A DNA stretch of 64,000 nucleotides from Adhaeribacter terrigena. GTDB taxonomy: Bacteria; Bacteroidota; Bacteroidia; Cytophagales; Hymenobacteraceae. Every line of letters starts with the position of its first letter. Position 1 is the stretch's first letter. A program made the position numbers and the translations under genes. The DNA is taken from assembly GCF_016623615.1 (NCBI RefSeq), contig NZ_JAEHFX010000002.1, positions 1 through 64,000 on the forward strand, in the 5' to 3' direction. This document shows, piece by piece, positions 1-64,000 of the stretch. Below the pieces are notes generated by a model. That model was not told the origin of the DNA. It worked only from the letters and a program-made list of their open reading frames with translations, and ran no database searches.

Positions 1-24
1 GTGGGAGAGTAGGTAGCCGCCAAC
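1..24 (+). rRNA. rrf: 5S rRNA, 3' end only
   Basis: The first bases read GTGGGAGAGTAGGTAGCCGCC, which matches the conserved 3' end of bacterial 5S rRNA, and a strong intrinsic terminator follows 12 bases later. The rest of the gene, and presumably a whole rRNA operon, lies before the window. Confidence 0.7.
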
Positions 25-35
25 CCCATTTATCC

Positions 36-69
36 AAAAACCCCAACTTAGAAATAGGTTGGGGTTTTT
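36..69 (+). terminator. Intrinsic terminator after the 5S rRNA
   Basis: A perfect 12-bp stem (36-47 with 58-69, AAAAACCCCAAC / GTTGGGGTTTTT) closes a 10-base loop and ends in a T run. It would end the rRNA operon. Confidence 0.85.
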
Positions 70-406
70 GCGTTTGGAGCTTGGTGGAATGGGAAGGATG
101 ATCCATAGTGAAAGAAATTTAGAAGCCTATGGGCTGAGTTTTGAGAGTGTAATAGATACCATTTAGGAACCGGCGGTAATTTGAACTTGAAGTATATTTT
201 TAAAAATTGTTAAAGATCGTTACGGTAAATAGAAGTAATTATGGAAGTGTTTTCCAAACCGGTTTAGCTTTTTTTAGTCTTTTACATTCCGTTTAACTAT
301 ATAGAAATTTTTTTCCTGAATAATTTTAACTGCTAAATACCAGAATATTAGATTCGGAGTTTATTATTTAACTTCCTTTGCCTAATTTCACCCAAAGTTT
401 TCCGGA
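70..406. other. Intergenic gap before the BatA-domain gene
   Basis: About 340 AT-rich bases. No reading frame, repeat or hairpin stands out. It probably holds the promoter for the downstream gene, but I cannot point to a convincing element. Confidence 0.4.
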
Positions 407-2419
407 ATGGTATTACAAACACCTTATTTTCTTTTTGGCCTCTTTGCAATTGCTATTCCGGTTATTATTCATTTGGTGCAATTGCGAAAACCGCAGCGCG
501 TTCTTTTTACCAACGTGGCGTTTATCCGCCAGGTGGAGAAAATTACCTCCAATCAGCGCCGGTTAAAACATTGGCTCATCTTAATAAGCCGTATTCTTTT
601 CCTCATTTTTTTAGTTCTTGTTTTTTGCCAGCCTTTTATTCCGGCTGCCGATAACAATTTTAGTAAATCTCAGAAGATCAAAGCCTATATTGATAACTCA
701 GGGAGTATGCAAAATGTAGCGGAAACCGGCGGAGTTAGTCTTCTGGAAAAAGCTATTGATGAGATGACCCGGATCAGTAAAAATTTTCCGGAACAGGCAG
801 GTATTCATTTGCTTGACAATGCTTTTAAAACGGGTAGTGGACAAAATCTGAATAAAAGGAATTTAAATCCTGCGCTGCATGATATTTCGTTTTCTCCTGC
901 TAACCGGCAAACAGGGGTGATTTTATCGCGCCTGAGCCCGGATGCTACCCGAGATCAGGAACAGATTTTCTGGTTCTCAGATTTTCAGAAATCTTCATTT
1001 GATCCGGGTTTTTTAAGTAAAAACGATAGCGTTTCTGAAATTAACTTAGTAAAGTTAACTCCGGAGGCTGTTAATAATGTATTTATCGACAGTGTGGCCC
1101 TGGAAGATGAGTTGGTGCGAATAAATGAGAATAACCGGTTGTTGGTTAAAGTTTTTAACCTAGGAGCTGTAAAGAAAAGCAATATCAGTATAAAACTATT
1201 TATTGGCAACCGGCAGGCTGCAACTACTGCGGTTACGATTGAAGCAAATGGTTCTGCCAACGCGCAACTTGATTTCAGATTAACGGATTCTAAACTCCAA
1301 CAAGGCCGGATCGAGGTAGAAGATCAACCGGTAACGTTCGATAATGTTTACTACTTCACCTTACAGCCAGCTACTGCAATCAGGATTCTGGATATCAGTA
1401 ATGCGGCGCTGGCTAATACCAGCCGGCTTTTTTCAAACGAACCAATTTTTCAATATCAGCTTCAGAATGCAGGATCAGTAAACAGCCGTAGCATTATGCA
1501 GGCAGATGTAGTGCTGCTGAATGAAGTAGCCAGTTTGGATGCTGCGCTGCAGGATAATCTGAAAAAGTATGTTAAGGATGGGGGGAACCTAATTCTGATC
1601 CCAAATCAGAAAACTTCGGTCGCAGTTTATTCTAAGATGTTTAATGATCTTGGGCTACCTGTAAAAGTTTCTTCTGATACCGCTGTTTCGCAGTTGGCTT
1701 TGCCTGATATTAAGAATCCGTTTTTTCGGAATATTTTTTCTTCGCTGGACAAGCGCTTGCAAATGCCAAGAACGCCCAAAGTTTTAACCTGGCCACGGGC
1801 TGATGCCGATCTGCTAGTATTTAAAAACGGCAGCAATTTTCTGTCTCAGTTTAATTCGGGGAAAGGGAAAATATACGTTTTTGCCGCGCCATTTTCTGCC
1901 GAAAACAATGAATTTAGCCGCAATGCCTTATTTGTGCCGGTTATGTATAAACTGGCACTATCGAGTCATGCTGCTGCGCAACAATTAGCTTATAACTTCA
2001 GCCAGCGTACATTTTCGTTGCCGGTGCCGGCAGTAGATGTGCGAAAGAATGTGTTTAGCCTTGATAAGGACAGCCTGAAATTTATTCCGGAACAACAATT
2101 GCGCAACGGGAAAATGTATTTTACAGTGCCTTCCGAAATGGTTGAAGCCGGTTTTTATGCCCTGAAGCATAGCGATTCTACCCTTGCTACGCTGGCTTTT
2201 AATTATCCGAAAAGCGAATCTTACCTCGATACCTATTCCGCCGAAGAATTACGGCAATTGATGCCGAATAAAAATGTAAAGATCTTTGAAGCCGGTGCTA
2301 ACGCCAGTTTCAGCGAGCAATTTATCCGCGATACGCAAGGCACATCGCTCTGGCAATATTGTTTGCTGTTGAGCTTAATTTTCCTTTTAGTTGAAATTCT
2401 ATTAATCAGGTTCCTATAA
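407..2419 (+). CDS. BatA-domain membrane protein
   Basis: 670 residues. The first 80 residues form the double-membrane-helix region of the BatA (aerotolerance regulator N-terminal) family: a helix at about 5-22, a basic stretch with RKPQRVLFTNVAF, and a second helix at about 55-75. The middle is a large periplasmic part with a VWA-like opening (AYIDNSGSMQN near 95, a relaxed MIDAS DxSxS motif) and a glutamine-amidotransferase-like fold region. A last helix occupies about 650-668. In Bacteroidota this family commonly sits directly upstream of a dihydroorotase homologue, as here, with a 1-base gap, so the pair is probably one operon. Exact function is not known. A near match to the 30-bp repeat lies inside at 1006-1035. 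Confidence 0.85.
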   Translation: MVLQTPYFLFGLFAIAIPVIIHLVQLRKPQRVLFTNVAFIRQVEKITSNQRRLKHWLILISRILFLIFLVLVFCQPFIPAADNNFSKSQKIKAYIDNSGSMQNVAETGGVSLLEKAIDEMTRISKNFPEQAGIHLLDNAFKTGSGQNLNKRNLNPALHDISFSPANRQTGVILSRLSPDATRDQEQIFWFSDFQKSSFDPGFLSKNDSVSEINLVKLTPEAVNNVFIDSVALEDELVRINENNRLLVKVFNLGAVKKSNISIKLFIGNRQAATTAVTIEANGSANAQLDFRLTDSKLQQGRIEVEDQPVTFDNVYYFTLQPATAIRILDISNAALANTSRLFSNEPIFQYQLQNAGSVNSRSIMQADVVLLNEVASLDAALQDNLKKYVKDGGNLILIPNQKTSVAVYSKMFNDLGLPVKVSSDTAVSQLALPDIKNPFFRNIFSSLDKRLQMPRTPKVLTWPRADADLLVFKNGSNFLSQFNSGKGKIYVFAAPFSAENNEFSRNALFVPVMYKLALSSHAAAQQLAYNFSQRTFSLPVPAVDVRKNVFSLDKDSLKFIPEQQLRNGKMYFTVPSEMVEAGFYALKHSDSTLATLAFNYPKSESYLDTYSAEELRQLMPNKNVKIFEAGANASFSEQFIRDTQGTSLWQYCLLLSLIFLLVEILLIRFL

Positions 2420-2420
2420 A

Positions 2421-3686
2421 ATGGATGTTCTTTTTAAAAACGTAAAGTTCTTCGCCCCCAATTCCCCTTTTCATTTACAATCGCAATCACTGCATATTCA
2501 AAATGGTAAGATCGTAACAATTGGGAAAGGAACTTCTCCGGCGGAAACGGAAGTGGATGCGGAGGGACTTTGGGTTTCGGCGGGTTGGTTTGATATGCAC
2601 GCGGAAATTACAGACCCGGGTTTTGAGCACAAAGAAGATAGCGTTTCAGTGGCCAATGCTGCGGCAGCGGGCGGGTTTACCGAAATGCTTTGCTTTGCCA
2701 ATACAGAACCCTTGCTGCAAACTAAAAATGCGCTGCAATCATTAACCCAACAAACCAAAAACCTGCCGGTAACTTTCCATGCGGTAGGCGGTGCGACGAT
2801 GAATGGCGAAGGCAAAGACCTGACGGAAATCCTGGATATGCAGGCGCACGGAGCTATTGCTTTTTCGGATGGAAATATTGGGATCCAGCAGGCGGAGGTG
2901 GTTTTGAAAGCGCTGCAATATCTTCAGATCTCGGACGGTTTGCTGATTAACCGGGCGGAACACCTGAAACTGAACGACCGCGGGCAAATGCACGAAGGTT
3001 TGGTAAGTACCAGGCTTGGTTTGAAGGGGATGCCGGCTTTGGCCGAAGAACTGCACCTGACCCGCGACCTGGAATTACTGGCTTTTAACGGCGGCAAGCT
3101 CCACGTACCTTTTATTTCATCGGCAAAATCGGTAGAAAAGATCCGTGAAGCCAAAGCGAAAGGCATGCAGGTTACCTGTGGCGTAGCTACGTATCAGCTG
3201 GCTTTTACTGACGAACAAATTATTCCCTTCGATACGAATTACAAGGTGAATCCGCCGTTGCGTAGCGCTGCCGACAGAAAAGCGTTGATCGAAGGTTTGC
3301 TGGACGGAACGATCGATGTGCTGGTTTCAGGGCATAAACCGGAAGATGTGGAGAATAAGAAACTGGAATTCGACCATGCTGCTTTTGGGATGATCAATCT
3401 GGAAACGGCTTTTTCGGTAGCCCGCACTTTTGCCAGAGAATTGCCGCTGGAAGTTATTTTAGAGAAAATAATAACCAACCCGCGAAAGATCCTGAACCTG
3501 CCGCAACCGGAAATAAAGGAAAATTCCGACGCAAATCTGACCTTTTTTAAGCCGGATGGCACTTGGGTTTATGCTGAAAACAAGGTGCGCTCAAAGTCGA
3601 AGAACAGTCCGTTTATTGGCATGGAACTTACCGGAAAAGTCTTCGGAACGGTGCATAAAGGCCAATTTACCCGAAACGAAGCCTGA
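2421..3686 (+). CDS. Dihydroorotase homologue with degenerate metal site
   Basis: 421 residues, the usual length and order of a class I dihydroorotase (amidohydrolase barrel): N-terminal beta domain, then FDMHAEITDPGFEHKED near 58-74. However, the metal ligands of active enzymes are largely missing: the HxH pair reads HAE, the usual HxCH segment reads HVPFIS (about 226-231), and the DHxPH segment reads SGHKPE (about 294). This resembles the inactive PyrC-like proteins that, in some bacteria, pair with aspartate transcarbamoylase. I infer a structural or non-catalytic role. Many Bacteroidota carry such a copy, so calling it the pathway enzyme would be unsafe. Confidence 0.85.
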   Translation: MDVLFKNVKFFAPNSPFHLQSQSLHIQNGKIVTIGKGTSPAETEVDAEGLWVSAGWFDMHAEITDPGFEHKEDSVSVANAAAAGGFTEMLCFANTEPLLQTKNALQSLTQQTKNLPVTFHAVGGATMNGEGKDLTEILDMQAHGAIAFSDGNIGIQQAEVVLKALQYLQISDGLLINRAEHLKLNDRGQMHEGLVSTRLGLKGMPALAEELHLTRDLELLAFNGGKLHVPFISSAKSVEKIREAKAKGMQVTCGVATYQLAFTDEQIIPFDTNYKVNPPLRSAADRKALIEGLLDGTIDVLVSGHKPEDVENKKLEFDHAAFGMINLETAFSVARTFARELPLEVILEKIITNPRKILNLPQPEIKENSDANLTFFKPDGTWVYAENKVRSKSKNSPFIGMELTGKVFGTVHKGQFTRNEA

Positions 3687-3747
3687 TATGGTTGGATTTT
3701 CCCGAAACTGTTTTATCTTGCTTATCCATTAGTATATAATTTTCGCG

Positions 3748-4263
3748 ATGCTCGACCAGGCAATTATCCGTACTGGAATTAAATTTGGTGTTTCCTGCGC
3801 ACTGGCCGGCTTTTTAGTAGTTTTAGTGCTTTATTTTGCCGGGCTTAACCCATATGGCCAACTCATTATGTGGGGCTGGATCTTTATTCCGGTTGCTGTT
3901 TTCTGGGGGCTGAGCTATTTTAAAAAATTCAACGATCAGCAATTAAGCTTTATGAAAGCGCTGAAAGTGGGTTTTTCTATTGCCTTTTATTCTGCGCTCT
4001 GTTCCGCCATGCTGCTTTATGTGTTTTCGATCGTTGCCGGTTTCGAACCCATTCAGCGTCACATTACCGAGATGAAAGCGCTGATGGATGCCTCCCGCGA
4101 AGCAGCCCTGCAATCGAAAGTGATGACGAAAGAAGCTTTCGACCAAACGTATGCGCAACTCGATAAAACCACGCCCTATATGCTGGCTTTTGACGATTTC
4201 ATCAAGAAATTTTTCGTCGGCTTTTTATCGGCAGTAGTAGGGGCGGTATTTTTCCGGAAATAA
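3748..4263 (+). CDS. DUF4199 membrane protein
   Basis: 171 residues with four predicted membrane helices (about 10-30, 38-57, 72-97, 150-168) and a soluble loop of charged residues at about 100-145. Size and layout fit the DUF4199 family, found mainly in Bacteroidota and of unknown function. It is followed 24 bases later by a second member, and then by a GT2 enzyme, a common neighbourhood for this family. Confidence 0.8.
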   Translation: MLDQAIIRTGIKFGVSCALAGFLVVLVLYFAGLNPYGQLIMWGWIFIPVAVFWGLSYFKKFNDQQLSFMKALKVGFSIAFYSALCSAMLLYVFSIVAGFEPIQRHITEMKALMDASREAALQSKVMTKEAFDQTYAQLDKTTPYMLAFDDFIKKFFVGFLSAVVGAVFFRK

Positions 4264-4287
4264 AACAGAATCTAAAACCATAAAACT

Positions 4288-4833
4288 ATGAACGAAACAA
4301 TGAATGAGACACTGAACGAGCAAAAGACGGTTACCATTTCAGCCACTGCGGTGCGCTATGGCTTAATTGTAGGCCTTATCTGCGTAATTTACAGCCTTAT
4401 TCTTTCGCTGGCTGATCTTAGCATGAACCGTTGGCTCAGCTCCATTTCTTACCTGTTTATAATTGCGGGAATGGTTATGGCGTTCAAATATTTTAAAGCG
4501 CACAACGGTGGCTTTATGAGTTATGGCCAGGGCCTGGGAATTGGGACATTAATGTCGTTGATCGCGGGTTTTATTACCAGCGTTTTCATGTTCATTTATG
4601 TGAAGTTTATTGATACCACCATCATGGATAAAGCGATGGATATGCAACGGATAGAGATGGAGAACCGGGGGATGAGCGACGCCGAAATTGATCAGGCAAT
4701 GGAAATGGCCGGTAAATTTGCTGGTCCGGAAATGGTTTTGATCGGCGGTACTTTTGGCTTTTTGTTCATCGGTTTTATAATTGCCTTAATTGTTTCTGCC
4801 ATCATGAAGCATACGCGCCCCGAATTTGAATAA
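4288..4833 (+). CDS. DUF4199 membrane protein
   Basis: 181 residues, paralogous in layout to the preceding gene: helices near 25-43, 50-67, 83-107 and 148-172, with an acidic, methionine-rich loop at 113-143 (MDKAMDMQRIEMENRG). The ATG is followed by a repeated opening (MNETMNETLNE). It lies 6 bases before the GT2 gene, so co-transcription is likely. Function unknown. Confidence 0.82.
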   Translation: MNETMNETLNEQKTVTISATAVRYGLIVGLICVIYSLILSLADLSMNRWLSSISYLFIIAGMVMAFKYFKAHNGGFMSYGQGLGIGTLMSLIAGFITSVFMFIYVKFIDTTIMDKAMDMQRIEMENRGMSDAEIDQAMEMAGKFAGPEMVLIGGTFGFLFIGFIIALIVSAIMKHTRPEFE

Positions 4834-4839
4834 TAATTA

Positions 4840-5811
4840 ATGAATCAGCCTCAATTTGATATCTCGGTAGTGATTCCGCTTTTAAACGAAGCGGAATCAC
4901 TACCGGAACTTACCGCCTGGATCACCCGCGTGATGCAGGCAAACAATTTTACTTACGAAGTGCTCCTGATTGATGATGGCAGCACCGATAATTCCTGGAA
5001 AATCATTCAGGAACTGAGCGCAAACAATGACGCGATAAAAGGGCTGCGTTTCAACCGGAATTATGGTAAATCGGCGGCGCTGAACGTGGGTTTTAAAGAA
5101 ACCAAAGGCGAAGTAGTAATTACCATGGACGCTGACCTTCAGGACAGTCCAGACGAGATTCCGGAGCTTTACCGCCTTATAAAAGAAGAACAATACGACC
5201 TGGTTTCGGGCTGGAAAAAGAAACGTTTCGATCCGCTGAGCAAAACCATTCCTACCAAATTATTTAACGGCGCTACCCGCAAACTTTCCGGCATTAAACT
5301 GCACGATTTTAACTGCGGCCTGAAAGCTTATGACCAGCGCGTGGTAAAAAGCATAGATGTGTACGGCGAAATGCACCGCTACATTCCAGTAATTGCCAAA
5401 TGGAACGGTTTCGGGAAGATCGGTGAGAAAGTGGTACAGCACCAGGAACGCAAATACGGCACCACCAAATTCGGACTGGAACGTTTTGTTTATGGCTTTC
5501 TTGATCTGATGTCCATTACGTTCGTATCGCGGTTCAAGAAACGGCCGATGCACTTTTTTGGCACCATGGGCACCATTTCGTTTTTTATTGGTATGCTCAT
5601 AACGCTAGGCTTAATTGCCGAAAAAGTGGTGCGGGCCTTTAATAACGAAAGTGGTCGCGACGTAGTAGACCAACCGTTATTTTTCCTGGCTTTGGTGGCG
5701 GTAATTATTGGCGTGCAGTTGTTTCTGGCAGGTTTTTTAGCAGAAATGATCTCCCTTTCCGGTTCCCGCAAAAACGAATACCTGATCCGCGACCGGATTG
5801 GTTTAAAGTAA
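4840..5811 (+). CDS. Glycosyltransferase family 2, membrane-anchored (DPM1/GtrB-like)
   Basis: 323 residues. The GT-A fold is visible: SVVIPLLNEAESL (9-21), IDDGSTDNS (about 44-52) and the metal-binding DADLQD (about 97-102). Two C-terminal membrane helices (about 232-255 and 275-298) match the undecaprenyl-phosphate glycosyltransferase layout of GtrB/ArnC/DPM1 relatives. It probably transfers a sugar from a nucleotide donor to a lipid carrier at the inner membrane face. It ends exactly where a 30-bp repeat begins, and the GT4 gene starts 15 bases later. The 5' coding region contains a perfect 17-bp hairpin (see 4865-4905). Confidence 0.9.
   Translation: MNQPQFDISVVIPLLNEAESLPELTAWITRVMQANNFTYEVLLIDDGSTDNSWKIIQELSANNDAIKGLRFNRNYGKSAALNVGFKETKGEVVITMDADLQDSPDEIPELYRLIKEEQYDLVSGWKKKRFDPLSKTIPTKLFNGATRKLSGIKLHDFNCGLKAYDQRVVKSIDVYGEMHRYIPVIAKWNGFGKIGEKVVQHQERKYGTTKFGLERFVYGFLDLMSITFVSRFKKRPMHFFGTMGTISFFIGMLITLGLIAEKVVRAFNNESGRDVVDQPLFFLALVAVIIGVQLFLAGFLAEMISLSGSRKNEYLIRDRIGLK
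4865..4905 (+). repeat. Perfect 17-bp inverted repeat inside a gene start
   Basis: 4865-4881 (CGGTAGTGATTCCGCTT) is the exact complement of 4889-4905, with a 7-base loop. It starts 25 bases after the ATG of the GT2 gene and encodes part of the conserved first strand and the residues after it. No T run follows, so it is not a terminator. Confidence 0.85.
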
Positions 5812-5841
5812 AAAACGCTAGGGAAAATGAGCAAAAAAGTC
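5812..5841 (+). repeat. 30-bp uptake-signal-like repeat (over a start codon)
   Basis: Exact core AAAACGCTA at 5812-5820, W-tract in the middle, AAAAAAGTC at the end. The ATG of the GT4 gene (5827) lies inside the repeat, so it supplies both the upstream leader and the first codons (MSKKV). Confidence 0.7.
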
Positions 5842-6969
5842 GTGATCATCGGACCGGCCTATCCGTTGCGTGGCGGTCTGGCCACCTTTAACGAACGCCT
5901 GGCGCGCGCTTTTAACGAGGCCGGCGACGACGCTGAAATTGTAACGTTCAGCTTGCAGTATCCCGATTTTTTATTTCCCGGCCAGACCCAGTTCTCTACC
6001 GATCCTGCGCCAAAGGACCTGAAAATCAAAGCGCTTATCAATTCGGTAAACCCGCTGAGCTGGCTCAAAACCGGTTTATATTTAAAAAAGCAGAAACCTG
6101 ATATCGTGATCTTCCGGTTCTGGCTGCCTTTTATGGGCCCGGCCTTGGGAACCATTGCCCACATCATTTCCGGAAACAAACACACCAGAATTCTGGCCAT
6201 AACCGACAACGTAATACCGCACGAAAAGCGCCCAGGCGATTGGGTTTTTACGAAGTATTTTCTGAGCGCTTGTCACGGCTTTATTACCATGAGCCGCTCA
6301 GTGCTGGAAGATCTGAAAAAGTTCGTACCCGAAAAACCGGCCGTTTATCATCCGCATCCGCTTTATGACAATTTCGGCGAAAGTCAGCCCAAAACGGTAG
6401 CCAAAACGGCCTTAAAACTCGACCCCGAAACCAATTACCTGTTATTTTTCGGGTTCATTCGCGCTTACAAAGGCCTGGATCTATTGCTCGAAGCGTTTGC
6501 CGATGAGCGGTTAGCGAAATTGAAAAACGTAAAGCTGATCATTGCCGGCGAATACTACGAAGATGCGGAACCGTACGAAAAACTGATTCAAAAGTACAAC
6601 CTCGAAAACCGCCTTGTTCGGGCCACCGATTTTATTCCGAACAGCCAGGTAGCCACCTATTTCAGTGCCGCCGACTTAATTGTGCAGCCCTACAAAAATG
6701 CCACCCAAAGCGGCGTTTCCCAGATTGCCTACCACTTCGATAAACCCATGCTGGTTACGGATGTAGGCGGTTTAGCGGAATTAATTCCGGATGGAAAAGT
6801 TGGTTACGTAACGCAACCCAACACAAAAGCCATTGCCGATGCGATCTATGATTTCTACACTTCCGGTAAAGAAGCCTATTTTATTGAGCAGGTGAAGTTT
6901 TATAAGCAGCAGTTTTCCTGGAAGGCGATGTTGGGTGCGATTGAAGAAGTGGCGGGGAAGGTGAATTAA
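5827..6969 (+). CDS. Glycosyltransferase family 4
   Basis: 380 residues with a two-domain GT-B fold. The N-terminal domain starts VVIIGPAYPLRGGLATFNERL, with the glycine-rich acceptor loop at 13-18; the C-terminal GT1/GT4 domain runs from about 205 (YLLFFGFIRAYKGLDLLLEA) to 375, with the nucleotide-sugar motif region around PYKNATQSGVSQIAYHFDKP. It probably adds a sugar to a cell-surface glycan. It follows the GT2 gene by 15 bases in the same direction. An exact-core copy of the 30-bp repeat lies inside the gene at 6391-6420. Confidence 0.9.
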   Translation: MSKKVVIIGPAYPLRGGLATFNERLARAFNEAGDDAEIVTFSLQYPDFLFPGQTQFSTDPAPKDLKIKALINSVNPLSWLKTGLYLKKQKPDIVIFRFWLPFMGPALGTIAHIISGNKHTRILAITDNVIPHEKRPGDWVFTKYFLSACHGFITMSRSVLEDLKKFVPEKPAVYHPHPLYDNFGESQPKTVAKTALKLDPETNYLLFFGFIRAYKGLDLLLEAFADERLAKLKNVKLIIAGEYYEDAEPYEKLIQKYNLENRLVRATDFIPNSQVATYFSAADLIVQPYKNATQSGVSQIAYHFDKPMLVTDVGGLAELIPDGKVGYVTQPNTKAIADAIYDFYTSGKEAYFIEQVKFYKQQFSWKAMLGAIEEVAGKVN

Positions 6970-6971
6970 AT

Positions 6972-7100
6972 CGTAACGTTTAGGCTTTGTGGTGGGCGGG
7001 CTGCGGAGTACAAAACTGGCTATGTCTTATGAACTTGATTTAAAGTAAAAAGCTAGTAGGCTGGAAGTGCTTCCGCCTAATATAAAGCCCGTGTTAGCGA
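6972..7100 (-). repeat. attC-like imperfect palindrome 1
   Basis: The ends pair imperfectly: TAACGTTTAGGCTTTGT (6974 on) against TATAAAGCCCGTGTTAG (7081-7097), sharing GGCTTTRT and the outer TAAC/GTTA boxes. The 90-base middle is not self-complementary overall. It lies directly downstream of the minus-strand gene 7125-7538, where a cassette's recombination site would be. The boxes match the integron consensus RYYYAAC/GTTRRRY only in part. Confidence 0.45.
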
Positions 7101-7124
7101 TTCGGTGTTTTATTTTTATTCTTC

Positions 7125-7538
7125 TTACTCTTCCTCTAAGCTTCTGCCATACCAATGGCTTTTCTCAAATGTCAAAGAGGCAAATTGTTTTAAGGCTGAA
7201 CGCAATGGCTCAATTATTTCACCTTCATTTCCATTTATAGCCAATAAAACCTTAGGCTCTGAGATTTTGTCAAAAAGATCGTCTGTCTTAGAAATTGCCA
7301 AACTATAATTATTTGGATTTTTAGAAATATCAAAAAAATATGCAGGTACTTCAAGCCACCAGGTTATTCTTTTTGTTTCGTAATTTTGAAGTTTAGTTGT
7401 CACATAAATTAATTCGTCAATTGGGTCGTTAAGAACATTTGAGGCGTGGAAGTCAATTTTAAAGTCATTATGACTAAAAACCACAGGAAGCCATCCATAT
7501 TCAGGTTTTTCGAATTTTATTGAAATCCTGTTGTTCAT
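7125..7538 (-). CDS. Unknown small protein, cassette-like gene A
   Basis: I do not recognise the family. The frame is open up to 7640, but the first 34 residues would be read through the palindrome at 7593-7664, so I place the start at the ATG at 7538 (MNNRISIKFEKPEYG), giving 137 residues. The protein has no signal peptide or membrane helix and looks like a soluble alpha/beta protein rich in aromatic and acidic residues, ending KSHWYGRSLEEE. Base composition is clearly more AT-rich than the flanking glycosyltransferase genes. It is one of three minus-strand genes separated by attC-like palindromes. Confidence 0.6.
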   Translation of the reverse strand: MNNRISIKFEKPEYGWLPVVFSHNDFKIDFHASNVLNDPIDELIYVTTKLQNYETKRITWWLEVPAYFFDISKNPNNYSLAISKTDDLFDKISEPKVLLAINGNEGEIIEPLRSALKQFASLTFEKSHWYGRSLEEE

Positions 7539-7592
7539 ATTTTTTTGTCCAATTTGCAATTTTGACGATTTATTTGTTTTAATTTTCAATGA

Positions 7593-7664
7593 CCGCCAAC
7601 GTCCAGTGCATGAGGCGTGCAAGGCCGTCGGCCGAAGCATGGCTTATGCACTAGACGTTGGCGG
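7593..7664 (-). repeat. attC-like palindrome 2 (19-bp arms)
   Basis: 7593-7611 (CCGCCAACGTCCAGTGCAT) pairs with 7646-7664 at 18 of 19 positions. The arms begin and end with GCCAAC / GTTGGC, like integron R boxes. The spacer is GC-rich. It sits between the start of gene A and the stop of gene B, immediately downstream of B on the minus strand. There is no T run on either strand, so a terminator role is less likely. Confidence 0.6.
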
Positions 7665-7680
7665 TTCGGCGTTTTTTACT

Positions 7681-8136
7681 TTAATTTTTCTTATAATCAG
7701 GTATAAACTCTCGTGTATAACAAGTCTTATCTGTTTTAAATAAGCCTTTCTCAAATGCTTCCTTATGTAATTCTGGTAACTTCTTAAACCTTTTCATTCG
7801 GATTCTATCTACCTTCTTGAGTGTTATAAAATCATAGGTACCTCTTAACATCATTACAACCTCAACTTCATCACATTTATCATCAAGCCTTATAGATGCC
7901 CAATCTATTCCAACAGTACGAAACATAAGTTTTTTCACAGAAACAGGAAGCTCAATTTGGAAGAAACCATTTAAATCTGTTTTACCAACTTCAACTGTGT
8001 CGTTAATCACAATTGAAACATAGGGCAAGGTTTCCAAATGATTATCAACCACCCTTCCTTTAACTGTTTTGTCTTGAGAATACAGTCTACATATTGAAAG
8101 ACTGAATACAATAAAAAGAATTAACAACTTCCTCAT
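7681..8136 (-). CDS. Secreted carboxypeptidase-regulatory-like protein, cassette-like gene B
   Basis: 151 residues. A signal peptide (MRKLLILFIVFSLSICRLYS, cut near 21) is followed by a CarboxypepD-reg-like beta-sandwich: VKGRVVDNHLETLPYVSIVI...GKTDLNGFFQIELP at about 25-65, the pattern common in Bacteroidota exported proteins. The C-terminal half is basic (KKVDRIRMKRFKKL) and unrecognised. The domain alone does not indicate a function; it often forms a surface or receptor-associated module. The gene is AT-rich and lies between attC-like palindromes 2 and 3. Confidence 0.7.
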   Translation of the reverse strand: MRKLLILFIVFSLSICRLYSQDKTVKGRVVDNHLETLPYVSIVINDTVEVGKTDLNGFFQIELPVSVKKLMFRTVGIDWASIRLDDKCDEVEVVMMLRGTYDFITLKKVDRIRMKRFKKLPELHKEAFEKGLFKTDKTCYTREFIPDYKKN

Positions 8137-8194
8137 TCTGATATTATTCTCTTTCAGTTTGTATATCCTCTAAATCTTTGATTCTGCGCTGAGC

Positions 8195-8259
8195 GCTAAC
8201 GGCTGGTGTATAATGTGAGTGAGGCAGAGCCGAAACTTAAATTATACACTTTGTTGGAC
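8195..8259 (-). repeat. attC-like palindrome 3
   Basis: The outer boxes are GCTAAC (8195-8200) and GTTGGAC (8253-8259); the latter fits the integron R' consensus GTTRRRY exactly. The inner arms GTGTATAAT (8206-8214) and ATTATACAC (8241-8249) pair perfectly with an asymmetric mismatch segment between box and arm, as in attC sites. It lies 14 bases downstream of the stop codon of gene C on the minus strand. Confidence 0.6.
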
Positions 8260-8273
8260 AATGGTTTTCTTCA

Positions 8274-8834
8274 TTATTGTTTCTTGGAAAGCTTTACTTG
8301 TATTCCATTTTGGGCTGGTTTCAGCATAAAATTGATGTAAATTCTATCTGATACTATGGTATCATTAAATTGTCTGTAAAACTTAACGCTATATAAAATA
8401 CTATCAGCATCAGTTTTATATCCTAAAGGGAAAGCTACAGGATAATATAGTTGAGTAGGGTTTTGTCCAAGATAAATTGTCTTATAAAAATCGCTTTGGA
8501 AAACATTAATAAATGAATTCCAAGGTTCTTTTCCTTTTTCATAAACTTCCATTCCAATGTCGACACAAGAAGAGTCTTTTAAAGTTCTTACTGTGATTGG
8601 ATAAGGAGATAAATTGGCTGCTTTAAATGAAATTAAATAATTGCTTTTTTCATTTGAGGGCATTGTTAGTTTCTGATTTTTGAATTCGGTAACTGAAATG
8701 TCTGTAATATTTATACCTTCAAATTCAGCATCCTCCTTTTTTTCTATAGGGTTGCTTAATTTAGACTTATTGCAGCTTAACAAACTTGCTAAAGCAAGGT
8801 GTATAAAAATTAGAATCGCAAATTTCATATTCAT
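8274..8834 (-). CDS. Unknown lipoprotein, cassette-like gene C
   Basis: 186 residues with a lipoprotein signal: hydrophobic stretch 5-19 and a lipobox SLLSC with Cys21, then an acidic linker. The mature part (about 40-180) looks like a beta-sandwich (NYLISFKAANLSPYPITVRTL) and is not a family I know. An alternative start at Met3 is equally good. AT-rich, like the two other small genes downstream of it on the same strand. Confidence 0.65.
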   Translation of the reverse strand: MNMKFAILIFIHLALASLLSCNKSKLSNPIEKKEDAEFEGINITDISVTEFKNQKLTMPSNEKSNYLISFKAANLSPYPITVRTLKDSSCVDIGMEVYEKGKEPWNSFINVFQSDFYKTIYLGQNPTQLYYPVAFPLGYKTDADSILYSVKFYRQFNDTIVSDRIYINFMLKPAQNGIQVKLSKKQ

Positions 8835-8885
8835 AAGGATTCTGATTGATTCTTATACTTTTTCAAACTTATAAATTTAACTATT

Positions 8886-8936
8886 GCCCAACTAGTATAT
8901 AAACCGAATATTCGGCTTATCTCCACTATACTTGGA
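8886..8936 (-). repeat. attC-like palindrome 4
   Basis: It opens with GCCCAAC (8886-8892), an exact RYYYAAC box, followed by TAGTATA; the other end reads TATACTTGG (8927-8935), so the arms pair with a 3-base gap. A perfect inner palindrome CCGAATATTCGG sits at 8904-8915. It lies between the stop of the GT9 gene and the start of gene C, closing the cassette-like block. Confidence 0.5.
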
Positions 8937-8943
8937 ATAAACT

Positions 8944-10059
8944 TTACACCAACGGCTGCAAAATTCGATCCTCCGTAGCTAACGTTTTCTGCACAAATTC
9001 AAACACCTTCTCCGCCGGCAATTCCTCCATGCACGAAACGCCGAATTTACAGGTACCACGATAAAAGCATGCGCATTGCTTTTCCGGCTGCACAATAAAG
9101 CCGCGGCCGTAGAGGTCAAATTCGTAGGGGTTGAAGATGTTGTTCATGAGCACGATCTTTTTCTGCAGCGCAATGGCAATGTGCATGGCCATGGTAACCT
9201 GCGTCACGATCAGATTCATCTGGTACATCAGGTTGATGAACTTGGGCAGCTCAAAATAACCCAGGTACAAGGCATTGGTCACTTCGGCCAGGCGGTTGTT
9301 GCGTTCGTGTTCGGCTTCGCCACCTAAAAGCACCGGCTGGTAACCCGCATCTTCCAGCAATTCAATTAAGGTTATCCATTTTTCGTCGCTCCACAAACGG
9401 GTGGTCCAGCGGTCGCCGCAACCGGTGTTTAAACCAACCAGCGGTTTGCTGCGGTCCAGATTCCAGTTATAGCCTTTGTCTTCGTGATTGTCGAAAATGT
9501 ATTCCTCGTGGTTAAATTCCCAGCCGCAGAGTTCAAAAATTTCCTGCACGTAAGGTTTTGTATTTTGCTGGCTCAGATCATCGAAAACGCCGGTTAGATA
9601 TTTGTGATTGGCCAGGGCGTTGGAAGGAAAAGCGACGCCGTTTTTCAGCGTATAACCGAATTTATGGGTGGCTTTCAGCGAATCGTGCAGGGCACAGGCT
9701 TCCTTGTCTTTGTCTAAATTGAAAAGCACATCGAAATGCAGTTGCTGCAAATAAAGCACGCTGGCCAAATCAAATTTCAGAATTTCATCGATCGCATTTT
9801 TGGGCAAAATGGCCGGCGTAAGCGTAAGCCAGGTGATTTTCGCGTTCGGGTATTCGGCCCGGATCTTATGCAAAAGGGGCGTAGTTCTTATCACATCGCC
9901 GATGGCGCCGAGCTTGATAATAAGAATGCGTTTTTCAATAGGGCTATACGCCGGACAGGTGCAATGATAACCATGTTGTTTGTGCGGTAAACAAGGAAGA
10001 TCGCCTTTAAAATAGATACAATCGGTATTCAGCGTTACGCCTTTTACTACATCAGCCAT
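8944..10059 (-). CDS. GT9-family glycosyltransferase (heptosyltransferase-like) with cysteine clusters
   Basis: 371 residues. ILIIKLGAIGDVIRTTPLL (about 45-63) is the N-terminal motif of ADP-heptose:LPS heptosyltransferases (GT9), and VGLNTGCGDRWTTRLW (about 209-224) matches the start of the donor-binding domain. Two additions stand out: an N-terminal extension with four cysteines (Cys14, Cys23, Cys33, Cys35 plus histidines), and a C-terminal cluster CACFYRGTCKFGVSCM. They could bind a metal or Fe-S cluster; this is inference. It probably acts in cell-surface glycan synthesis. Confidence 0.85.
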   Translation of the reverse strand: MADVVKGVTLNTDCIYFKGDLPCLPHKQHGYHCTCPAYSPIEKRILIIKLGAIGDVIRTTPLLHKIRAEYPNAKITWLTLTPAILPKNAIDEILKFDLASVLYLQQLHFDVLFNLDKDKEACALHDSLKATHKFGYTLKNGVAFPSNALANHKYLTGVFDDLSQQNTKPYVQEIFELCGWEFNHEEYIFDNHEDKGYNWNLDRSKPLVGLNTGCGDRWTTRLWSDEKWITLIELLEDAGYQPVLLGGEAEHERNNRLAEVTNALYLGYFELPKFINLMYQMNLIVTQVTMAMHIAIALQKKIVLMNNIFNPYEFDLYGRGFIVQPEKQCACFYRGTCKFGVSCMEELPAEKVFEFVQKTLATEDRILQPLV

Positions 10060-10076
10060 CAGGAAATTTGTTTTAA

Positions 10077-10106
10077 AAAATGGTATGGTTTGCGGCCGGA
10101 AAACTC
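10077..10106 (+). repeat. 30-bp uptake-signal-like repeat
   Basis: Core AAAATGGTA (one mismatch), then GGTTT and a final GAAAACTC at the expected positions. Just upstream of the GT9 gene. Confidence 0.6.
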
Positions 10107-10203
10107 AGAGGCCTTTTTATTTGAAAGAAAACGAAAATTAGGAAGAATTGCCGAAAGCGAAAAATAAGCGCCAGTCAGGATGAAAGAATTCTGCGTGAAA
10201 GGT

Positions 10204-10233
10204 GAGTTTTAGAAGCAAAAAAGATAGCGTTTT
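10204..10233 (-). repeat. 30-bp uptake-signal-like repeat
   Basis: Exact core on the minus strand (TAGCGTTTT at 10225-10233) and the distal arm GAGTTTT at 10204-10210. Intergenic. Confidence 0.7.
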
Positions 10234-10249
10234 GAAATGCTAAACCCAA

Positions 10250-10278
10250 ACCTGTGAGCTTTCTGAAACCTCACAGGT
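10250..10278. repeat. Short palindrome ACCTGTGAG/CTCACAGGT
   Basis: Perfect 9-bp arms around an 11-base loop, without a T run. Short palindromes of this type (ACCTGTGAGG) are, from memory, scattered through many Bacteroidota genomes. Role unknown. Confidence 0.5.
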
Positions 10279-10312
10279 ATAACGTACGCTTCACCCGATT
10301 TCAACTTCCGGC

Positions 10313-10342
10313 AAAACGCTATGCTTTTGACCGCAAAAACTG
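10313..10342 (+). repeat. 30-bp uptake-signal-like repeat
   Basis: Exact core AAAACGCTA, then TGCTTTT and CAAAAACTG. Opposite in orientation to the copy at 10204, 80 bases away. Confidence 0.7.
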
Positions 10343-10383
10343 CCGAAAAACCGAAAAAGGATGGAATTCCGCGCCGCGTGTAG

Positions 10384-10391
10384 TACCTTTG
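10384..10391 (+). promoter_or_regulatory. Possible -7 promoter element for heme A synthase
   Basis: TACCTTTG fits the Bacteroidota -7 consensus TAnnTTTG and ends 7 bases before the ATG at 10399, which would give an almost leaderless transcript. No clear -33 TTG partner was found. Confidence 0.35.
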
Positions 10392-10398
10392 CAGTGCC

Positions 10399-11532
10399 AT
10401 GAAAAACAACACTTTACCGCGCAACTCCAAACCCGTAGCCATCTGGCTGTTGGTGGGCGTGGGCATGATCATCGTTCAGATTATTCTGGGTGGCATCACC
10501 CGCCTTACCGGTTCCGGACTTTCTATTACCGAATGGAAGCCTATTATGGGAGCGCTTCCGCCCATGGGCGAACAAGCCTGGCAGATCGCTTTTGAAAAGT
10601 ACCAGGAAATTGCCCAGTTCAAAAAGCTAAATTCACATTTTACCGTTTCCGATTTCAAGTTCATTTATTTCTGGGAGTGGTTCCACCGGCTGTGGGGACG
10701 TTTGCTGGGCGTAGTGTTCTTCATTCCGTTCCTGGTTTTCTGGAAACAGGGCCGCTTTAAAAAAGACATGGTTGTTCCGCTCATCGTTTTGTTCGTGCTG
10801 GGTGGCCTGCAGGGGCTCATCGGCTGGATCATGGTAATGAGTGGTCTGAACGACGAAAGCCTGTACGTGAGTCATTTCCGCTTAGCCATTCACTTTATGG
10901 CGGCCATGGTGCTGCTGGTTTACAACTTCTGGTTTGCCCTGAAATTACTGGTGCCGGAAAAAGCCCTGGTGGTAGATGCTTCGCTGAAGAAATTTGCCTG
11001 GGTAATTATTGCCTTGCTTACGGTGCAACTGGTCTACGGGGCATTTATGGCCGGTTTAAAAGCCGGAGCCTTTGCCCCAACCTGGCCAAGCATAAACGGA
11101 CAAATGCTCCCGGAAAACATGACCACCTTAGGCGAACGCCAGTGGTCCTTCTTTTCAGCCTTGGGAAATCACCCGATCGCCATCCATTTTGTGCACCGGA
11201 ATATGGCATATCTGCTTACCGTACTCATGATCGTCTGGACCATGAAAGCGGTGCAAAATACGGGTAGCACTTTATTCAACAGAATCAAATTTCTGCCTTT
11301 GGCCTTGGTGCTGGTGCAGGTTTTCCTGGGCATTTTTTCGGTGCTCACAAGCCCGAAAGCTGTAAAGCAAGCCTGGGGAGTTTTTGAGTGGAACGCGCAA
11401 TTGCACCAGATCGTAGCCATGCTGCTTTTGCTTTCTTTAGTAGCAGTGGTTTATGTATTGCGCAGTAAGAGAACGGTAGCTGTTTCAGCAGAAAAACCCG
11501 AAGAAATAGTTGTGCAATATCAACACCAATAG
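10399..11532 (+). CDS. ctaA: Heme A synthase (COX15/CtaA)
   Basis: 377 residues, eight hydrophobic segments. Type 2 (COX15) features are visible: GGITRLTGSGLSITEWKP (about 31-48), EWFHRLWGR (about 93-101), SHFRLAIHF (about 157-165) and VHRNMAYLL in the C-terminal half, supplying the haem-ligand histidines. It oxidises the C8 methyl of haem O to give haem A for cytochrome c oxidase, in the inner membrane. The residues between helices 1 and 2 are long, as in alphaproteobacterial and eukaryotic COX15. A weak copy of the 30-bp repeat lies at 11470-11499. Confidence 0.93.
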   Translation: MKNNTLPRNSKPVAIWLLVGVGMIIVQIILGGITRLTGSGLSITEWKPIMGALPPMGEQAWQIAFEKYQEIAQFKKLNSHFTVSDFKFIYFWEWFHRLWGRLLGVVFFIPFLVFWKQGRFKKDMVVPLIVLFVLGGLQGLIGWIMVMSGLNDESLYVSHFRLAIHFMAAMVLLVYNFWFALKLLVPEKALVVDASLKKFAWVIIALLTVQLVYGAFMAGLKAGAFAPTWPSINGQMLPENMTTLGERQWSFFSALGNHPIAIHFVHRNMAYLLTVLMIVWTMKAVQNTGSTLFNRIKFLPLALVLVQVFLGIFSVLTSPKAVKQAWGVFEWNAQLHQIVAMLLLLSLVAVVYVLRSKRTVAVSAEKPEEIVVQYQHQ

Positions 11533-11642
11533 CGTAGAATTTAAGATTACACGCTACTAACATACTTTTTTATCTTAAAACCCAATCGTTTTCAACCGCA
11601 AGTTCAGGCCTTAATTGCTTTGTGATTTGTGAAAGCATTCAG

Positions 11643-12116
11643 ATGAAAATAAAACTGATCGCCATTGGCAAAACCGACGAGAAATTTTTGGAAGAAGGCA
11701 TCGAAAAATACCTGAAACGCCTCAAGCATTACCACACGTTCGAGTTCAGCATTATTCCCGATATTAAGCAGGGTGGGAAATTTACGGCCGAAAATCTGAA
11801 AGATGCGGAAGGAAAACTCATTCTGCAGAAAATTCAGGAAGGTGATTTTGTAATTCTGCTCGACGAAAAAGGCAAAGAATTTACTTCCGGAGAGTTTGCC
11901 AATTTCCTACAGAAAAAACTGAATGCCGTTACTACCAACTTGGTTTTTGTAATTGGCGGCGCTTTCGGTTTTTCGCCGGCGGTTTACGAACGGGCCAACG
12001 ATAAAATGGCGCTTTCTAAAATGACCTTCTCGCATCAGATGGTCCGCCTGTTTTTCATCGAACAGCTTTACCGCGGTTTCACCATTTTGCGCGGCGAAAA
12101 ATACCACCACGATTAA
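11643..12116 (+). CDS. rlmH: 23S rRNA pseudouridine-1915 N3-methyltransferase RlmH
   Basis: 157 residues, the standard RlmH length, from the ATG at 11643 (MKIKLIAIGKTDEKFLEEGI); an in-frame ATG at 11622 would add seven unusual residues. The SPOUT-fold signatures are present: ILLDEKGKEFTSGEFA, FVIGGAFGF (SAM-binding knot) and the C-terminal LYRGFTILRGEKYHH. It methylates pseudouridine 1915 of 23S rRNA. A strong terminator follows. Confidence 0.97.
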   Translation: MKIKLIAIGKTDEKFLEEGIEKYLKRLKHYHTFEFSIIPDIKQGGKFTAENLKDAEGKLILQKIQEGDFVILLDEKGKEFTSGEFANFLQKKLNAVTTNLVFVIGGAFGFSPAVYERANDKMALSKMTFSHQMVRLFFIEQLYRGFTILRGEKYHHD

Positions 12117-12137
12117 AACTGATTATTGATTTAGAAA

Positions 12138-12179
12138 AAAACCAAAAGGCCGGAGATTTCTTTCCGGCCTTTTGGTTTT
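12138..12179. terminator. Bidirectional intrinsic terminator
   Basis: A perfect 17-bp stem (12138-12154 with 12163-12179, core CCAAAAGGCCGG) with an 8-base loop and A/T flanks on both sides. It lies between the convergent rlmH and the TolB-like gene. Confidence 0.9.
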
Positions 12180-12181
12180 AC

Positions 12182-12225
12182 TACTTTTTGTTCTTAAAAC
12201 GGTAGCGTTTTAAGAACAAAAAGTC
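12182..12225. repeat. Double, opposed 30-bp repeats forming a hairpin
   Basis: 12182-12211 is a minus-strand copy and 12196-12225 a plus-strand copy; they overlap over AAAACGGTAGCGTTTT so that one core reads each way. Together they form an 18-bp perfect inverted repeat (12183-12200 with 12207-12224) between two convergent genes, which could act as a second terminator. Confidence 0.75.
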
Positions 12226-12242
12226 AATTCATACCCTTGGGT

Positions 12243-13226
12243 TTAGCGCCAGGAAATATTGCCACGGCCTCCGCTGATGCGATAACCCTGCTGATCGCGG
12301 GGCCAGATAGCCGCTTCATTGGTTAGTACAAGGGCTTGGGCAGCATCTGCAGGAACAACGGCAATTGCGGTGTAATACGAGATCTCGAAAGATTTGAAAC
12401 TCCACACGGCAATGTATTTTCCATCCGGCGACCAGGTTGAAAAGCTTTCCTCGTTGTCGTTATCCGAAGCGGTGAGCTGTTTCAGATTGGTGCCGTCGGT
12501 GTTTATCGTCCAGAGGTGTTTGTTCAGAATAAAAGCTATCCGTTTGCCATCCGGGCTTACCGAAGGCAGCAGCGGGCTCGGATTGGAAAGGGTAGGATTG
12601 ATGTTGGTTAGGGTTGCGGTTGTGCCGGTTATCGTGGCAATGTGCAGGCCGGCTTTGGCCGATGGATTGCTTGGCGCCGCGCCATTCGATGAAAAATCGC
12701 CGGCTACCACCAGGCGGCCATCCGGCAGCCAAACCGCGTTATACATATCAGGTATTCCGGCTACATAATTTCCCTGCAGATCGATGATCACGGTGCCTTT
12801 TTTTACCGGATAATCGGATGGATCATAATATTTAAGGTGCGAAAAAGCGATTTTGGTACCATCCGGCGAAAGCTGCGGGGAATAAACGGCCGAAGTTTCT
12901 TTAGAATTGTAAATTACGGTGCGCTGCACGCCGTTGGCATTGGTCATTTCCAGCCGCTCGAAAACGCCGCCAATGTGGAGCGTATTGCCATTGGGCATGC
13001 GGTATGGCATCTGTCCTTCAAATAATTCGGGATCGACTTTAGTGGCAAAATTATATTCCCGGATGGAAGAAGACCAGTCATGAATCAGTTTGCCACTCCA
13101 GGTACTGGCAGGGGCGGGTTCAGGCTCAACAGCGGTGTCATCGTCGTTGCTGCAGCCTGAAAAGAGCAGGGCGCTGCCGGCCACCAGGAAAGGTAAAAAC
13201 AAGCGGGTTCTTAATTTCAGTTTCAT
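12243..13226 (-). CDS. Lipoprotein with TolB-like (PD40) beta-propeller
   Basis: 327 residues. Lipoprotein signal with lipobox ALLFSGC (Cys25) and an acidic linker NDDDTAVEPEPAP. The mature part contains repeated WD40-like PD40 blades: SPQLSPDGTKIAFSHL, PDGRLVVAGDF, SVSPDGKRIAFILNKHLW and TWSPDGKYIAVWS. Such proteins are periplasm- or surface-facing propellers of unknown ligand. No neighbouring gene indicates a pathway. Confidence 0.82.
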   Translation of the reverse strand: MKLKLRTRLFLPFLVAGSALLFSGCSNDDDTAVEPEPAPASTWSGKLIHDWSSSIREYNFATKVDPELFEGQMPYRMPNGNTLHIGGVFERLEMTNANGVQRTVIYNSKETSAVYSPQLSPDGTKIAFSHLKYYDPSDYPVKKGTVIIDLQGNYVAGIPDMYNAVWLPDGRLVVAGDFSSNGAAPSNPSAKAGLHIATITGTTATLTNINPTLSNPSPLLPSVSPDGKRIAFILNKHLWTINTDGTNLKQLTASDNDNEESFSTWSPDGKYIAVWSFKSFEISYYTAIAVVPADAAQALVLTNEAAIWPRDQQGYRISGGRGNISWR

Positions 13227-13557
13227 AAGGCAGAGTTAACTTAAAGCGTCAGATCTTCGGATTTTTGTAAAACAATCTAAATTTTTTTGTAATGGCCTTA
13301 CACGCAGGCTTGTAATTGCAAAAACAAGCGTGCATTTTATCTGTTGTTTTTTGCATCAAAAATTAATGGTTTTATTCAACATTACATTTCTGAATCTTCA
13401 GGGAAATATAATAAAGTTGGTGAATGAAAATTGCAAATTTATAAATTACTGGTTATTAGATGATTAAAAATGTAGCATGAGCCGGATTTTGAGTTAAAAT
13501 TTATTCGTTACACAAATTGTTACCTATTTTTACCGTAGCATTTAAACCCATAAGTCT
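13227..13557. other. Divergent intergenic region
   Basis: 331 AT-rich bases between two divergently transcribed exported-protein genes, so it must hold both promoters. I see no repeat, hairpin or clear operator. Confidence 0.4.
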
Positions 13558-14754
13558 ATGTATAAAAGAATTTTACCCGCTGCCTTCTCCTTTATGCTCT
13601 TGTCCGGAATGGCAATTGCGCAGGATATCAATTTCGAAAAAGTGAATTTCGATTACGTGCGTTTGCCTATGCAGCCACTGCCGAAAGATCTGAAAACCTA
13701 TTCAGGCAATGTGGTGCTGGTTTATAAAGACGAAGTAGAAGCAAACAAAGCGGCTCGTCAGCAAGAAGTTGCCGACCTGAAAGCTAAAGCTGCCGCAGAC
13801 CAGGCGGAATACAAAAAGAAATCGTTGGGCGAAAAAGCGTTCAATAAAATTGTGCTGGAAGAAGGCAAACCGAAAGGCCCTTACATTGGCAGCGATCCTT
13901 ATATGCCTAAAATACACGATGCCGGCGTACTGGCTAATTCCTACATTCAGGTTCCGGGCTACACTCGGCAAGATGCGAACGCCGATGTGCAGGTTTCAGT
14001 TTTGCTGAACGGTTTTTCTATGGTAGATATGTCGGAAAAAACCAAACAATCTTCCCTTAAAATTAATGGCGTAGAAACTTCGGTAACCAAGCATTACTAC
14101 GAAGTTTCTTATAAACACCCCATCACGTTGCGCGTGCAAGACAAAACCGGCCGTATTCTGCAGGAGTCGCCGATCGAATCTTTAAACGAATCGATCACGG
14201 CCAATACCGGCGAATTTAAATCGAAAGATGCCCTGGAAAAATACTGGAGCGAAAATCAGAATTCATTCCTGCGCAGCCTCGACGAATCGATCATTACCCG
14301 CAACATGAACCTTGTAAAAGAGGAGCTGGCCAGCCGCTATGGTTTCGTTAAAATGCCAAGAGCCACCGCCGTAATCAACATTAAAGATAAAAAAGTTTCT
14401 TACGACGATTTTAACCAGGCTTTTGAAAAAGCAACTACGGCTTACAGCAAACTGGCCCTGCAGGAAAAACAAGCCGAAGCAACTGCTGAACTGGAAAAGG
14501 CGGTAGAACTGTGGAACAATGCGCTGAAAGAATCTGATCTGAAAAACAAGAAAGCCCGGGTAGATGCCAAAGTTACCGCCGCCACGCACTTGAACTGCGC
14601 CGAAGCCTATATGTGGCTGAACAATTACGAAGAAGCTGAAAAGCACATTAATAAGATAAAGGTGCTGGATATCAGTAAATATGAATCGCTGGCCAAAGAA
14701 CTGAATACAGTAATTGTAGAGCAGAAAAACCGTTACAACAACAATAAGATGTAA
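13558..14754 (+). CDS. Secreted protein of unknown function
   Basis: 398 residues with a signal peptide (MYKRILPAAFSFMLLSGMAIAQ). I do not recognise the family. The mature protein begins INFEKVNFDYVRLPMQPLPK, has a lysine/alanine-rich helical stretch at about 60-95, and ends in a helical region (about 285-398) with TPR-like spacing (AEAYMWLNNYEEAEKHINKIKVLD). The opening resembles exported Bacteroidota proteins often found with outer-membrane components, but I cannot assign a role. A perfect terminator follows. Confidence 0.7.
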   Translation: MYKRILPAAFSFMLLSGMAIAQDINFEKVNFDYVRLPMQPLPKDLKTYSGNVVLVYKDEVEANKAARQQEVADLKAKAAADQAEYKKKSLGEKAFNKIVLEEGKPKGPYIGSDPYMPKIHDAGVLANSYIQVPGYTRQDANADVQVSVLLNGFSMVDMSEKTKQSSLKINGVETSVTKHYYEVSYKHPITLRVQDKTGRILQESPIESLNESITANTGEFKSKDALEKYWSENQNSFLRSLDESIITRNMNLVKEELASRYGFVKMPRATAVINIKDKKVSYDDFNQAFEKATTAYSKLALQEKQAEATAELEKAVELWNNALKESDLKNKKARVDAKVTAATHLNCAEAYMWLNNYEEAEKHINKIKVLDISKYESLAKELNTVIVEQKNRYNNNKM

Positions 14755-14770
14755 GCAATTCCATACCTGC

Positions 14771-14810
14771 AATAAAAAAGGGAAAGACTAAAGTCTTTCC
14801 CTTTTTTATT
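14771..14810 (+). terminator. Intrinsic terminator
   Basis: A long perfect stem (14771-14789 with 14792-14810; GGGAAAGACT core) ending in TTTTTTATT. It is close behind the stop codon at 14754 and can act in both directions. Confidence 0.88.
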
Positions 14811-14818
14811 GCATTTCA

Positions 14819-14848
14819 GACTTTTTCCCCTCAAAACTATACCGTTTC
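14819..14848 (-). repeat. 30-bp uptake-signal-like repeat within a hairpin
   Basis: Core on the minus strand with one mismatch (TACCGTTTC), distal arm GACTTTTT. The flanks CTTTTTCCCCTC and GAGGGAAAAG pair, so the copy forms a hairpin between convergent genes, like the one at 12182. Confidence 0.65.
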
Positions 14849-14878
14849 AAGAGGGAAAAGCCTGAAGTAAGAAACCAT

Positions 14879-16309
14879 TTATAATGCGCTTTTGCCCGTT
14901 TCCGGCGAAGCCGGAGGTAATAGATCCTGCACTGCAGTTAGTAAATTTTCTTTCCGGTTGGGGTGATTAATAAAAGTGTCTTCGAAGGCCCGGTATTTTT
15001 TTTCTGAAACGCCGCTGTTAAGCAGGCTACTTTTAAAAAAGGCATAATTGGTAGTTGCGTTTTTGGAATTGGCTACCAGCGCAAGCCATTTCCACATCTG
15101 TTTGGTACCGATCTGTTTTTCCAGCGCGGTGAGCAGCAAAGGGGAATAGGAATACCGGTACATTTCATTTGTTTCCAGGCTGGAAACTTTATTAAGCGCC
15201 AGCACTTCGCCAGCGGCATTTATATTTTTAATGTATTGTAATAAACCTTTCTGATAAGCTTCTTTGCCTAACTTTTCCTTCGTGAATTGCAGCGACATAT
15301 ATTCGGTAAAGCCTTCTAAAAATACCCATTGCAGATCGGAGTTAGAATGAAATAAATTACCGAAATAATAATGCCCGGCTTCGTGGGAAAGATAACGCAG
15401 ATTACCAGGTTCAATTTTTAGTTCAGTCGTTTTATTGAAAAAGCTGTTCAGCGTAAACAGGCGGCCGATCACGGCAATAGTAGGGTAAGAAACAAAAGCC
15501 CAGTTGTTTTCTTTGCTAACCGGGGTGGCCTGGATGTACGTAATGTCGCCTTTATAGGGGATTTTAAGTTTTGCGCTATAAAAGTCTTTCATGGTATTGG
15601 TCCAGTTGCATAATAACGTTTGCTCCCGGGTTGAAAGCCCGGTATTTACAAAGTAAACGCCCTGCTGTTTTTCGAACGTGAAAGCACCGGCAAAAAGTAA
15701 CATGGGCACCGGGTTGGTGGAGGAAAAAGTATTACTGCTTCCCGCCTTCGGCACATCGCCGTTTACATACACGGTACTTCCCCCGTCGCTGATAACTTTA
15801 ATGGAATAAGTGTAATTATTAATGATTTTATCCTGCTGCACATTATAAAGAATCGGGTACCAGGCCGATTGCTCCGACATTCTTACACTGGTTCCGTTAA
15901 AAGCAATATTCCCTTTCCAGTCTGCCCGGTCATACATCAGGGAAGTGTCGGAAATTACCGGGAAGGCACCGGTATATGCAAAGCGTAGCAAGCCGGGAAG
16001 CGCCTTTGGTTTTCCCTGCTCTACAAGGGTATATTGAAAAGCTTCATCGCTCTTTTGGTTATAGGTCTTTTCGTATTTATACTTGATTTTTTGCGTTTCA
16101 TCGGTTATCCGGGCCATATTAAAACCTGCATGCAACCAGATGGTGTATTGCTCTATGGCGGGAATCTGAGATAGCGTAAAATCACAATTAATAATTCCTT
16201 TTTCTACGGATACCGTTATTTCGCCGGTAAGATGCGGGGTTTGAGAAAAAGCCGGCAGGCAAAAGAACGTACAGATCAATACCAGGAAGCTCATTTTTTT
16301 TATTCGCAT
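14879..16309 (-). CDS. M1-like zinc metallopeptidase, exported
   Basis: 476 residues with a signal peptide (about 1-22, ending PAFSQ). HEAGH at 309-313 followed by exactly 18 residues and then Glu332 (FLEGFTEY) is the HExxH-18-E zinc site of gluzincins, and the surrounding HYYFGN...FLEGFTEY matches M1 aminopeptidases. The usual GxMEN exopeptidase motif is not seen, so the substrate preference may differ. The protein is shorter than classical M1 enzymes and lacks the C-terminal helical domain. Probably a periplasmic or secreted peptidase. Confidence 0.82.
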   Translation of the reverse strand: MRIKKMSFLVLICTFFCLPAFSQTPHLTGEITVSVEKGIINCDFTLSQIPAIEQYTIWLHAGFNMARITDETQKIKYKYEKTYNQKSDEAFQYTLVEQGKPKALPGLLRFAYTGAFPVISDTSLMYDRADWKGNIAFNGTSVRMSEQSAWYPILYNVQQDKIINNYTYSIKVISDGGSTVYVNGDVPKAGSSNTFSSTNPVPMLLFAGAFTFEKQQGVYFVNTGLSTREQTLLCNWTNTMKDFYSAKLKIPYKGDITYIQATPVSKENNWAFVSYPTIAVIGRLFTLNSFFNKTTELKIEPGNLRYLSHEAGHYYFGNLFHSNSDLQWVFLEGFTEYMSLQFTKEKLGKEAYQKGLLQYIKNINAAGEVLALNKVSSLETNEMYRYSYSPLLLTALEKQIGTKQMWKWLALVANSKNATTNYAFFKSSLLNSGVSEKKYRAFEDTFINHPNRKENLLTAVQDLLPPASPETGKSAL

Positions 16310-16494
16310 TTTATCACGTTATCTAATTTGTAGACTAAAGCGGTTGTGAAAGTAATGCTAATTTTCAGAATGTTAATAAAATCGGATGTTTCAGGTTTCG
16401 GGTCGCCGCAAAAACCTGTTTTCCAGGTCCAGCCAGCCGCCGCGCAAATCATAAAAACCGGAAAACAAGCGCAGGTTTTTCAGTTTTCAGAACG

Positions 16495-16660
16495 GACTTT
16501 TTCAGCTTGAAACCCTAGCGTTTTCGAACAGAATACCCAGGTAAGATTACGATGTGAAAGCACCTGATTCGGTTTTAATACCTCGCTTGCGTTCAGGGCT
16601 TAGATAAATTCCTATATATTTTTCCGCAAAGCCTTTATTTTTTGCGAGCCAGATATCAAA
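16495..16660 (-). pseudogene. Decayed fragment of the purB 3' end
   Basis: This stretch aligns with 21390-21555, the end of purB and its flank. Shared blocks include the repeat at the stop codon (GACTTTTTCAG, then AAACCCTAGCGTTTT), CAGAAT, a 17-base block CTCGCTTGCGTTCAGGG (15 of 17 identical) and ATAAATTCCT. The relic has single-base deletions and in-frame stops. It would encode about the last 45 residues of adenylosuccinate lyase. The 30-bp repeat copy 16495-16524 belongs to the aligned part. The alignment was made by eye. Confidence 0.75.
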
Positions 16661-16898
16661 GCATAATCATTCAGTATGAGCAGATCAGAGAATATGAAAA
16701 AGCTGTTTTATTTCAAGTGCAAAAAAATATTTAAATAGTATAAAATAATCAAAACTAATCTGAAGGCAGAGGGTTGTATTTGTATTAAATATGTGGAAAC
16801 CCGATTGCAGTCATTTAAAGGGTGCTGATTTTAAGATTTTTCCAATCCATTTGATTATGAGCACCTCTTTATCTTGTCCGCTATTAGTTTCAAAATCC

Positions 16899-16932
16899 AA
16901 AAAAGGAAGTTGGGTAAATCAACTTCTTTTTT
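16899..16932 (+). terminator. Orphan intrinsic terminator
   Basis: AAAAAAGGAAGTTG pairs with CAACTTCTTTTTT (one bulge) around a 7-base loop. No gene precedes it on the plus strand for 2 kb. Confidence 0.6.
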
Positions 16933-17160
16933 CTGCTTAGAAAGCTGTTTAAAATAGGTTCTGGTAGCGGGAAATATTTCGCCTATCTGCCTTTGCCGCT
17001 ATCTCCTGAAGTGAATTCTTTTCGAAAGCATAATGACCATTCAGCGGTGAAAATTAAACAGTTGGCTCAGAACTAAAATCAGGATGATCATACCTGGCAA
17101 GCTTTTCAACCTCTAAATAACCTGAATATGCAAATGAAATCATTACCCGGGGAACTACAA

Positions 17161-20100
17161 ATGAATAGTAAGCAGGTTCTGCTGTTCGTGGTGCTTTTTT
17201 TATTTTCTACGCTTGGCCTGCGGGCTCAGGTAACAACGGTTTCTAATACCGCTGCAGCCACCGTAACTTCCGATCAGGAAGATTATGCTCCGCGGTCTAA
17301 CGCAGTTTTTACGGGCGCTAATTTTTCTCCGGGCGAAACCGTCGTATTAAAAGTAAAAAACCTGAACAGCCCTTGTAATACGGTAAATCCGGATTCTTCT
17401 TATCTGCCCTGGTCTGCCACTGCCGACGCCAGTGGCGGATTTGTAACGAACTGGACGGTCTGTGATTGTAACGGAGATTCTCTAAGGTTAAAAGCCACCG
17501 GGCAAACTTCCGGATCAGTTGCCTATGCTTATTTTAAGGATGCCGCCCGACCAGGCAGTATTTCTATTGGAAGCCAGAATGGCACCGCTTCCTTTGGCAC
17601 AGCAAGCTCCGTAACGTTTAGTATAACGATTACCAGAGATGGGAATGGGGGCGGTGGTTTTACAACGAACCTCACCGCAAATGGATTACCCACTGGTGTG
17701 TCTATTTCGCCGGCCTCAGTTTCTTTTAGTGGAAATATCAACACAGTAACTACATCTGTAACGGTTACTTCCTTATCTACCACACCTGCGGGAAACTACC
17801 AAAGTTTTAGCATTACTGCTTCCGGGATTCCTGCTAGGACAAGTAACGCGACTACTTATTCAATAAACAAAGCAGAACAGCATATAACCTGGGCCGACCC
17901 TGCTGATATTCTTTATGGTACTGCCTTGTCTGCTACGCAATTAAATGCAGTGGCAACGGGCGGTGCAAGTATTACCTACGATCCTGCATTGGGTGCTATT
18001 CTTAGTGCTGGGACTCATATCTTAAAAGTTACCGCAGGGGAAACCTCTAATTTTAAGGAACGCACCAGGGAAGTGAACATAATTGTTTTACCTAAACCAA
18101 TCACGTTAACTGCATCAGATCAAAGCAAGACGTATGGAGCTGCCCATTTATTAGGAACCACGGCCTTTACCTTAAACGCTTCTACTCCAATGGCAGCCGG
18201 CGAATCTATTGCATCCGTGACGTTAACAAGTGCAGGTGCAGCAGCGGCGGCAGCGGCTGGAAATTATGCTATTGTTGCTTCCGGGGCGTTAAGCGGCCCT
18301 AATACCAGCTTAAGTAATTATGCGGTTACTTACGCTGACGGTACCCTAACGGTAAGCAAAGCCTCAACTACTACAATTGTTACAGTTGCCAATGCCACTT
18401 ATGATGGTACTGCCCATGGCGGATCAGCAGGCGTAACCGGTGCATGGGGACTAAATCAGGCAGTAATTGTAAGCTACACCGGCGTCAGTCCAACCGTGTA
18501 TGCTGCTACTTCAACACCACCGACAAATGCTGGCACGTATAATGCAACTGCTACTTATGCGGAATCTGCCAACCATTTGGGTTCATCAGACAGTAAAACT
18601 TTCACGATTGAGAAGGCTGCCACTACAACCCTGGTAACTATAAACGGTGGCCCTTTTACTTACACCGGCTTAGCTCATACGCCGGCTACCGTCTCGGTTA
18701 CGGGTGCAGGGGGGCTGAGCCTTACTCCAGCGGCTATCTATGCCGATAATACGAATGCCGGAACAGCTACGGCTAGCTACAGCTATGTAGAATCCGCTAA
18801 CCACCTGGCTTCATCAGATAGTAAAACCTTCACGATTGATAAGGCTGCGACTACCACTGTAGTTACTATTAACGGCGGTCCTTTCACCTACACCGGTTCA
18901 GCCCATACTCCGGCTACTGTAAGCGTGACCGGAGCCGGTGGATTGAATCTGACTCCCATGGCTGCTTATGCAGATAATGTAAACGCAGGAACAGCTTCGG
19001 CCAGTTACAACTACCCGGGTAATGACAATTATGAGGCTTCTTCAGACAGCAAATCGTTTATAATCGGTAAAGCTGCAACGGTTACCACTGTAACTATTGC
19101 TCCGGGCACCTTTACTTATACCGGTTCAGCCCACACGCCAGCGAGCGTAAGCGTAACAGGTGCAGGCGGACTGAATCTTAGCCCAACTGCTGCTTATGCT
19201 GATAATATCAATGCCGGGACAGCTACAGCCAGCTATACTTATGCAGAATCTGCAAACCATTTCGCTTCCTCAGACAGCAAAACCTTCACTATTAATAAAG
19301 CTGCCACAACTACTGTCGTAACTATCAACGGTGGCCCTTTCACCTACACCGGTTCAGCTCACACCCCTGCAACGGTAAGCGTAACAGGTGCTGGCGGTTT
19401 GAACTTGACTCCTCCTGCTGACTACAGCAATAACGTTAATGCCGGAACAGCTACGGCCAGCTATAATTATACAGAATCTGCTAACCATTTAGCTTCTTCA
19501 GACAGCAAAACCTTCATAATCGGAAAGGCTGGCACTACTACCGTTGTAACTATTAATGGCGGTCCGTTTACATACACGGGATTAGCGCACACGCCGGCTA
19601 GCGTTTTGGTAACCGGAGCCGGCGGACTAAGCCTAACACCAAATGCCACCTATAGTGATAATGTGAATACAGGAACAGCAACTGCTGGTTACAACTATGC
19701 AGAGTCTGCTAACCATTTATCATCTTCAGATAGCAAAACATTCATTATTGGTAAAGCCTTATTAACGGTAACGGCCAATAACCTTGGTGATAATGCCTCC
19801 AAAGTTCAGTACAGCGACCTGGTGCCTGCCTTTACTGCTACCATTTCGGGCTTTAAGAACGGCGAAACGCTGGCAACCAGCGGCGTGACCGGCTATCCAT
19901 CATTCGCTACTGAGGCGCTGATAGTTAATGGTAAAGTTGAAAGTCCGTCGGGTACATATAAAATTACGCCTGGCCCTGGAAGCTTAGCAGCTGCCAATTA
20001 TGACTTCAATGCAGCTTCTTTTATACAAGGCGATCTGATCGTGCAAAAAGAAGATGCAGAAATCGTTTATTCGGGGCTTGAATACTTTACTACCGACGGG

Positions 20101-21300
20101 GCAACTTCAAATGCTGCAAAAGTAGAGTTTATGGCTTCTTTAAAAGATTCGGATGACGGCATTGCTACCAGAGGGAATATTTCCAGGGCGGTAGTAGATT
20201 TCTCTGCCACCGGAGGCCTAACCCTTGCTGCGCCAACTACCAATACTCCGGGAACCCTTACCCAGCGGACAGTAGGCCTGGTAGACCCGGCTGACCAGAC
20301 CGTAGGTCTAGCGCGAACAGAACTGCTGAAAGTTCTTTTAAGTACAGCCGAAGTAAAAGACGGGGGCAAGATCGTGGAACTGAATGCTGAAGTTAGAGCT
20401 ACCCCTACCAATAGTTTTTATAATGGCACGATGGCTCCTAAAACGGGTGCTATTAATTCAAACAGCGAAAAAACCTTGATCACGATTGCCATGCCGGGTC
20501 AGGATTTTGTATCGGGCGGCGGCCATGTAATAGCAACCAACCCGGCTGGTTCTTATGCGGCTGAACTGAATACGCGCGTGAAATTCGGCTTTACCATGAA
20601 GTGGAACAAATCCGGCAAAAACATTCAGGGTCAGACTACCGTGATCTTCCGGAAAATGGTAGGTAATGTGCTGAAAACGTACCAGATCAAGAGCAATTCC
20701 ATTAATTCGCTTGGTACGGCAAACGTAACCGGAGGCCGAAGAGCTGACTTTAATACCAAGGCCACGTTAACGGATGTAACCGATGAACTTAACCCAATAA
20801 CGGTTAGCGGAAATTTAGACCTTACCATGCAGGCGTTTGAATCTACCAATCCTTCGGTGCCCAGCGAGATCAGTATAACCCTGCGGAATGGCTCCCTGCT
20901 TTTATTCAGCAGCCACTGGGACAAGAATACTTCGGCCAGAAAAGGTTTAGGCAAGGGTGCCATCCGGATCTTAAATGCTTCTACTCCAACTTCAACTACA
21001 GCCCGGATGACTTCTCCGGCCCCAGCTTTGCAACCTGAATTTGCAGCACAGTTCGAGAGTTATCCGAATCCGTTCAGCAATGCGGCCGCCTTCCGGTTTG
21101 TACTGGAAACCGACCAGGATTATGAACTGGCCATTTACGATACCCGGGGCATGCTCGTTAAACGCGTTGAAACTGGTAGAGCAGAAGCCGGGAAGCTTTA
21201 CGAAGTGAATCTGGACGGAAAATACCTGGCGCAAGGCATTTACGTTGCGCGCCTTATTACCAGCCATGGCGTAAAGCTGCTGCGCATTGTGAAACAATAA
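17161..21300 (+). CDS. Large secreted MBG-repeat protein with T9SS sorting domain
   Basis: 1379 residues from the ATG at 17161, which gives a clean signal peptide (MNSKQVLLFVVLFLFSTLGLRAQ); an ATG at 17128 would add 11 residues before it. After an Ig-like N-terminal part come MBG-type beta domains; residues encoded by 18613-19752 are five 76-residue repeats (FTYTGxAHTPAxVxVTGAGG). A non-repetitive region follows, and the last 80 residues are a type A T9SS sorting domain (YPNPFSNAAAFRF ... GIYVARLI). Probably a surface adhesin or matrix protein, exported through the outer membrane by type IX secretion. Confidence 0.88.
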   Translation: MNSKQVLLFVVLFLFSTLGLRAQVTTVSNTAAATVTSDQEDYAPRSNAVFTGANFSPGETVVLKVKNLNSPCNTVNPDSSYLPWSATADASGGFVTNWTVCDCNGDSLRLKATGQTSGSVAYAYFKDAARPGSISIGSQNGTASFGTASSVTFSITITRDGNGGGGFTTNLTANGLPTGVSISPASVSFSGNINTVTTSVTVTSLSTTPAGNYQSFSITASGIPARTSNATTYSINKAEQHITWADPADILYGTALSATQLNAVATGGASITYDPALGAILSAGTHILKVTAGETSNFKERTREVNIIVLPKPITLTASDQSKTYGAAHLLGTTAFTLNASTPMAAGESIASVTLTSAGAAAAAAAGNYAIVASGALSGPNTSLSNYAVTYADGTLTVSKASTTTIVTVANATYDGTAHGGSAGVTGAWGLNQAVIVSYTGVSPTVYAATSTPPTNAGTYNATATYAESANHLGSSDSKTFTIEKAATTTLVTINGGPFTYTGLAHTPATVSVTGAGGLSLTPAAIYADNTNAGTATASYSYVESANHLASSDSKTFTIDKAATTTVVTINGGPFTYTGSAHTPATVSVTGAGGLNLTPMAAYADNVNAGTASASYNYPGNDNYEASSDSKSFIIGKAATVTTVTIAPGTFTYTGSAHTPASVSVTGAGGLNLSPTAAYADNINAGTATASYTYAESANHFASSDSKTFTINKAATTTVVTINGGPFTYTGSAHTPATVSVTGAGGLNLTPPADYSNNVNAGTATASYNYTESANHLASSDSKTFIIGKAGTTTVVTINGGPFTYTGLAHTPASVLVTGAGGLSLTPNATYSDNVNTGTATAGYNYAESANHLSSSDSKTFIIGKALLTVTANNLGDNASKVQYSDLVPAFTATISGFKNGETLATSGVTGYPSFATEALIVNGKVESPSGTYKITPGPGSLAAANYDFNAASFIQGDLIVQKEDAEIVYSGLEYFTTDGATSNAAKVEFMASLKDSDDGIATRGNISRAVVDFSATGGLTLAAPTTNTPGTLTQRTVGLVDPADQTVGLARTELLKVLLSTAEVKDGGKIVELNAEVRATPTNSFYNGTMAPKTGAINSNSEKTLITIAMPGQDFVSGGGHVIATNPAGSYAAELNTRVKFGFTMKWNKSGKNIQGQTTVIFRKMVGNVLKTYQIKSNSINSLGTANVTGGRRADFNTKATLTDVTDELNPITVSGNLDLTMQAFESTNPSVPSEISITLRNGSLLLFSSHWDKNTSARKGLGKGAIRILNASTPTSTTARMTSPAPALQPEFAAQFESYPNPFSNAAAFRFVLETDQDYELAIYDTRGMLVKRVETGRAEAGKLYEVNLDGKYLAQGIYVARLITSHGVKLLRIVKQ
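18613..19752 (+). repeat. Five in-frame 228-bp tandem repeats
   Basis: Exactly 5 x 228 bp, each encoding 76 residues beginning KAATTT or a variant and ending SDSKTFTI or SKxFIIG. One more divergent unit lies just before. Repeat 3 (SYNYPGNDNYEAS) is the most diverged. The similarity at the DNA level is high enough for recombination to change the copy number. Confidence 0.9.
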
Positions 21301-21335
21301 TGCTGTAAAAATTAGTGCCTGAAGCCAGGTAATAT

Positions 21336-21371
21336 AAAAAGCCTCTTCCGGATTTTCGGAAGAGGCTTTTT
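21336..21371. terminator. Bidirectional intrinsic terminator
   Basis: A perfect 15-bp stem (21336-21350 with 21357-21371, GCCTCTTCCG) with a 6-base loop, flanked by A and T runs. It separates the convergent MBG-repeat gene and purB. Confidence 0.92.
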
Positions 21372-21389
21372 TATGCAGGCAATTTTTGA

Positions 21390-21419
21390 GACTTTTTCAG
21401 TCTTAAACCCTAGCGTTTT
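21390..21419 (-). repeat. 30-bp uptake-signal-like repeat over the purB stop codon
   Basis: Exact minus-strand core; its CTA is the TAG stop of purB, and the core codes for the final Lys-Arg. Distal arm GACTTTTT at 21390. Confidence 0.7.
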
Positions 21420-22768
21420 TCAAACAGAATGCCGGTGTAGCTGTAAGGAGAAATGGCGCGCAGTTCTGTTTTTACTTCCTCGCTCACGTTCAGGGTCTGG
21501 ATAAATTCCTGAATGGTTTTTTCGGAGATCTTTTCGTTTTTGCGGGTCAGGGCTTTCAGGGCTTCATAGGGCTGCGGATAACCTTCGCGGCGCAGAACGG
21601 TCTGGATGCCTTCGGCCACAACGGCCCAGTTATCTTCCAGGTGCGCTTTTAAAGCGTGTTCGTTCAGCTGCAATTTGCCGATGCCTTTTTCCAAAGATTT
21701 CAACGCGATTAAGGTATGTGCCAGCGGCAAGCCTAAGTTTCTTAATACGGTAGAATCCGTTAAATCGCGTTGCAAACGGGAAATGGGCAGTTTGGCAGCG
21801 AAGAATTCTAATAAAGCGTTGGCTACTCCCAGGTTTCCTTCGGCGTTTTCAAAGTCTATCGGGTTTACTTTGTGCGGCATGGCCGAAGAACCGATTTCGC
21901 CGGCTTTGATCTTTTGCCCGAAATAACCCATGGAAATATACTGCCAAACGTCACGCGAAAAATCTACCAGAATCGTATTCAGGCGCTTTAAATTGTCGCA
22001 GTAAGCTGCTAAGTCGTCGTATGGTTCGATCTGCGTGGTTACGCGGGTGCGGTTCAGACCTAAAGTTCCGTCTACGAATTTCGTGGCAAAGTTCAGCCAG
22101 TCGGTTTTTGGGTAAGCAATAAAATGGGCGTTGAAATTGCCGGTGGCGCCGCCGAATTTGGCCGAAAACGGTATGGTTTTAAGCGTTAAAAGTTGGCGGT
22201 GCAGGCGGTCGGCAAATACCATGATCTCTTTGCCCAGGCGGGTAGGAGAGGCCGGCTGGCCGTGCGTATGTGCCAGCATCGGGATATTGGCCCAGGTCTG
22301 GGAAAGTTCGGAAAGCGTATTTTCAATGCCTTCAAAAGCCGGAAGCAATACTTTTTCAGTAGCTTCTTTTAAGGAAAGCGGAATAGCGGTGTTGTTAATA
22401 TCCTGGGAAGTAAGCCCGAAGTGAATGAACTCGGCAAACTGGTTCCAGTTATTGTCTTCGAAACGCTTTTTCAGGAAATATTCTACCGCTTTTACGTCGT
22501 GGTTTGTGGTTGCTTCCAGGGTTTTGATTTCCTGCGCATCCGCTTCCGTAAAATTGGTATAGATTTCGCGTAAAAAAGAATATTTATCTTTCGGAAAATC
22601 AGCGAGTTGCGGCAATGGAATTTCGCATAGGGCAATAAAATATTCTACTTCTACCAGTACGCGGTAGCGGATCAAACCGAATTCGGAAAAGTATGCGGCT
22701 AAGTCGGCGGTTTGCCTGCGGTAGCGGCCATCGGCCGGCGAAATGGCAGTAAGGGAATTAAGATTCAT
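21410..22768 (-). CDS. purB: Adenylosuccinate lyase
   Basis: 452 residues. The fumarase/aspartase superfamily signature SSAMPHKVNPIDFENAEG (about 289-306) is intact, as are TSQDINNT (about 125-132) and HTHGQPA (about 170-176), which carry the catalytic Ser and His. It catalyses two steps of purine synthesis (SAICAR to AICAR, adenylosuccinate to AMP). The length and sequence fit the short PurB class. The gene carries a 30-bp repeat internally (22165-22194) and one at its stop codon, and a decayed copy of its tail lies at 16495-16660. Confidence 0.96.
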   Translation of the reverse strand: MNLNSLTAISPADGRYRRQTADLAAYFSEFGLIRYRVLVEVEYFIALCEIPLPQLADFPKDKYSFLREIYTNFTEADAQEIKTLEATTNHDVKAVEYFLKKRFEDNNWNQFAEFIHFGLTSQDINNTAIPLSLKEATEKVLLPAFEGIENTLSELSQTWANIPMLAHTHGQPASPTRLGKEIMVFADRLHRQLLTLKTIPFSAKFGGATGNFNAHFIAYPKTDWLNFATKFVDGTLGLNRTRVTTQIEPYDDLAAYCDNLKRLNTILVDFSRDVWQYISMGYFGQKIKAGEIGSSAMPHKVNPIDFENAEGNLGVANALLEFFAAKLPISRLQRDLTDSTVLRNLGLPLAHTLIALKSLEKGIGKLQLNEHALKAHLEDNWAVVAEGIQTVLRREGYPQPYEALKALTRKNEKISEKTIQEFIQTLNVSEEVKTELRAISPYSYTGILFEKR

Positions 22769-22870
22769 AAATATGCGTTAAAGGCCAAAGATACTGCGAA
22801 ACAGTATAACTTTTAAAAGAGAATTATTCCTAACTTTACAGGCTTTTTTGACCCTTTTTTTAAGTAGTTT

Positions 22871-24547
22871 ATGAACAAATTTTACGGCGGTCTGCTGGCT
22901 GCTTTTTTCGGGATTTCGGGTTTACAGGCCCAGACGCTGCAAACCAACAAAACGCAGCTCGCTTTTGGTAATGCTACCGAAATTGCCCCGGTTACGCAGC
23001 AAATAACTCTTTCCAATCCGCTGAATTACGCGGTAAACGTAAAAAACATCCGCTTTTTTACCATTTATGGGGAGCCGGCTTTTTCGGTAAGCAATACCTT
23101 CCCGATCAATATTCCGGCCGGTGGTACGCAAACCTTAACGGTTACGTTTTCGCCGCTGCACAATATTGCCCACAACACCGAAATGGTGATCGAAACCGAT
23201 TCGCACGGCGGCGACCTGGCCGTGGATCTTACCGGACAGGGAAAATATTCGAAAACCTACTACAACAATTCGGAAAATAAAAGCGAAGAACAACTCAAAA
23301 CCGCTTTAAAAGGCATTACTTCCAATCCATATACGTCGTTCAGCTACAATGCCGCCCGCGATAAGATGTTCATGGAGTTCGATAACTGGAAAGTGAATGG
23401 CCGTGGTGCCACGGTAAATACACTGGAATGCATTTATACAGGCCGCAAAATTACGGGTTATACCAGCCGTTCGCAGGCGCAGAACTCACCGATGAACTTT
23501 AATACCGAGCATACGTTCCCGCAAGGTTATTTCAATGAAGCTCCGCCGATGGTTTCGGATATGCACCATTTATTTCCTTCCGATAACCCTGCAAATGGCA
23601 GCAGAAGCAACTACCGGTTTGGCATGGCAACTACTCCTTATAAGAACGATGCCATTAATACTCCTTCGCATCTAGGCGCTAATAATCACTACGAACCGCG
23701 CGATGCTCAGAAAGGTGCTACTGCCCGGGCCATGCTTTATTTTGTGATTCGCTATTCCGATTATCAGAACTTTTTCGCCCCGCAGGAAGCCATCTTAAAA
23801 ACCTGGAACCATGATTTTGCGCCTACTGCTGTAGACGTAAAACGCAACGACGATATTCATGCACTGCAACGTAACCGTAACCCGTTCGTAGATTATCCGC
23901 AACTGGCCAGCCGCATCACCAATTTTGTTGCCACTTCTGCCGCAGCCCCTTCTTACGAGCTGTACAATTCGCCGGTAATTAACTACGGCACCATTCCGGC
24001 CAATACTACTTTTACCTACAATTTTGTGCTGGTAAATAACGGTAACCAAACCATGAACTTCAGCGGTGCTACGCTTTCCAAGCCGGCTATTCTGACCTTT
24101 GCGGCCGGAACCAATACCACTTTCAGCATTGCTCCCGGCGAAGCCCAGATCGTAAAAGTAAACCTGAAACTGGCCACTACCGATTCTATTTCCGAAATAC
24201 TGACTTTGCAAACCAACATTCCGAACCGCAATACGCTCAATATTCCGATCTACGCGAATAAGAAAGTAACGCCGCTGCCGCTGGGCGCCGGCGAAGAACT
24301 TGCCAAAGCGCAATTCAACCTGTATCCGAACCCGGTAAACGAGGAGCTGATCGTGGCGCGCGGCAACCAGTTCGGTAAAAATGTTTATGCCCTGGAAATT
24401 GTAGATGCGCTGGGTAAAACCGTGAAACGCGTTACGGCCACCGGCGATGTTACTACCGTAAATGTAGCAGAACTGAAGCGGGGCGTTTATTTCCTGCGCA
24501 TAAACTCCGGTGCTGAAACCCAGGTGAAGAAGTTTATCAAGCTATAA
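22871..24547 (+). CDS. Secreted endonuclease I with T9SS sorting domain
   Basis: 558 residues. Signal peptide about 1-20; an Ig-like, choice-of-anchor/HYDIN-type domain about 21-120; an endonuclease I domain about 135-345 with FNTEHTFPQGYF and SDMHHLFPSDNPANGSRSNY, carrying the beta-beta-alpha-metal catalytic histidine; a second Ig-like domain about 360-465; and a type A sorting domain from about 480 (FNLYPNPVNEELIV ... GVYFLRINSG). It should be a non-specific DNase exported to the cell surface or medium by type IX secretion, for nutrient DNA, biofilm DNA or processing of DNA before uptake. Confidence 0.92.
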   Translation: MNKFYGGLLAAFFGISGLQAQTLQTNKTQLAFGNATEIAPVTQQITLSNPLNYAVNVKNIRFFTIYGEPAFSVSNTFPINIPAGGTQTLTVTFSPLHNIAHNTEMVIETDSHGGDLAVDLTGQGKYSKTYYNNSENKSEEQLKTALKGITSNPYTSFSYNAARDKMFMEFDNWKVNGRGATVNTLECIYTGRKITGYTSRSQAQNSPMNFNTEHTFPQGYFNEAPPMVSDMHHLFPSDNPANGSRSNYRFGMATTPYKNDAINTPSHLGANNHYEPRDAQKGATARAMLYFVIRYSDYQNFFAPQEAILKTWNHDFAPTAVDVKRNDDIHALQRNRNPFVDYPQLASRITNFVATSAAAPSYELYNSPVINYGTIPANTTFTYNFVLVNNGNQTMNFSGATLSKPAILTFAAGTNTTFSIAPGEAQIVKVNLKLATTDSISEILTLQTNIPNRNTLNIPIYANKKVTPLPLGAGEELAKAQFNLYPNPVNEELIVARGNQFGKNVYALEIVDALGKTVKRVTATGDVTTVNVAELKRGVYFLRINSGAETQVKKFIKL

Positions 24548-24554
24548 GCCTTAA

Positions 24555-24584
24555 GACTTTTTAAGCGGTTTTTCCTACCGTTTT
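24555..24584 (-). repeat. 30-bp uptake-signal-like repeat
   Basis: Exact minus-strand core (TACCGTTTT) with distal arm GACTTTTT, 8 bases after the endonuclease stop codon. Confidence 0.7.
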
Positions 24585-24593
24585 AAACGATTT

Positions 24594-24645
24594 AAACCTT
24601 CGGCGTGTCTTTTAGTAAAAGAGAGGCGTTGAAGGTTTCGTTTTT
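24594..24645 (+). terminator. Intrinsic terminator of the endonuclease gene
   Basis: Outer stem AAACCTTC / GAAGGTTT (24594-24601 with 24631-24638) encloses an inner palindrome TCTTTTAGTAAAAGA, and TTTTTT follows. Confidence 0.7.
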
Positions 24646-24647
24646 TC

Positions 24648-24655
24648 TATATTTG
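24648..24655 (+). promoter_or_regulatory. Probable -7 promoter element
   Basis: TATATTTG is a perfect fit to TAnnTTTG; a TTG at 24629-24631 lies 16 bases upstream, slightly closer than usual for the -33 element. The next gene starts at 24674. Confidence 0.45.
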
Positions 24656-24673
24656 TACGATAAACCCTGAAGA

Positions 24674-26656
24674 GTGCCAGATTACAATAAACAACTGCTT
24701 ATCCGGCGGAGCCTGCAAGTGCTGGCCGGTCTTTTAATTTTATTTGCCATTACGCTTGCCGTGCTCTTTATGTACCGCCAGCGTTTGCTTAAATACGCCG
24801 TAGAAACTGTGCAGGATAAAGTGGAAGCCAAATACCCGGCGAAACTGCACGTCGGCAAAGCCGCTTTCGAAGACCTGAATACGGTGCGCATGGAAAACAT
24901 TGCGCTGGTACCCAACCAGGGCGATACCTTGTTGCGCACGCAGGAAGTTTTTGCCGAGATCAGTTTGCGTACGCTTTTTAAAGGCCGGGTTATTTTCAAC
25001 GAGCTCCGCATTCAAAATGCCTATTTAACGGCAGTGAAAAACCCGGACGGCACGAATAATTATTCGTTTTTGCTGGGCAAGAAGAAAGCAGAGCCGGTAG
25101 ATACTACCAAAAGCCGCAACTACGGCAAGCTACTCAACGACCTGATCGAGAAAGCCTTTGAAAGCGTGCCGGACCAGTTAAGTTTTAAAAACCTGAACGT
25201 AAGCTACGCCTCGGAGCGGCGGAATATTAATATGAAAATGCCTTCGCTGCAAATAGAGAACGGCGAAATTAAAACGGCGCTCAGCGTAAAAACCGATTCG
25301 CTGGTGAATAATCTGCAGGTGCACGGCACTATTAATCCGGCTAAATATTTCATTTCGGCGCGGCTTTATGCGTTAGATTCCGGTGGCATTAGCCTTCCTT
25401 ATGTGAAACAGAAGTTTGGCGGCACGGTGGCTTTCGATACCCTGGCGGTGAGTTTAACGAGCAAAGACTTTTCGAAAGATATGCTTACCGTGCGCGGCGA
25501 TGCCAGCATCACGGATCTGAAAGTACACCACCCGCGTATTTCCGATTCTGATGTGAAAGTGAAAAGCGGCTCGGTACATTACGTGGTATCTCTGGGGCCC
25601 GATTATTATGCGATAGATAGTTTAACCGAAGTGCGCGTAAATAAAATTAAGGCTTATCCGGTAATCCAGCTGCGCACCAAGCCGGCCAGAGATCTGATCG
25701 TGCGATTGCGTACTGATGTTACCCCGGCCACCGATTTCTTTGCGAGCTTGCCAACCGGCGTATTTGAGAGCGTAGAAGGCATGGAAGGAACCGGCGGGCT
25801 TTCCTATAAACTGAAATCGCACATAAACTTTGCCGACCTGAAACATTTAACCTTCGATTCTGACCTGGAAGGCCACGATTTCAAGATCACCAAATATGGC
25901 AACGAAGACCTTTCCCTGATCAACAAGCCGTTCGTTTACACAGCTTACGAGTATGGTAAACCGGTAAGAAACATTTTGGTAGGGCCGCAGAACCCTTATT
26001 TTGCGCCTTATAATACCATTTCCCGCTACCTGAAATATGCCATTTTAACTTCTGAAGATGCGGCTTTTTTCCGGCACAAAGGTTTTCACGAAGAAGCGTT
26101 CCGGCAGAGTATTGCTACCAATATTAAAGCGAAGAAATTTGTGCGAGGCGGCAGTACTATTTCCATGCAGCTGGTAAAAAACGTATTCCTGACCCGCAAG
26201 AAAACCATTGCCCGCAAAGCCGAAGAAGCATTAATTGTGTGGCTGATCGAGAACAACAACCTGGTTTCTAAAACCCGGATGTATGAGGTTTATCTGAATA
26301 TAATTGAATGGGGGCCGAATGTGTACGGGATAAAAGATGCGTCGCGGTTCTTCTACGGCAAACAACCTTCGGAATTAACGCTAGGCGAAAGCATTTTCCT
26401 GGCCAGCATTATCCCGAAACCCAAAGCATATAAAAATTCCTTCGATGCGCACGGTAATTTAAAGCCACGCGTGGCCTGGTATTTTAAACTGATCTCCGGC
26501 ATCATGCTGCGCCGGGGCCAGATAAGTCAGGAAGAGTATGATGCGTTGCAACCGCGGGTGGAGCTTTACGGCCGCGCCCGCGACCTGATCGTAACCGCAC
26601 CCGATACCACCACTTCCGATTCGCTGCAATTAGCGCCGATCGATCTTTTAGATTAA
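24674..26656 (+). CDS. GT51 transglycosylase with AsmA-like N-terminal region
   Basis: 660 residues, GTG start. A single membrane anchor at about 15-35 is followed by a long region reminiscent of AsmA/DUF748 (about 36-420: YPAKLHVGKAAFEDLNTVRMENIAL). The C-terminal part (about 430-630) is a monofunctional peptidoglycan glycosyltransferase: EDAAFFRHKGF carries the catalytic Glu, and RGGSTISMQLVKNVFL and EVYLNIIEWGPNVYGI are motifs 2-3 of GT51. No transpeptidase domain is present. It would polymerise lipid II in the periplasm; the fusion to an AsmA-like part is found in Bacteroidota. Confidence 0.9.
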   Translation: MPDYNKQLLIRRSLQVLAGLLILFAITLAVLFMYRQRLLKYAVETVQDKVEAKYPAKLHVGKAAFEDLNTVRMENIALVPNQGDTLLRTQEVFAEISLRTLFKGRVIFNELRIQNAYLTAVKNPDGTNNYSFLLGKKKAEPVDTTKSRNYGKLLNDLIEKAFESVPDQLSFKNLNVSYASERRNINMKMPSLQIENGEIKTALSVKTDSLVNNLQVHGTINPAKYFISARLYALDSGGISLPYVKQKFGGTVAFDTLAVSLTSKDFSKDMLTVRGDASITDLKVHHPRISDSDVKVKSGSVHYVVSLGPDYYAIDSLTEVRVNKIKAYPVIQLRTKPARDLIVRLRTDVTPATDFFASLPTGVFESVEGMEGTGGLSYKLKSHINFADLKHLTFDSDLEGHDFKITKYGNEDLSLINKPFVYTAYEYGKPVRNILVGPQNPYFAPYNTISRYLKYAILTSEDAAFFRHKGFHEEAFRQSIATNIKAKKFVRGGSTISMQLVKNVFLTRKKTIARKAEEALIVWLIENNNLVSKTRMYEVYLNIIEWGPNVYGIKDASRFFYGKQPSELTLGESIFLASIIPKPKAYKNSFDAHGNLKPRVAWYFKLISGIMLRRGQISQEEYDALQPRVELYGRARDLIVTAPDTTTSDSLQLAPIDLLD

Positions 26657-26670
26657 TCTTTATTTTTTCA

Positions 26671-26703
26671 AAACTTCCTTTGAGTTATCAGAGGAAGTTT
26701 TTT
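26671..26703 (+). terminator. Intrinsic terminator of the GT51 gene
   Basis: AAACTTCCT (26671-26679) pairs with AGGAAGTTT (26692-26700), followed by T residues. Its T run doubles as the distal arm of the next 30-bp repeat. Confidence 0.8.
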
Positions 26704-26724
26704 GCTTTAAAAGCATAGCGTTTT
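26695..26724 (-). repeat. 30-bp uptake-signal-like repeat overlapping a terminator
   Basis: Exact minus-strand core (TAGCGTTTT at 26716-26724); the AAGTTTTTT arm is the 3' stem and T run of the terminator. Confidence 0.7.
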
Positions 26725-26750
26725 TTTTGTCACACCAACTCTTTCTTTTT

Positions 26751-26782
26751 GTCATCCCGAAGATAGGAGGGATCTCATCAGG
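26751..26782. repeat. GTCATCCCG-type interspersed element
   Basis: GTCATCCCG followed by AGGAGGGATCT. Elements opening GTCATYC and followed by GGATCT-like words are, from memory, frequent between genes in Bacteroidota. A relative with paired ends is at 59138-59212. Confidence 0.45.
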
Positions 26783-26803
26783 TTGGTAGTTTTGTTTGCT
26801 ATT

Positions 26804-26833
26804 GACTTTTGAAGGCTGAAAGGATACCGTTTT
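26804..26833 (-). repeat. 30-bp uptake-signal-like repeat
   Basis: Exact minus-strand core (TACCGTTTT) with distal arm GACTTTT. Intergenic. Confidence 0.68.
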
Positions 26834-27122
26834 TATAGCTGGCTTCTTTTATAACTTTTAACTTTCTATTTTCATAGGTAGTTTTCTCCCTCCAGCCGGG
26901 TGGCTTCGTTTCTGCGTTCGCGGCTGCAACCCTTCCTGCCCTTGCGGGCTGCCTCGTGCCTCGGCACCGGAAGTCTTGGAGGCCGCTCTCACAGAAACTG
27001 GTAGCATGCTCCTTTGTAGCTCGCTTCTTTTTAATTTAGTTTTCTTCAGTCCTTGATTTCAGGTTACGCTGCGCTGGCGATAGGCGTGAATGGAACTTAG
27101 GAGTGTATTTCTGGTAATTCTC

Positions 27123-27158
27123 AAATTCTGATTCAGATAAAAATTCTGATTCAGATAA
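27123..27158. repeat. Perfect 18-bp tandem duplication
   Basis: AAATTCTGATTCAGATAA occurs twice back to back. It sits in a longer stretch of degenerate AATCCTGA-like repeats. No function is apparent. Confidence 0.8.
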
Positions 27159-27374
27159 ACAATCCTGACAATCCCAAGAATCCTTAAAATCGTGTTCAGA
27201 CAAAATTCGGTCAGACAACGTGCTGACAGGCTAAGCTCTGTCCCTACATGGTCACGAAAATTGTCATAATCATAAAGATCAACAGGATCACAGTTCCGAC
27301 AAAATCCTGAAATCCTTGAATCCAATAAATTCTAATTCAGACAAATAAAAACATCCATCGAAAATTAGCAAAAA

Positions 27375-27405
27375 AAAAGCCTTTCCTGGTCAGGGAAAGG
27401 CTTTT
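27375..27405 (-). terminator. Intrinsic terminator of the terC gene
   Basis: AAAAGCCTTTCCTG pairs with CAGGGAAAGGCTTTT (one bulge). Read on the minus strand it is followed by a long T run, just after the terC stop codon. Confidence 0.85.
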
Positions 27406-27428
27406 GGAAGGGTAACTTAAACTGGCTT

Positions 27429-28373
27429 TTAATCTTTGTTTATGGGCAATTCAGGATTATCCTTTTTGGGGAACATCAGGGAGGCAACAACCGAAAGTAT
27501 TAAAATACCACCTACAATGCCCAAAGCTACGCGCATATCGAAATGGTAAATATCCGAAAGCACGAGTTTGGTGCCAATAAAGACCAGGATCAGCGCCAGA
27601 CCATAGTGCAGGTAATGGAACAGCTGCATAACGCCGGCCAACGCAAAATACAGGGCTCGCAGACCAAGCAACGCAAAAACGTTAGAGGTGTAAACAATAA
27701 AAGTATCGCGGGAAATGGCCAGAATTGCAGGAATTGAGTCCATGGCGAAAACCAGGTCGGTAGTTTCTACCATGATCAGCACAATGAAAAGCGGGGTGGC
27801 AAAGATCATTCCTTCGCGTTTTACGAAGAATTTTCCGCCTACCAGATCGTTGGTAACAGGTATAAACTTGCTGATCCATTTTACGATCGGGTTCGCTTTT
27901 GGATTGATCTCGGGCTCGTTGGAAGTAGTAGCCATTTTAATGCCCGTAAAGATCAGGAATGCCCCCAGAATGTAAATAATGAAGTGGAATTTAGCCAGAA
28001 GCGCTACCCCGACTACAATAAAAAAGGCCCGCATAACCAATGCTCCGATAATACCCCAGAAAAGGATCTTGTGCTGGAAAATAGGCGGAATCTTAAAGTA
28101 ATTGAACAACACAATGAACACAAAGAGGTTATCTACGCTCAGTGATTTCTCGATCAGGTAGGCGGTGAGGAATTCCAGGGCAGGCTCAGTACCCATCGTG
28201 TAATAGATCAGTACATTAAAGGCCAGGGCTAGGGCAATCCAGAAAGCACTGAAGCCAAGCGCTTCTTTGATCTTTACTTCGTGAGCATCGCGGTGAAAAA
28301 CAAAAAGGTCCAGCGCCAGCATAGCCAGCACGAAAAGGTTAAAATAGATCCAGAAGGATAAGCCAATTTCCAT
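27429..28373 (-). CDS. terC: TerC/Alx-family integral membrane protein
   Basis: 314 residues with about nine membrane helices. The family motif region EKSLSVDNLFVFIVLFNYF (about 73-91) with the acidic metal-ligand residues, and the later ETTDLVFAMDSIPAILAI (about 202-219), are both intact. Members of the TerC/Alx family export manganese (Alx) or are linked to tellurite resistance; manganese homeostasis is the likelier role here. It follows the GT2 and hemG genes on the minus strand. No yybP-ykoY-type leader is evident in the 79-base gap upstream. Confidence 0.9.
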   Translation of the reverse strand: MEIGLSFWIYFNLFVLAMLALDLFVFHRDAHEVKIKEALGFSAFWIALALAFNVLIYYTMGTEPALEFLTAYLIEKSLSVDNLFVFIVLFNYFKIPPIFQHKILFWGIIGALVMRAFFIVVGVALLAKFHFIIYILGAFLIFTGIKMATTSNEPEINPKANPIVKWISKFIPVTNDLVGGKFFVKREGMIFATPLFIVLIMVETTDLVFAMDSIPAILAISRDTFIVYTSNVFALLGLRALYFALAGVMQLFHYLHYGLALILVFIGTKLVLSDIYHFDMRVALGIVGGILILSVVASLMFPKKDNPELPINKD

Positions 28374-28452
28374 AATTTTTTTAAATAACGCTGTGGCTGC
28401 TAAAATCTATTAATAAAGCGTGCCGGAATTAAAGTTTGTAAAATATAAAGTA

Positions 28453-29184
28453 TCAGCGGTTGAAGTGCCGGAAGAAACTATCGACTTTCATGCGGATCAC
28501 CCCATAAAAAGCTTCCTGGATAATACCCTTGCTCATCTTCGATTCGCCCTTAGTACGGTCAGTAAAAATAATAGGTACTTCTTTTATTCTGAAGCCGTAT
28601 TTGTAGGCCAGGAATTTCATCTCGATCTGGAACGCATAACCAATGAATTTGATCTCGTCGAGCGGAATGGTTTCGAGCACTTTGCGGGTGTAGCATTTAA
28701 AACCGGCGGTAGCATCCTGAATAGGCATGCCGGTTACCAGGCGCACGTAATAGCTGGCAAAATAACTCATCAGCACGCGGTTCATGGGCCAGTTTACCAC
28801 GTTTACACCTTTAATATAACGGCTGCCGATGGCCACATCATATCCTTCTTCGGAACAGGCTTTGTAGAGTTTTATCAGGTCTTCGGGGTTATGCGAGAAA
28901 TCGGCATCCATCTCGAAAATATATTCGTAGCCACGGGCCAGGGCATATTTAAACCCGTGAATATAGGCCGTACCCAAACCCAGTTTGCCCTGCCGTTCTT
29001 CCAGGAAAAGCCGGTCCGGGAATTCCTGTTGCAGGTTTTTAATAATGGCAGCGGTGCCATCCGGCGAATTGTCATCCACCATCAAAACATCGAAAGGTAC
29101 TTCCAGCGATAAGACTTTACGGATAATTGCCTCCGCATTTTCTTTTTCGTTATACGTGGGAATTACCACAATTGCGTTATTCAT
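28453..29184 (-). CDS. Polyprenol monophosphomannose synthase-like GT2
   Basis: 243 residues from the ATG at 29184 (MNNAIVVIPTYNEKENAE); an upstream ATG at 29202 is possible but overlaps nothing useful. Single GT-A domain without membrane helices: VMVDDNSPDGTA, MDADFSHNPEDL (metal-binding DAD) and FQIEMKF, the pattern of DPM1-type dolichol/polyprenol phosphate mannosyltransferases. It probably loads a sugar on a polyprenol carrier. It starts 18 bases after the hemG stop codon. Confidence 0.9.
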   Translation of the reverse strand: MNNAIVVIPTYNEKENAEAIIRKVLSLEVPFDVLMVDDNSPDGTAAIIKNLQQEFPDRLFLEERQGKLGLGTAYIHGFKYALARGYEYIFEMDADFSHNPEDLIKLYKACSEEGYDVAIGSRYIKGVNVVNWPMNRVLMSYFASYYVRLVTGMPIQDATAGFKCYTRKVLETIPLDEIKFIGYAFQIEMKFLAYKYGFRIKEVPIIFTDRTKGESKMSKGIIQEAFYGVIRMKVDSFFRHFNR

Positions 29185-29202
29185 AGCTTCAAAGATAAGC
29201 AA

Positions 29203-30540
29203 TCAGCCGGTTTGGGAGGCAGCCAGTGCCTGAATTTTTTTTGCCACTTCGGCCGCCTGTTTCACGCACTCGGGTACAGAAATGCCGGAGTTCCAGTTGC
29301 TTGCCACAAAAACGTTCTCCGATTCAAGGGTTTTAACTAATTCCTGCGCGTCTTCAATAAAAATATCGAATTGCGGAATGGCGTGATTCCACATGTAAAA
29401 ATGCTGAAAAACCGGCCTCTCGGCGGAGATCTGGTAATTGCGCTGGAGTTCTTCGTGCACGGCTTTCAGGATTTCGGCCCGCGGTTTCTGGGCATTTGCT
29501 TTTAACTTTGCCCCCCCGATCATGGTCGTGAACAGCACTTCATCTTCATAGCACCGGCCTTCAAAAACCGAGCTGTTCCACACCGATCCGACCGAAAACT
29601 GATGTTCTGTTTTCGGGTGCAGCGCCCCAAAGCCTTTTAAGGGAAATTTTACGTCGGTCCGGCGGTAAACCGAATGCACCACGCAAGCCGGCGGATAATT
29701 TACGTTGCGCAAGGCAGCCGCCACGCCGGGAAACGTAAATTCGAGCAGGGATGTAGCCCGATGAGCCGGGAGCGCGAGCACCAAAATGTCGTATTCGGAG
29801 CTGGTATATTCGGGCGAAGAAGTGCTGATAATGAATTTGCCGTGCGATCTGGTTACCATTTCTACCTGCGCGTTTGTATGCAGCTCTATCAGCTTGGAAG
29901 CAATAACCAGGGGCAGGGTTTGCAGACCGTTTTTAAACGAAAAAATGCGCCGGCCTTCCGCTTTAGATTTCATGAGCCCTTTCAGAACCGAACCGTATTC
30001 TGCTTCAAATTTTACCAGTTGCGGAAAGGTTTTCTGGATAAGTAACTGCTCCGGGTCGCCGCCAAATAAGCCCATTACCAATGGTTCTACGGCTTTTTCT
30101 ACCACTTCACGGTTAAAACGACGCTCAATAAAATGACTCACGGTTTCGAGCGGATCAGCTGGCTGGGGTTCCAGAAAGCGTTCCTGCATAATTTTATAGC
30201 GGGTTTTCCAGCTGAAAAAATTGCTGCTTATCAGCTGCAAAATGGTTTCAGGAAGTTTCTGGTAATGGCCATGCTGCAGAATAAACCGGTTGCCGGCCTC
30301 GGCTTTGGGTTCAGTTATTTCGTCTTCCAGCTTTAATTCCCGGATCAGCGTTTCCAGTTCGGGTGTCATGTGCAGGGCGTTTGGGCCCATTTCCAATACG
30401 TAATTTTTGGTGATCGTAGATTTTATATTGCCCCCCGGAAATTCCCCCTGCTCAAAGATGTCGTACGAAATGCCCATTTTCTGCAGATAATAAGCCACCG
30501 TGAGCCCCGAAATTCCGCCGCCAATAATGCCTGCTTTCAT
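29203..30540 (-). CDS. hemG: Protoporphyrinogen oxidase (HemG/HemY type)
   Basis: 445 residues. FAD-binding GIIGGGISGLTVAYYLQKMG at the N-terminus, then EQGEFPGGNIKS; VMGLFGGDPEQL near 160 and the C-terminal GISVPECVKQAAEVAKKI, which closes the FAD site, match oxygen-dependent coproporphyrinogen/protoporphyrinogen oxidases. It aromatises the porphyrinogen ring in haem synthesis; which of the two porphyrinogens is used cannot be told from this sequence. The heme A synthase gene lies elsewhere in the window (10399). Confidence 0.92.
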   Translation of the reverse strand: MKAGIIGGGISGLTVAYYLQKMGISYDIFEQGEFPGGNIKSTITKNYVLEMGPNALHMTPELETLIRELKLEDEITEPKAEAGNRFILQHGHYQKLPETILQLISSNFFSWKTRYKIMQERFLEPQPADPLETVSHFIERRFNREVVEKAVEPLVMGLFGGDPEQLLIQKTFPQLVKFEAEYGSVLKGLMKSKAEGRRIFSFKNGLQTLPLVIASKLIELHTNAQVEMVTRSHGKFIISTSSPEYTSSEYDILVLALPAHRATSLLEFTFPGVAAALRNVNYPPACVVHSVYRRTDVKFPLKGFGALHPKTEHQFSVGSVWNSSVFEGRCYEDEVLFTTMIGGAKLKANAQKPRAEILKAVHEELQRNYQISAERPVFQHFYMWNHAIPQFDIFIEDAQELVKTLESENVFVASNWNSGISVPECVKQAAEVAKKIQALAASQTG

Positions 30541-30688
30541 GCTTTTAAACCTGATAATTTGAAACTGCGGAAATTTTAAACGGCAGCCAGGGCCTGAACT
30601 CGTAACGACCTGCCCTGAATTTTTAACCTGAAAAAGTGCCGGAAGTCCGCAGGTTCTTTACGGAAATAAGCGCAGAAGTTTCTAAGGG

Positions 30689-30718
30689 AAAATGGTATGG
30701 TTTTGGGCCCGAAAAGTC
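30689..30718 (+). repeat. 30-bp uptake-signal-like repeat
   Basis: Core AAAATGGTA (one mismatch), then GGTTTT and GAAAAGTC. Intergenic. Confidence 0.6.
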
Positions 30719-30762
30719 TTTCGGACCGAAACCGTGAAACCTGCAAAATGCTTTGTAGTTTT

Positions 30763-30792
30763 GAAACGCTATGGAAAACGATGGAAAAAGTA
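30763..30792 (+). repeat. 30-bp uptake-signal-like repeat over a start codon
   Basis: GAAACGCTA core (one mismatch); the A of the core is the first base of the ATG at 30771, so the repeat encodes MENDGKS. Ends GAAAAAGTA. Confidence 0.62.
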
Positions 30793-31298
30793 AGGCCGTA
30801 TTTCTGGACCGCGACGGCGTGTTGAACGTGGAACGCGGCGAATATACCTTTCGAACCGAAGAATTTGAAGTATTGGCTGGTGTGCCCGAGGCCCTGAAAC
30901 TACTGAAAGAGGCCGGTTATTTGCTCATTGTAGTTACGAACCAGGGCGGTATTGCCAAAGGGCTTTACACCAAAGCCGCCGTACTGGCCTGCCACGAAAA
31001 ACTGCAGCAAGCCTGCGGCAACCGCCTCGATGCCTTGTATTTTGCGCCTTCCCACCCTTCGGTTTCCGAATCGCTGAGCCGCAAACCCGATTCTTTAATG
31101 TTGGAAAAGGCCATTGCCAGATTCAACATATCAACTGAAAATTCCTGGCTGGTCGGTGACCGCAAACGCGACCTGGAGGCGGCGGCAAGAGTTGGGGTTA
31201 AAAGCATTCTGGTCGGCGAAGAAGAAACTTATTCGCATCCTGTCCGGGAAAACGACCTGCTGGCGGCCGCTAAATTCATTCTGCGGCAGGAAAAATAA
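30771..31298 (+). CDS. HAD-IIIA phosphatase (GmhB/histidinol-phosphatase type)
   Basis: 175 residues. FLDRDGVLN (11-19) is the HAD motif I with nucleophile Asp and acid/base Asp; VVTNQGGIAKG (about 54-64) is motif II; WLVGDRKRDLEAA (about 124-136) is motif IV. This is the layout of heptose-bisphosphate phosphatase GmhB and the HisB N-terminal domain. The cysteine zinc loop typical of GmhB (CxHx...CxC) is replaced by APSHPSVSESLSRKP, so the zinc site is lost and the substrate is uncertain. A sugar phosphate for surface glycans is plausible. Confidence 0.85.
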   Translation: MENDGKSKAVFLDRDGVLNVERGEYTFRTEEFEVLAGVPEALKLLKEAGYLLIVVTNQGGIAKGLYTKAAVLACHEKLQQACGNRLDALYFAPSHPSVSESLSRKPDSLMLEKAIARFNISTENSWLVGDRKRDLEAAARVGVKSILVGEEETYSHPVRENDLLAAAKFILRQEK

Positions 31299-31326
31299 AA
31301 TTGTATTTCCAATCTTTCAGAATTGT

Positions 31327-31360
31327 ACCTCCCGGTTATTAAATACCGGGAGGTTTTTTT
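31327..31360 (+). terminator. Intrinsic terminator
   Basis: ACCTCCCGGT pairs with ACCGGGAGGT (31327-31336 with 31345-31354), followed by six more T residues. Confidence 0.85.
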
Positions 31361-31517
31361 GTAACCGGTCCGTTTAATTTCGCTACAATTTCAGAACGTT
31401 TTGCTGCATTTCGGGTAAAGTAAACAGGCGCTTCCCATATTTAAACTTCCTGCTTCTGATTATAGCGATTGGTGGTTTGAGAAGCGCCGGAATTTACCTT
31501 TTTATGAAAGTAAACGC

Positions 31518-34148
31518 ATGAAAAACCTGTTGCTAGTAGCGCTGTTTTTGTTTTTCAGCCAAAGCATCTTTGCCCAACACGAAGGTCATAACATGCCGGC
31601 AAAACAAACGCAGCAACCCGCAATTTATACCTGCCCCATGCACCCCGAAGTGCAAAGCACCAAACCCGGCACCTGCCCGAAATGCGGTATGGCGCTGGTA
31701 AAACAGAAAACTAAAACTACTCCCACACCTAAAAAAGAATCCCAGCCAAAACCGGAATCGAAACCCACGAAAAAGCCTGCCGCTAAACCAGTAGCTCCTC
31801 CTAAAAAAACGGTACCGGTTAGCCAGGAAAAACCCAGGCCGCCGGTTACCAACCAGGACGTACAAACCGAACCTGTAGAAAAAGCCGGTCATAAAATGGA
31901 AAGCCCGGGCCAAGCGAGCCAGCCCAGAACGGTACGCTATGACTTGTATGTACATGATACGATCGTAAATTTTACCGGTGAAAATAAAAAGGCCATTGCC
32001 ATAAACGGCAGTATTCCGGCGCCAACCTTAACGTTTACCGAAGGCGATACCGCCGAAATTTACGTGCACAATAAAATGCATATGGAAACGTCCGTGCACT
32101 GGCACGGCGTTTTTCTGCCCAACCGGATGGATGGCGTGCCGTGGCTTACCCAAAAACCGATCAAGCCGCATAGCACCTATCTTTATAAATTTAAAGTTAT
32201 TCAGAACGGCACGTACTGGTATCACAGCCATACCCATTTCCAGGAACAAAGCGGCATGTACGGCTCCCTTGTTTTTCTCAAACGCAAGGAACCCGAAATT
32301 CCGGCCATCCCCATTGTTTTAAGCGACTGGACTGATATGAAACCCAAAGAAGTGGACCGCTCGCTGCACAGCGCCACCGACTGGTTTGCCATAAAAAAAG
32401 GCGCTACCCAGAGTTACGCCGAAGCGATCAGAAAAGGACATTTTACCACCAAGCTGAAGAACGAATGGAAACGCATGACCGCCATGGATGTGAGCGATGT
32501 GTATTACGAAAGATTTCTGATGAACGGAAAACCGGTAGCGGAAGCAACGCAGTTTAAAGCCGGCGATGAAGTGAAACTCAGGATCGTGAACGGCGGCGCT
32601 TCCACGTATTTCTGGCTTACTTACGCGGGCGGAAAACTGATGGTAGTAGCCAACGACGGAAACGACGTGGAACCCGTGGAAGTAGACCGCCTGATCATTG
32701 CGCCTTCCGAAACCTATGACGTGATCGTGACCATTCCCGAAGACATGCAATACGAATTTCTGGCTACTGCCGAAGACCGCAGCGGCTCAGCTTCGTTGTG
32801 GCTGGGCTACGGCCATAAAATGCCGGCTCAACCGCTCCGTAGCCTGAAATATTTCGAGGGCATGAAAATGATGAATGGCATGATGAAAATGAACGGCGAC
32901 ATGGAACCGATGGGCATGCAAATGAGCAACCAGCAAATGGACATGAACGCGGTTATGTACCCCGAAATTACCGGCGAAGAACAGAGTAAGAAAGCTAAAA
33001 AACTTTCCGGTAAAAAGGGTATGCCTGCGGCCTCAGAAACTAATAAGGCCAGAAAAGAAGATCCCCATGCAGGCCACCAGATGCCCGGTCAGGCGCAGGA
33101 TCACAGCATGCATCAAATGCCCATGAACGGTGAAGGAGACTTGGAAACCCTGAACTACGGCATGCTGCGGGCCACCGAAATAACCACCCTGAAACCCGGC
33201 CCGGAAAGGATCCTGCGCTTCGAACTTACCGGGAATATGAACCGCTACGTCTGGACGGTGGATAATAAAACGGTATCCGAATCGGATAGGATTCTCATTA
33301 AAAAAGGCGAGAACCTGAAGATCATCATGTTCAATAATTCGATGATGCGCCACCCCATGCATTTGCATGGCCACGATTTTAGGGTGCTGAACCGGCAAGG
33401 GGCATACGCGCCGCTCAAAAACGTGATAGACGTAATGCCCATGGAAACTGACACTATTGAGTTTGCGGCCACCGAGAGCGGCGACTGGTTTTTTCACTGC
33501 CATATTCTTTACCACATGATGAGCGGCATGGGCCGGATCTTCAGTTACGAAAATTCGCCGCCTAACCCGGAATTGCCCGATCAGAAAATGGCACAACGCA
33601 TGCTGAACCGCGACGATAAAAAGTTTCACCTGATGGGCATGGTGGGGCTGGAAACGAACGGCACCGACGGCGAAGTTATGCTGAACAGTACGCGCTACCG
33701 CATTTCCACCGAATGGCGGGTTGGTTTAAAGGCATCGCACGGGCTGGAAAGCGAAACGTATTTCGGGCGGTATTTCGGTAAAATGCAGTGGCTGTTTCCT
33801 TTTATTGGCTTCGATTATCATTACAACAGCGTGAAAAATGAATCGGAAGAAACGTTGTTGGGCCAGAAAAGCAATCAGTATAACCGCAAAGCGATAGTAG
33901 CCGGGGTGCAATACACCTTGCCCATGCTGGTGATATCGGAATTTCGGGTTGACAGTAAGGGGAAATTCCGGGTGCAGCTGATGCGGGAAGATATTCCGAT
34001 TTCGAGCCGCCTGCGCCTGAACCTGATGGGAAACTCCGATAAAGAATACATGGTTGGCCTGCGCTATATCGTTACCAAATATGTGGCGTTTTCCACACAT
34101 TATGACAGCGATATGGATACCGGCATTGGGGTAACAATTGTTTATTGA
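31518..34148 (+). CDS. Copper-resistance multicopper oxidase fused to metal-binding and beta-barrel-like modules
   Basis: 876 residues. Signal peptide 1-20; a heavy-metal-binding module at about 36-62 (YTCPMHPEVQ ... CPKCGMAL) of the type found on copper exporters; a Lys/Pro-rich linker to about 115; a CopA-type multicopper oxidase with copper ligands HWHG (194-197), WYHSHTH (about 235), HPMHLHGH (about 612) and HCHILYHMMSGM (about 660); and a last 180 residues of alternating beta strands (ETYFGRYFGKMQWLFPFIGF), resembling the CopB outer-membrane family. It probably oxidises Cu(I) outside the cytoplasm. An additional Met/His-rich segment lies at about 450-540. Confidence 0.88.
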   Translation: MKNLLLVALFLFFSQSIFAQHEGHNMPAKQTQQPAIYTCPMHPEVQSTKPGTCPKCGMALVKQKTKTTPTPKKESQPKPESKPTKKPAAKPVAPPKKTVPVSQEKPRPPVTNQDVQTEPVEKAGHKMESPGQASQPRTVRYDLYVHDTIVNFTGENKKAIAINGSIPAPTLTFTEGDTAEIYVHNKMHMETSVHWHGVFLPNRMDGVPWLTQKPIKPHSTYLYKFKVIQNGTYWYHSHTHFQEQSGMYGSLVFLKRKEPEIPAIPIVLSDWTDMKPKEVDRSLHSATDWFAIKKGATQSYAEAIRKGHFTTKLKNEWKRMTAMDVSDVYYERFLMNGKPVAEATQFKAGDEVKLRIVNGGASTYFWLTYAGGKLMVVANDGNDVEPVEVDRLIIAPSETYDVIVTIPEDMQYEFLATAEDRSGSASLWLGYGHKMPAQPLRSLKYFEGMKMMNGMMKMNGDMEPMGMQMSNQQMDMNAVMYPEITGEEQSKKAKKLSGKKGMPAASETNKARKEDPHAGHQMPGQAQDHSMHQMPMNGEGDLETLNYGMLRATEITTLKPGPERILRFELTGNMNRYVWTVDNKTVSESDRILIKKGENLKIIMFNNSMMRHPMHLHGHDFRVLNRQGAYAPLKNVIDVMPMETDTIEFAATESGDWFFHCHILYHMMSGMGRIFSYENSPPNPELPDQKMAQRMLNRDDKKFHLMGMVGLETNGTDGEVMLNSTRYRISTEWRVGLKASHGLESETYFGRYFGKMQWLFPFIGFDYHYNSVKNESEETLLGQKSNQYNRKAIVAGVQYTLPMLVISEFRVDSKGKFRVQLMREDIPISSRLRLNLMGNSDKEYMVGLRYIVTKYVAFSTHYDSDMDTGIGVTIVY

Positions 34149-34270
34149 TCTGAATTTCGCCGCTAAAACCTTTTAAAAACGAATAGCGAAAACGGCAGGT
34201 TAACCGCCTGAAAAACCCGAAAAATTAATGCTTATTCTAAGCAAAAACGAAGAGCAAAATCGAAATAAAT

Positions 34271-34582
34271 ATGGAAAGATTTCATTACCAATCAGCCGCC
34301 GAAGCCCTGAACGATTTGAAAGCAAGGGGTTATACGCTGGATTTTAACCTGGCCGGCGATTGCCTGAAATGCCCGCAAATGCAATTGCAGCTGCACCCCC
34401 AAGACTTTTCGATTGAAGAAGTATACCGTTTTGAGGGTATGAGTAATCAGGATGACAGTTCGGTGGTTTACGGAATAGCTTCGAAGTCCGGTGAAAAAGG
34501 CGTGCTGGTAGATGCCTACGGTGTGTACGCCGATTCTATGTCGCCGGAAATGGCTGCCAAGCTAAAGGAAAGCTACCGGTAA
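34271..34582 (+). CDS. Conserved small Bacteroidota protein, unknown
   Basis: 103 residues. The pattern AAEALNDLKARGYTLDFNL, DCLKCPQMQLQLHPQDFSIEEVYRF and VLVDAYGVYADSMSPEM is that of a small protein common in Bacteroidota that is often mis-labelled phosphoribosylpyrophosphate synthetase. It has none of the PRPP synthetase motifs. Soluble, no signal peptide. An exact-core 30-bp repeat lies within it (34403-34432). Confidence 0.8.
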   Translation: MERFHYQSAAEALNDLKARGYTLDFNLAGDCLKCPQMQLQLHPQDFSIEEVYRFEGMSNQDDSSVVYGIASKSGEKGVLVDAYGVYADSMSPEMAAKLKESYR

Positions 34583-34788
34583 CTATTTTCCATCCTAAAT
34601 GATCCGGATTGTTGCCATCTTACTCGGAAAAAGAGGCAAGGTTAAGAATAAAGGGCCCGCAAAATTGGCTGCAGACCTGCGTAATAATCAGGGTACTAAT
34701 ATTTTCAGGCTATTTGAGCCGAAATCATGAACCTGCGTTAGTGGTATTAAACGGCCACTGGCTGCGGAAACAATTGAATACCTGGATA

Positions 34789-35562
34789 CTAGTGGACAAC
34801 CATCATTTTCAGCATTTTGCTTTTGCCACCTTCCTTTAGATTTACAAAGTAAAGGCCGTTGCTGAGGTTGGTAGTATTTATTTTTATTTGGTTTTCACCG
34901 GTTGAAAGCGATCCGGAAAAAGCATCAGCAACTTTCTGGCCTACATGATTATAGACCTCGGCAGTAATTTTAGCTGGCTGTTTTAAACGGAGAGTAATTG
35001 TAGCGTTAGTTCCCGACGGATTTGGGGAAATGGAAGCACCTGAAAATGGGCCCTGGGCTTCGGCAAGGCCCATAGTGGTTGACAAGGCAGCGGTGATCGC
35101 ATTCTTTAGGCTGGTTTGGTTTACGCTGTTGTTAGCATTGTAATGCACAGCATAATTTGGTCCTCCTAAAACCACCACTTTGGGCATTCCGGTAGAGCCA
35201 TAATGGTTCATATTTATGGCAGAGTTTGAAAACCGGGTAGTATTGTTTAATCCGTTAGTTGTTGCCCAGGTATCGAGCGCCGCGCAGGTGGTATTGGCGT
35301 AATCATCCACCAAATACATTACCACTTTATTCGGGTTAGTGTTTTGGAAGCCCTGCACCACATTGTAAGTTGTAACTGCCGGGCCCACGCAGGCATGGCA
35401 AGGCATAACCCAAGAAAGTACGATCACTTTTCCGCCATCTAATTCGTTGAAAAGCGTATGGGAATTGCCGGCACAATCGTTGGCCGTAAAATTGGTTGCA
35501 GTTTGGGCGAAAGCAAATTTGGTTAAAAACAAGGCGAATAAAACCAGTAAATGTCTTTTCAT
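34789..35562 (-). CDS. Secreted thioredoxin-like protein with T9SS sorting domain
   Basis: 257 residues. Signal peptide 1-19; thioredoxin-like fold about 25-160 with a CxxC active site CHAC (SWVMPCHACVGPA), a cis-Pro region GMPKVVVLGG, and a C-terminal type A sorting domain from about 175 (ISPNPSGTNATITL ... GLYFVNLKEGGKSKMLKM). It should act outside the cell as a redox protein after type IX export. It lies on the minus strand between unrelated genes. Confidence 0.88.
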   Translation of the reverse strand: MKRHLLVLFALFLTKFAFAQTATNFTANDCAGNSHTLFNELDGGKVIVLSWVMPCHACVGPAVTTYNVVQGFQNTNPNKVVMYLVDDYANTTCAALDTWATTNGLNNTTRFSNSAINMNHYGSTGMPKVVVLGGPNYAVHYNANNSVNQTSLKNAITAALSTTMGLAEAQGPFSGASISPNPSGTNATITLRLKQPAKITAEVYNHVGQKVADAFSGSLSTGENQIKINTTNLSNGLYFVNLKEGGKSKMLKMMVVH

Positions 35563-35644
35563 ATTTTCAATGGTTAGCAGTTATAGCAAGGATCGGAACT
35601 TAAATTTAAGCAAATTACCAATACGGGGGAAATTTATTCTTAAA

Positions 35645-35678
35645 AGCAGAAGGCCAGCTGTATAGCTGGCCTTCTGCT
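35645..35678. terminator. Perfect 15-bp hairpin, probable terminator
   Basis: AGCAGAAGGCCAGCT (35645-35659) pairs exactly with 35664-35678, 4-base loop. T-rich sequence follows on the minus strand side only (TTTTAAGAATAAATTT), so it may end transcripts coming from 36432. Confidence 0.65.
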
Positions 35679-35739
35679 GAAAATATCCCGTTTAAAAGGT
35701 TACATTATTTCGGCCTTAAACCGGCTGCCCGCACCAGTT

Positions 35740-35877
35740 TTACAGATAAGCTTCGTTTAGTTCTTCGGTTGAAACCGTTAATATTTTTTGTGCATTACTG
35801 GTAGCTACGTGCCAATCTTTTATAGCAGTATCTCTCTTCAGAAGAAGTGTTGTTTTTTTGCAGCATTTCAAGGTTGG
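35740..35877 (-). pseudogene. Relic of a heavy-metal-associated (HMA) small protein
   Basis: On the minus strand a frame without a start codon encodes AIKDWHVATSNAQKILTVS followed by TEELNEAYL and a stop (35740-35742); upstream it is closed by a stop at 35875-35877. The pattern IKxWxVxxxNxxKILTV is that of the C-terminal half of small HMA copper-binding proteins common in Bacteroidota. The N-terminal CxxC half is absent or decayed. Recognised by eye, so moderate confidence. Confidence 0.45.
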
Positions 35878-35892
35878 CTATGTGCGGAAAGG

Positions 35893-35922
35893 TACTTTTT
35901 ACCCCTGAAAACATAGCGTTTT
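35893..35922 (-). repeat. 30-bp uptake-signal-like repeat
   Basis: Exact minus-strand core (TAGCGTTTT) with distal arm TACTTTTT. Intergenic, beside the HMA relic. Confidence 0.7.
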
Positions 35923-36018
35923 TTAGCTGAAGCAAGCCGGAATTTTTTTCTGAAATAGCCAAGAAGACAAGCTGTTGGAACTGCTACAAATTCAACGCCG
36001 GAATACTTTGTCTTACCT

Positions 36019-36432
36019 TCAGGCTTTTTTGGGAATTTCGCCGCTGGGCCCCTCGTAATGAACAAAAATACTGATCCAGAGCGCTCGGGATAACCGGAAA
36101 ATAACGGGTAAAAATCCGATGATCGTTACCAGCAACACCCCGAGCATTAAAGTGGTGCTTACATCTTCCAGAAACTGGTAAAGCACCACCATGGCCGCCA
36201 GAAAAACAGCCACGTTAAAAGCAAAACTTACGTACATGGCTCCGAAATAATAACCTGGCTCCGGTTCAAAGGTTTGTCCGCAGTTGGCGCAGTTTGAGTG
36301 CATATCGGCAAAACTGGTGGTGTATAAAGTGCCTTTCGGGAACATGTTTCCTTCGCGGCACCGCGGGCATTTGGTATGCAGTATGGCAGATAATAATGAT
36401 TTTGACTGACTCATAACGTTCGTTGATTTCAA
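36019..36432 (-). CDS. DUF983 membrane protein
   Basis: 137 residues. Two zinc-finger-like pairs, CPRCREGNMF (about 23-32) and CANCGQTFEPEPGYYFGAM (about 48-66), are followed by two membrane helices (about 70-90 and 95-115). This is the DUF983 family layout. Its function is unknown. A second ATG six codons in (MSQSKSLL) could be the true start. Confidence 0.87.
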   Translation of the reverse strand: MKSTNVMSQSKSLLSAILHTKCPRCREGNMFPKGTLYTTSFADMHSNCANCGQTFEPEPGYYFGAMYVSFAFNVAVFLAAMVVLYQFLEDVSTTLMLGVLLVTIIGFLPVIFRLSRALWISIFVHYEGPSGEIPKKA

Positions 36433-36533
36433 GATAACACTACAAAATTACGCCTGAAAACCGGTAAACCGACGTAACAATTAACCCTTTTAACTGGACT
36501 TTTCAGCCGCAGAAATGAGGGTGCCAGAAGTGG

Positions 36534-37466
36534 ATGAACGAAAAGTTATTAGTTATTCCTACCTTAGTTTCCCCGAAAATTAGTTGCATGCCGAAGGAAC
36601 AAATACCGATTTACCAGATCCAGGATTTTAAAGCTCAGACCCAGAAGGAACGCTATTTTTACGCAAGCACGCTGGCCAAACACCTGGAAGAGCATTTATT
36701 TGCCCGCGAACCGCACAAACACGCCTTTTACATCGTTTTGCTTTTAACGCAGGGAAGCGGCACGCATACCATCGATTTTAAAAAATATGAAGTCCGGCCC
36801 AATACGGTTTTCTTTATGAAACCCGGGCAGGTGCATAACTGGGAGCTTTCCGATGATGCCGACGGCGTAATCATTTTCTTTACTTCCGAATTTTACCTGC
36901 AGGAGTTTCCGCACCGGAAACTGTACGATTTTCCTTTTTTTAATGCCCTGCTTTACCAGCCGGTGCTGCATGTTTCGGAAGCCGGAAAAAGCTTGTTGCT
37001 ACAGACTTGTAAGGCCCTGCAGGCGGAATATGCCGGTAAGGCATTGCGGCGGAACGAAATGCTTAGCTGCCAGCTGAATGTGTTATTGATCCAGTTAACC
37101 CGCATCTACAGTACACGGGCCGAGATCGTGGAAATGCCGGGCGGCGAATTGGTGCTTTTACAGGCTTTGGAACAGTTAATCGAGCAGCATTTTAAAGCGC
37201 ATTTGCCGGTAACGTTTTATTCCGAACAGTTAAACCTGACCACCAGGCATCTGAACGAGATCTGCAAGCGGTCTCTAGGCAAAACCACCACCGAACTGCT
37301 CCAGGAACGTTTGCTGCTGGAAGCCCAACGCTTATTGGTACACTCTGAACTCACCAGCTCCCAGATCGCCACCGAACTGGGTTATTTCGATACCACGTAC
37401 TTTTTCCGGTTTTTTAAAAAGCATACCGGGCAAACGCCGGAGCAGTTTAGAAGTGAGGCGAAGTGA
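36534..37466 (+). CDS. AraC-family transcriptional regulator
   Basis: 310 residues. N-terminal cupin-type sensing domain (HKHAFYIVLLLTQGSGTHTI, KPGQVHNWEL) and a C-terminal AraC DNA-binding domain (about 215-308) with two helix-turn-helix units ending IATELGYFDTTYFFRFFKKH and TPEQFR. An ATG at 36588 (MPKEQIPIYQ) is a plausible alternative start. Target and ligand are unknown; the neighbours give no clue. Confidence 0.9.
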   Translation: MNEKLLVIPTLVSPKISCMPKEQIPIYQIQDFKAQTQKERYFYASTLAKHLEEHLFAREPHKHAFYIVLLLTQGSGTHTIDFKKYEVRPNTVFFMKPGQVHNWELSDDADGVIIFFTSEFYLQEFPHRKLYDFPFFNALLYQPVLHVSEAGKSLLLQTCKALQAEYAGKALRRNEMLSCQLNVLLIQLTRIYSTRAEIVEMPGGELVLLQALEQLIEQHFKAHLPVTFYSEQLNLTTRHLNEICKRSLGKTTTELLQERLLLEAQRLLVHSELTSSQIATELGYFDTTYFFRFFKKHTGQTPEQFRSEAK

Positions 37467-37781
37467 AGCAATCACAGAAGTTGTGGAGGAAATAGAGATG
37501 AGTTTTCATTCGAGGAGCTTTCGCCAGAAACTCAAAAAATCTGGATTGAAACAGGAATGGTAAATTCAGTAGAATGCTTCTTCTTTGTTGTGAATGTAAT
37601 GAGCTTTTAGCAATCTTTGAAATAGAAGAATTAAAATTGAAAACCAGGTAACTCTGGTTTTTTGCGAATAAAATTTTGTATATAGAGTAATAATTTAATA
37701 AACTGGAAAAGCTAAGTACAAACTTAATGCAGATAACCGTAGTAGTGTTGTTTATCCCGTAATTAGTATTAATTAAAATCT
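37467..37781. other. Intergenic region with a terminator and a possible gene relic
   Basis: A frame open from 37467 to a TAG at 37608-37610 contains EELSPETQKIWIETGMVNS but no convincing start, so it may be a leftover of a small gene. The terminator at 37640-37663 follows. The rest is AT-rich and probably holds the promoter of the lipoprotein gene. Confidence 0.35.
37640..37663 (+). terminator. Intrinsic terminator
   Basis: AAAACCAG pairs with CTGGTTTT around a 6-base loop and ends in six T residues. Confidence 0.75.
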
Positions 37782-38669
37782 ATGAAGATAAAATATTTTG
37801 GCTTGATGCTTTTTTTATGTGCTTTCCAAAATTGTAACCAAAAAAAGGATGCTTCTCAACAGAGTCTTCTTAAAGAGAAACAAAGCGAAATAAGTTTTAG
37901 CCGTATCAATGAGAAAGAGCGGATTGATTGGAAGAAAATTGAAGTAACGGTAAGTGAGACAGAACGATCAAAGGCTGTAGAAAAACTTAAGAAGCACTTT
38001 GAATATATTTTTAATAATGAATATTATTCAGGTCAGCCATTCGAAAGAACTATCCATTTTTTAGATTTAAATGGTGATAAAGTCTTGGATGTGATTGTAG
38101 AAGGCTACAGCGGAGCTGAATCAGATAATACTCAAATTTTCCTTGCGGAAAACAATGATTTTAAAAAAGTATTAGAGAAATCCCAATACGTTAAATCAAT
38201 TAAAATAAAGGATGGACAACTAGAATCTTTAACGATGTTAGATTTTGGTTGCTGTGCTGAATACGTGGAATATGAAACCAAGTATAAAATCACTTCTTCT
38301 TTCTCCGCTACACCAATTAATCAAAAAGCAATAGCTTCGTTTGAGAAGAAGCCAAAAAACAGCTTTCTTAAGAAACCTAAATCTATATTCATTCTTCAAG
38401 AGAATACAGCGTTAAGGTCTTCTCCAATTTTTGATGATACTTCAACCGTAATTTACGACTCAGAAGGAACTGGTAATGTTTTAGCAAAGTATCCTGAAAA
38501 TTCTCCAGGATTTGCTTGGGTGTCGGAAACTGATAGCAATGGTAAAAAATGGTGGTATGTAGAAATTCAACCCGTTAAATCTGTAAAAGAAAGTTTGCTC
38601 TACCAAAAAGATGATATCCCTACAAATGGGATGGGATGGATGAGAGAAGATCAATTTGGAGTTAAGTAA
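37782..38669 (+). CDS. Unknown lipoprotein with SH3-like C-terminus
   Basis: 295 residues. Lipoprotein signal with Cys18 in the context LCAFQNC. The middle has a VCBS/EF-hand-like segment (HFLDLNGDKVLDVIVEGYSG, about 92-111). The C-terminal 100 residues (ENTALRSSPIFDD ... WWYVEI) look like a bacterial SH3 module. I know no function. The gene is AT-rich and has no copy of the 30-bp repeat, unlike most neighbours, and sits between the AraC gene and an IS element beside a tRNA gene, so recent acquisition is possible. Confidence 0.7.
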   Translation: MKIKYFGLMLFLCAFQNCNQKKDASQQSLLKEKQSEISFSRINEKERIDWKKIEVTVSETERSKAVEKLKKHFEYIFNNEYYSGQPFERTIHFLDLNGDKVLDVIVEGYSGAESDNTQIFLAENNDFKKVLEKSQYVKSIKIKDGQLESLTMLDFGCCAEYVEYETKYKITSSFSATPINQKAIASFEKKPKNSFLKKPKSIFILQENTALRSSPIFDDTSTVIYDSEGTGNVLAKYPENSPGFAWVSETDSNGKKWWYVEIQPVKSVKESLLYQKDDIPTNGMGWMREDQFGVK

Positions 38670-38752
38670 AAACAACTCATACCAACAAAACTTAAAGCAC
38701 ATTAAAACGTGCCTTACCCAGTATGGTAATAGAAAATTATAAAAAATAATCT

Positions 38753-39540
38753 GGTAGAGGTTCAGAAAGTATGATTGGATAAAAAAAGGCAGTGAAGTGT
38801 TTAAGATGATGGAATGTTCGAAGTCCACATCAAAATAAACTGTCCTCACTGCCAGAGCAGCAAGATAGTAAAAAACGGAAAGAAAAAGAACGGCGCTCAG
38901 AATCTGTTGTGCCGAGCTTGCGGGAAGCAGTTTCAGCCTGTTTATCAGTACAAGGGTGCAGATCCGGGGGTGAAACAGACCATTTTGCGTCTTTTGGAGA
39001 GGAATAATGGCATCCGCGATATTGAGCAGATCCTGGGAATAAGCCGTAATTGCGTACTCAAAACGCTATTGGATCAAGGGAATGAGATCCAGATCAAGCC
39101 TTGGTTCAAGCATTATAAGTCAGTTCAGATAGATGAAGTGTGGAGTTATGTGGGCAGGCGCAAGAAAGGCAAATACTGGCTTTTATATGCTTACTGTCCT
39201 GAAAGCGATGAAATTCTGGCGTATGTGTGCGGCAGCAGAAGTGCTAAAACGGTACGGGCTTTAATGAAAAAACTGCAGGGAATAGAAATTGAGGAATTCT
39301 GCACCGACCATTGGAAAGCCTTTGCTCAGGTTTTGCCGGAGGAAAAGCACAAGATAGGTAAAGCTTATACCAAAAACATAGAAGGCGTAAATACCTGCAT
39401 CAGAGCCAGAAACAGGCGTTTTGTAAGAAAAACCACCTGCTTCTCAAAGAAAAAAGAAAACCACTTAGCTGCTTTAAATATAATGTTCAACTACCGAAAT
39501 AACCATAAAGCAAAGCATCATACTTTCTGAACCACTACCA
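38753..39540 (+). mobile_element. Complete IS1-family insertion sequence
   Basis: 788 bp. Terminal inverted repeats of 23 bp (38753-38775, GGTAGAGGTTCAGAAAGTAT...; 39518-39540 as the complement) match at 22 of 23 positions. They are flanked by identical 8-bp target duplications AATAATCT (38745-38752 and 39541-39548). One intact transposase gene lies inside. The intact ends and duplication mean a recent and probably still mobile insertion. Confidence 0.95.
38814..39530 (+). CDS. IS1-family transposase, single-frame InsAB
   Basis: 238 residues. N-terminal zinc finger (CPHCQSSKIVKNG ... CRACGKQF) as in InsA; DDE-type catalytic part as in InsB: QIDEVWSYVGRRKKGKYWLLYAY, SAKTVRALMKKLQ, CTDHWKAFAQVLP and EEKHKIGKAYTKNIEGVN. 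In classical IS1 the two parts are joined by programmed frameshifting; here they form one continuous frame, as in other single-ORF IS1 members. It carries one exact-core 30-bp motif (39246-39275) within the conserved SAKTVR region. Confidence 0.95.
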   Translation: MFEVHIKINCPHCQSSKIVKNGKKKNGAQNLLCRACGKQFQPVYQYKGADPGVKQTILRLLERNNGIRDIEQILGISRNCVLKTLLDQGNEIQIKPWFKHYKSVQIDEVWSYVGRRKKGKYWLLYAYCPESDEILAYVCGSRSAKTVRALMKKLQGIEIEEFCTDHWKAFAQVLPEEKHKIGKAYTKNIEGVNTCIRARNRRFVRKTTCFSKKKENHLAALNIMFNYRNNHKAKHHTF

Positions 39541-39570
39541 ATAATCTACAAACCGTCCTCTAAAAACAAA

Positions 39571-39605
39571 AAAGCCTTGTAAATATCTAATTTACAAGGC
39601 CTTAT
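39571..39605 (-). terminator. Terminator after tRNA-Leu
   Basis: CCTTGTAAAT pairs with ATTTACAAGG (39576-39585 with 39591-39600). Read on the minus strand, a T run follows (GGCTTTTTTG). It lies just 3' of the tRNA. Confidence 0.75.
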
Positions 39606-39618
39606 AATGTGTAATAGT

Positions 39619-39702
39619 ACCCAGAGCCGGGGTCGAACCGGCACATCCGTGAAGATATTGGTGTTTGAGACCAACGCGTCTACCGATTCCGCCATCTGGG
39701 CA
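39619..39702 (-). tRNA. tRNA-Leu (CAA)
   Basis: On the minus strand the acceptor GCCCAGA pairs with TCTGGGT (G-U at the first pair), followed by discriminator A. The anticodon stem TTGGT/ACCAA holds the loop CTCAAAC with anticodon CAA, reading leucine UUG. A long variable arm (TATCTTCACGGATGT) confirms a class II tRNA. The 3' CCA is not encoded. The IS element inserted 70 bases beyond its 3' end. Confidence 0.95.
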
Positions 39703-39721
39703 TTTGGTAGCCACTCCTTTT

Positions 39722-40255
39722 TCAGAAACGGTTTGCAAATGTAGCCAAGGTTTCTTTAATGCGCAAGAGGTATTTGCGTTTCAGGTAATAATTTTTTACT
39801 TGTTCCAGCGCAGCAGGTTTTTCAGTTTCCGGCAGGTTTTCGTATTGCTCCAGCACGGGTCTGGTTTTGTTTTCCAGCGCATTCCAGATCTCTGAAAAGC
39901 CAGCCTGCAACGTGGCCACTGCTTCCGGCTCAAATTCGAATTCCAGCTCCATCAGCTTTTCGTTCAGCTCCATTACTTCCATCAGGAAAATGGGCGGCAA
40001 TTCGTTCTTGGTGTTTTCGCCGGTTAAGTTATGCTGCTCCAGAATATAAGCCAGGCGGCTTTCGAAATTGCTGAGTGTTTTATAGGCGTTGGTGTTCAGG
40101 GTAGAAAGCTCCAGGATTTCGCGCTGTTTTTCCGGCGCAGCGGTGGCATGAAAATCGGGGTGATATTTACGGCTGTACTCATAAAATTTTGCCTTCACCA
40201 GTTTTTCATCCGGGAAAAAGCTTTCCGGCAGGCCGTAAAATTCAAAGTAATTCAT
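39722..40255 (-). CDS. hscB: Fe-S cluster co-chaperone HscB
   Basis: 177 residues. N-terminal J domain with YHPDF (HPD at 32-34), then the HscB C-terminal helical domain with the ISCU-binding pattern FLMEVMELNEKLMEL (about 90-105). It recruits HscA/DnaK to the IscU scaffold during Fe-S cluster assembly. Typical length for the family. It starts the run of minus-strand genes beside the tRNA. Confidence 0.92.
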   Translation of the reverse strand: MNYFEFYGLPESFFPDEKLVKAKFYEYSRKYHPDFHATAAPEKQREILELSTLNTNAYKTLSNFESRLAYILEQHNLTGENTKNELPPIFLMEVMELNEKLMELEFEFEPEAVATLQAGFSEIWNALENKTRPVLEQYENLPETEKPAALEQVKNYYLKRKYLLRIKETLATFANRF

Positions 40256-40289
40256 AAGCTTGTTTGTAAAAATTTCCGCTTCGTTCTCC

Positions 40290-40319
40290 GACTTTTTAGT
40301 CCGAAACCATAGCGTTTTT
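40290..40319 (-). repeat. 30-bp uptake-signal-like repeat
   Basis: Exact minus-strand core (TAGCGTTTT at 40310-40318) with distal arm GACTTTTT. Spacing is one base shorter than usual. It abuts the stop codon of the next gene (40320). Confidence 0.65.
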
Positions 40320-40640
40320 TTAAGATTTTTGCAGCGTTTCGGCTACGAGCGCATCCGGAAACTGGCGCGCCGAAAAAGCAACCGGCGGCGCAGCAAAAAG
40401 TTTCTTCGTAGCCGGCCATACCTGCCCGAACAATTCCGATTTGCGGTAGTTGTTCAGGTGCGTTTCCGATTCCCAGTAACTGTAGGTCATAAAAATATGC
40501 GGGTCGTTAAAATCCTGCAGCAATTCCATGTGCCGGCAACCTTCAAAACCCCGGATCTGGTCTTTCGATCCGTTAAAAACCTCCAGAAACGCAGTTACTT
40601 TTTCCGGCTGAAATACCATGCGCACGACGCGGATCAACAT
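40320..40640 (-). CDS. Antibiotic biosynthesis monooxygenase (ABM) domain protein
   Basis: 106 residues. A single ferredoxin-like ABM domain: MLIRVVRMVFQPEKVTAFLEVF, then RGFEGCRHMELLQDFNDPHIF and YSYWESETHLNNYRKSE. Related proteins are small dimeric oxygenases or haem-degrading or signalling factors. The particular substrate cannot be told from the sequence. Confidence 0.85.
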   Translation of the reverse strand: MLIRVVRMVFQPEKVTAFLEVFNGSKDQIRGFEGCRHMELLQDFNDPHIFMTYSYWESETHLNNYRKSELFGQVWPATKKLFAAPPVAFSARQFPDALVAETLQKS

Positions 40641-40698
40641 CTTTAATAGTGATTAATGATTAATTTTTAATGGTTAATGTTCAATGAAAAATCTAACT

Positions 40699-40728
40699 TA
40701 AAACGCTAGGGTTTTGGTGCGAAAAAGT
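40699..40728 (+). repeat. 30-bp uptake-signal-like repeat
   Basis: Exact core AAAACGCTA, then GGGTTTT and GAAAAAGTA: one of the closest matches to the consensus. Intergenic. Confidence 0.72.
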
Positions 40729-40781
40729 AGTTTGCTGAAAAACTGGTTCATGATCAGGAATTTAAAAACTGTATTCGAATA

Positions 40782-41558
40782 TTAATCATTAACTATCGGG
40801 AAATGCACGTCTACCTGCGAGTCGAAATCGAGGCCTAAAAGTTCGGCGGCGCTGCCTTTGTTTATACCAATGCACAGGAAATTCTGGCTGTTGTACACGC
40901 ACACGCATTCGCCTTCCGGCTGGTGGGTATAGCGCTCCGAAATGCGGTTTACTTTTTCGCGGGCAAAACTAATTGTAAAGCTGCGTTCGTGACCAATGGT
41001 TTCTATGCTGTCGCGGGTAATGTTTGTGATCAGGTTGCCGTAATGGTCTACGTGAATTACGTGGCCGGTAATGGCGTTATCGTTCAGGCGCAGCTGGCGG
41101 TTTAGCAACTGACGCATGTGCGTGGTTTTCGGACCCAGGTCTTCCAGTTTTCCGCCGCTGGCTAAATGCAATGCGGCCGGGCCCAGCCAGTCGCGGGTAG
41201 GAGAGGAAGTAGCAATTTCAGTAGCAATTTCTACCAGTTCTTCAGGTTCCGAATCGGTTAAAAGTGAAATTATGCCGTTGTCGGCAGCCAGGAAATAATG
41301 GCCCTGGAATTTCGCCGCGTGGTACTTTCCGGACTTTGAATTTTGCGTATCTACGGCCACCAGATGCACGGTTCCTTCAGGAAAATCGCGGAAAACGGCT
41401 GAAAGAATGTATACCGCATGCGCAATATCGAAAGGCTCTACGGCGTGCGAAATATCTACAAGGGGTGTGTTGGGCTGGCTGCTCAGCAGGCGCGCTTTTA
41501 CCGAAGCCACGTAGTGATCGCGGTAACCAAAATCGGATAAAAAAGTAATGATAGGCAT
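40782..41558 (-). CDS. SAM hydroxide adenosyltransferase (DUF62 family)
   Basis: 258 residues. FLSDFGYRDHYVASVKARL (5-23) and DISHAVEPFDIAHAVYIL (about 35-52) are the signature of the SAM-dependent chlorinase/fluorinase/hydrolase fold, with ADNGIISLL (about 92-100). Members without the halide pocket hydrolyse SAM to adenosine and methionine. I assign the hydrolase rather than a halogenase on general grounds. Divergent from phoH. Confidence 0.9.
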   Translation of the reverse strand: MPIITFLSDFGYRDHYVASVKARLLSSQPNTPLVDISHAVEPFDIAHAVYILSAVFRDFPEGTVHLVAVDTQNSKSGKYHAAKFQGHYFLAADNGIISLLTDSEPEELVEIATEIATSSPTRDWLGPAALHLASGGKLEDLGPKTTHMRQLLNRQLRLNDNAITGHVIHVDHYGNLITNITRDSIETIGHERSFTISFAREKVNRISERYTHQPEGECVCVYNSQNFLCIGINKGSAAELLGLDFDSQVDVHFPIVND

Positions 41559-41659
41559 AGTGGCGAAACTATATTATGCTTACTATTGTAATATACAAAA
41601 GTAGTTTAATATTATTAGATACTGAGTTAAATCAAAGACTTAAATTAACGTAAATAAAT

Positions 41660-42670
41660 TTGGTAGAGAAGGTAATAACACTCGAAAATATTTCCCTGAT
41701 AGATTTTTTAGGAGTTGAAAATCAAAATATTAAGCAATTGGCAGCTGCTTTTCCGAGTAGCAAGATCATTTCGCGGGGAAACGAAATTAAAATTCAGGGC
41801 AAAACGCCCGAGATCACCCAGATAAACGAAATCCTTTCATCCCTCATCGAACATTATCATAAATACGGCAAAATTACGCACACCAGCGTAAACCGGTACC
41901 TGGCCCCTGATCTGGATGGCGATGAAGAGCTGATCCCGACTTCGCCGGACGTGATTTTGTACGGCAGCCGCGGCAACGTGATAAAACCTAAAACGCCCAA
42001 CCAGAAAAAACTGGCTGAAGCGATCGAGAAGAACGACCTGGTTTTTGTGCTTGGTCCGGCTGGTACGGGTAAAACCTACGTGGCGGTAGCCATGGCCGTG
42101 CGCGCGCTCAAAAACAAGGAAGTGAAAAAGATCATCATTTCCCGGCCGGTGGTGGAAGCAGGCGAGAGCCTTGGCTTTTTACCCGGCGATATGAAGGAAA
42201 AAGTAGACCCGTATCTGCGCCCGATCTACGATGCATTGGAAGACATGATCCCGCTGGAAAAACTGAAGTTCTACCAGGAAAATAAGATCATTGAGATTGC
42301 GCCGCTGGCGTATATGCGCGGCCGGACGCTGAGCTCTGCTTTTGTACTGCTCGATGAAGCCCAGAACACCACCCCGATGCAGATGAAAATGTTCCTGACC
42401 CGGATGGGACAAGGCGCGAAAGTAGTGGTAAATGGTGACCGTTCGCAGGTCGATCTTCCGAAGAAGCAGAAATCAGGCTTAAGCGAAACGCTCAACATTC
42501 TGCGCGACGTGCCGGGCATTGGTTTTGTGGAAATGAAATCGGAAGACGTGGTACGCCATAAACTGGTGAAAGACATTGTGGCCGCTTACGAAAAGTTTGA
42601 AGCCCATGCCGTACCGGATTTTGGTCCAGACCGCCCGATCCGCCCGGCTAACCCAGATTACAACGCGTAA
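41660..42670 (+). CDS. phoH: PhoH-like ATPase
   Basis: 336 residues, TTG start (MVEKVITLENISL); the next in-frame ATG lies far inside the conserved part. GPAGTGKT (Walker A, about 131-138) and VLLDEAQN (Walker B, about 231-238) are intact, with SRPVVEAGESLGFLPGDM between them, as in all PhoH proteins. An N-terminal KH-like region precedes the ATPase. PhoH is linked to RNA processing with YbeY in other bacteria; ybeY is not next to it here. Confidence 0.94.
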   Translation: MVEKVITLENISLIDFLGVENQNIKQLAAAFPSSKIISRGNEIKIQGKTPEITQINEILSSLIEHYHKYGKITHTSVNRYLAPDLDGDEELIPTSPDVILYGSRGNVIKPKTPNQKKLAEAIEKNDLVFVLGPAGTGKTYVAVAMAVRALKNKEVKKIIISRPVVEAGESLGFLPGDMKEKVDPYLRPIYDALEDMIPLEKLKFYQENKIIEIAPLAYMRGRTLSSAFVLLDEAQNTTPMQMKMFLTRMGQGAKVVVNGDRSQVDLPKKQKSGLSETLNILRDVPGIGFVEMKSEDVVRHKLVKDIVAAYEKFEAHAVPDFGPDRPIRPANPDYNA

Positions 42671-42707
42671 TCGGTAAGTTTAAAAATTAAAATTTTGTAA
42701 ATAATTT

Positions 42708-42755
42708 GAGACCGTTCTTAAAGCTGTAAAAGTTTTCGGAACGGTTTCTTTTTGC
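42708..42755 (+). terminator. Intrinsic terminator of phoH
   Basis: GAGACCGTTC (42708-42717) pairs with GAACGGTTTC (42739-42748; one G-U), a 21-base loop, then TTTTTG. Confidence 0.7.
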
Positions 42756-42759
42756 TTAA

Positions 42760-42789
42760 AAAATGCTATGGTTTCCGTACAAAAAACTG
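42760..42789 (+). repeat. 30-bp uptake-signal-like repeat over a start codon
   Basis: Core AAAATGCTA (one mismatch) whose last A begins the ATG at 42768; it codes for MVSVQKT. Ends CAAAAAACTG. Confidence 0.62.
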
Positions 42790-43196
42790 ATAACGAACAA
42801 GCCCTGGAAACGGTATTCCAGATCCGGCAGAAAGTATTTGTGGAAGAGCAAAACGTGCCCCACGAAGAAGAATACGACGAATTTGAAAACATTGCCGCCC
42901 ATTATTTAGCTTCCTACAACGGCGAGCCGGCCGGCGTAGCGCGGTGGCGCGAAACCGACAAAGGCGTGAAGCTGGAACGCTTTGCCGTACTGGAAAATTT
43001 CCGCAACAAGGCAGTAGGCAGCCATATTTTAAAACGCGTTTTGCAGGATGTAAAAGAAGCTCATCCTGGTAAAACCGTTTACTTACACGCCCAGTTCCGG
43101 GCCATTCCGTTTTATGAGCGCCACGGTTTTCAGAAAGTAGGCGATCAGTTTACCGAATGCGAGATCGAACATTTTAAAATGGTGCTGCAGGCGTGA
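42768..43196 (+). CDS. GNAT-family acetyltransferase (ElaA/YjcF-like)
   Basis: 142 residues. IRQKVFVEEQNVPHEEEYDE near the N-terminus, motif A at LERFAVLENFRNKAVGSHILKRV (acetyl-CoA pyrophosphate loop) and FYERHGFQKVGDQFTE near the end. This is the single-domain GNAT pattern of uncharacterised YjcF-like proteins. Substrate unknown. The start codon is within a 30-bp repeat. Confidence 0.88.
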   Translation: MVSVQKTDNEQALETVFQIRQKVFVEEQNVPHEEEYDEFENIAAHYLASYNGEPAGVARWRETDKGVKLERFAVLENFRNKAVGSHILKRVLQDVKEAHPGKTVYLHAQFRAIPFYERHGFQKVGDQFTECEIEHFKMVLQA

Positions 43197-43209
43197 ATCT
43201 AAGAGATTA

Positions 43210-43239
43210 AAAACGCTATACTTTTAGCCTGAAAAACTC
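43210..43239 (+). repeat. 30-bp uptake-signal-like repeat
   Basis: Exact core AAAACGCTA, then ACTTTTA and GAAAAACTC, 13 bases after the GNAT stop codon. Confidence 0.7.
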
Positions 43240-43291
43240 TTTTGTTTAGCCTGAACTTATACCGTGAATTTCTCGCGATCCGATTCAGACA

Positions 43292-43342
43292 ATAAAAAAA
43301 CGGAACGTAAAATGTTTTCATATTTGCGTTCCGTTTTTTTAT
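43292..43342. terminator. Bidirectional intrinsic terminator
   Basis: ATAAAAAAACGGAACG (43292-43307) pairs perfectly with 43327-43342 around a 19-base loop, between the convergent GNAT and M23 genes. Confidence 0.85.
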
Positions 43343-43362
43343 GTGCTTCGTTTGAAGTGTTT

Positions 43363-44700
43363 TTAAGTTTGGGGCAGCCAGCCCAGGGTACCATCGGAAA
43401 GTTCTACCAGTTGAAAGGCTTCAAACAAACCCAGTACGGTAAAGCTGGTATGTTTTTTCAAGGCCGCAATCGGCATCGCCGTCAGGGAAGGAAGTTCGGT
43501 AAGTTCGGCATCCGTTTTCACGGTTTTGGTTTGCAGCGGTTTGGTCAGGGTTTCGAGATTATCTTTGTGCAGAAAGCCAGTCAGGCCATTGGGTAACTGA
43601 ACCTTATACCAGGAACTAGTGCCGGCTAAAACCTGCACCGCGGTGCTTTTTGGTAATTTCGCTACCGTTTCCGCTTTGCCTTCTGGCGAATTTCTTAAAA
43701 CTGCGTTTTTACCAGCAATCCTTGCCCAACTTCCCAAGTGCTTCTCATCTATTTTGAGCGTTGCGGGCTGCTGCGTATTTTGGTAAATGAACGGATAAGG
43801 ATCTACCGCGCCCTGCCCGAAACTATAAATACCGAAATGCAGGTGAGGCGGCGTAGAGCGGGCGTTGCCGGTGTTTCCAACCAAACCTAGCGTGTCGCCG
43901 GGATTAACCTGTTGGCCGGGCTGAACCAATTGCTGCTCCAGGTGGGCGTAATACAAATTCTGGCGGTTATTTACATCGGTAAGCCATACCACTTTGCCGC
44001 CACGCGGGGTTTCTGCAACCCGCGACACCACGCCTTTGGCGCTGGCAATGGCCGGCGTACCTTTCGCTGCAAAAATATCCACCCCTTCGTGCCTGCGACT
44101 GCCATTATCGCGGTCGGCGCCCCAGAAGCTTTGCACCGCGCGGCTGTCCAGGCCACTTACCGGAAATCCTAATGATGGTTTGGCTTCAATGGTGGTGGTA
44201 TAGCTGCCGTTGCTCAATAGTTCGGGTTGCAAACGCAATAAGTAAACCTGATCGCTTTCAGCCTGGTAACGTAACTGCAAACCGGTTGTGTCGGCGGCAG
44301 CTACATGCGTGGCGGTGCGCGGCCGGCCCGAAGCTGTCTCGAAAAGGTCGAGGAACAGCCTTATGTTTTGTTTGGTGCGCGTGGTTACCAGCACTTCCAG
44401 CATTTCGCCCTGGCGCGCCCTGAAAGCAACGCTGGCAGCTGTTGGTTGTTCGGCTTTAAAATATCCGGTTTCCTGGTAAGGCAACTGCACGAGCAAGGAA
44501 TCCTGTAACGCTTTTTCGCCGGCTGCCATCCAGGTTTTTCCTAGCGCAGTTTGGTGCAATTTCGCTGTCTCCAGGTTCTGCACGTAAGCTTCGTACGGCG
44601 TACGTTTCTGAAAAATAGTTTGGGTAAATTGTTTGCCACCGCAACCGGTCAATAAAGTTATTACCAGTAAAAGCAACCACAATCCTGTTTTTATATGCAT
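43363..44700 (-). CDS. M23 peptidoglycan peptidase, lipoprotein with SH3 domains
   Basis: 445 residues from the ATG at 44700 (MHIKTGLWLLLLVITLLTGC); the frame is open 20 codons further, but this start gives a perfect lipoprotein signal with Cys20. The LytM/M23 site is complete: HEGVDIFA (HxxxD) and HLHFG (HxH), with YYAHL between. Two SH3-like segments follow (ILRN-type NAVLRNSPEGKAETVAKLP and the C-terminal QLVELSDGTLGWL). It should cut peptide cross-links in the cell wall. Confidence 0.92.
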   Translation of the reverse strand: MHIKTGLWLLLLVITLLTGCGGKQFTQTIFQKRTPYEAYVQNLETAKLHQTALGKTWMAAGEKALQDSLLVQLPYQETGYFKAEQPTAASVAFRARQGEMLEVLVTTRTKQNIRLFLDLFETASGRPRTATHVAAADTTGLQLRYQAESDQVYLLRLQPELLSNGSYTTTIEAKPSLGFPVSGLDSRAVQSFWGADRDNGSRRHEGVDIFAAKGTPAIASAKGVVSRVAETPRGGKVVWLTDVNNRQNLYYAHLEQQLVQPGQQVNPGDTLGLVGNTGNARSTPPHLHFGIYSFGQGAVDPYPFIYQNTQQPATLKIDEKHLGSWARIAGKNAVLRNSPEGKAETVAKLPKSTAVQVLAGTSSWYKVQLPNGLTGFLHKDNLETLTKPLQTKTVKTDAELTELPSLTAMPIAALKKHTSFTVLGLFEAFQLVELSDGTLGWLPQT

Positions 44701-44922
44701 TTTTCGTTGTTTTCTGAAAGTTCGGTTTAAACAGTTGAAAAGCATTCTCAACGCTGCCATTTAACAATCCGGAAGCCGGAAGCATTCCAATTGTAGTGCA
44801 AATCCCGGCATTAAAAATTTCCCGCAGGCTGGAGCTGGAATTTAAAAGCGGCTGGTTTATCTTTTGCTATAATTCTGCGTAGAAGCTCCGGTAACATTTG
44901 TGCTGAAAACTGCTCGCTTCCG

Positions 44923-47034
44923 ATGATCAAATGGGCGCCATATCCCTTCGTGCGGATCTCGCTGGCTTTTATTGCCGGCATCCAGCTTGCCCTTAAGTTC
45001 GAACGGGCCGGGCATGCTGCGCTTTGGGTTTTTCTGGCGGCTTTAGGCATTTTTCTTTCGCTTTATTTCCTGGCAAAAAAGAGGCGCTCGGCTTTTCTTT
45101 TTTCGATTTCAGGAATTGCAGCGCTGCTTTGTTTTGCTTCTGCCGGGTGGTTACTCAACGAGATCCGCACGGAGAAAAACCAGCCTGGCCATCTGTTTCA
45201 CCAAACCGGCGAAATAACGCATTACACAGGTTTTATAGACGATTTTTTGCTCGAAAAGCCTACCGTTTTTCAGAGTACGCTCCGTTTGCAACAGGTTAAA
45301 ATAAACGGAAAGTGGCAACCTGTAAGCGGTAAAGTTCAGGTAAGTTTCCGGAAAGAAAAAAGCCTGCAAAGGCCAAAGTACGGCGACGTGCTGCTGATAA
45401 AAGGAAGTCCGAAAGCCGTAAATCCGCCGCTAAACCCGGGGCAGTTCGATTACCGCCAATACCTGGCTACGCGCAACATTCACCACCAGCAGTATTTGTA
45501 TGCCGGGCAGTTCGAAGTAGTGGGGCAGCAGGTAAGCAATCCGGTTATGGCGCTCAGCATTCAGCTGCGCCGCAACCTCGACCTTGTATTTAAGCAATTC
45601 GTGCCTTCGCACCGGGAATATGGCATTGCTTCGGCGCTGGTTTTAGGGGTGAAAGATGAGCTCGAGAACGACATAAAAGCTACTTATTCTAACACCGGGA
45701 CTATGCATGTGCTGGCGGTTTCGGGTTTGCACGTGGGGCTGGTATTTTCCATTTTAAGTTTAGGCCTGAAACGCTTGCGCAATACTGCGTCGCACCGGTT
45801 ATTTTCGGCGGCAATTGTTTTAACCGTGGTGTGGGGGTATGCGTTCATCACGGCGTTGTCGCCATCGGTTTTGCGGGCAGCGGTGATGTTTACGTTTGTG
45901 GTTGGGGCGCAGGTGTTGCAGAAGCGCAGCAATATGTACAACACGCTGGCCACGGCGGCTTTTGCCCTGCTTTGCTACGATCCGTTTTTCCTCTTCGATG
46001 TTGGTTTTCAGTTGTCTTTTGTAGCCGTTCTGGCCATTGTTTACCTGGCGCCGCGCATCTATAAATTATTCGATTTTGAAAACAAAGCCGCCGATACTTT
46101 CTGGGAAATGACGAGCGTTTCATTGGCCGCGCAGATCGGTACTTTTCCGCTGAGCTTGTATTATTTTCACCAGTTCCCGGTTTACTTTCTGATCTCGAAT
46201 TTAATTGCGGTGCCGCTTTCAACCATCGTGCTTTATAACGGTTTGGCGCTGCTGGCTTTTTTCTGGATTCCGGGCGTAAATGTGGTTTTAGGCAAACTTA
46301 TGCAGGGCCTGCTCTGGCTGATGAACGAAAGTATGATGTGGCTCGAAAAATGGCCCCTGGCGCTCCTCAACCGCATCCCGTTTTCGGGTATGGAAGCTAT
46401 TCTGATCTACAGTTTTATTTTGCTTTTACTTGTGTTTATGGCCCGCCGCAAACTGAAATATTTGGCACTGGCCTGCAGCGTTTTATTGTTGTTTTCCGGA
46501 AGCCAGTTAAGCAATACTTTTTCTGGAAACACGAAACCGAAGCTTATTATTTTTGCGGTACCGAAGCAATCGGTCTGGAGTTTTTCGGGTGAAAATGCTA
46601 CCGTTTTTGCCGATTTGGTTTTCCTGCAAAATAAGCAGGCCATTGCTTTCACCCTGGAACCCGTTTTCCTGGCCGCCCGAACCCGGAACGTACATTACCA
46701 AAGCTGGCATAGCAACAATGCGGATAAGATTCCCCAGATCAAAACCGAGGAAATGCGGGTGTTCAGCTGGCGGAGCCTGAAAATATTGTCGCTGGAAAAA
46801 CCTTTGAAAAATGATCTGCAAATGCCACTGCAGGTAGATTACCTCGTGGTCCGGAATAATGCCTGGATATCGGCTGAAAAACTGCAACGTAATTTCCGTT
46901 TTCAAAAGCTGGTCTTCGATTCTTCGAACGAAACCTGGTACGTAAAGTGGCTTTCCAGGCAATTAAAGTCTGCCGCAATTCCGCACCATGATGTAAGCTC
47001 GCAGGGCGCTTTCGTTATTCAAACTGAAAAATAA
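44923..47034 (+). CDS. comEC: ComEC/Rec2 DNA-uptake channel protein
   Basis: 703 residues. N-terminal membrane part, a DUF4131-type soluble domain (about 95-215), and the ComEC/Rec2 competence domain (about 235-500) with HVLAVSGLHVGLVFSILS, GYAFITALSPSVLRAAVMF and many helices. The C-terminal 140 residues lack the HxHxDH metallo-beta-lactamase motif that many ComEC proteins carry, so degradation of the second strand may be done elsewhere. ComEC takes single-stranded DNA through the inner membrane in natural transformation. Two exact-core 30-bp repeats lie inside it (45240 and 46578). Confidence 0.93.
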   Translation: MIKWAPYPFVRISLAFIAGIQLALKFERAGHAALWVFLAALGIFLSLYFLAKKRRSAFLFSISGIAALLCFASAGWLLNEIRTEKNQPGHLFHQTGEITHYTGFIDDFLLEKPTVFQSTLRLQQVKINGKWQPVSGKVQVSFRKEKSLQRPKYGDVLLIKGSPKAVNPPLNPGQFDYRQYLATRNIHHQQYLYAGQFEVVGQQVSNPVMALSIQLRRNLDLVFKQFVPSHREYGIASALVLGVKDELENDIKATYSNTGTMHVLAVSGLHVGLVFSILSLGLKRLRNTASHRLFSAAIVLTVVWGYAFITALSPSVLRAAVMFTFVVGAQVLQKRSNMYNTLATAAFALLCYDPFFLFDVGFQLSFVAVLAIVYLAPRIYKLFDFENKAADTFWEMTSVSLAAQIGTFPLSLYYFHQFPVYFLISNLIAVPLSTIVLYNGLALLAFFWIPGVNVVLGKLMQGLLWLMNESMMWLEKWPLALLNRIPFSGMEAILIYSFILLLLVFMARRKLKYLALACSVLLLFSGSQLSNTFSGNTKPKLIIFAVPKQSVWSFSGENATVFADLVFLQNKQAIAFTLEPVFLAARTRNVHYQSWHSNNADKIPQIKTEEMRVFSWRSLKILSLEKPLKNDLQMPLQVDYLVVRNNAWISAEKLQRNFRFQKLVFDSSNETWYVKWLSRQLKSAAIPHHDVSSQGAFVIQTEK

Positions 47035-47072
47035 GCGACCTTATTTTCGAGCGAACCTGGTGTTTCAGATCA

Positions 47073-47102
47073 TACTTTTTACGCCGTTTTGCCTACCGTT
47101 TT
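47073..47102 (-). repeat. 30-bp uptake-signal-like repeat
   Basis: Exact minus-strand core (TACCGTTTT) and distal arm TACTTTTT, 38 bases after comEC. Confidence 0.7.
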
Positions 47103-47218
47103 GCGGTGGAGTTCCGTAAAGCAAGGACATTTTCCTGGCCACGATATAAGATCCTGAAATTTATCATGGGGAAAGGATCATTTTTGCCCGCTTCCTGCTG
47201 TAAATCCGGCAAGGTTCC

Positions 47219-47226
47219 TACTTTTG
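47219..47226 (+). promoter_or_regulatory. Possible -7 promoter element
   Basis: TACTTTTG fits TAnnTTTG and ends 23 bases before the enoyl-CoA hydratase ATG at 47250; this supports that start rather than the longer frame. Confidence 0.45.
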
Positions 47227-47249
47227 CAAAACCAAACAATAACTGCACC

Positions 47250-48023
47250 ATGAGCTATATCCAATACGAAACCCAGAACCGCATTGCCTACATCACGCTG
47301 AACCGTCCCGAGAAACGTAATGCCCTGAATTACGAAGTGGTAACTGAGCTGAAAGCCGCTTTTACGCGCGCCGAAACCGATGAGGAATGTAAAGTGGTGG
47401 TTTTGCGGGCCAACGGTGCCGTTTTCTGCGCCGGCGCGGATCTGGAATACCTGCAGCAATTACAGGCCAACACCTACGAAGAAAACCTGGCAGATTCCAC
47501 GCATTTGATGCAGCTTTTTCTGCAGATCTATAAACTAAAGAAAGTGGTGATCGGGCAGATCCATGGCCATGCCATTGCGGGTGGTTGTGGCCTGGCGACC
47601 GTGTGCGATTTTTCGTTTACCGTACCCGAAGCCAAATTTGGTTACACGGAAGTGAAGATCGGCTTTATTCCGGCCATTGTAAAAGTGTTTCTGCTGCGCA
47701 AACTCGGCGAAGCCAAAGCCAAGGAATTGCTTTTGACCGGCGATCTGATCAATGCGCCCGAAGCACAGAAGATCGGGTTGATAAACTACGTGGTTTCGGG
47801 CGAAGACCTGGAAAAAATCGTTTCAAAATTCGCCCAAAAACTCATTGCCGAAAATTCGGAGCAAAGCATGGCGCTTACCAAAGAAATGATTGCCAGCGTG
47901 CAAAGCATGACGCTGGAAAACGGGTTAAATTATGCTGCCGAAATGAACGCCCACGCCCGCGCCACCGCCGATTGTAAAAAAGGCATTGCTTCATTTCTGA
48001 CCAAAGAAAAACTGAGCTGGTAA
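47250..48023 (+). CDS. Enoyl-CoA hydratase/isomerase family protein
   Basis: 257 residues from the ATG at 47250 (MSYIQYETQNRIAYITLNRPEKRNAL); the frame is open back to 47106 but those residues look non-coding. Crotonase motifs: CAGADLEYL (oxyanion hole), HAIAGGCGLATVCDF and FGYTEVKIGFIPAIV with the catalytic acidic residue. The pattern is near that of methylglutaconyl-CoA hydratases in leucine breakdown, but the substrate is not proven by the sequence. Confidence 0.9.
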   Translation: MSYIQYETQNRIAYITLNRPEKRNALNYEVVTELKAAFTRAETDEECKVVVLRANGAVFCAGADLEYLQQLQANTYEENLADSTHLMQLFLQIYKLKKVVIGQIHGHAIAGGCGLATVCDFSFTVPEAKFGYTEVKIGFIPAIVKVFLLRKLGEAKAKELLLTGDLINAPEAQKIGLINYVVSGEDLEKIVSKFAQKLIAENSEQSMALTKEMIASVQSMTLENGLNYAAEMNAHARATADCKKGIASFLTKEKLSW

Positions 48024-48065
48024 TTTTACCCGAAACAAAAAAACAGATTGGCGGTTAGGAAAAGT

Positions 48066-48518
48066 ATGTTGATCGGATTAGGAATAACGTTGCTTGTTTT
48101 TTTACTGATGGAAATAAAGGCCTGGCTCATGCACAAATACGTGCTGCACGGTTTTCTCTGGAAACTGCACCAAAGCCACCACGCGCCCCGAAAAACATTC
48201 TGGGAATGGAACGACCTTTTTTTTGCGTATTACGGCCTGTTGGCCATGCTATGTTTTATCTTCGGTACCGAAAACCTGGACTGGCGTTTCTGGACCGGTG
48301 TGGGCATCAGTTTATACGGGCTGGTCTATTTTGTAGTACATGATCTATACATTCACCGGCGGCTCAAAATTTTTGGTAAAACCGGGAACGCCTATTTGAG
48401 AGCGCTGGATATTGCGCACAAAGTGCATCATAAAACCCGCGGCCGCGATGGGTCCGAATCTTTCGGCATGTTGTGGGTGCATCCGAAATTCTTCCGTTTG
48501 GCTAAACAAAAAAAGTAG
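48066..48518 (+). CDS. crtZ: Beta-carotene hydroxylase
   Basis: 150 residues from the ATG at 48066 (MLIGLGITLLVFLLMEIKAW); a TTG at 48048 could add six residues. The four histidine motifs of CrtZ-type di-iron hydroxylases are intact: HKYVLHG, HQSHH, HDLYIHRR and HKVHH, with four membrane helices. It hydroxylates carotene rings, giving zeaxanthin-type or, with CrtW, astaxanthin-type pigments. First gene of the carotenoid cluster, 16 bases before the CarH-like regulator. Confidence 0.93.
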   Translation: MLIGLGITLLVFLLMEIKAWLMHKYVLHGFLWKLHQSHHAPRKTFWEWNDLFFAYYGLLAMLCFIFGTENLDWRFWTGVGISLYGLVYFVVHDLYIHRRLKIFGKTGNAYLRALDIAHKVHHKTRGRDGSESFGMLWVHPKFFRLAKQKK

Positions 48519-48534
48519 TATTTAAAGCAGCAAC

Positions 48535-49416
48535 GTGGCACACTATTCCATTAAAGAACTGGAGCATCTTTCGGGCATTAAAGCGCATACCATTCGGATC
48601 TGGGAGCAGCGGTATGCTATCCTGTCGCCCAAGCGGACCGAAACCAATATCCGGTTTTACGATGATGCCGACCTGAAGAATATCCTGAATGTTTCTTTGC
48701 TGAACGAACGCGGGTTTAAAATTTCGAAGATCGCGAAAATGAAACCTGACCAGATCTCGGCCGAAATTATGGCGCTTTCCGAAGTGCCCGGCGACAATCA
48801 GGGCCAGGTTAATGCACTGATCGCAGCCATGCTGGATCTAAACGAAGAACATTTTGAAAAAGCACTTAACAAACCCATTCTGCAGCTCGGTTTCGAACAG
48901 GCTATTTTACAGGTGGTTTATCCGTTCCTGAGCAAGATCGGCATTCTGTGGCAAACCAATAATATCTGTCCGGCGCACGAGCATTTTGTGTCTAACCTCA
49001 TCCGCCAGAAACTGATCGTGGCCATCGACGGGCAGGTTTTAGCACCTTCTGCCACTTCCGAAAAATTCCTGCTTTATTTGCCCGAAGGCGAACTGCATGA
49101 ACTGGCGCTGCTTTTCATGAATTACCTGCTGCGTGCCCGCAAGCATCACGTTTTGTACTTGAGCCAGAACCTGCCTTTTGCTGACCTGGTGCGGGCTTTT
49201 GAGTATTACCAGCCGCAGCATATCGTAACGGTGCTTACTTCTTTTCCGGAACGGGACCAGGTGCAACATTACCTGGATAAACTTGCGCAGCAGTTCCACC
49301 GGACCCGGATATTGGTTTATGGGCACCAGACGCAATATAATTTCTTGAAATTCCCGGAAAACATAAAAAAGTTGCAATTCATTTCCGAATTTATTGATGC
49401 TGTTAGCCCTGCCTGA
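48535..49416 (+). CDS. CarH/LitR-like MerR regulator with B12-binding domain
   Basis: 293 residues, GTG start. N-terminal MerR helix-turn-helix (IKELEHLSGIKAHTIRIWEQRY), a four-helix cap (about 85-165) with the CarH signature W-x9-EH (Trp139, Glu149-His150), then a cobalamin-binding Rossmann-like domain in which ExHxx is present as E186-L-H188. CarH proteins hold adenosylcobalamin in the dark, repress carotenoid genes, and release DNA in light. Position 140, which in Thermus CarH is the histidine that captures cobalt after light, is Gln here. Target sites are probably those upstream of the sigma factor and crtI. Confidence 0.88.
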   Translation: MAHYSIKELEHLSGIKAHTIRIWEQRYAILSPKRTETNIRFYDDADLKNILNVSLLNERGFKISKIAKMKPDQISAEIMALSEVPGDNQGQVNALIAAMLDLNEEHFEKALNKPILQLGFEQAILQVVYPFLSKIGILWQTNNICPAHEHFVSNLIRQKLIVAIDGQVLAPSATSEKFLLYLPEGELHELALLFMNYLLRARKHHVLYLSQNLPFADLVRAFEYYQPQHIVTVLTSFPERDQVQHYLDKLAQQFHRTRILVYGHQTQYNFLKFPENIKKLQFISEFIDAVSPA

Positions 49417-49651
49417 GGGCTGGCTCATTTTATTCTGGAGAAAAGCTCCCTCTTTCGGGTTTGTAAAATCCCGATGCAAGCTTTTGCAGGTTTATTGCCC
49501 AGTATCTTCACTTCAAAAGTTTGAAATGTAGATTTATAAGCCCGCTACCGGTTTTTTTTAATATAAATACCTGAAAAAGAGGGTTACGGGCCCTTTATTT
49601 CGGAAATTATAGAATCCATTTTGCTTGCCAGACTTCCTGGCTTATCGGTCT

Positions 49652-49681
49652 TACTTTTTCCAGCCTAAATCATAGCGTTTT
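49652..49681 (-). repeat. 30-bp uptake-signal-like repeat
   Basis: Exact minus-strand core (TAGCGTTTT) and distal arm TACTTTTT. Intergenic, remote from any start codon. Confidence 0.7.
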
Positions 49682-49899
49682 CTAAGTTTGTTTTACTTTT
49701 TTAGGCAAATCTTCCAATTTTATACTTTTTTTTTTAGGCTATTGGCTAGCAGTTTCACGCTTATCCCCTAATAATTGCCAATTGCTGCAATCCGAGCAAA
49801 GATTTATTTCGTTACTCCCTAACCGAAGCGAAGATTCTGCTATGTGGTAGCTCTTCTATGCGCCGAATTTTTTCTTATTTCCACAGGCCTTATATTTTA

Positions 49900-49935
49900 T
49901 TTTGTTTAAGTAATGTTTTATAAAATTAAACAAAA
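49900..49935. promoter_or_regulatory. Inverted repeat, candidate operator
   Basis: TTTTGTTTAA (49900-49909) and TTAAACAAAA (49926-49935) are exact complements, with an internal palindrome TTTTATAAAA. It lies 65 bases before the sigma factor. A MerR-type dimer or tetramer such as CarH could bind here; this is inference. Confidence 0.5.
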
Positions 49936-49951
49936 ATTTGGCTTTATTTTA

Positions 49952-49967
49952 AATTGTCCGTACAATT
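49952..49967. promoter_or_regulatory. Inverted repeat AATTGT-N4-ACAATT near the sigma factor start
   Basis: Perfect 6-bp arms, 33 bases before the ATG at 50000. The sequence AATTGTTTCA overlapping its right arm (49964-49973) recurs at 50558-50567 at the start of crtI. Confidence 0.5.
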
Positions 49968-49999
49968 GTTTCAGAATGTAAACTTAATTCCTAAACATC

Positions 50000-50512
50000 A
50001 TGACTGCCGTAGAATTTACCAACCAGGTTCAGGAAATATCTGTTACGTTACGGCCGGCGGCCATGACGCTGACCCGCGATGCCGACGATGCCCGCGATCT
50101 GGTGCAGGAAACCCTGTTGAAAGCGCTTCTGAACCGCGATAAATTTAAGGCCGGCACCAACATGAAAGCCTGGCTTTACACCATAATGCGCAATACATTC
50201 ATTAATAATTACAATAAAATAACCAAGCGCAGTACCAAAATAGACAGCACCGACTATTTTCAGTATTATACCACCGACGATAGCTTTATTACTTATAACC
50301 AGGCTACCGCCACGTTTATGATGGCCGATATAAACCGTGCCATTGCGGGTTTAAACGAAGATTTCCGGAAGCCTTTTGTGATGTATTACATTGGCTACAA
50401 GTACCTGGAAATTGCCGATCAGCTCCAGATTCCGATTGGTACCGTGAAAAACCGCATCCATATTGCCCGGAAAGAGCTTAAAAAATACCTGAAAATTTAT
50501 AGTACAAACTAG
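50000..50512 (+). CDS. ECF-type RNA polymerase sigma factor
   Basis: 170 residues with only sigma regions 2 and 4: DADDARDLVQETLLKALLN and KAWLYTIMRNTFINNYNK in region 2, and YLEIADQLQIPIGTVKNRIHIARKEL (helix-turn-helix) in region 4. It lies between the CarH-like regulator and crtI, an arrangement in which a light- or stress-responsive sigma factor drives carotenoid genes. No anti-sigma gene is adjacent. Confidence 0.93.
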   Translation: MTAVEFTNQVQEISVTLRPAAMTLTRDADDARDLVQETLLKALLNRDKFKAGTNMKAWLYTIMRNTFINNYNKITKRSTKIDSTDYFQYYTTDDSFITYNQATATFMMADINRAIAGLNEDFRKPFVMYYIGYKYLEIADQLQIPIGTVKNRIHIARKELKKYLKIYSTN

Positions 50513-50554
50513 GAAACTGCAACGTTCGTTTTTGTTTTCCGTTTAATATTTATT

Positions 50555-50568
50555 GTGAATTGTTTCAC
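50555..50568. promoter_or_regulatory. Palindrome at the crtI start, shared with the sigma factor promoter
   Basis: GTGAATTGTTTCAC has complementary GTGAA/TTCAC arms and shares AATTGTTTCA with 49964-49973. If crtI starts at the TTG at 50600, this would lie in its leader and could be an operator. Confidence 0.4.
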
Positions 50569-52075
50569 AGAAATTTCTACATCCGATTTAGCTTTCAATT
50601 TGCAGCCTAAAAAAGTAATAGTAATTGGGGCCGGTTTTTCCGGGATTTCAGCCGCTACCAGCCTGGCCCGTAAAGGGTACGAAGTAACAGTACTCGAAAA
50701 GAATGAAGGTCCGGGAGGAAGGGCGCGGGTTTTCCGGGAACAGGGTTTTACTTTTGATATGGGGCCAAGCTGGTATTGGATGCCCGATATCTTTGAAGCC
50801 TATTTTCAGAAATTCGGTCGCAAGCCTGCTGATTATTATGAATTGGTGCGGCTCGATCCTTCGTATACCGTTATTTTTGGCGAAAACGATTTTATGCCGG
50901 TGCCTGCCGGCTTGCCTGCTTTAAAGAACTTATTCGAAAGTCTGGAAAAAGGCAGCGGCGCGAAACTGGAAAAGTTTATGCAGCAGGCTGCTTACAAATA
51001 CCAGGTTGGCATGCAGAAACTGGTATACAAACCCGGCCGTTCCTTCTCCGAATTCCTGGATCCCAGACTGCTCGCCGACATTATGCGGATGGATATTTTC
51101 AGCTCGATCCGGAGGCATATCGGTAAATATTTCCGCAACCCAAAGATCGTACAGCTCATGGAGTTTCCGGTGCTTTTTCTGGGTGCCGTTCCGGAAAATA
51201 CGCCCGCCCTTTACAGCCTGATGAACTATGCCGATATGGCGCTGGGAACCTGGTACCCAATGGGCGGCATGCATAAAATTGTGGAAGGCATGGTGAAGCT
51301 GGCGGAAGAAGAAGGGGTGCAGTTTAAATATAACCAGGCGGTGCAGGAAATCGTGCTGGAAAACGGTAGGGCTACGGGCCTGAAAACTGCCGCTGGCTTG
51401 CTGACAGCCGATATTCTGGTGGCTGGGGCCGATTACCAGCACGTAGAAAGCAAACTGCTGCCGGAAAAATTCCGTAGCTATACGCCCGAATACTGGAATA
51501 ACCGCGTTTTAGCGCCTTCTTCGCTTATTTTTTACCTGGGCATAAACAAAAAACTGCAGAATCTGACCCATCATAACCTGTTCTTCGACGAAGATTTCGG
51601 GCCGCACGCGCAGGAAATTTATGAGGATCCGGCCTGGCCCAAAAAACCGCTTTTCTACGTTTCCGTGCCTTCTAAAACCGATGATTCGGTAGCGCCGCAA
51701 GACTGCGAAAACCTGTTCATTTTAATTCCGGTAGCGCCCGGCTTAACCGATACCGAAACCATTCGTGAAAAATACTACCATTTGGTAATGGACCGGCTGG
51801 AAAAACTAACCAAGCAAAATATTCGGGAACACGTAGTTTACAAACGCAGCTACGCGCACAATAATTTTATTCAGGATTACAATGCTTTTAAAGGCAACGC
51901 TTACGGCCTGGCCAACACGCTTATGCAAACCGCCATTTTAAAGCCCGGCCTGAAAAGCAAAAAAGTAACAAATCTGTATTATACCGGCCAGTTAACAGTG
52001 CCGGGGCCGGGGGTGCCGCCTTCGCTTATCTCGGGGCAGGTTGTAGCCGAAGAGATCGCCAAAGAATATGGATAG
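50555..52075 (+). CDS. crtI: Phytoene desaturase CrtI
   Basis: 506 residues from the GTG at 50555, or 491 from a TTG at 50600 (LQPKKVIVIGAGFSG), which agrees better with CrtI N-termini. FAD-binding GAGFSGISAATSLARKGYEV ; GPSWYWMPDIFE; C-terminal YYTGQLTVPGPGVPPSLISG typical of bacterial carotenoid desaturases. It converts phytoene to lycopene in the membrane. It carries an exact-core 30-bp repeat at 51360-51389. The GTG lies inside a small palindrome (50555-50568). Confidence 0.94.
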   Translation: MNCFTEISTSDLAFNLQPKKVIVIGAGFSGISAATSLARKGYEVTVLEKNEGPGGRARVFREQGFTFDMGPSWYWMPDIFEAYFQKFGRKPADYYELVRLDPSYTVIFGENDFMPVPAGLPALKNLFESLEKGSGAKLEKFMQQAAYKYQVGMQKLVYKPGRSFSEFLDPRLLADIMRMDIFSSIRRHIGKYFRNPKIVQLMEFPVLFLGAVPENTPALYSLMNYADMALGTWYPMGGMHKIVEGMVKLAEEEGVQFKYNQAVQEIVLENGRATGLKTAAGLLTADILVAGADYQHVESKLLPEKFRSYTPEYWNNRVLAPSSLIFYLGINKKLQNLTHHNLFFDEDFGPHAQEIYEDPAWPKKPLFYVSVPSKTDDSVAPQDCENLFILIPVAPGLTDTETIREKYYHLVMDRLEKLTKQNIREHVVYKRSYAHNNFIQDYNAFKGNAYGLANTLMQTAILKPGLKSKKVTNLYYTGQLTVPGPGVPPSLISGQVVAEEIAKEYG

Positions 52076-52175
52076 TGATTCGTGATTTATGATCAGCGAT
52101 AAGTTTTCCTCATGAAAAATACATTGCTGATCAGAAATGAAAACCGAACGGAAATAACCGGAGCGGGGTGGTAAC

Positions 52176-52205
52176 TACTTTTTTCGCCCAAAAGTGTACC
52201 GATTT
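52176..52205 (-). repeat. 30-bp uptake-signal-like repeat
   Basis: Minus-strand core with one mismatch (TACCGATTT), distal arm TACTTTTTT. Between crtI and crtB. Confidence 0.55.
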
Positions 52206-52271
52206 ACTGCCGGCATTTATTAATAGATCACTGCTAATTACTATTCATTAAACCCTAATCGCCAATAAAAG

Positions 52272-53105
52272 ATGGAGCTTTTTAACCAGACCAGTTTAGA
52301 ATGCAGCCGCCTGATCACGCAGCGCTATAGCACCTCGTTTACGCTGGGCATTAAAACATTAGATAAGAAGTTCCATTTCCCGATCTACGGTATTTATGGG
52401 TTTGTGCGTTTCGCCGACGAAATTGTGGATACTTTCCATGCTTTCAACCGCGAAAAACTTTTTCACGAATTCCGGGAAAGTACCTGGCTGGCCATCGAAA
52501 ATAAAATAAGCCTGAACCCGGTGCTGCACGCTTTTCAGTTGGTGGTGCATGCGTATAATATCGATCGGGTTTACATAGAAGCCTTTCTGAAAAGCATGGA
52601 AATGGACCTGGACGAAAAGCAATATTGCCGCGAACTTTACGATGAATACATTTACGGCTCCGCCGAAGTAGTGGGTTTAATGTGTTTGCAGGTTTTTTGC
52701 GAAGGCGATAAAACGAAGTTTGAAAGCCTGAAAGAAGCGGCGCGCAGTTTGGGGGCGGCTTTCCAGAAAGTGAATTTCCTGCGCGATATTAAAAGCGATT
52801 TTCAGGACCGCGGCCGCGTGTATTTTCCGAAAGTAAATTTTCACGGCTTCGATAATCTGGCAAAAAATGAGATAGAAGCCGATATTGAAGCTGATTTTGA
52901 AAAAGCGTACGCTGGCATTTTAGCCTTGCCGAAATCGGCGCGCATGGGGGTGTACCTGGCCTATATTTATTACCGCAAACTTTTCCGGAAAATAAAAGCC
53001 TTGCCGGCATCCCGGATTCTGAACGAACGCGTGCGCGTACCCGATAATGCGAAGCTCGCTTTGCTGCTGGGGTCCTATGTAAGATACCGACTGAATACCA
53101 TCTAA
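52272..53105 (+). CDS. crtB: Phytoene synthase
   Basis: 277 residues. Both aspartate-rich Mg-binding motifs of squalene/phytoene synthases are present: FADEIVDTF (about 46-54) and NFLRDIKSDFQDRGRVYFP (about 170-188). It joins two geranylgeranyl diphosphates to phytoene. The next gene begins at the base after its stop codon, so translation is probably coupled. Confidence 0.95.
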   Translation: MELFNQTSLECSRLITQRYSTSFTLGIKTLDKKFHFPIYGIYGFVRFADEIVDTFHAFNREKLFHEFRESTWLAIENKISLNPVLHAFQLVVHAYNIDRVYIEAFLKSMEMDLDEKQYCRELYDEYIYGSAEVVGLMCLQVFCEGDKTKFESLKEAARSLGAAFQKVNFLRDIKSDFQDRGRVYFPKVNFHGFDNLAKNEIEADIEADFEKAYAGILALPKSARMGVYLAYIYYRKLFRKIKALPASRILNERVRVPDNAKLALLLGSYVRYRLNTI

Positions 53106-53624
53106 ATGATATTGTTCTTTACTTTCTGGAGCTTTTTCCATAGCGTTTTTGCCGCGCAGGAAATCAATATTCCGGCCCTCCGTCAATTGTTTTACGAAGC
53201 CCGCGACAGCGAAAAGAAAGCAGATTTGCTGTTTGAGAAAATAGGGAACTACGGCGGGAAGGAAGGAATTCTGATCGCGTATAAAGCCGGCGCTTATGCC
53301 CTGAAAGCCAAATATGGCGCTAACCCGCTGAATAAACTTAAAAATGTGAAAAAAGCACAGCAATATTTTTCGGAGGCAGTGCAACGCGACCCGCAAAACC
53401 TGGAAATCCGATTCATGCGCTACGCCGTAGAAGTGCAAACGCCAGATTTTATTGGCTATAGCGAACACGTGAATGAAGATAAGAATTTGCTGCTGAATGG
53501 TTTAAGGAAGTTTCCCAATTCGGGATTTACCCTGGAAACCGCTACCATTGCGCGCGATTTTATGCGGCAGTATTGCGAATGCTCGGAGCAGGAAAAGCAA
53601 TTCGTGCAACAATTAAGGCTATGA
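53106..53624 (+). CDS. Unknown exported protein in the carotenoid cluster (paralogue 1)
   Basis: 172 residues. Signal peptide or anchor 1-18 (MILFFTFWSFFHSVFAAQ), then an all-helical domain with TPR-like character. It is paralogous to the gene at 53747: both contain LRxLxYxA, then NPLNKLKNVKKAQQYFSEAV (here) / GPYSKLKHLKNSAALFDQAV, and a shared core (xEIRFxRYxVE). I know no function. The position between crtB and the lycopene cyclase suggests a role with carotenoids, perhaps in membrane placement. Its signal peptide codons contain an exact-core 30-bp repeat (53120-53149). Confidence 0.7.
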   Translation: MILFFTFWSFFHSVFAAQEINIPALRQLFYEARDSEKKADLLFEKIGNYGGKEGILIAYKAGAYALKAKYGANPLNKLKNVKKAQQYFSEAVQRDPQNLEIRFMRYAVEVQTPDFIGYSEHVNEDKNLLLNGLRKFPNSGFTLETATIARDFMRQYCECSEQEKQFVQQLRL

Positions 53625-53746
53625 GCCCGGCAAAACAAGCAATTAGCTGCAATGTTTCGTTAGTGCATTAAAAACCTACGTGAAAGTTTCAGCCAACAAG
53701 GCAACCAATCCGTAAAAATAAAGGTTAATCGGTAAGAGGACATCCG

Positions 53747-54310
53747 GTGGTTACCAGGGTTTTATGGTTTTTAATTGTTGGCGTTATGGGAATGATTTTA
53801 CTTTATATCTTTTTGAGCTTCGGAGCCGGGCGCGGCACCACAGAAGCCTATAAAGTTTCGGAATTACGCACGTATTATCAGAAAGCAAGTAAATGTGCCG
53901 AAACCGGCCAGTCGTTCCATAAACTAATGGCCCGATACGAAGGCAAGGAACCCGTAATTCTGGGATTTAAAGCGGTTTCGGAAGCAATAATGGCCAAACA
54001 TGCCTGGGGGCCGTACAGCAAACTGAAGCACCTGAAAAATTCGGCCGCTTTGTTTGATCAGGCCGTAAAATTGGATGCCGATAACCCGGAGATCCGGTTT
54101 CTGCGCTACACAGTAGAATATTATATTCCGCGTTACCTCAACCTGAGCAGCCACGTGGAACAAGATAAAATAATGGTAATGAATAGCCTGTTGAAATATC
54201 CGAAATCGGGCCTAGATGCAGAATCCTATAAACTGATGCGTGACTTTCTGCTGACTTCCGACCATCTGAATGAAACTGAAAAACAACAACTCCGAACTGT
54301 AAAAACCTGA
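53747..54310 (+). CDS. Unknown exported protein in the carotenoid cluster (paralogue 2)
   Basis: 187 residues, GTG start. One N-terminal membrane helix (about 5-25) and a helical domain of about 130 residues paralogous to the preceding gene (conserved EIRFLRYTVEYY, HVEQDKIMVMNSL, PKSGLDAES). The cysteine content and the charge differ between the two. Its TGA stop overlaps the ATG of the lycopene cyclase by one base (TGATG), so it belongs to that operon. Confidence 0.72.
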   Translation: MVTRVLWFLIVGVMGMILLYIFLSFGAGRGTTEAYKVSELRTYYQKASKCAETGQSFHKLMARYEGKEPVILGFKAVSEAIMAKHAWGPYSKLKHLKNSAALFDQAVKLDADNPEIRFLRYTVEYYIPRYLNLSSHVEQDKIMVMNSLLKYPKSGLDAESYKLMRDFLLTSDHLNETEKQQLRTVKT

Positions 54311-55002
54311 TGTATATTTATTTATACCTGAATTTGTTTACCATATTTTTCCCGCTGGCGCTTTCCTTCGATAAGCGCGTGGCATTTTATAAAACCTGGC
54401 CGGCATTGTTTCCGGCCATTTTTGTAAACGCTGCCGTTTTTATTCCCTGGGATATTTATTTCACGCAGCGCGGCATCTGGGGCTTCAATCCGGAATATTT
54501 GCTGGGAATAAACATTTTTGGCTTGCCTCTGGAAGAAGTGATGTTCTTTTTTACCGTGCCTTATGCCTGCCTTTTCATTTATCAATGCCTGAATGTGTAT
54601 TTCGGCGAAAGCATTTTTCAGAAACACGCCCGGGTTTTTACCTTCGTTCTGATAGCGTTTTTAGCCATTCTGGCTGCGGTTAATTTGCCCCGCCTTTACA
54701 CTTCGGCTACGGCGGTTTTCCTGATCGTAATGTTTGTGCTGCATTTTAAATTGTTTGGTTTTGCTTTGCTGGGAAAGTTTTACCGGGCGTATCTGGTGCA
54801 TTTAATTCCTTTTCTGCTCGTTAACGGCGTACTTACAGCTATTCCTATTGTGTGGTACAACAACGATTTTAACCTCGGCCTGCGGGTCTACACCATTCCT
54901 ATAGAAGATTCCTATTATTCCATGCTCTTGCTCTTATTGCCGGTTACGGTTTTCGAATTGATCCGGGCGAAACGGAAACATTTAGCAGTAAATACTGTTT
55001 AA
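54310..55002 (+). CDS. crtYcd: Lycopene cyclase, CrtY-cd (CarR) type
   Basis: 230 residues, about seven membrane helices in two related halves. Each half carries the lycopene cyclase domain motif: GLPLEEVMFFF (about 77-87) and the second-half PIEDSYYSMLLL (about 198-209). In Gram-positive bacteria the halves are separate proteins (CrtYc, CrtYd); here they are fused as in Bacteroidota and archaea. It closes lycopene ends to beta rings. Confidence 0.92.
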   Translation: MYIYLYLNLFTIFFPLALSFDKRVAFYKTWPALFPAIFVNAAVFIPWDIYFTQRGIWGFNPEYLLGINIFGLPLEEVMFFFTVPYACLFIYQCLNVYFGESIFQKHARVFTFVLIAFLAILAAVNLPRLYTSATAVFLIVMFVLHFKLFGFALLGKFYRAYLVHLIPFLLVNGVLTAIPIVWYNNDFNLGLRVYTIPIEDSYYSMLLLLLPVTVFELIRAKRKHLAVNTV

Positions 55003-55028
55003 TTAATTAAATTTAACTTTAGACAGAC

Positions 55029-55874
55029 ATGCAAAACCTCCGCATACAGATCGATCCCGGTTCCGGCTTTTGTTTCGGTGTGATCTATGCCATTCAGATG
55101 GCGGAAGATATGCTGGATGAGCAAGGCTATTTATATTGCCTCGGCGATATTGTACACAACGACGAGGAGGTGCAACGCCTGGAAAAACGTGGCTTACGCA
55201 TTATCGATCACGCAGCTTTTAAGGACCTTCGTAATGAAACGGTGCTGATCAGGGCGCATGGCGAACCGCCTCGTACTTACCAGACCGCGCTGGAAAATAA
55301 CCTGCGGCTGATTGATGCTTCTTGCCCGGTAGTGTTAAAATTGCAGAACCGCATTAAGGCATCGCACGATAAAAACGAACAGATCTACATTTACGGCAAG
55401 CATGGTCATGCGGAAGTGCTGGGTTTGCTTGGCCAGACGCAAAATGAAGCCGTGGTTTTTGAAAGTATGGATGAGCTTTTGCAGCACGACCTTCCGGAAA
55501 ATATTACGCTTTACAGCCAGACCACCAAAAGCACGCACAATTTTTATCATGTAAAAGGCACGCTCGAAACCGCCGGGTATAAAGTTGAAGCCAACGATAC
55601 CATTTGCCGGCAGGTAAGCAACCGCGACAAAGAGCTCCGTAAATTTGCGCAGCAGTTCGATAAAGTAATTTTTGTTTCGGGCACCAAATCTTCCAACGGT
55701 AAAGTGTTGTTTAACGTTTGCAAGGAAACCAACCCGAATACCATTTTCATTTCAGCGGTAGATGAACTCGATAAAAACTGGTTTGCACCTGGCGAAAGCG
55801 TTGGAATCTGTGGTGCTACGTCTACGCCCATGTGGCTGATGGAGGATGTGCAGCGGGCCTTGCTTTCATTCTGA
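55029..55874 (+). CDS. ispH: 4-hydroxy-3-methylbut-2-enyl diphosphate reductase
   Basis: 281 residues. The three [4Fe-4S] cysteines are present: GFCFG (Cys15), ASCPVV (Cys99) and TICRQ (Cys193), plus the HGHAEV histidine. It makes IPP and DMAPP, the last step of the MEP pathway. Lying directly after the lycopene cyclase gene, it supplies precursor for the same carotenoid pathway. Confidence 0.95.
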   Translation: MQNLRIQIDPGSGFCFGVIYAIQMAEDMLDEQGYLYCLGDIVHNDEEVQRLEKRGLRIIDHAAFKDLRNETVLIRAHGEPPRTYQTALENNLRLIDASCPVVLKLQNRIKASHDKNEQIYIYGKHGHAEVLGLLGQTQNEAVVFESMDELLQHDLPENITLYSQTTKSTHNFYHVKGTLETAGYKVEANDTICRQVSNRDKELRKFAQQFDKVIFVSGTKSSNGKVLFNVCKETNPNTIFISAVDELDKNWFAPGESVGICGATSTPMWLMEDVQRALLSF

Positions 55875-55928
55875 GAATATTTATTTTATGATCTTGCCGG
55901 AAACGCTGGAGTCTTACAGATTCATCTG

Positions 55929-55958
55929 AAAGCGCTATGGTTTTAAAGCAAAAAACTC
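55929..55958 (+). repeat. 30-bp uptake-signal-like repeat
   Basis: Core AAAGCGCTA (one mismatch), GGTTTT and CAAAAAACTC. Just upstream of the VOC gene. Confidence 0.6.
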
Positions 55959-55970
55959 TAACCTGAATTT

Positions 55971-56462
55971 ATGGCTGAAAAATACATTATTCCGGCTGAA
56001 ACCCGCATCGGGCACGTGCATTTAAAAGTGGCCGATCTGCAGCGCGCCATGGATTTTTATTGCGATCTGCTGGGCTTTGAACTCATAACCATGTACGGCG
56101 ATCAGGCAGCTTTTATTTCGGCGGGAGGCTACCACCATCACATTGGTTTAAATACCTGGTATAGCAAAGACGGCCCACCGGCGCCAAAAAACAGCGCCGG
56201 GTTGTTTCATACGGCCATTTTGTACCCTACCCGTAAAGATCTGGCAGCTATTTTCACTCGGCTGCACGACCATAAGTATCCGCTTACCGGTGCTTCCGAT
56301 CACGGCGTTTCCGAAGCCTTGTACCTGAACGATCCGGACGATAACGGGGTGGAACTTTACTGGGACAAACCGCGCGAGGTGTGGCCGAAAAAGGCGGATG
56401 GCAGCATTGATATGTACACCCGTCCGCTGGATTTGCAGGGTCTGTTAAGTACCCTGAAGTAA
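55971..56462 (+). CDS. VOC-family protein (glyoxalase/catechol dioxygenase-like)
   Basis: 163 residues. IGHVHLKVADLQRAMDFYCDLLGF at the start and DPDDNGVELYW near the end supply the typical metal ligands (His, Glu) of the vicinal oxygen chelate fold; the central AGLFHTAILYP gives another histidine. This looks like the CatE branch of catechol-2,3-dioxygenase-like proteins. Function in or beside the carotenoid cluster is not clear; 10 bases separate it from crtW. Confidence 0.88.
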   Translation: MAEKYIIPAETRIGHVHLKVADLQRAMDFYCDLLGFELITMYGDQAAFISAGGYHHHIGLNTWYSKDGPPAPKNSAGLFHTAILYPTRKDLAAIFTRLHDHKYPLTGASDHGVSEALYLNDPDDNGVELYWDKPREVWPKKADGSIDMYTRPLDLQGLLSTLK

Positions 56463-56472
56463 TTTATCTGAA

Positions 56473-57186
56473 GTGAGTTTCCGGAAGAAATATACAGGTG
56501 TTTTTATTGCGGCATTAATCGTAGCCGGCTGGTTTGGTTTACTGACTTTTTCGCTGCAATTCCCTACCGTTTTTACCCGGCCGTGGCCGTATATTTTGTT
56601 GCTGCTGCAAACCCATTTATACACGGGTCTTTTCATTACCGCCCACGATGCCATGCACGGCGTAGCGGCTCCCGGCAATAGAAAGCTGAATAATTTTATT
56701 GGTTTTGTGTGTGCGCTGCTGTTTGCTTTTAACTGGTATCCGCGGTTGCTGCCCAAACACCATCAGCACCACCATTTTGTAGCTACTGAAAAAGATCCTG
56801 ACTACCATGGCGGTAATTTCTGGCTCTGGTATTTTAGTTTTCTGAAGCAGTATATTACCTGGCCGCAAATGCTGGCAATGGCCGTTACCTTCAATCTTTT
56901 AAAGTATTTCTTTCCGCTGGAAAACGTGGTTTTGTATTGGATGCTGCCTGCCATTTTCGCCACGTTCCAATTGTTTTATTTCGGTACCTACCAACCCCAT
57001 AAAGGCGAACACGAAAACAAGCATAAATCAACTACCCTGAAACGAAATCACGTCTGGGCTTTTGTAAGCTGCTATTTTTTCGGTTATCACTACGAGCACC
57101 ACGATAAACCTTTCCTGCCCTGGTGGAAATTGTATCAGGAAAAAGATCTGCTAGCCAAGCAAAAAGTCGTTCCTAAACAACTTTAG
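56473..57186 (+). CDS. crtW: Beta-carotene ketolase CrtW
   Basis: 237 residues, GTG start. Histidine boxes of CrtW-type fatty-acid-desaturase-fold ketolases: HDAMHG (about 58-63), HHQHHH (about 95-100) and YHYEHHDKPFLPWW (about 212-225), with membrane helices between. It introduces 4-keto groups; with CrtZ this would yield astaxanthin-like pigments. An exact-core 30-bp repeat lies in the first helix codons (56544-56573). Its stop overlaps the convergent next gene by 4 bases. Confidence 0.9.
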   Translation: MSFRKKYTGVFIAALIVAGWFGLLTFSLQFPTVFTRPWPYILLLLQTHLYTGLFITAHDAMHGVAAPGNRKLNNFIGFVCALLFAFNWYPRLLPKHHQHHHFVATEKDPDYHGGNFWLWYFSFLKQYITWPQMLAMAVTFNLLKYFFPLENVVLYWMLPAIFATFQLFYFGTYQPHKGEHENKHKSTTLKRNHVWAFVSCYFFGYHYEHHDKPFLPWWKLYQEKDLLAKQKVVPKQL

Positions 57187-58004
57187 AATAATTTCGGCTG
57201 ATCGTATTCTAGTTCTGTAACGTTAAAGCGGGCGTACGGGTGTTCCTGTCCGTTCATGATCCAGGCGCCTTCAGCTTTAGTGGGCACTAAAACGCCATTA
57301 ATTTTACGGTAATCGCTGTATTTTCCAATCCAGCTTTCCAGGTTAGTATTGCCCAGGTAACGTTTGGTTTCAAAGGAAATTATCTCGCCGGATGGATTGA
57401 AGCGGACTTTATAATTTAATTTCAGATCGTTGTATTGATAGGTTAAATGGGCTGTTTCCGCGTCTATTGGCCCCCATTTTAAATTGGGTGATGGCAACAA
57501 ATTAGTAGGAAACCAGGCGCTTTCGCCCAGCCATCGGAGCAATTCGCCCTGATTATATTTTTCGCCTTTGGCATTTACAATTCTAACGCTGGATAATAAT
57601 TTTACTGAAAGACTGCCATTCCCGTTCGTTAATTTATCGGTAGCAGTGAACACCGATGTTTTGCCTCGCCATACAAATCCCGGATTCTGAGTTGTGAAAT
57701 ACTGCTCTCCGTTAATATCCATCCAATCTTTCTCCAGATCAGATTTAAACTGCCCATTATGCTTTAGGCGTACATAGCTGATATACGTTTGTCCTTCCGG
57801 CAAAACCAACCGGAAATACCGTTGTACTGGTGCTGGCAATCCCTCCAGTTGCTGGTACGAAAATCGTTTATGAGAAATTTGGCCTGAACTGGCGAACAGA
57901 CCGCTTACTTCATCCCGGAATTGGTTTGCTGAGATTTTCCGGCTTAACAATAACCCGAGTCCTAGAGCGCCAAAAGCTGTGGGAATTAGAAATTTCAATT
58001 TCAT
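57183..58004 (-). CDS. DUF6544/DUF6920-like protein, unknown
   Basis: 273 residues. An N-terminal hydrophobic segment (about 5-22) and the opening LPAPVQRYFRLVLPEGQ recall a widespread family of unknown function. The rest looks like a beta-rich lipid-binding or LolA-like fold (NPGFVWRGKTSVF, WFPTNLLPSPNLKWGPID). Probably membrane-anchored. I cannot give a role. Confidence 0.75.
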   Translation of the reverse strand: MKLKFLIPTAFGALGLGLLLSRKISANQFRDEVSGLFASSGQISHKRFSYQQLEGLPAPVQRYFRLVLPEGQTYISYVRLKHNGQFKSDLEKDWMDINGEQYFTTQNPGFVWRGKTSVFTATDKLTNGNGSLSVKLLSSVRIVNAKGEKYNQGELLRWLGESAWFPTNLLPSPNLKWGPIDAETAHLTYQYNDLKLNYKVRFNPSGEIISFETKRYLGNTNLESWIGKYSDYRKINGVLVPTKAEGAWIMNGQEHPYARFNVTELEYDQPKLF

Positions 58005-58036
58005 GTGAAAGACGAAATTAAATCATTCAACACTTT

Positions 58037-58591
58037 TTACCATTCCATTTTTTCGCGGAGGTTTTTAACCTGGGTGCAGTGATGTTTTCCGTGCCAGGCG
58101 TATACATGGGCAGCCATTGCTAAAGGCGTTACGCCCGATTCCGGGTGATTGAACGTGCGTTTCCATTGCTCCGGCGTAAGGTTATCCAGCAAAAGTACCC
58201 AGCGCAGGTGCAAGGCATCCAGCAGATCCAGCGAAATCTCTACGTCGCCTTGTGCATCGGGCAGTTCGGCCCAGCGGGCTTCTTCGTAAGGTTTAATGGT
58301 CGGGTTTTCTTCGGTCAGCGCCAGTTTCATACGGATATAGGCATTCATGTGGCTGTCGGCCAGGTGGTGAATGACCTGGCGTAAACTCCAGCCGCCGGGC
58401 CGGTAAGGCATATCGAGTTGTTCATCCGAAAGCGTAACCACGGCAGCGCGTAATTCACCCGGCATTCCGGCAATCGCATCGATCGCCTCACGGAGACTGG
58501 CTTCGGTTAAAGGCTGGCTGCGGTCGTATTTGCCAATGGGGTAGCGCAGTTTTTCCTGTTCTTCAGGCGTTATATTTCCGGTGCTGTTCAT
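58037..58591 (-). CDS. DinB/YfiT-type metal-dependent transferase
   Basis: 184 residues. The four-helix DinB fold with three metal histidines: RQVIHHLADSHMNAYIRMKLAL (first two) and HVYAWHGKHHCTQVKNL (third). YfiT/BstA proteins transfer bacillithiol to electrophiles or hydrolyse amides. Opening EKLRYPIGKYDRSQPLT is characteristic of the YfiT group. Confidence 0.9.
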   Translation of the reverse strand: MNSTGNITPEEQEKLRYPIGKYDRSQPLTEASLREAIDAIAGMPGELRAAVVTLSDEQLDMPYRPGGWSLRQVIHHLADSHMNAYIRMKLALTEENPTIKPYEEARWAELPDAQGDVEISLDLLDALHLRWVLLLDNLTPEQWKRTFNHPESGVTPLAMAAHVYAWHGKHHCTQVKNLREKMEW

Positions 58592-58636
58592 CGTTTCAGG
58601 AACTTAGGTTAGCAGTTTATGACAGGAGGGAAGTTA

Positions 58637-58666
58637 GGGTTTTTGTACTTGAAAAGATACCGTTTT
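58637..58666 (-). repeat. 30-bp uptake-signal-like repeat
   Basis: Exact minus-strand core (TACCGTTTT) with distal arm GGGTTTTT. Intergenic. Confidence 0.65.
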
Positions 58667-58684
58667 TCCGGGAAAATTTTAATT

Positions 58685-58719
58685 AAAAAAAGCCCTCCGC
58701 TTTTTTAGCAGAGGGCTTT
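58685..58719 (-). terminator. Intrinsic terminator of the HMA gene
   Basis: AAAGCCCTC pairs with GAGGGCTTT; on the minus strand a T run follows. It is just downstream of the stop codon at 58742. Confidence 0.85.
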
Positions 58720-58741
58720 CGTTCTGGGGTTTCTGTTAAGA

Positions 58742-59092
58742 TTAATGTACGCCTTTATCTTTTTTGCAGCAATCGTCGAGCTTGTTATAAGCTTTTTCAT
58801 TGGCAACCGCTTCATCTGCATCGTAGCCGAGTTGGTTTACGGCAGTGCGCAGCGTTTCTACATTGGTTTTGTCGGCGCGGTATTGTACTGTTAACATCTG
58901 CGAAGCAACATCAAGCTCAGCTTTCTGCACGCCTTTTTCGTAGGCCATGCCCTTTTCGATGGTTGCTTTACACATGTTGCATACCGCGGATGTTTTGATC
59001 TTGATCGATTCCGTTTTCTTACCTTGTGCCTGCGCGTTCAATCCAAAAATCAGGAGGGTAAAAGCGGTAAAAAGTACTTTAAACGTTTTCAT
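58742..59092 (-). CDS. Exported heavy-metal-associated (HMA) domain protein
   Basis: 116 residues. Signal peptide 1-22; one HMA ferredoxin-like domain with metal site CNMC (about 38-41) and the pattern KAELDVASQMLTVQYRA; a C-terminal DDCCKKD pair. It should bind Cu(I) or a similar ion in the periplasm. It precedes, on the same strand side, a TonB receptor and a HYC_CC_PP-like gene, a recurrent metal-handling group in Bacteroidota. Confidence 0.9.
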   Translation of the reverse strand: MKTFKVLFTAFTLLIFGLNAQAQGKKTESIKIKTSAVCNMCKATIEKGMAYEKGVQKAELDVASQMLTVQYRADKTNVETLRTAVNQLGYDADEAVANEKAYNKLDDCCKKDKGVH

Positions 59093-59137
59093 TTCTTTTA
59101 ATGGTTAATGATTAATGAATATTGATTAATTTTTTCA

Positions 59138-59212
59138 GTCATTCCGGGCTTGCAAGGAATCTGTTACAGCAAATTCTGATCTGATAATTCCTGCTGTTTT
59201 TTCCAGGATGAC
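59138..59212. repeat. GTCATTCC...GGATGAC interspersed element
   Basis: 75 bases with inverted ends (GTCATTCC at 59138, GGATGAC at 59206-59212), of the short-palindrome type often seen between Bacteroidota genes. Possibly a non-autonomous mobile remnant. Confidence 0.5.
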
Positions 59213-59282
59213 GCAATATGTGAATTTTTCTATATTATCAAACAATCGAACATTCCTAGCCCGAACATACGAATATCGTGCC

Positions 59283-61496
59283 TTATTTCAGTTTGTAACG
59301 CAGGCCGGCATAAATTACCCGGCCTGAAATCGGCCCCCAGACCATGCTGGCATCAAATCCATGGCTGAAAGGCTGGTCGGCGTTCATGATCGGGTCTTTT
59401 TGTTTGAAATTCAGCAGGTTTTCACCGCCCACATAAATATCCCAATGCTTGAAGCTGCGCGTTACCTGGCTGTTTAACACCGAAAAAGGGTCGGCAGTTC
59501 GGTTTGTTTCCACGTTTCCGGCATGATCGGCAATGGTGGGTAAACTGCGGTTGCCAAACCATTGCACCGTAGCGTCAAAACGCCATTTATCGAAAGCGGT
59601 CGCGTAGCCGGCGTTCACAAAGAACCGGTTTTTCGGGTTCATCGGCCGGTCCATGAGTTTGCCTTCATAGCTGCTTTTAACATCGAAATATTTGTAAGCC
59701 GCTTTTACATCCAGCCCTTTGGCCAGTTCATACTGCACTTCTGCCTGGAAACTGTTAGAAAAAGAGCGGCCCTCTAGGTTCGTGAAAATTACGGCTTCCG
59801 GTACGCTGTACATATCGGCAACTACCTGGTTTTGGAACGTGGTGTAGTAATAATCGGCAATGAAAGTACCCGGTTTGCCGCCCAGCGTAAAGTATCTCGT
59901 GAAACTTCCGCCTGTATTCCAGGCTTCTTCGGGTTGCAGTTTTTCCTGGAAAATAAAGCGCCGGGAGCTCACCAGCGCGCCGCTGTTCTCCGCGATCGGG
60001 TTGGCTACTCTAAAGCCTTTGCCGCCGGAAATCCGGAAAATGTTGTTCGGGTTCAGGTCGTATTTTACGTGCAAACGGGGCGTGAAAACCGTGCCGTACA
60101 GGTTGTGAAAATCAGTGCGGGCGCCGGCTACTACCGTTAAATTATGCGCGTTATTGTACGTGTATTCGCCGAAAATTCCCGGAATATATTCCTTGCGCGT
60201 CATTAGCGTATCTTCAAAATTCTCGCGCAGGTTTTCGTGGCCAAAGCTTGCGCCTAACTTATAGGTATGCGCCGTAGTGCCAATAGCCGATTGGAAAATG
60301 AAGCGGGCCAGCGCCGATTGCTGTTCGCCGTCGTAATTCCGGAAGCCGTATTCAGAATCGAATTTATGGTTGCTGCCCGAAAGGATCAGGCCCAGGCTTT
60401 CATAGGGTTTGTTTTTGGAAGTAAGCGAAAGTTTGGTATATCCGGAAACGCGGTCAGTCAGGCTTTCGGTGCCGTAATTACCGGAAGCTGCCCCGCTGCC
60501 TTCTTTATAGGAAGTTTGCCCGCCAATGCGGTTTTCTCTTAACGCATTCAAGCCAACTTCACTTACAAACCGGCCGGAAGTGTATTTCCACTTGTTGTAT
60601 ACGTTGTATTGCGTGCCAAGCGGCTGGTCCATAAAACCATCGTCGTTTCGATCTACGCGGTTGTGCAATTGCGCGGTGTGCAGCATTAAAACGGTACTTA
60701 ATTTCTCCGAAAAACTGTGGCCTACGTTCAGGTTCGCATCCCATTTGCCCAGGTCGTTGCCGTAAAGGTTCACAAACACGCGGTCGGCTTTTTCGGGGTC
60801 TTTCAGTTTCACGTTCACCTGCCCGGAAATAGATTCGTAGCCGTTCAGAACTGAGCCGGTACCTTTAATAATATCGATGTTATCAATATAGGTTCCGGAA
60901 AGATAATTGAGGCGGAAAGGGGTGGCCAGACCTTGCAGCGCGGGCACGTTATCGGTGGTTAAAAGCGTGTACGCACCATCCAGGCCCAGCATCTGTATCT
61001 GCTTCGCGCCGGAAACGGCATCGGTGGTACTTACTTCTACAGAAGCATTGGTTTCGAAGCTTTCAGCCAGGTTGCAGCAGGCCGATTTTTCGAGGTCGCG
61101 GCTGGTGATGATCTCGGTTTTGATCGGCGTTTTAGCATCGAAACGGTCTTGTTTGGCGGTAATCTCCACTTCCTGCAAACTGCCGCTTTCTTCCAGGTAA
61201 ACCCTGAGGAATAACTCTTTTGGTTTTACGGTTATGGTATCGGGTTTATAGCCGATAAAGCTGATAACCAGTTTGTTGGTTTGGGTGGAAAAGGGTAAGG
61301 TAAAAGTCCCTTTGCTATCGGATAAAGTACCGGACGTGGTGCCGGCCCATACCAGGCTCGCGCCCGGCAGAACCGTGTTTTTATCGCTTCTGTCAAAAAC
61401 CTGACCGTTCAGGTTCTGGGTAAAAGCAACGGCGGGAAATAATAATATTAAAAGCAAGCCGAAAAGCGTTTTCCGACTTTTTAGAGCTAAAATCAT
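59283..61496 (-). CDS. TonB-dependent outer-membrane receptor
   Basis: 737 residues from the ATG at 61496 (MILALKSRKTLFGLLLILLFPAVAFTQ), which gives a proper signal peptide; the frame is open to 61559. CarboxypepD-reg-like domain about 27-110 (GQVFDRSDKNTVLPGASLVWAG), plug domain about 120-235 (IETITSRDLEKSACCNL-like start, TDNVPALQGL, IKGTGSVLNGYESISGQVNV), then a 22-strand barrel ending VIYAGLRYKLK. The ESISG plug motif and the metal-linked neighbours point to import of a metal or metal complex. An exact-core 30-bp repeat lies at 60688-60717. Confidence 0.92.
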   Translation of the reverse strand: MILALKSRKTLFGLLLILLFPAVAFTQNLNGQVFDRSDKNTVLPGASLVWAGTTSGTLSDSKGTFTLPFSTQTNKLVISFIGYKPDTITVKPKELFLRVYLEESGSLQEVEITAKQDRFDAKTPIKTEIITSRDLEKSACCNLAESFETNASVEVSTTDAVSGAKQIQMLGLDGAYTLLTTDNVPALQGLATPFRLNYLSGTYIDNIDIIKGTGSVLNGYESISGQVNVKLKDPEKADRVFVNLYGNDLGKWDANLNVGHSFSEKLSTVLMLHTAQLHNRVDRNDDGFMDQPLGTQYNVYNKWKYTSGRFVSEVGLNALRENRIGGQTSYKEGSGAASGNYGTESLTDRVSGYTKLSLTSKNKPYESLGLILSGSNHKFDSEYGFRNYDGEQQSALARFIFQSAIGTTAHTYKLGASFGHENLRENFEDTLMTRKEYIPGIFGEYTYNNAHNLTVVAGARTDFHNLYGTVFTPRLHVKYDLNPNNIFRISGGKGFRVANPIAENSGALVSSRRFIFQEKLQPEEAWNTGGSFTRYFTLGGKPGTFIADYYYTTFQNQVVADMYSVPEAVIFTNLEGRSFSNSFQAEVQYELAKGLDVKAAYKYFDVKSSYEGKLMDRPMNPKNRFFVNAGYATAFDKWRFDATVQWFGNRSLPTIADHAGNVETNRTADPFSVLNSQVTRSFKHWDIYVGGENLLNFKQKDPIMNADQPFSHGFDASMVWGPISGRVIYAGLRYKLK

Positions 61497-61504
61497 AGCG
61501 TTTT
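61475..61504 (-). repeat. 30-bp uptake-signal-like repeat over a start codon
   Basis: Exact minus-strand core (TAGCGTTTT); the CAT before it is the ATG of the TonB receptor (61494-61496). It codes for MILALKS. Distal arm GACTTTTT. Confidence 0.7.
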
Positions 61505-61578
61505 GAAATTTAAAATTCAGAAATAAAATTTTGGCAGATCCGGTTTTCCGGAAAGGCATTTTTATTCAGAATTTTAAA

Positions 61579-61998
61579 CTAAACGCGCAGAATATGCAGG
61601 GAATAAAGCAGGTTTTTGCCGTAAAGCGGCGGACTGGAATTGGCGTAGGTTAGTACTTCCTGCTGGGTAACTAAAACGGTAGGGAAAACCGGTAAAAAAG
61701 TGGCTTCCGGCGCGATCCAGACAAAGGCGAACTGGGTTAATTTTTGCTGGGCCGCCTGCTCTAACTTGTGCTGGTCTAATTTAAATTCGCAGCATTTCTT
61801 TTTGGCGACCGGTTTTTCGGAAGGTTTTTCGCAGTCAGTTTCGCCGTGCGAAGCGCAAGGGTCTTGTTTGTGTTCGTAGCTCAGCATTACCTTGCCGCTG
61901 ATCAGGCAGATATGCTCGCTCATCGTCAGGCCCACGGAACCCAGAAGCACCGCGAGGCTAAGCCACAAACTAACCGATCTTTTAAGCAAGGTTTTCAT
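61579..61998 (-). CDS. HYC_CC_PP-like exported protein
   Basis: 139 residues. Signal peptide or anchor about 1-27, an EHICLISGK segment, a lysine-rich stretch and CCEFKLDQH, and the late SSPPLYG. These are the spaced motifs of the small HYC_CC_PP family of Bacteroidota, often beside TonB receptors and HMA proteins. It is presumably a metal-related periplasmic factor. An exact-core 30-bp repeat is inside (61673-61702). Confidence 0.75.
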   Translation of the reverse strand: MKTLLKRSVSLWLSLAVLLGSVGLTMSEHICLISGKVMLSYEHKQDPCASHGETDCEKPSEKPVAKKKCCEFKLDQHKLEQAAQQKLTQFAFVWIAPEATFLPVFPTVLVTQQEVLTYANSSPPLYGKNLLYSLHILRV

Positions 61999-62113
61999 TT
62001 CTACAAATATACGATTTTTCCGGCAGAATATTTTATGGCCGCTTTGTTAATTGGTTTACGTTACAAAGGTAGTTTCGGGTGAAAGAGATACGTTACAGAT
62101 TTCGCAGTTTGTT

Positions 62114-62773
62114 TTACAGAATTTCCTTTATCCGGATTCTTCCTAGGTTCAGGCTTATTGTAAAACCGCCATTCGATATCTTTGGTACAAAATGGTAGTA
62201 ACCGCCTAAAGTTAGTCCGGCAAAACGCAAAGGTAAAAACATAGCTTCTGCCTGAAGGATAATGCCGGGTTTGTGATGAGTTTTAACCTCATAACCGAGA
62301 ACCTGATAAGTTCCGAAGAAACCAAAGTCTGCGGTTCGCTGGTGAACGGAAATTGGTTCTTCATATTTAGTATAACTTAAACCGGCAAAGGCCTGAAACT
62401 GCAAAAATTTATCAAATTGTTTACGTTTCCCTGCGGTTAAAAAATATGATCCAATAAAATGCTCCGGCACCATATTGATCCGGTGGTTATCTTCTTTCCA
62501 TTTTTGCGAAGCGGGCTGTGTATCGGCGAAAGAGCTACTAAATAATCCGCCCCGGACCAATTTGTTTTTAGGTAATGCGGCTGTAAGATGTAACGAAGCA
62601 TTTGCTCCTGTTGAAGCCATGTTGGTGCTATTTATAAAAGAGCCTCCAACACCTAAACTCAAATACAACTGCTGCAGTTTTCGCTCCTGCTTCATTACCG
62701 TTTCAGTTTGGGATTTCGCCGAAAAGCTTAGCAGCGAAAGTAAAAGCAGGGCAAGCGGACGCAGTATTCTCAT
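62114..62773 (-). CDS. Exported beta-barrel-like protein, unknown
   Basis: 219 residues with a signal peptide (about 1-21, ending SAKSQ). The mature protein has alternating-hydrophobic strands (LYLSLGVGGSFINS, GSYFLTAGKR, FQAFAGLSYTKY, GLTLGGYYHFVPK, SLNLGRIRI), as in small outer-membrane barrels. I know no family. A one-mismatch 30-bp repeat lies near its 5' end (62675-62704). Confidence 0.68.
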   Translation of the reverse strand: MRILRPLALLLLSLLSFSAKSQTETVMKQERKLQQLYLSLGVGGSFINSTNMASTGANASLHLTAALPKNKLVRGGLFSSSFADTQPASQKWKEDNHRINMVPEHFIGSYFLTAGKRKQFDKFLQFQAFAGLSYTKYEEPISVHQRTADFGFFGTYQVLGYEVKTHHKPGIILQAEAMFLPLRFAGLTLGGYYHFVPKISNGGFTISLNLGRIRIKEIL

Positions 62774-62867
62774 AGCCTGACATTTTTATTACAGAAGCAG
62801 CTAATTTAATATTTGTTATTGAAAGCGCTACTATTTTTTTTGCTTTTGTTACAAATCGCTGCTTTCC

Positions 62868-62913
62868 CCACTTTTCCCCACCGCCGGATTTTTCCTCCAC
62901 TTTACCCCACTTT
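62868..62913 (-). promoter_or_regulatory. Upstream MraZ-box-like repeats (reverse)
   Basis: CCACTTT, the complement of AAAGTGG, occurs at 62868, 62897 and 62907; the last two are exactly 10 bases apart. They mirror the triple box before mraZ. Confidence 0.45.
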
Positions 62914-62981
62914 TTAAGTCGTTTTTGATAGTGTTTTGTCATTTTATTTGCTAATATATTGAAAAACAAATAGTTGTAAAT

Positions 62982-63011
62982 AAAACGCTATGCTTTTTAG
63001 CGATAAAACTA
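62982..63011 (+). repeat. 30-bp uptake-signal-like repeat
   Basis: Exact core AAAACGCTA, TGCTTTTT and TAAAACTA. In the long leader between the barrel gene and mraZ. Confidence 0.68.
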
Positions 63012-63053
63012 AAAGAGTTTGCTTCCGGATTTTAAAAACCTAACCTCTGTAAA

Positions 63054-63100
63054 TGTGGATAACGTGGATAAGTGGGGTGGATAACCATAATTTATCCACA
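63054..63100 (+). promoter_or_regulatory. Cluster of four DnaA-box sequences
   Basis: TGTGGATAA (63054-63062), CGTGGATAA (63063-63071), GGTGGATAA (63076-63084) and the inverted TTATCCACA (63092-63100). The first and last are perfect DnaA boxes; the two between differ only in the first base. All lie within 47 bases, 97 bases before mraZ. Confidence 0.75.
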
Positions 63101-63129
63101 AAGTGGTAAAAAGTGGGGAAAAGTGATGC
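63100..63129 (+). promoter_or_regulatory. Triple MraZ box
   Basis: AAAGTGGTAA, AAAGTGGGGA and AAAGTGATGC follow one another with exactly 10-bp spacing. AAAGTGN repeats with this spacing are the known MraZ operator in mollicutes, and MraZ regulates its own dcw operon. The first A is shared with the last DnaA box. Confidence 0.8.
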
Positions 63130-63148
63130 TTCGTTTTTAGCGATTGTG

Positions 63149-63156
63149 TACTTTTG
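63149..63156 (+). promoter_or_regulatory. Possible -7 promoter element of mraZ
   Basis: TACTTTTG fits TAnnTTTG, 20 bases after the MraZ boxes and 40 bases before the mraZ ATG. Confidence 0.4.
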
Positions 63157-63196
63157 TTTACCTCTTAAACTAAGGGGTGAAGTGTGTAGTTACTGT

Positions 63197-63667
63197 ATGA
63201 ATTTTTTATCCGGCGAATACGAGTGCAAGCTTGACCCTAAGGGCCGGTTGGTTTTACCTGCGAAGATAAAAGCTAACCTGCCGGAGGCGTCGGGTAACCA
63301 GGTGGTGCTGACCCGCGGGTTTGAGCCATGCCTGGTACTGTACCCGAAGCAGGAATGGAAAACCATTTACGACCGGGTAGCCGCTTTAAACGAATTCAAC
63401 GAAGAGTACCGCCAATTTCAGCGGAATTTCTTTCGGGGCAATACCGAACTCGAGCTCGATAATACCGGTCGATTTGTTTTGCCACGTACCATGCAGCGCT
63501 ACGCCGACATAGAAAAAGAAGTAATTATTGTGGGTTTAGGCAACCGCGTGGAGATCTGGAACCCGGAGAAATACGAGGACTTTTTAATTAAAGACCAGCA
63601 GCAGTTCTCCAACCTGGCCCAGAAATTCCTCGGCGACCAGCCGGCCCCGCAACAACCTGTTATATAA
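63197..63667 (+). CDS. mraZ: Transcriptional regulator MraZ
   Basis: 156 residues from the ATG at 63197 (MNFLSGEYECKLDPKGRLVLP); the frame is open upstream through the operator region, but the family starts here. Two SpoVT/AbrB-like domains with the paired DPKGRLVLP and DNTGRFVLP motifs. MraZ forms a ring that binds AAAGTG repeats and controls the division and cell wall cluster. Two bases separate it from rsmH. Confidence 0.96.
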   Translation: MNFLSGEYECKLDPKGRLVLPAKIKANLPEASGNQVVLTRGFEPCLVLYPKQEWKTIYDRVAALNEFNEEYRQFQRNFFRGNTELELDNTGRFVLPRTMQRYADIEKEVIIVGLGNRVEIWNPEKYEDFLIKDQQQFSNLAQKFLGDQPAPQQPVI

Positions 63668-63669
63668 GT

Positions 63670-64000
63670 ATGGCTTACCACAATCCTGTTATGCTCAGCG
63701 AGTCGGTGGAAGCCCTCGCTATTCACCCCGCCGGCATTTATGTAGACGTAACGTTTGGCGGCGGCGGGCATTCGGCCGAAATTCTGAAACACCTGGAAAC
63801 CGGTAAACTCTACAGTTTCGACCAGGATTCGGATGCCGAAGCGCAAAGCGAAAAACTGGAAGGTCCGAATTTTCAGTTCGTGAAAGCCAACTTCCGCCAC
63901 TTAAAGAAATTTTTGCGGCTTTACGGCGTGAAACAAGTGGACGGGATTCTGGCGGATCTCGGCGTTTCTTCGCACCAGTTCAACACCGCCGAAAGGGGTT
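63670..64000 (+). CDS. rsmH: 16S rRNA m4C1402 methyltransferase RsmH, 5' part
   Basis: The first 110 residues are present (MAYHNPVMLSESVEAL), cut by the window end. HNPVMLSE, YVDVTFGGGGHSAEIL (SAM-binding) and DGILADLGVSSHQ are the RsmH signatures. Second gene of the dcw cluster as in most bacteria. Confidence 0.96.
   Translation, partial: MAYHNPVMLSESVEALAIHPAGIYVDVTFGGGGHSAEILKHLETGKLYSFDQDSDAEAQSEKLEGPNFQFVKANFRHLKKFLRLYGVKQVDGILADLGVSSHQFNTAERG

Follow-up and report, generated by a model that had tools for sequence, protein, structure and literature searches.

Between two host glycosyltransferase genes of Adhaeribacter terrigena lie three small genes, each followed by a hairpin, and the arrangement raises the question of what kind of element this block is and which enzyme, if any, would serve it. 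The stretch of DNA analysed (64,000 nucleotides, hereafter the window) contains no match to an integrase, as a preliminary description had stated in proposing a CALIN-type integron remnant. We conclude, with a probability of roughly 0.8, that the block belongs to an integron-like system of Bacteroidia as one of its integration platforms, the integrase being encoded elsewhere in the genome, on contig C21. Judged from its sequence, it is an attI-like platform with three cassettes; the genome has 12 attI-like sites in all, this one and the integrase-adjacent one included.

The block is bounded on one side by a glycosyltransferase group 1 gene on the plus strand (5827..6969; PF00534) and on the other by a glycosyltransferase family 9 gene on the minus strand (8944..10059; PF01075), both supported by synteny; the latter lies directly upstream of the platform in the same orientation as the cassettes. 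The three small minus-strand genes were found where they had been placed, except that the third is read from 7535 and not from 7538. Cassette 1 (8274..8834) is an open reading frame of 186 amino acids, lipoprotein-like by eye and without a Pfam hit, and is followed by a short-type attC at 8194..8259. Cassette 2 (7681..8136) encodes 151 amino acids with a CarboxypepD_reg-like domain (PF13715, 32.7 bits; cut-off 32.2), followed by a short-type, almost fully palindromic attC at 7594..7663. Cassette 3 (7125..7535), an open reading frame of 136 amino acids with no family at its cut-off, is followed by a long-type attC at 6971..7099. All three putative attC sites were modelled on the plus strand, antisense to the genes.

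These assignments rest on two covariance models built from other genomes only. R1 represents 45 short attC sites, all 45 that passed the filter, and its scope is short sites with a GGC..GCC centre; R2 represents 16 long-type sites, 5 of 21 long candidates having been excluded (L055:8621 and four that on visual inspection looked like chance matches, lying in the wrong orientation or inside open reading frames). Hairpins of 45–48 bases fall outside both models. In the window, R1 matched 7594–7663 at 62.1 bits (E 4e-14) and 8194–8259 at 57.4 bits (E 7e-13), the sole other match up to E 10 being the reverse strand of 7594–7663 at 24.9 bits. R2 matched 6971–7099 at 43 bits (E 4.5e-8) and then 8194–8259 at 27 bits, with all remaining matches at E of at least 0.87. 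Thus, models from other genomes match the hairpin at each of the three gene ends, and the earlier reading of the repeated gene and hairpin as a cassette array is upheld. Rfam gave no gathering-score match at the block, its only one in the window being a tRNA at 39618–39701.

Folding of the plus strand as single-stranded DNA, compared with 200 dinucleotide shuffles, gave z scores of −7.7 for 7580–7676, −3.8 for 8184–8265, −2.0 for 8876–8950 and −1.2 for 6966–7115; the long hairpin at 6971–7099 is thus unremarkable by folding alone. In a repeat-finder run over 6000–10000, no inverted repeat was longer than the second hairpin, and the other hairpins received no special rank. The boxes RYYYAAC and GTTRRRY do not occur together in any of the three window attC sites. 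Both strings earlier cited as exact fits to the attC consensus are present, but one of them, GCCCAAC at 8886, is part of the attI-like site and not of an attC. Among the 45 modelled sites of relatives, the canonical left box occurs in 5, the right in 7 and both in only one.

In related genomes, sites of this attC type have conserved boxes and compensatory changes, and are placed and oriented behind integrases. In the 45 short sites, double compensatory changes occur in 10 of 19 pairs, and AACG and GTT are invariant. Of 80 genome-contig loci, 42 were scanned for sites. At 20 integrase loci, the scanner found 80 sites in 206 kb downstream versus 2 in 81 kb upstream, and 76 of the 80 shared one orientation (shuffling all 20 loci gives an expectation of about 1.2); since the scanner was written after the first arrays had been viewed and took its asymmetric-spacer rule from them, the count of orientations is not wholly independent of those arrays. 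Because of the same rule, the second hairpin of the window, which is symmetrical, goes undetected by the scanner. The attC sites were found in all 16 genomes of four genera, A. terrigena included, and in none of 9 from two sister genera. A full or partial integrase was found in 15 of these 16 genomes, versus one fragment of 133 amino acids among the 9. Among 120 genomes sampled from the family, 70 contained the short type. Pfam was run on seven cassette proteins, two of which reached a cut-off.

A search of the genome for an integrase for such sites identified one, a tyrosine recombinase of 487 amino acids at C21:1173–2636, followed by cassettes on its own strand; the integrase and cassettes lie on one strand in the mapped arrays as well. 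It is not an IntI. TIGR02249 scored 203.9 bits in two matched stretches, below its cut-off of 265, and IntI proteins form a clade of their own (support 100) with the C21 integrase outside it. Its alignment with IntI4 (2a3v) covers only residues 11–179 and 247–320 of the latter, and the IntI-specific insertion is absent, about 24 residues standing in place of IntI4's 67. The best NCBIfam model was recomb_XerA_Arch (215.5 bits, just below the cut-off of 220). With XerA, XerC and XerD the protein shares the catalytic and core-binding domains, and a passage of PMC8138268 describes simple recombinases such as Xer as usually having these two domains only. The C21 integrase differs in having two extra N-terminal domains of about 200 residues together, and separate Xer-like frames are also present in the genome.

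Full-length relatives in alignment A4 have the same core and N-terminal region, with identities to the C21 integrase of 57–63% for twelve proteins of the same family and 35–40% for four others. Relatives occurred in 146 of 295 genomes sampled from the class Bacteroidia, a count made with a profile that included the C21 protein itself and with cassettes checked in some genomes only. Relatives of the integrase core also occur on viral contigs, at 80 loci. For the N-terminus, the top seven rows of a structural comparison were XPB chains, which is a weak match (Z 6.4–5.3 over 54–57 residues); the match to the SMARCAL1 HARP domain (4o66) had a probability of 0.63 and E 0.2, no Foldseek match reached E ≤ 0.001, and Pfam HARP matched 1 of 17 family members at E 0.19. 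Families unlisted in these fold searches are not taken as excluded. A search of 12 regions upstream of integrases for the Bacteroidetes LexA motif, given as CTAA-N5-TTAG in a passage of PMC8565304, found none.

The fourth palindrome (8886–8936), previously counted with the hairpins of the array, matched neither attC model. Instead, it corresponds to an attI-like site at 8887..8938 on the minus strand, at the head of the block (R3, 29.6 bits, E 7.4e-8), and aligns with other attI-like sites. R3 is a sequence model of 17 integrase-adjacent sites that does not include the window site. Of 21 loci examined, 17 have a conserved attI-like site between the integrase and the cassette nearest to it; the other four (L054–L057), where no site was recognised, were omitted from the alignment, whose anchors were picked by eye. 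A reading frame of at least 30 codons ending at the crossover TAG was found at 20 of 53 sites, versus 5 and 6 in the other frames; it is absent at the window site. So is a TAnnTT-G promoter-like box, within the 260 bases examined at the platform. R3 also matched a second site in the window (37726..37768, plus strand; 25.7 bits, E 1.3e-6), behind which lies a single cassette-like gene of 295 amino acids (37782..38669, plus strand), where neither R1 nor the scanner detected an attC.

In sequence, a gene and its attC form one unit, with the attI-like site at the head of the block. In the A. terrigena (G000) and sister (G001) genomes, 25 of 29 attI-like sites have a correctly oriented attC within 2 kb and none has one on the upstream side; no attC was found at 3 of the 17 G001 sites. 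The count covers 17 of 19 attI-like rows of G001, includes two members of R3 (L001 and L047) and omits 3 of 57 R1 rows (two reverse-strand duplicates and L128 2139–2181). It also omits L137 4081–4123 (12.9 bits, next to a stronger opposite-strand site), with which the figures would be 25 of 30 downstream and 1 of 30 upstream.

Comparison with the sister genome, suggested in the preliminary description, located a platform between the same glycosyltransferase genes with unrelated cassettes, the gap being about 2.0 kb in G000 and 3.4 kb in G001. In nine outgroup genomes holding both genes, the two range from overlapping to about 540 bp apart, and no attC or attI match lies between them in any of the nine. 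Cassettes are also shared between integrase-borne arrays and scattered platforms. Between genomes, cassettes shared by scattered platforms and integrase-borne arrays have 88 and 91% DNA identity, the 88% being that of a scattered G000 platform cassette and a cassette of the G001 main array; within G000, L001 and the C22 platform share a cassette with 80% protein identity. Cassette 1 of the window has a 47% identical paralog in the C19 array of its own genome, their attC sites being identical in 60 of 67 alignment columns, and no tblastn match in plasmids; cassette 3 is 31% identical to a stretch of the Rufibacter array L148. An identity this low between cassette 1 and the array paralog means that no recent exchange is on record for the window platform. 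Two G000 platforms traced in G001 for empty sites gave no attI match and no convincing attC there; their counterparts are rearranged, with 10–13 kb of other genes, and exact unit borders are therefore unreadable at both.

The window platform may instead be a fossil, filled long ago and now inert, with the present integrase working only on the array adjacent to it. We regard this as unlikely, although it is the strongest of the alternatives: besides the low identity of cassette 1 to its array paralog, no integrase adjoins the block, folding is weak for the cassette 3 attC (z −1.2) and the attC of cassette 2 is now nearly symmetrical. Integrase remnants likewise mark some platforms elsewhere. 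Upstream of 46 dispersed platforms, two remnants were convincing, a pseudogene beside a sister-genome platform (L129) and a fragment beside a platform of G008 (L116), a genome that has attC sites and platforms and no intact integrase; at L115 there was a further match, but it is weak, falls on the part that extends one relative's frame upstream, and was left uncounted. Against a fossil, the platform has been kept in the sister species with none of these cassettes, and other scattered platforms share cassettes with integrase-borne arrays at the identities given above. Several observations count against our preferred reading, a platform served by the C21 integrase: the low identity of cassette 1 to its array paralog, the lack of an integrase and of a promoter-like box at the window platform, the scattering of attI-like sites with convincing integrase remnants at only 2 of 46 dispersed platforms, the lack of an intact integrase in G008, the attI-like sites at which no attC was detected (the second one of the window and 3 in G001), and the weakness of the N-terminal likeness to XPB/HARP folds.

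Less probable still is that the attI-like site is a native, attG-like secondary site into which cassettes of the main array were inserted by chance. Integron integrases are said to recombine attG too (PMC12901181), attG insertions likewise place cassettes at scattered chromosomal positions, and the window site lies directly behind a host gene. However, the scattered places here bear a long attI-like sequence, about 50 bp of which resemble the integrase-adjacent attI. Such sites number 12–39 per genome (E up to 0.1) in all 10 genomes searched of the four genera that bear the system and zero in all 6 searched of two genera without it, and the host gene in question has no such match behind it in the outgroups.

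The CALIN of a classical IntI integron first proposed is very improbable. Like a CALIN, the block has several attC sites with no neighbouring integrase, and single boxes fit the canonical strings. It differs in its attI-like head and in the dedicated, non-IntI integrase elsewhere in the genome, which contains no IntI above the family cut-off; the rarity of paired canonical boxes in relatives also speaks against it. Around six classical IntI genes (103 kb, in which their own attC sites were not located), R1 found nothing and a looser scanner found few sites and no clear array. Finally, ordinary short repeats or transcription terminators would account for hairpins between genes but hardly for conserved boxes, orientation with the genes, clustering behind integrases and absence from the nine sister-genus genomes searched, and we give this explanation almost no weight.

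If the block is a platform of the C21 system, its cassettes would circularise and enter at attI. The recombinase, probably active and acting in trans on the window platform, would recombine the double-stranded attI-like site with the folded single-stranded attC of circular cassettes, a single strand of the hairpin presumably being the substrate. Cassettes would enter at 8887–8938 and stack on the minus strand behind the glycosyltransferase gene. The pair of extra domains at the N-terminus bears a weak resemblance to the DNA-distortion-reading domains of XPB and SMARCAL1, and may take over from the IntI-specific insertion the reading of the folded hairpin.

Classical integrons share with this system small genes that each have a 3′ hairpin site, an array that begins at an attI-like site adjoining a tyrosine recombinase, and, in IntI, the C-terminal SPLxxL ending. 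The C21 integrase differs from IntI in its extra N-terminal residues, in its position outside the IntI clade and in lacking the insertion. It is also co-directional with its cassettes, whereas classical IntI genes are usually divergent from theirs. The attC boxes are AACG and GTT, rarely RYYYAAC and GTTRRRY, and attI-like sites are many per genome. The recombinase is of a different kind from that of classical integrons, and the system appears to serve many landing sites scattered over one chromosome. In our phylum sample, classical IntI over the cut-off was listed for one genome of the same class, and according to a passage of the IntegronFinder 2.0 paper (PMC9024848), Salinibacter ruber is the only case of a complete integron in Bacteroidetes proper. 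In searches of open-licence PubMed Central papers, we found no integron class of this kind.

More tentatively, and at slightly less than even odds, we suggest that Bacteroidia have a second integron lineage that arrived at hairpin-based gene capture with a different protein, a Xer/IntI-related recombinase whose tandem HARP/XPB-DRD-like, DNA-distortion-reading domains stand in for the insertion of IntI. A single such enzyme would serve dozens of inherited attI platforms scattered behind host genes, cassettes being exchanged between many loci and not stored in one array. If the system works as proposed, an extensive reservoir of mobile genes in one of the dominant phyla would have escaped notice, the recognition of a folded single-stranded recombination site would have an alternative solution, and gene capture would be spread over many chromosomal loci.

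The block in the window comprises three minus-strand cassettes (8274–8834, 7681–8136 and 7125–7535), their attC hairpins (8194–8259, 7594–7663 and 6971–7099) and an attI-like site (8887–8938). We conclude that these elements make up an attI-like platform carrying three cassettes of a non-IntI integron-like system. The preliminary description had located three genes and four palindromes here, at positions that the sequence bears out, and had read them as a CALIN-type remnant of a classical integron, a reading that we reject. It had also found the window devoid of an integrase, and indeed no match to the integron integrase profile occurs there. A carboxypeptidase-regulatory-like domain in the second gene was the sole Pfam result among the three.

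In the whole genome (G000; 4.43 Mb in 24 contigs, with the window as bases 1–64000 of contig C17), four frames matched the integron integrase profile, but none reached its cut-off. The best, a 487-aa frame at C21:1173–2636, aligns to the profile in two pieces. Two small genes, one of them encoding a CdiI-type immunity protein (Pfam), lie 3′ of it on the same strand, and their ends carry hairpins of the window type; contig C21 stops there. The first 75 bases of C21 and C19 are identical and the ends of C2 and C20 are almost alike, a pattern that assembly breaks at repeated cassettes would produce. A gene for a small cysteine-rich protein of 125 aa (2733–3110 of this integrase locus, L001) adjoins the integrase divergently, and its counterparts beside other integrases are 58–65% identical. 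CGTTTATA-type half sites are repeated upstream of the integrase (L001 2670–2730) and of 11 others; this pattern, chosen after seeing them, occurs 22 times in 12 upstream regions versus 0.65 expected from shuffles, and three regions have none. The half sites resemble the attI core, and autoregulation of the integrase is possible.

Among 39 genomes searched, own included, 11 others have a near-full-length integrase match, interrupted in one by an in-frame stop, and in another three genomes of these genera the match is partial or broken. The stretches around integrases (n = 20) hold arrays of small, mostly co-oriented genes with hairpins between them. A hairpin-site scanner, written after the first arrays had been viewed, found, at a fixed threshold, 80 sites on the downstream side of the integrases (206 kb) versus 2 on the upstream side (81 kb; 20 loci); 76 of the 80 share one orientation to the integrase, and dinucleotide shuffles of all 20 loci gave about 1.2 sites. 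Its fit is uneven: L050 and L054 have no site, and concordant sites number 1 of 2 in L038, 4 of 5 in L048 and 1 of 3 in L056. A covariance model, R1, was built from 45 short attC sites, none from the own genome, whose alignment has invariant AACG and GTT boxes and compensatory double changes in 10 of 19 predicted pairs. In the window, R1 matches 7594–7663 and 8194–8259 and otherwise, up to E 10, only the reverse strand of 7594–7663; R2, a model of long sites with a weak consensus structure, matches 6971–7099. The attC models thus recognize the hairpins of all three genes, but the fourth palindrome, which had been counted with them, is attI-like and not an attC. R1 also matches both C21 sites behind the integrase. 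Its 34 genome-wide rows at E ≤ 1, two of them reverse-strand duplicates, are concentrated at the ends of three contigs (C21, C19 and C2) and on C9, which is 3.2 kb long, with others scattered. Near-perfect palindromes that have lost the asymmetric spacers occur among attC-like sites at 7592–7665 of the window and at L038 5434–5502.

A site of ~50 bp around AGTT is recognizable between the integrase and the first cassette in 17 of 21 loci. The fourth palindrome aligns with this integrase-adjacent attI-like site, as does the site at the equivalent place in the sister genome, G001. R3, a sequence-only model built from 17 integrase-adjacent sites with the window site left out, scores these two at 29.6 and 24.6 bits, respectively. 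At E ≤ 0.1, each of 10 genomes from four genera yields 12 to 39 sites (12 in the own genome), and the 6 genomes searched from the two genera that lack the system yield none; for eight genomes from other families every E-value exceeds 0.04. A right-oriented attC lies within 2 kb downstream of 25 of 29 attI-like sites examined in G000 and G001 and upstream of none, and a wrong-oriented attC is also downstream at two; this count leaves out an R3 site at L137 4081–4123 and 3 of 57 R1 rows, and inclusion of L137 gives 25 of 30 downstream and 1 of 30 upstream. Twenty high-scoring attI-like sites distant from integrases (seven genomes) were chosen from the R3 list regardless of attC; behind 15 of them an ORF is followed by a right-oriented scanner site. 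Integrase remnants were seen at 2 of 46 dispersed platforms (L129 and L116). We infer that the system is active and acts in trans.

The window holds a second R3-type attI-like site followed by a 295-aa gene (37726–39530 region, plus strand), behind which neither R1 nor the scanner finds an attC. To the eye, bases ~38683–38729 behind this gene resemble an attC that a transposase-like ORF (238 aa, 38814–39530; IS1-like by appearance) has interrupted. At L113, L125 and L126, platforms of G003 and G008, a 438-aa ORF on the opposite strand follows the first cassette and is perhaps an insertion sequence targeting attC. A short ORF spans the attI-like site and terminates at its TAG, with at least 30 codons in 20 of 53 sites (e.g., L113–L115 and L117); it resembles the attI leader ORF known from class 1 integrons.

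Platforms orthologous by their flanks in G000 and G001 are the glycosyltransferase site, L140/L132, L144/L133 and L146/L047. At L146/L047 the full integron is found in G001, and G000 has no more than an attI-like site and a cassette; sister species therefore differ in whether this place carries the integrase. At the glycosyltransferase site, which the preliminary description had proposed to compare, G001 has a different pair of cassettes, whose attC sites score 34 and 31 bits, plus two more genes, and the G000 cassettes find no match there. Both glycosyltransferase genes, convergent and adjacent, occur in nine further genomes of 24 searched. The genes overlap or lie up to about 540 bp apart in these outgroups, against gaps of ~2.0 kb in G000 and ~3.4 kb in G001, and none of the nine loci matches the attC or attI models. 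The attI-like site with cassettes at this place therefore dates from the common ancestor of the sisters or earlier, and its cassettes were later replaced in at least one sister lineage.

Cassette 1 has a paralog in the C19 array (47% identical), and aligning the attC sites of this pair gives 60 identical columns out of 67; gene and attC thus travel together. Further cassettes turn up at more than one place: one on a dispersed G000 platform has 88% DNA identity to one in the main array of G001, the cassette next to the G000 integrase has 91% to one on a dispersed G001 platform, and cassettes on dispersed platforms of the two genomes have 86% to each other. One array cassette also has a counterpart in G033, from another family, with 79% protein identity.

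The tyrosine recombinase core is retained in the integrase: among the columns that are invariant across 17 aligned proteins are R345, H434, R437, H460 and Y469, which we take to be the catalytic residues, and residues 180–246 of IntI4 (2a3v) are skipped in the alignment with it. In a quick tree of 63 proteins without bootstrap, the IntI proteins cluster together as a clade (support 100), separate from a Bacteroidota group (support 80) that contains 17 of the 18 proteins grouped beforehand, L057 lying outside; a protein from Rufibacter (Hymenobacteraceae) falls among those of the own family, which suggests that the genome itself is of a hymenobacteraceous member of the Bacteroidia. The predicted structure (mean pLDDT 81.6; 83.9 for the N-terminal region alone) contains a beta-beta-alpha-beta-beta-alpha-beta domain twice, N-terminal to the core. 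In structural comparison XPB chains rank first (Z 6.4 to 5.3, values that may mean only a common arrangement), and the HARP domain of SMARCAL1 is matched at low confidence. Given such Z values, we offer as a hypothesis for the recognition mechanism, which we infer, that the N-terminal domains may read the folded site.

In the 39-genome set, every one of the 16 genomes from four genera, own included, has R1 sites, and the 9 genomes from two other genera of the family have none; two genomes outside the family also have sites, one in G026 and six in G033. In a wider sample at least 70 of 120 family genomes, in five of six genera, have sites; such genome counts are lower bounds, as only part of the first-look candidates were scored. 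G668 has a single attC match in a genus otherwise without one among those listed, and G004 (C1:448910–449305) has a 133-aa integrase fragment in a genus otherwise without the system in the samples; we regard both as traces of its loss or transfer. The integrase family profile matches 146 of 295 class genomes at E 1e-75 or better. Most of the matches listed begin near profile position 100–120, and hence cover the core plus roughly one of the two N-terminal domains; some contain the core only. Among 42 named-record loci scanned, at least three sites lie behind the integrase in Rufibacter, Flavobacteriaceae S0862, Winogradskyella, Seonamhaeicola, Flavobacterium aciduliphilum, Algibacter and a Bacteroidetes MAG (GWF2), with one site in total against the expected orientation; the F. 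aciduliphilum, Algibacter and GWF2 integrases fall outside the Bacteroidota tree group. At many other scanned loci the sequence ends near the integrase or shows no sites, and Pontibacter L154 has an attI-like site and no site above the scanner threshold. Integrase-core relatives in archaeal and candidate-phyla MAG contigs (L168, L183, L187 and L191) match from query residue 209 or later, and thus not in the N-terminal domains.

Two earlier papers name Bacteroidota among phyla with integrons (PMC8618304) and the Bacteroidetes/Chlorobi group among integron carriers (PMC2426708). IntI exceeds the cut-off in 84 of 296 phylum genomes, one of which, G075, belongs to the own class. Because three features of classical integrons that we tested did not hold for the system, we class it as a variant of the integron kind, not a classical integron, and one whose anatomy, conservation and turnover are observed in these genomes.
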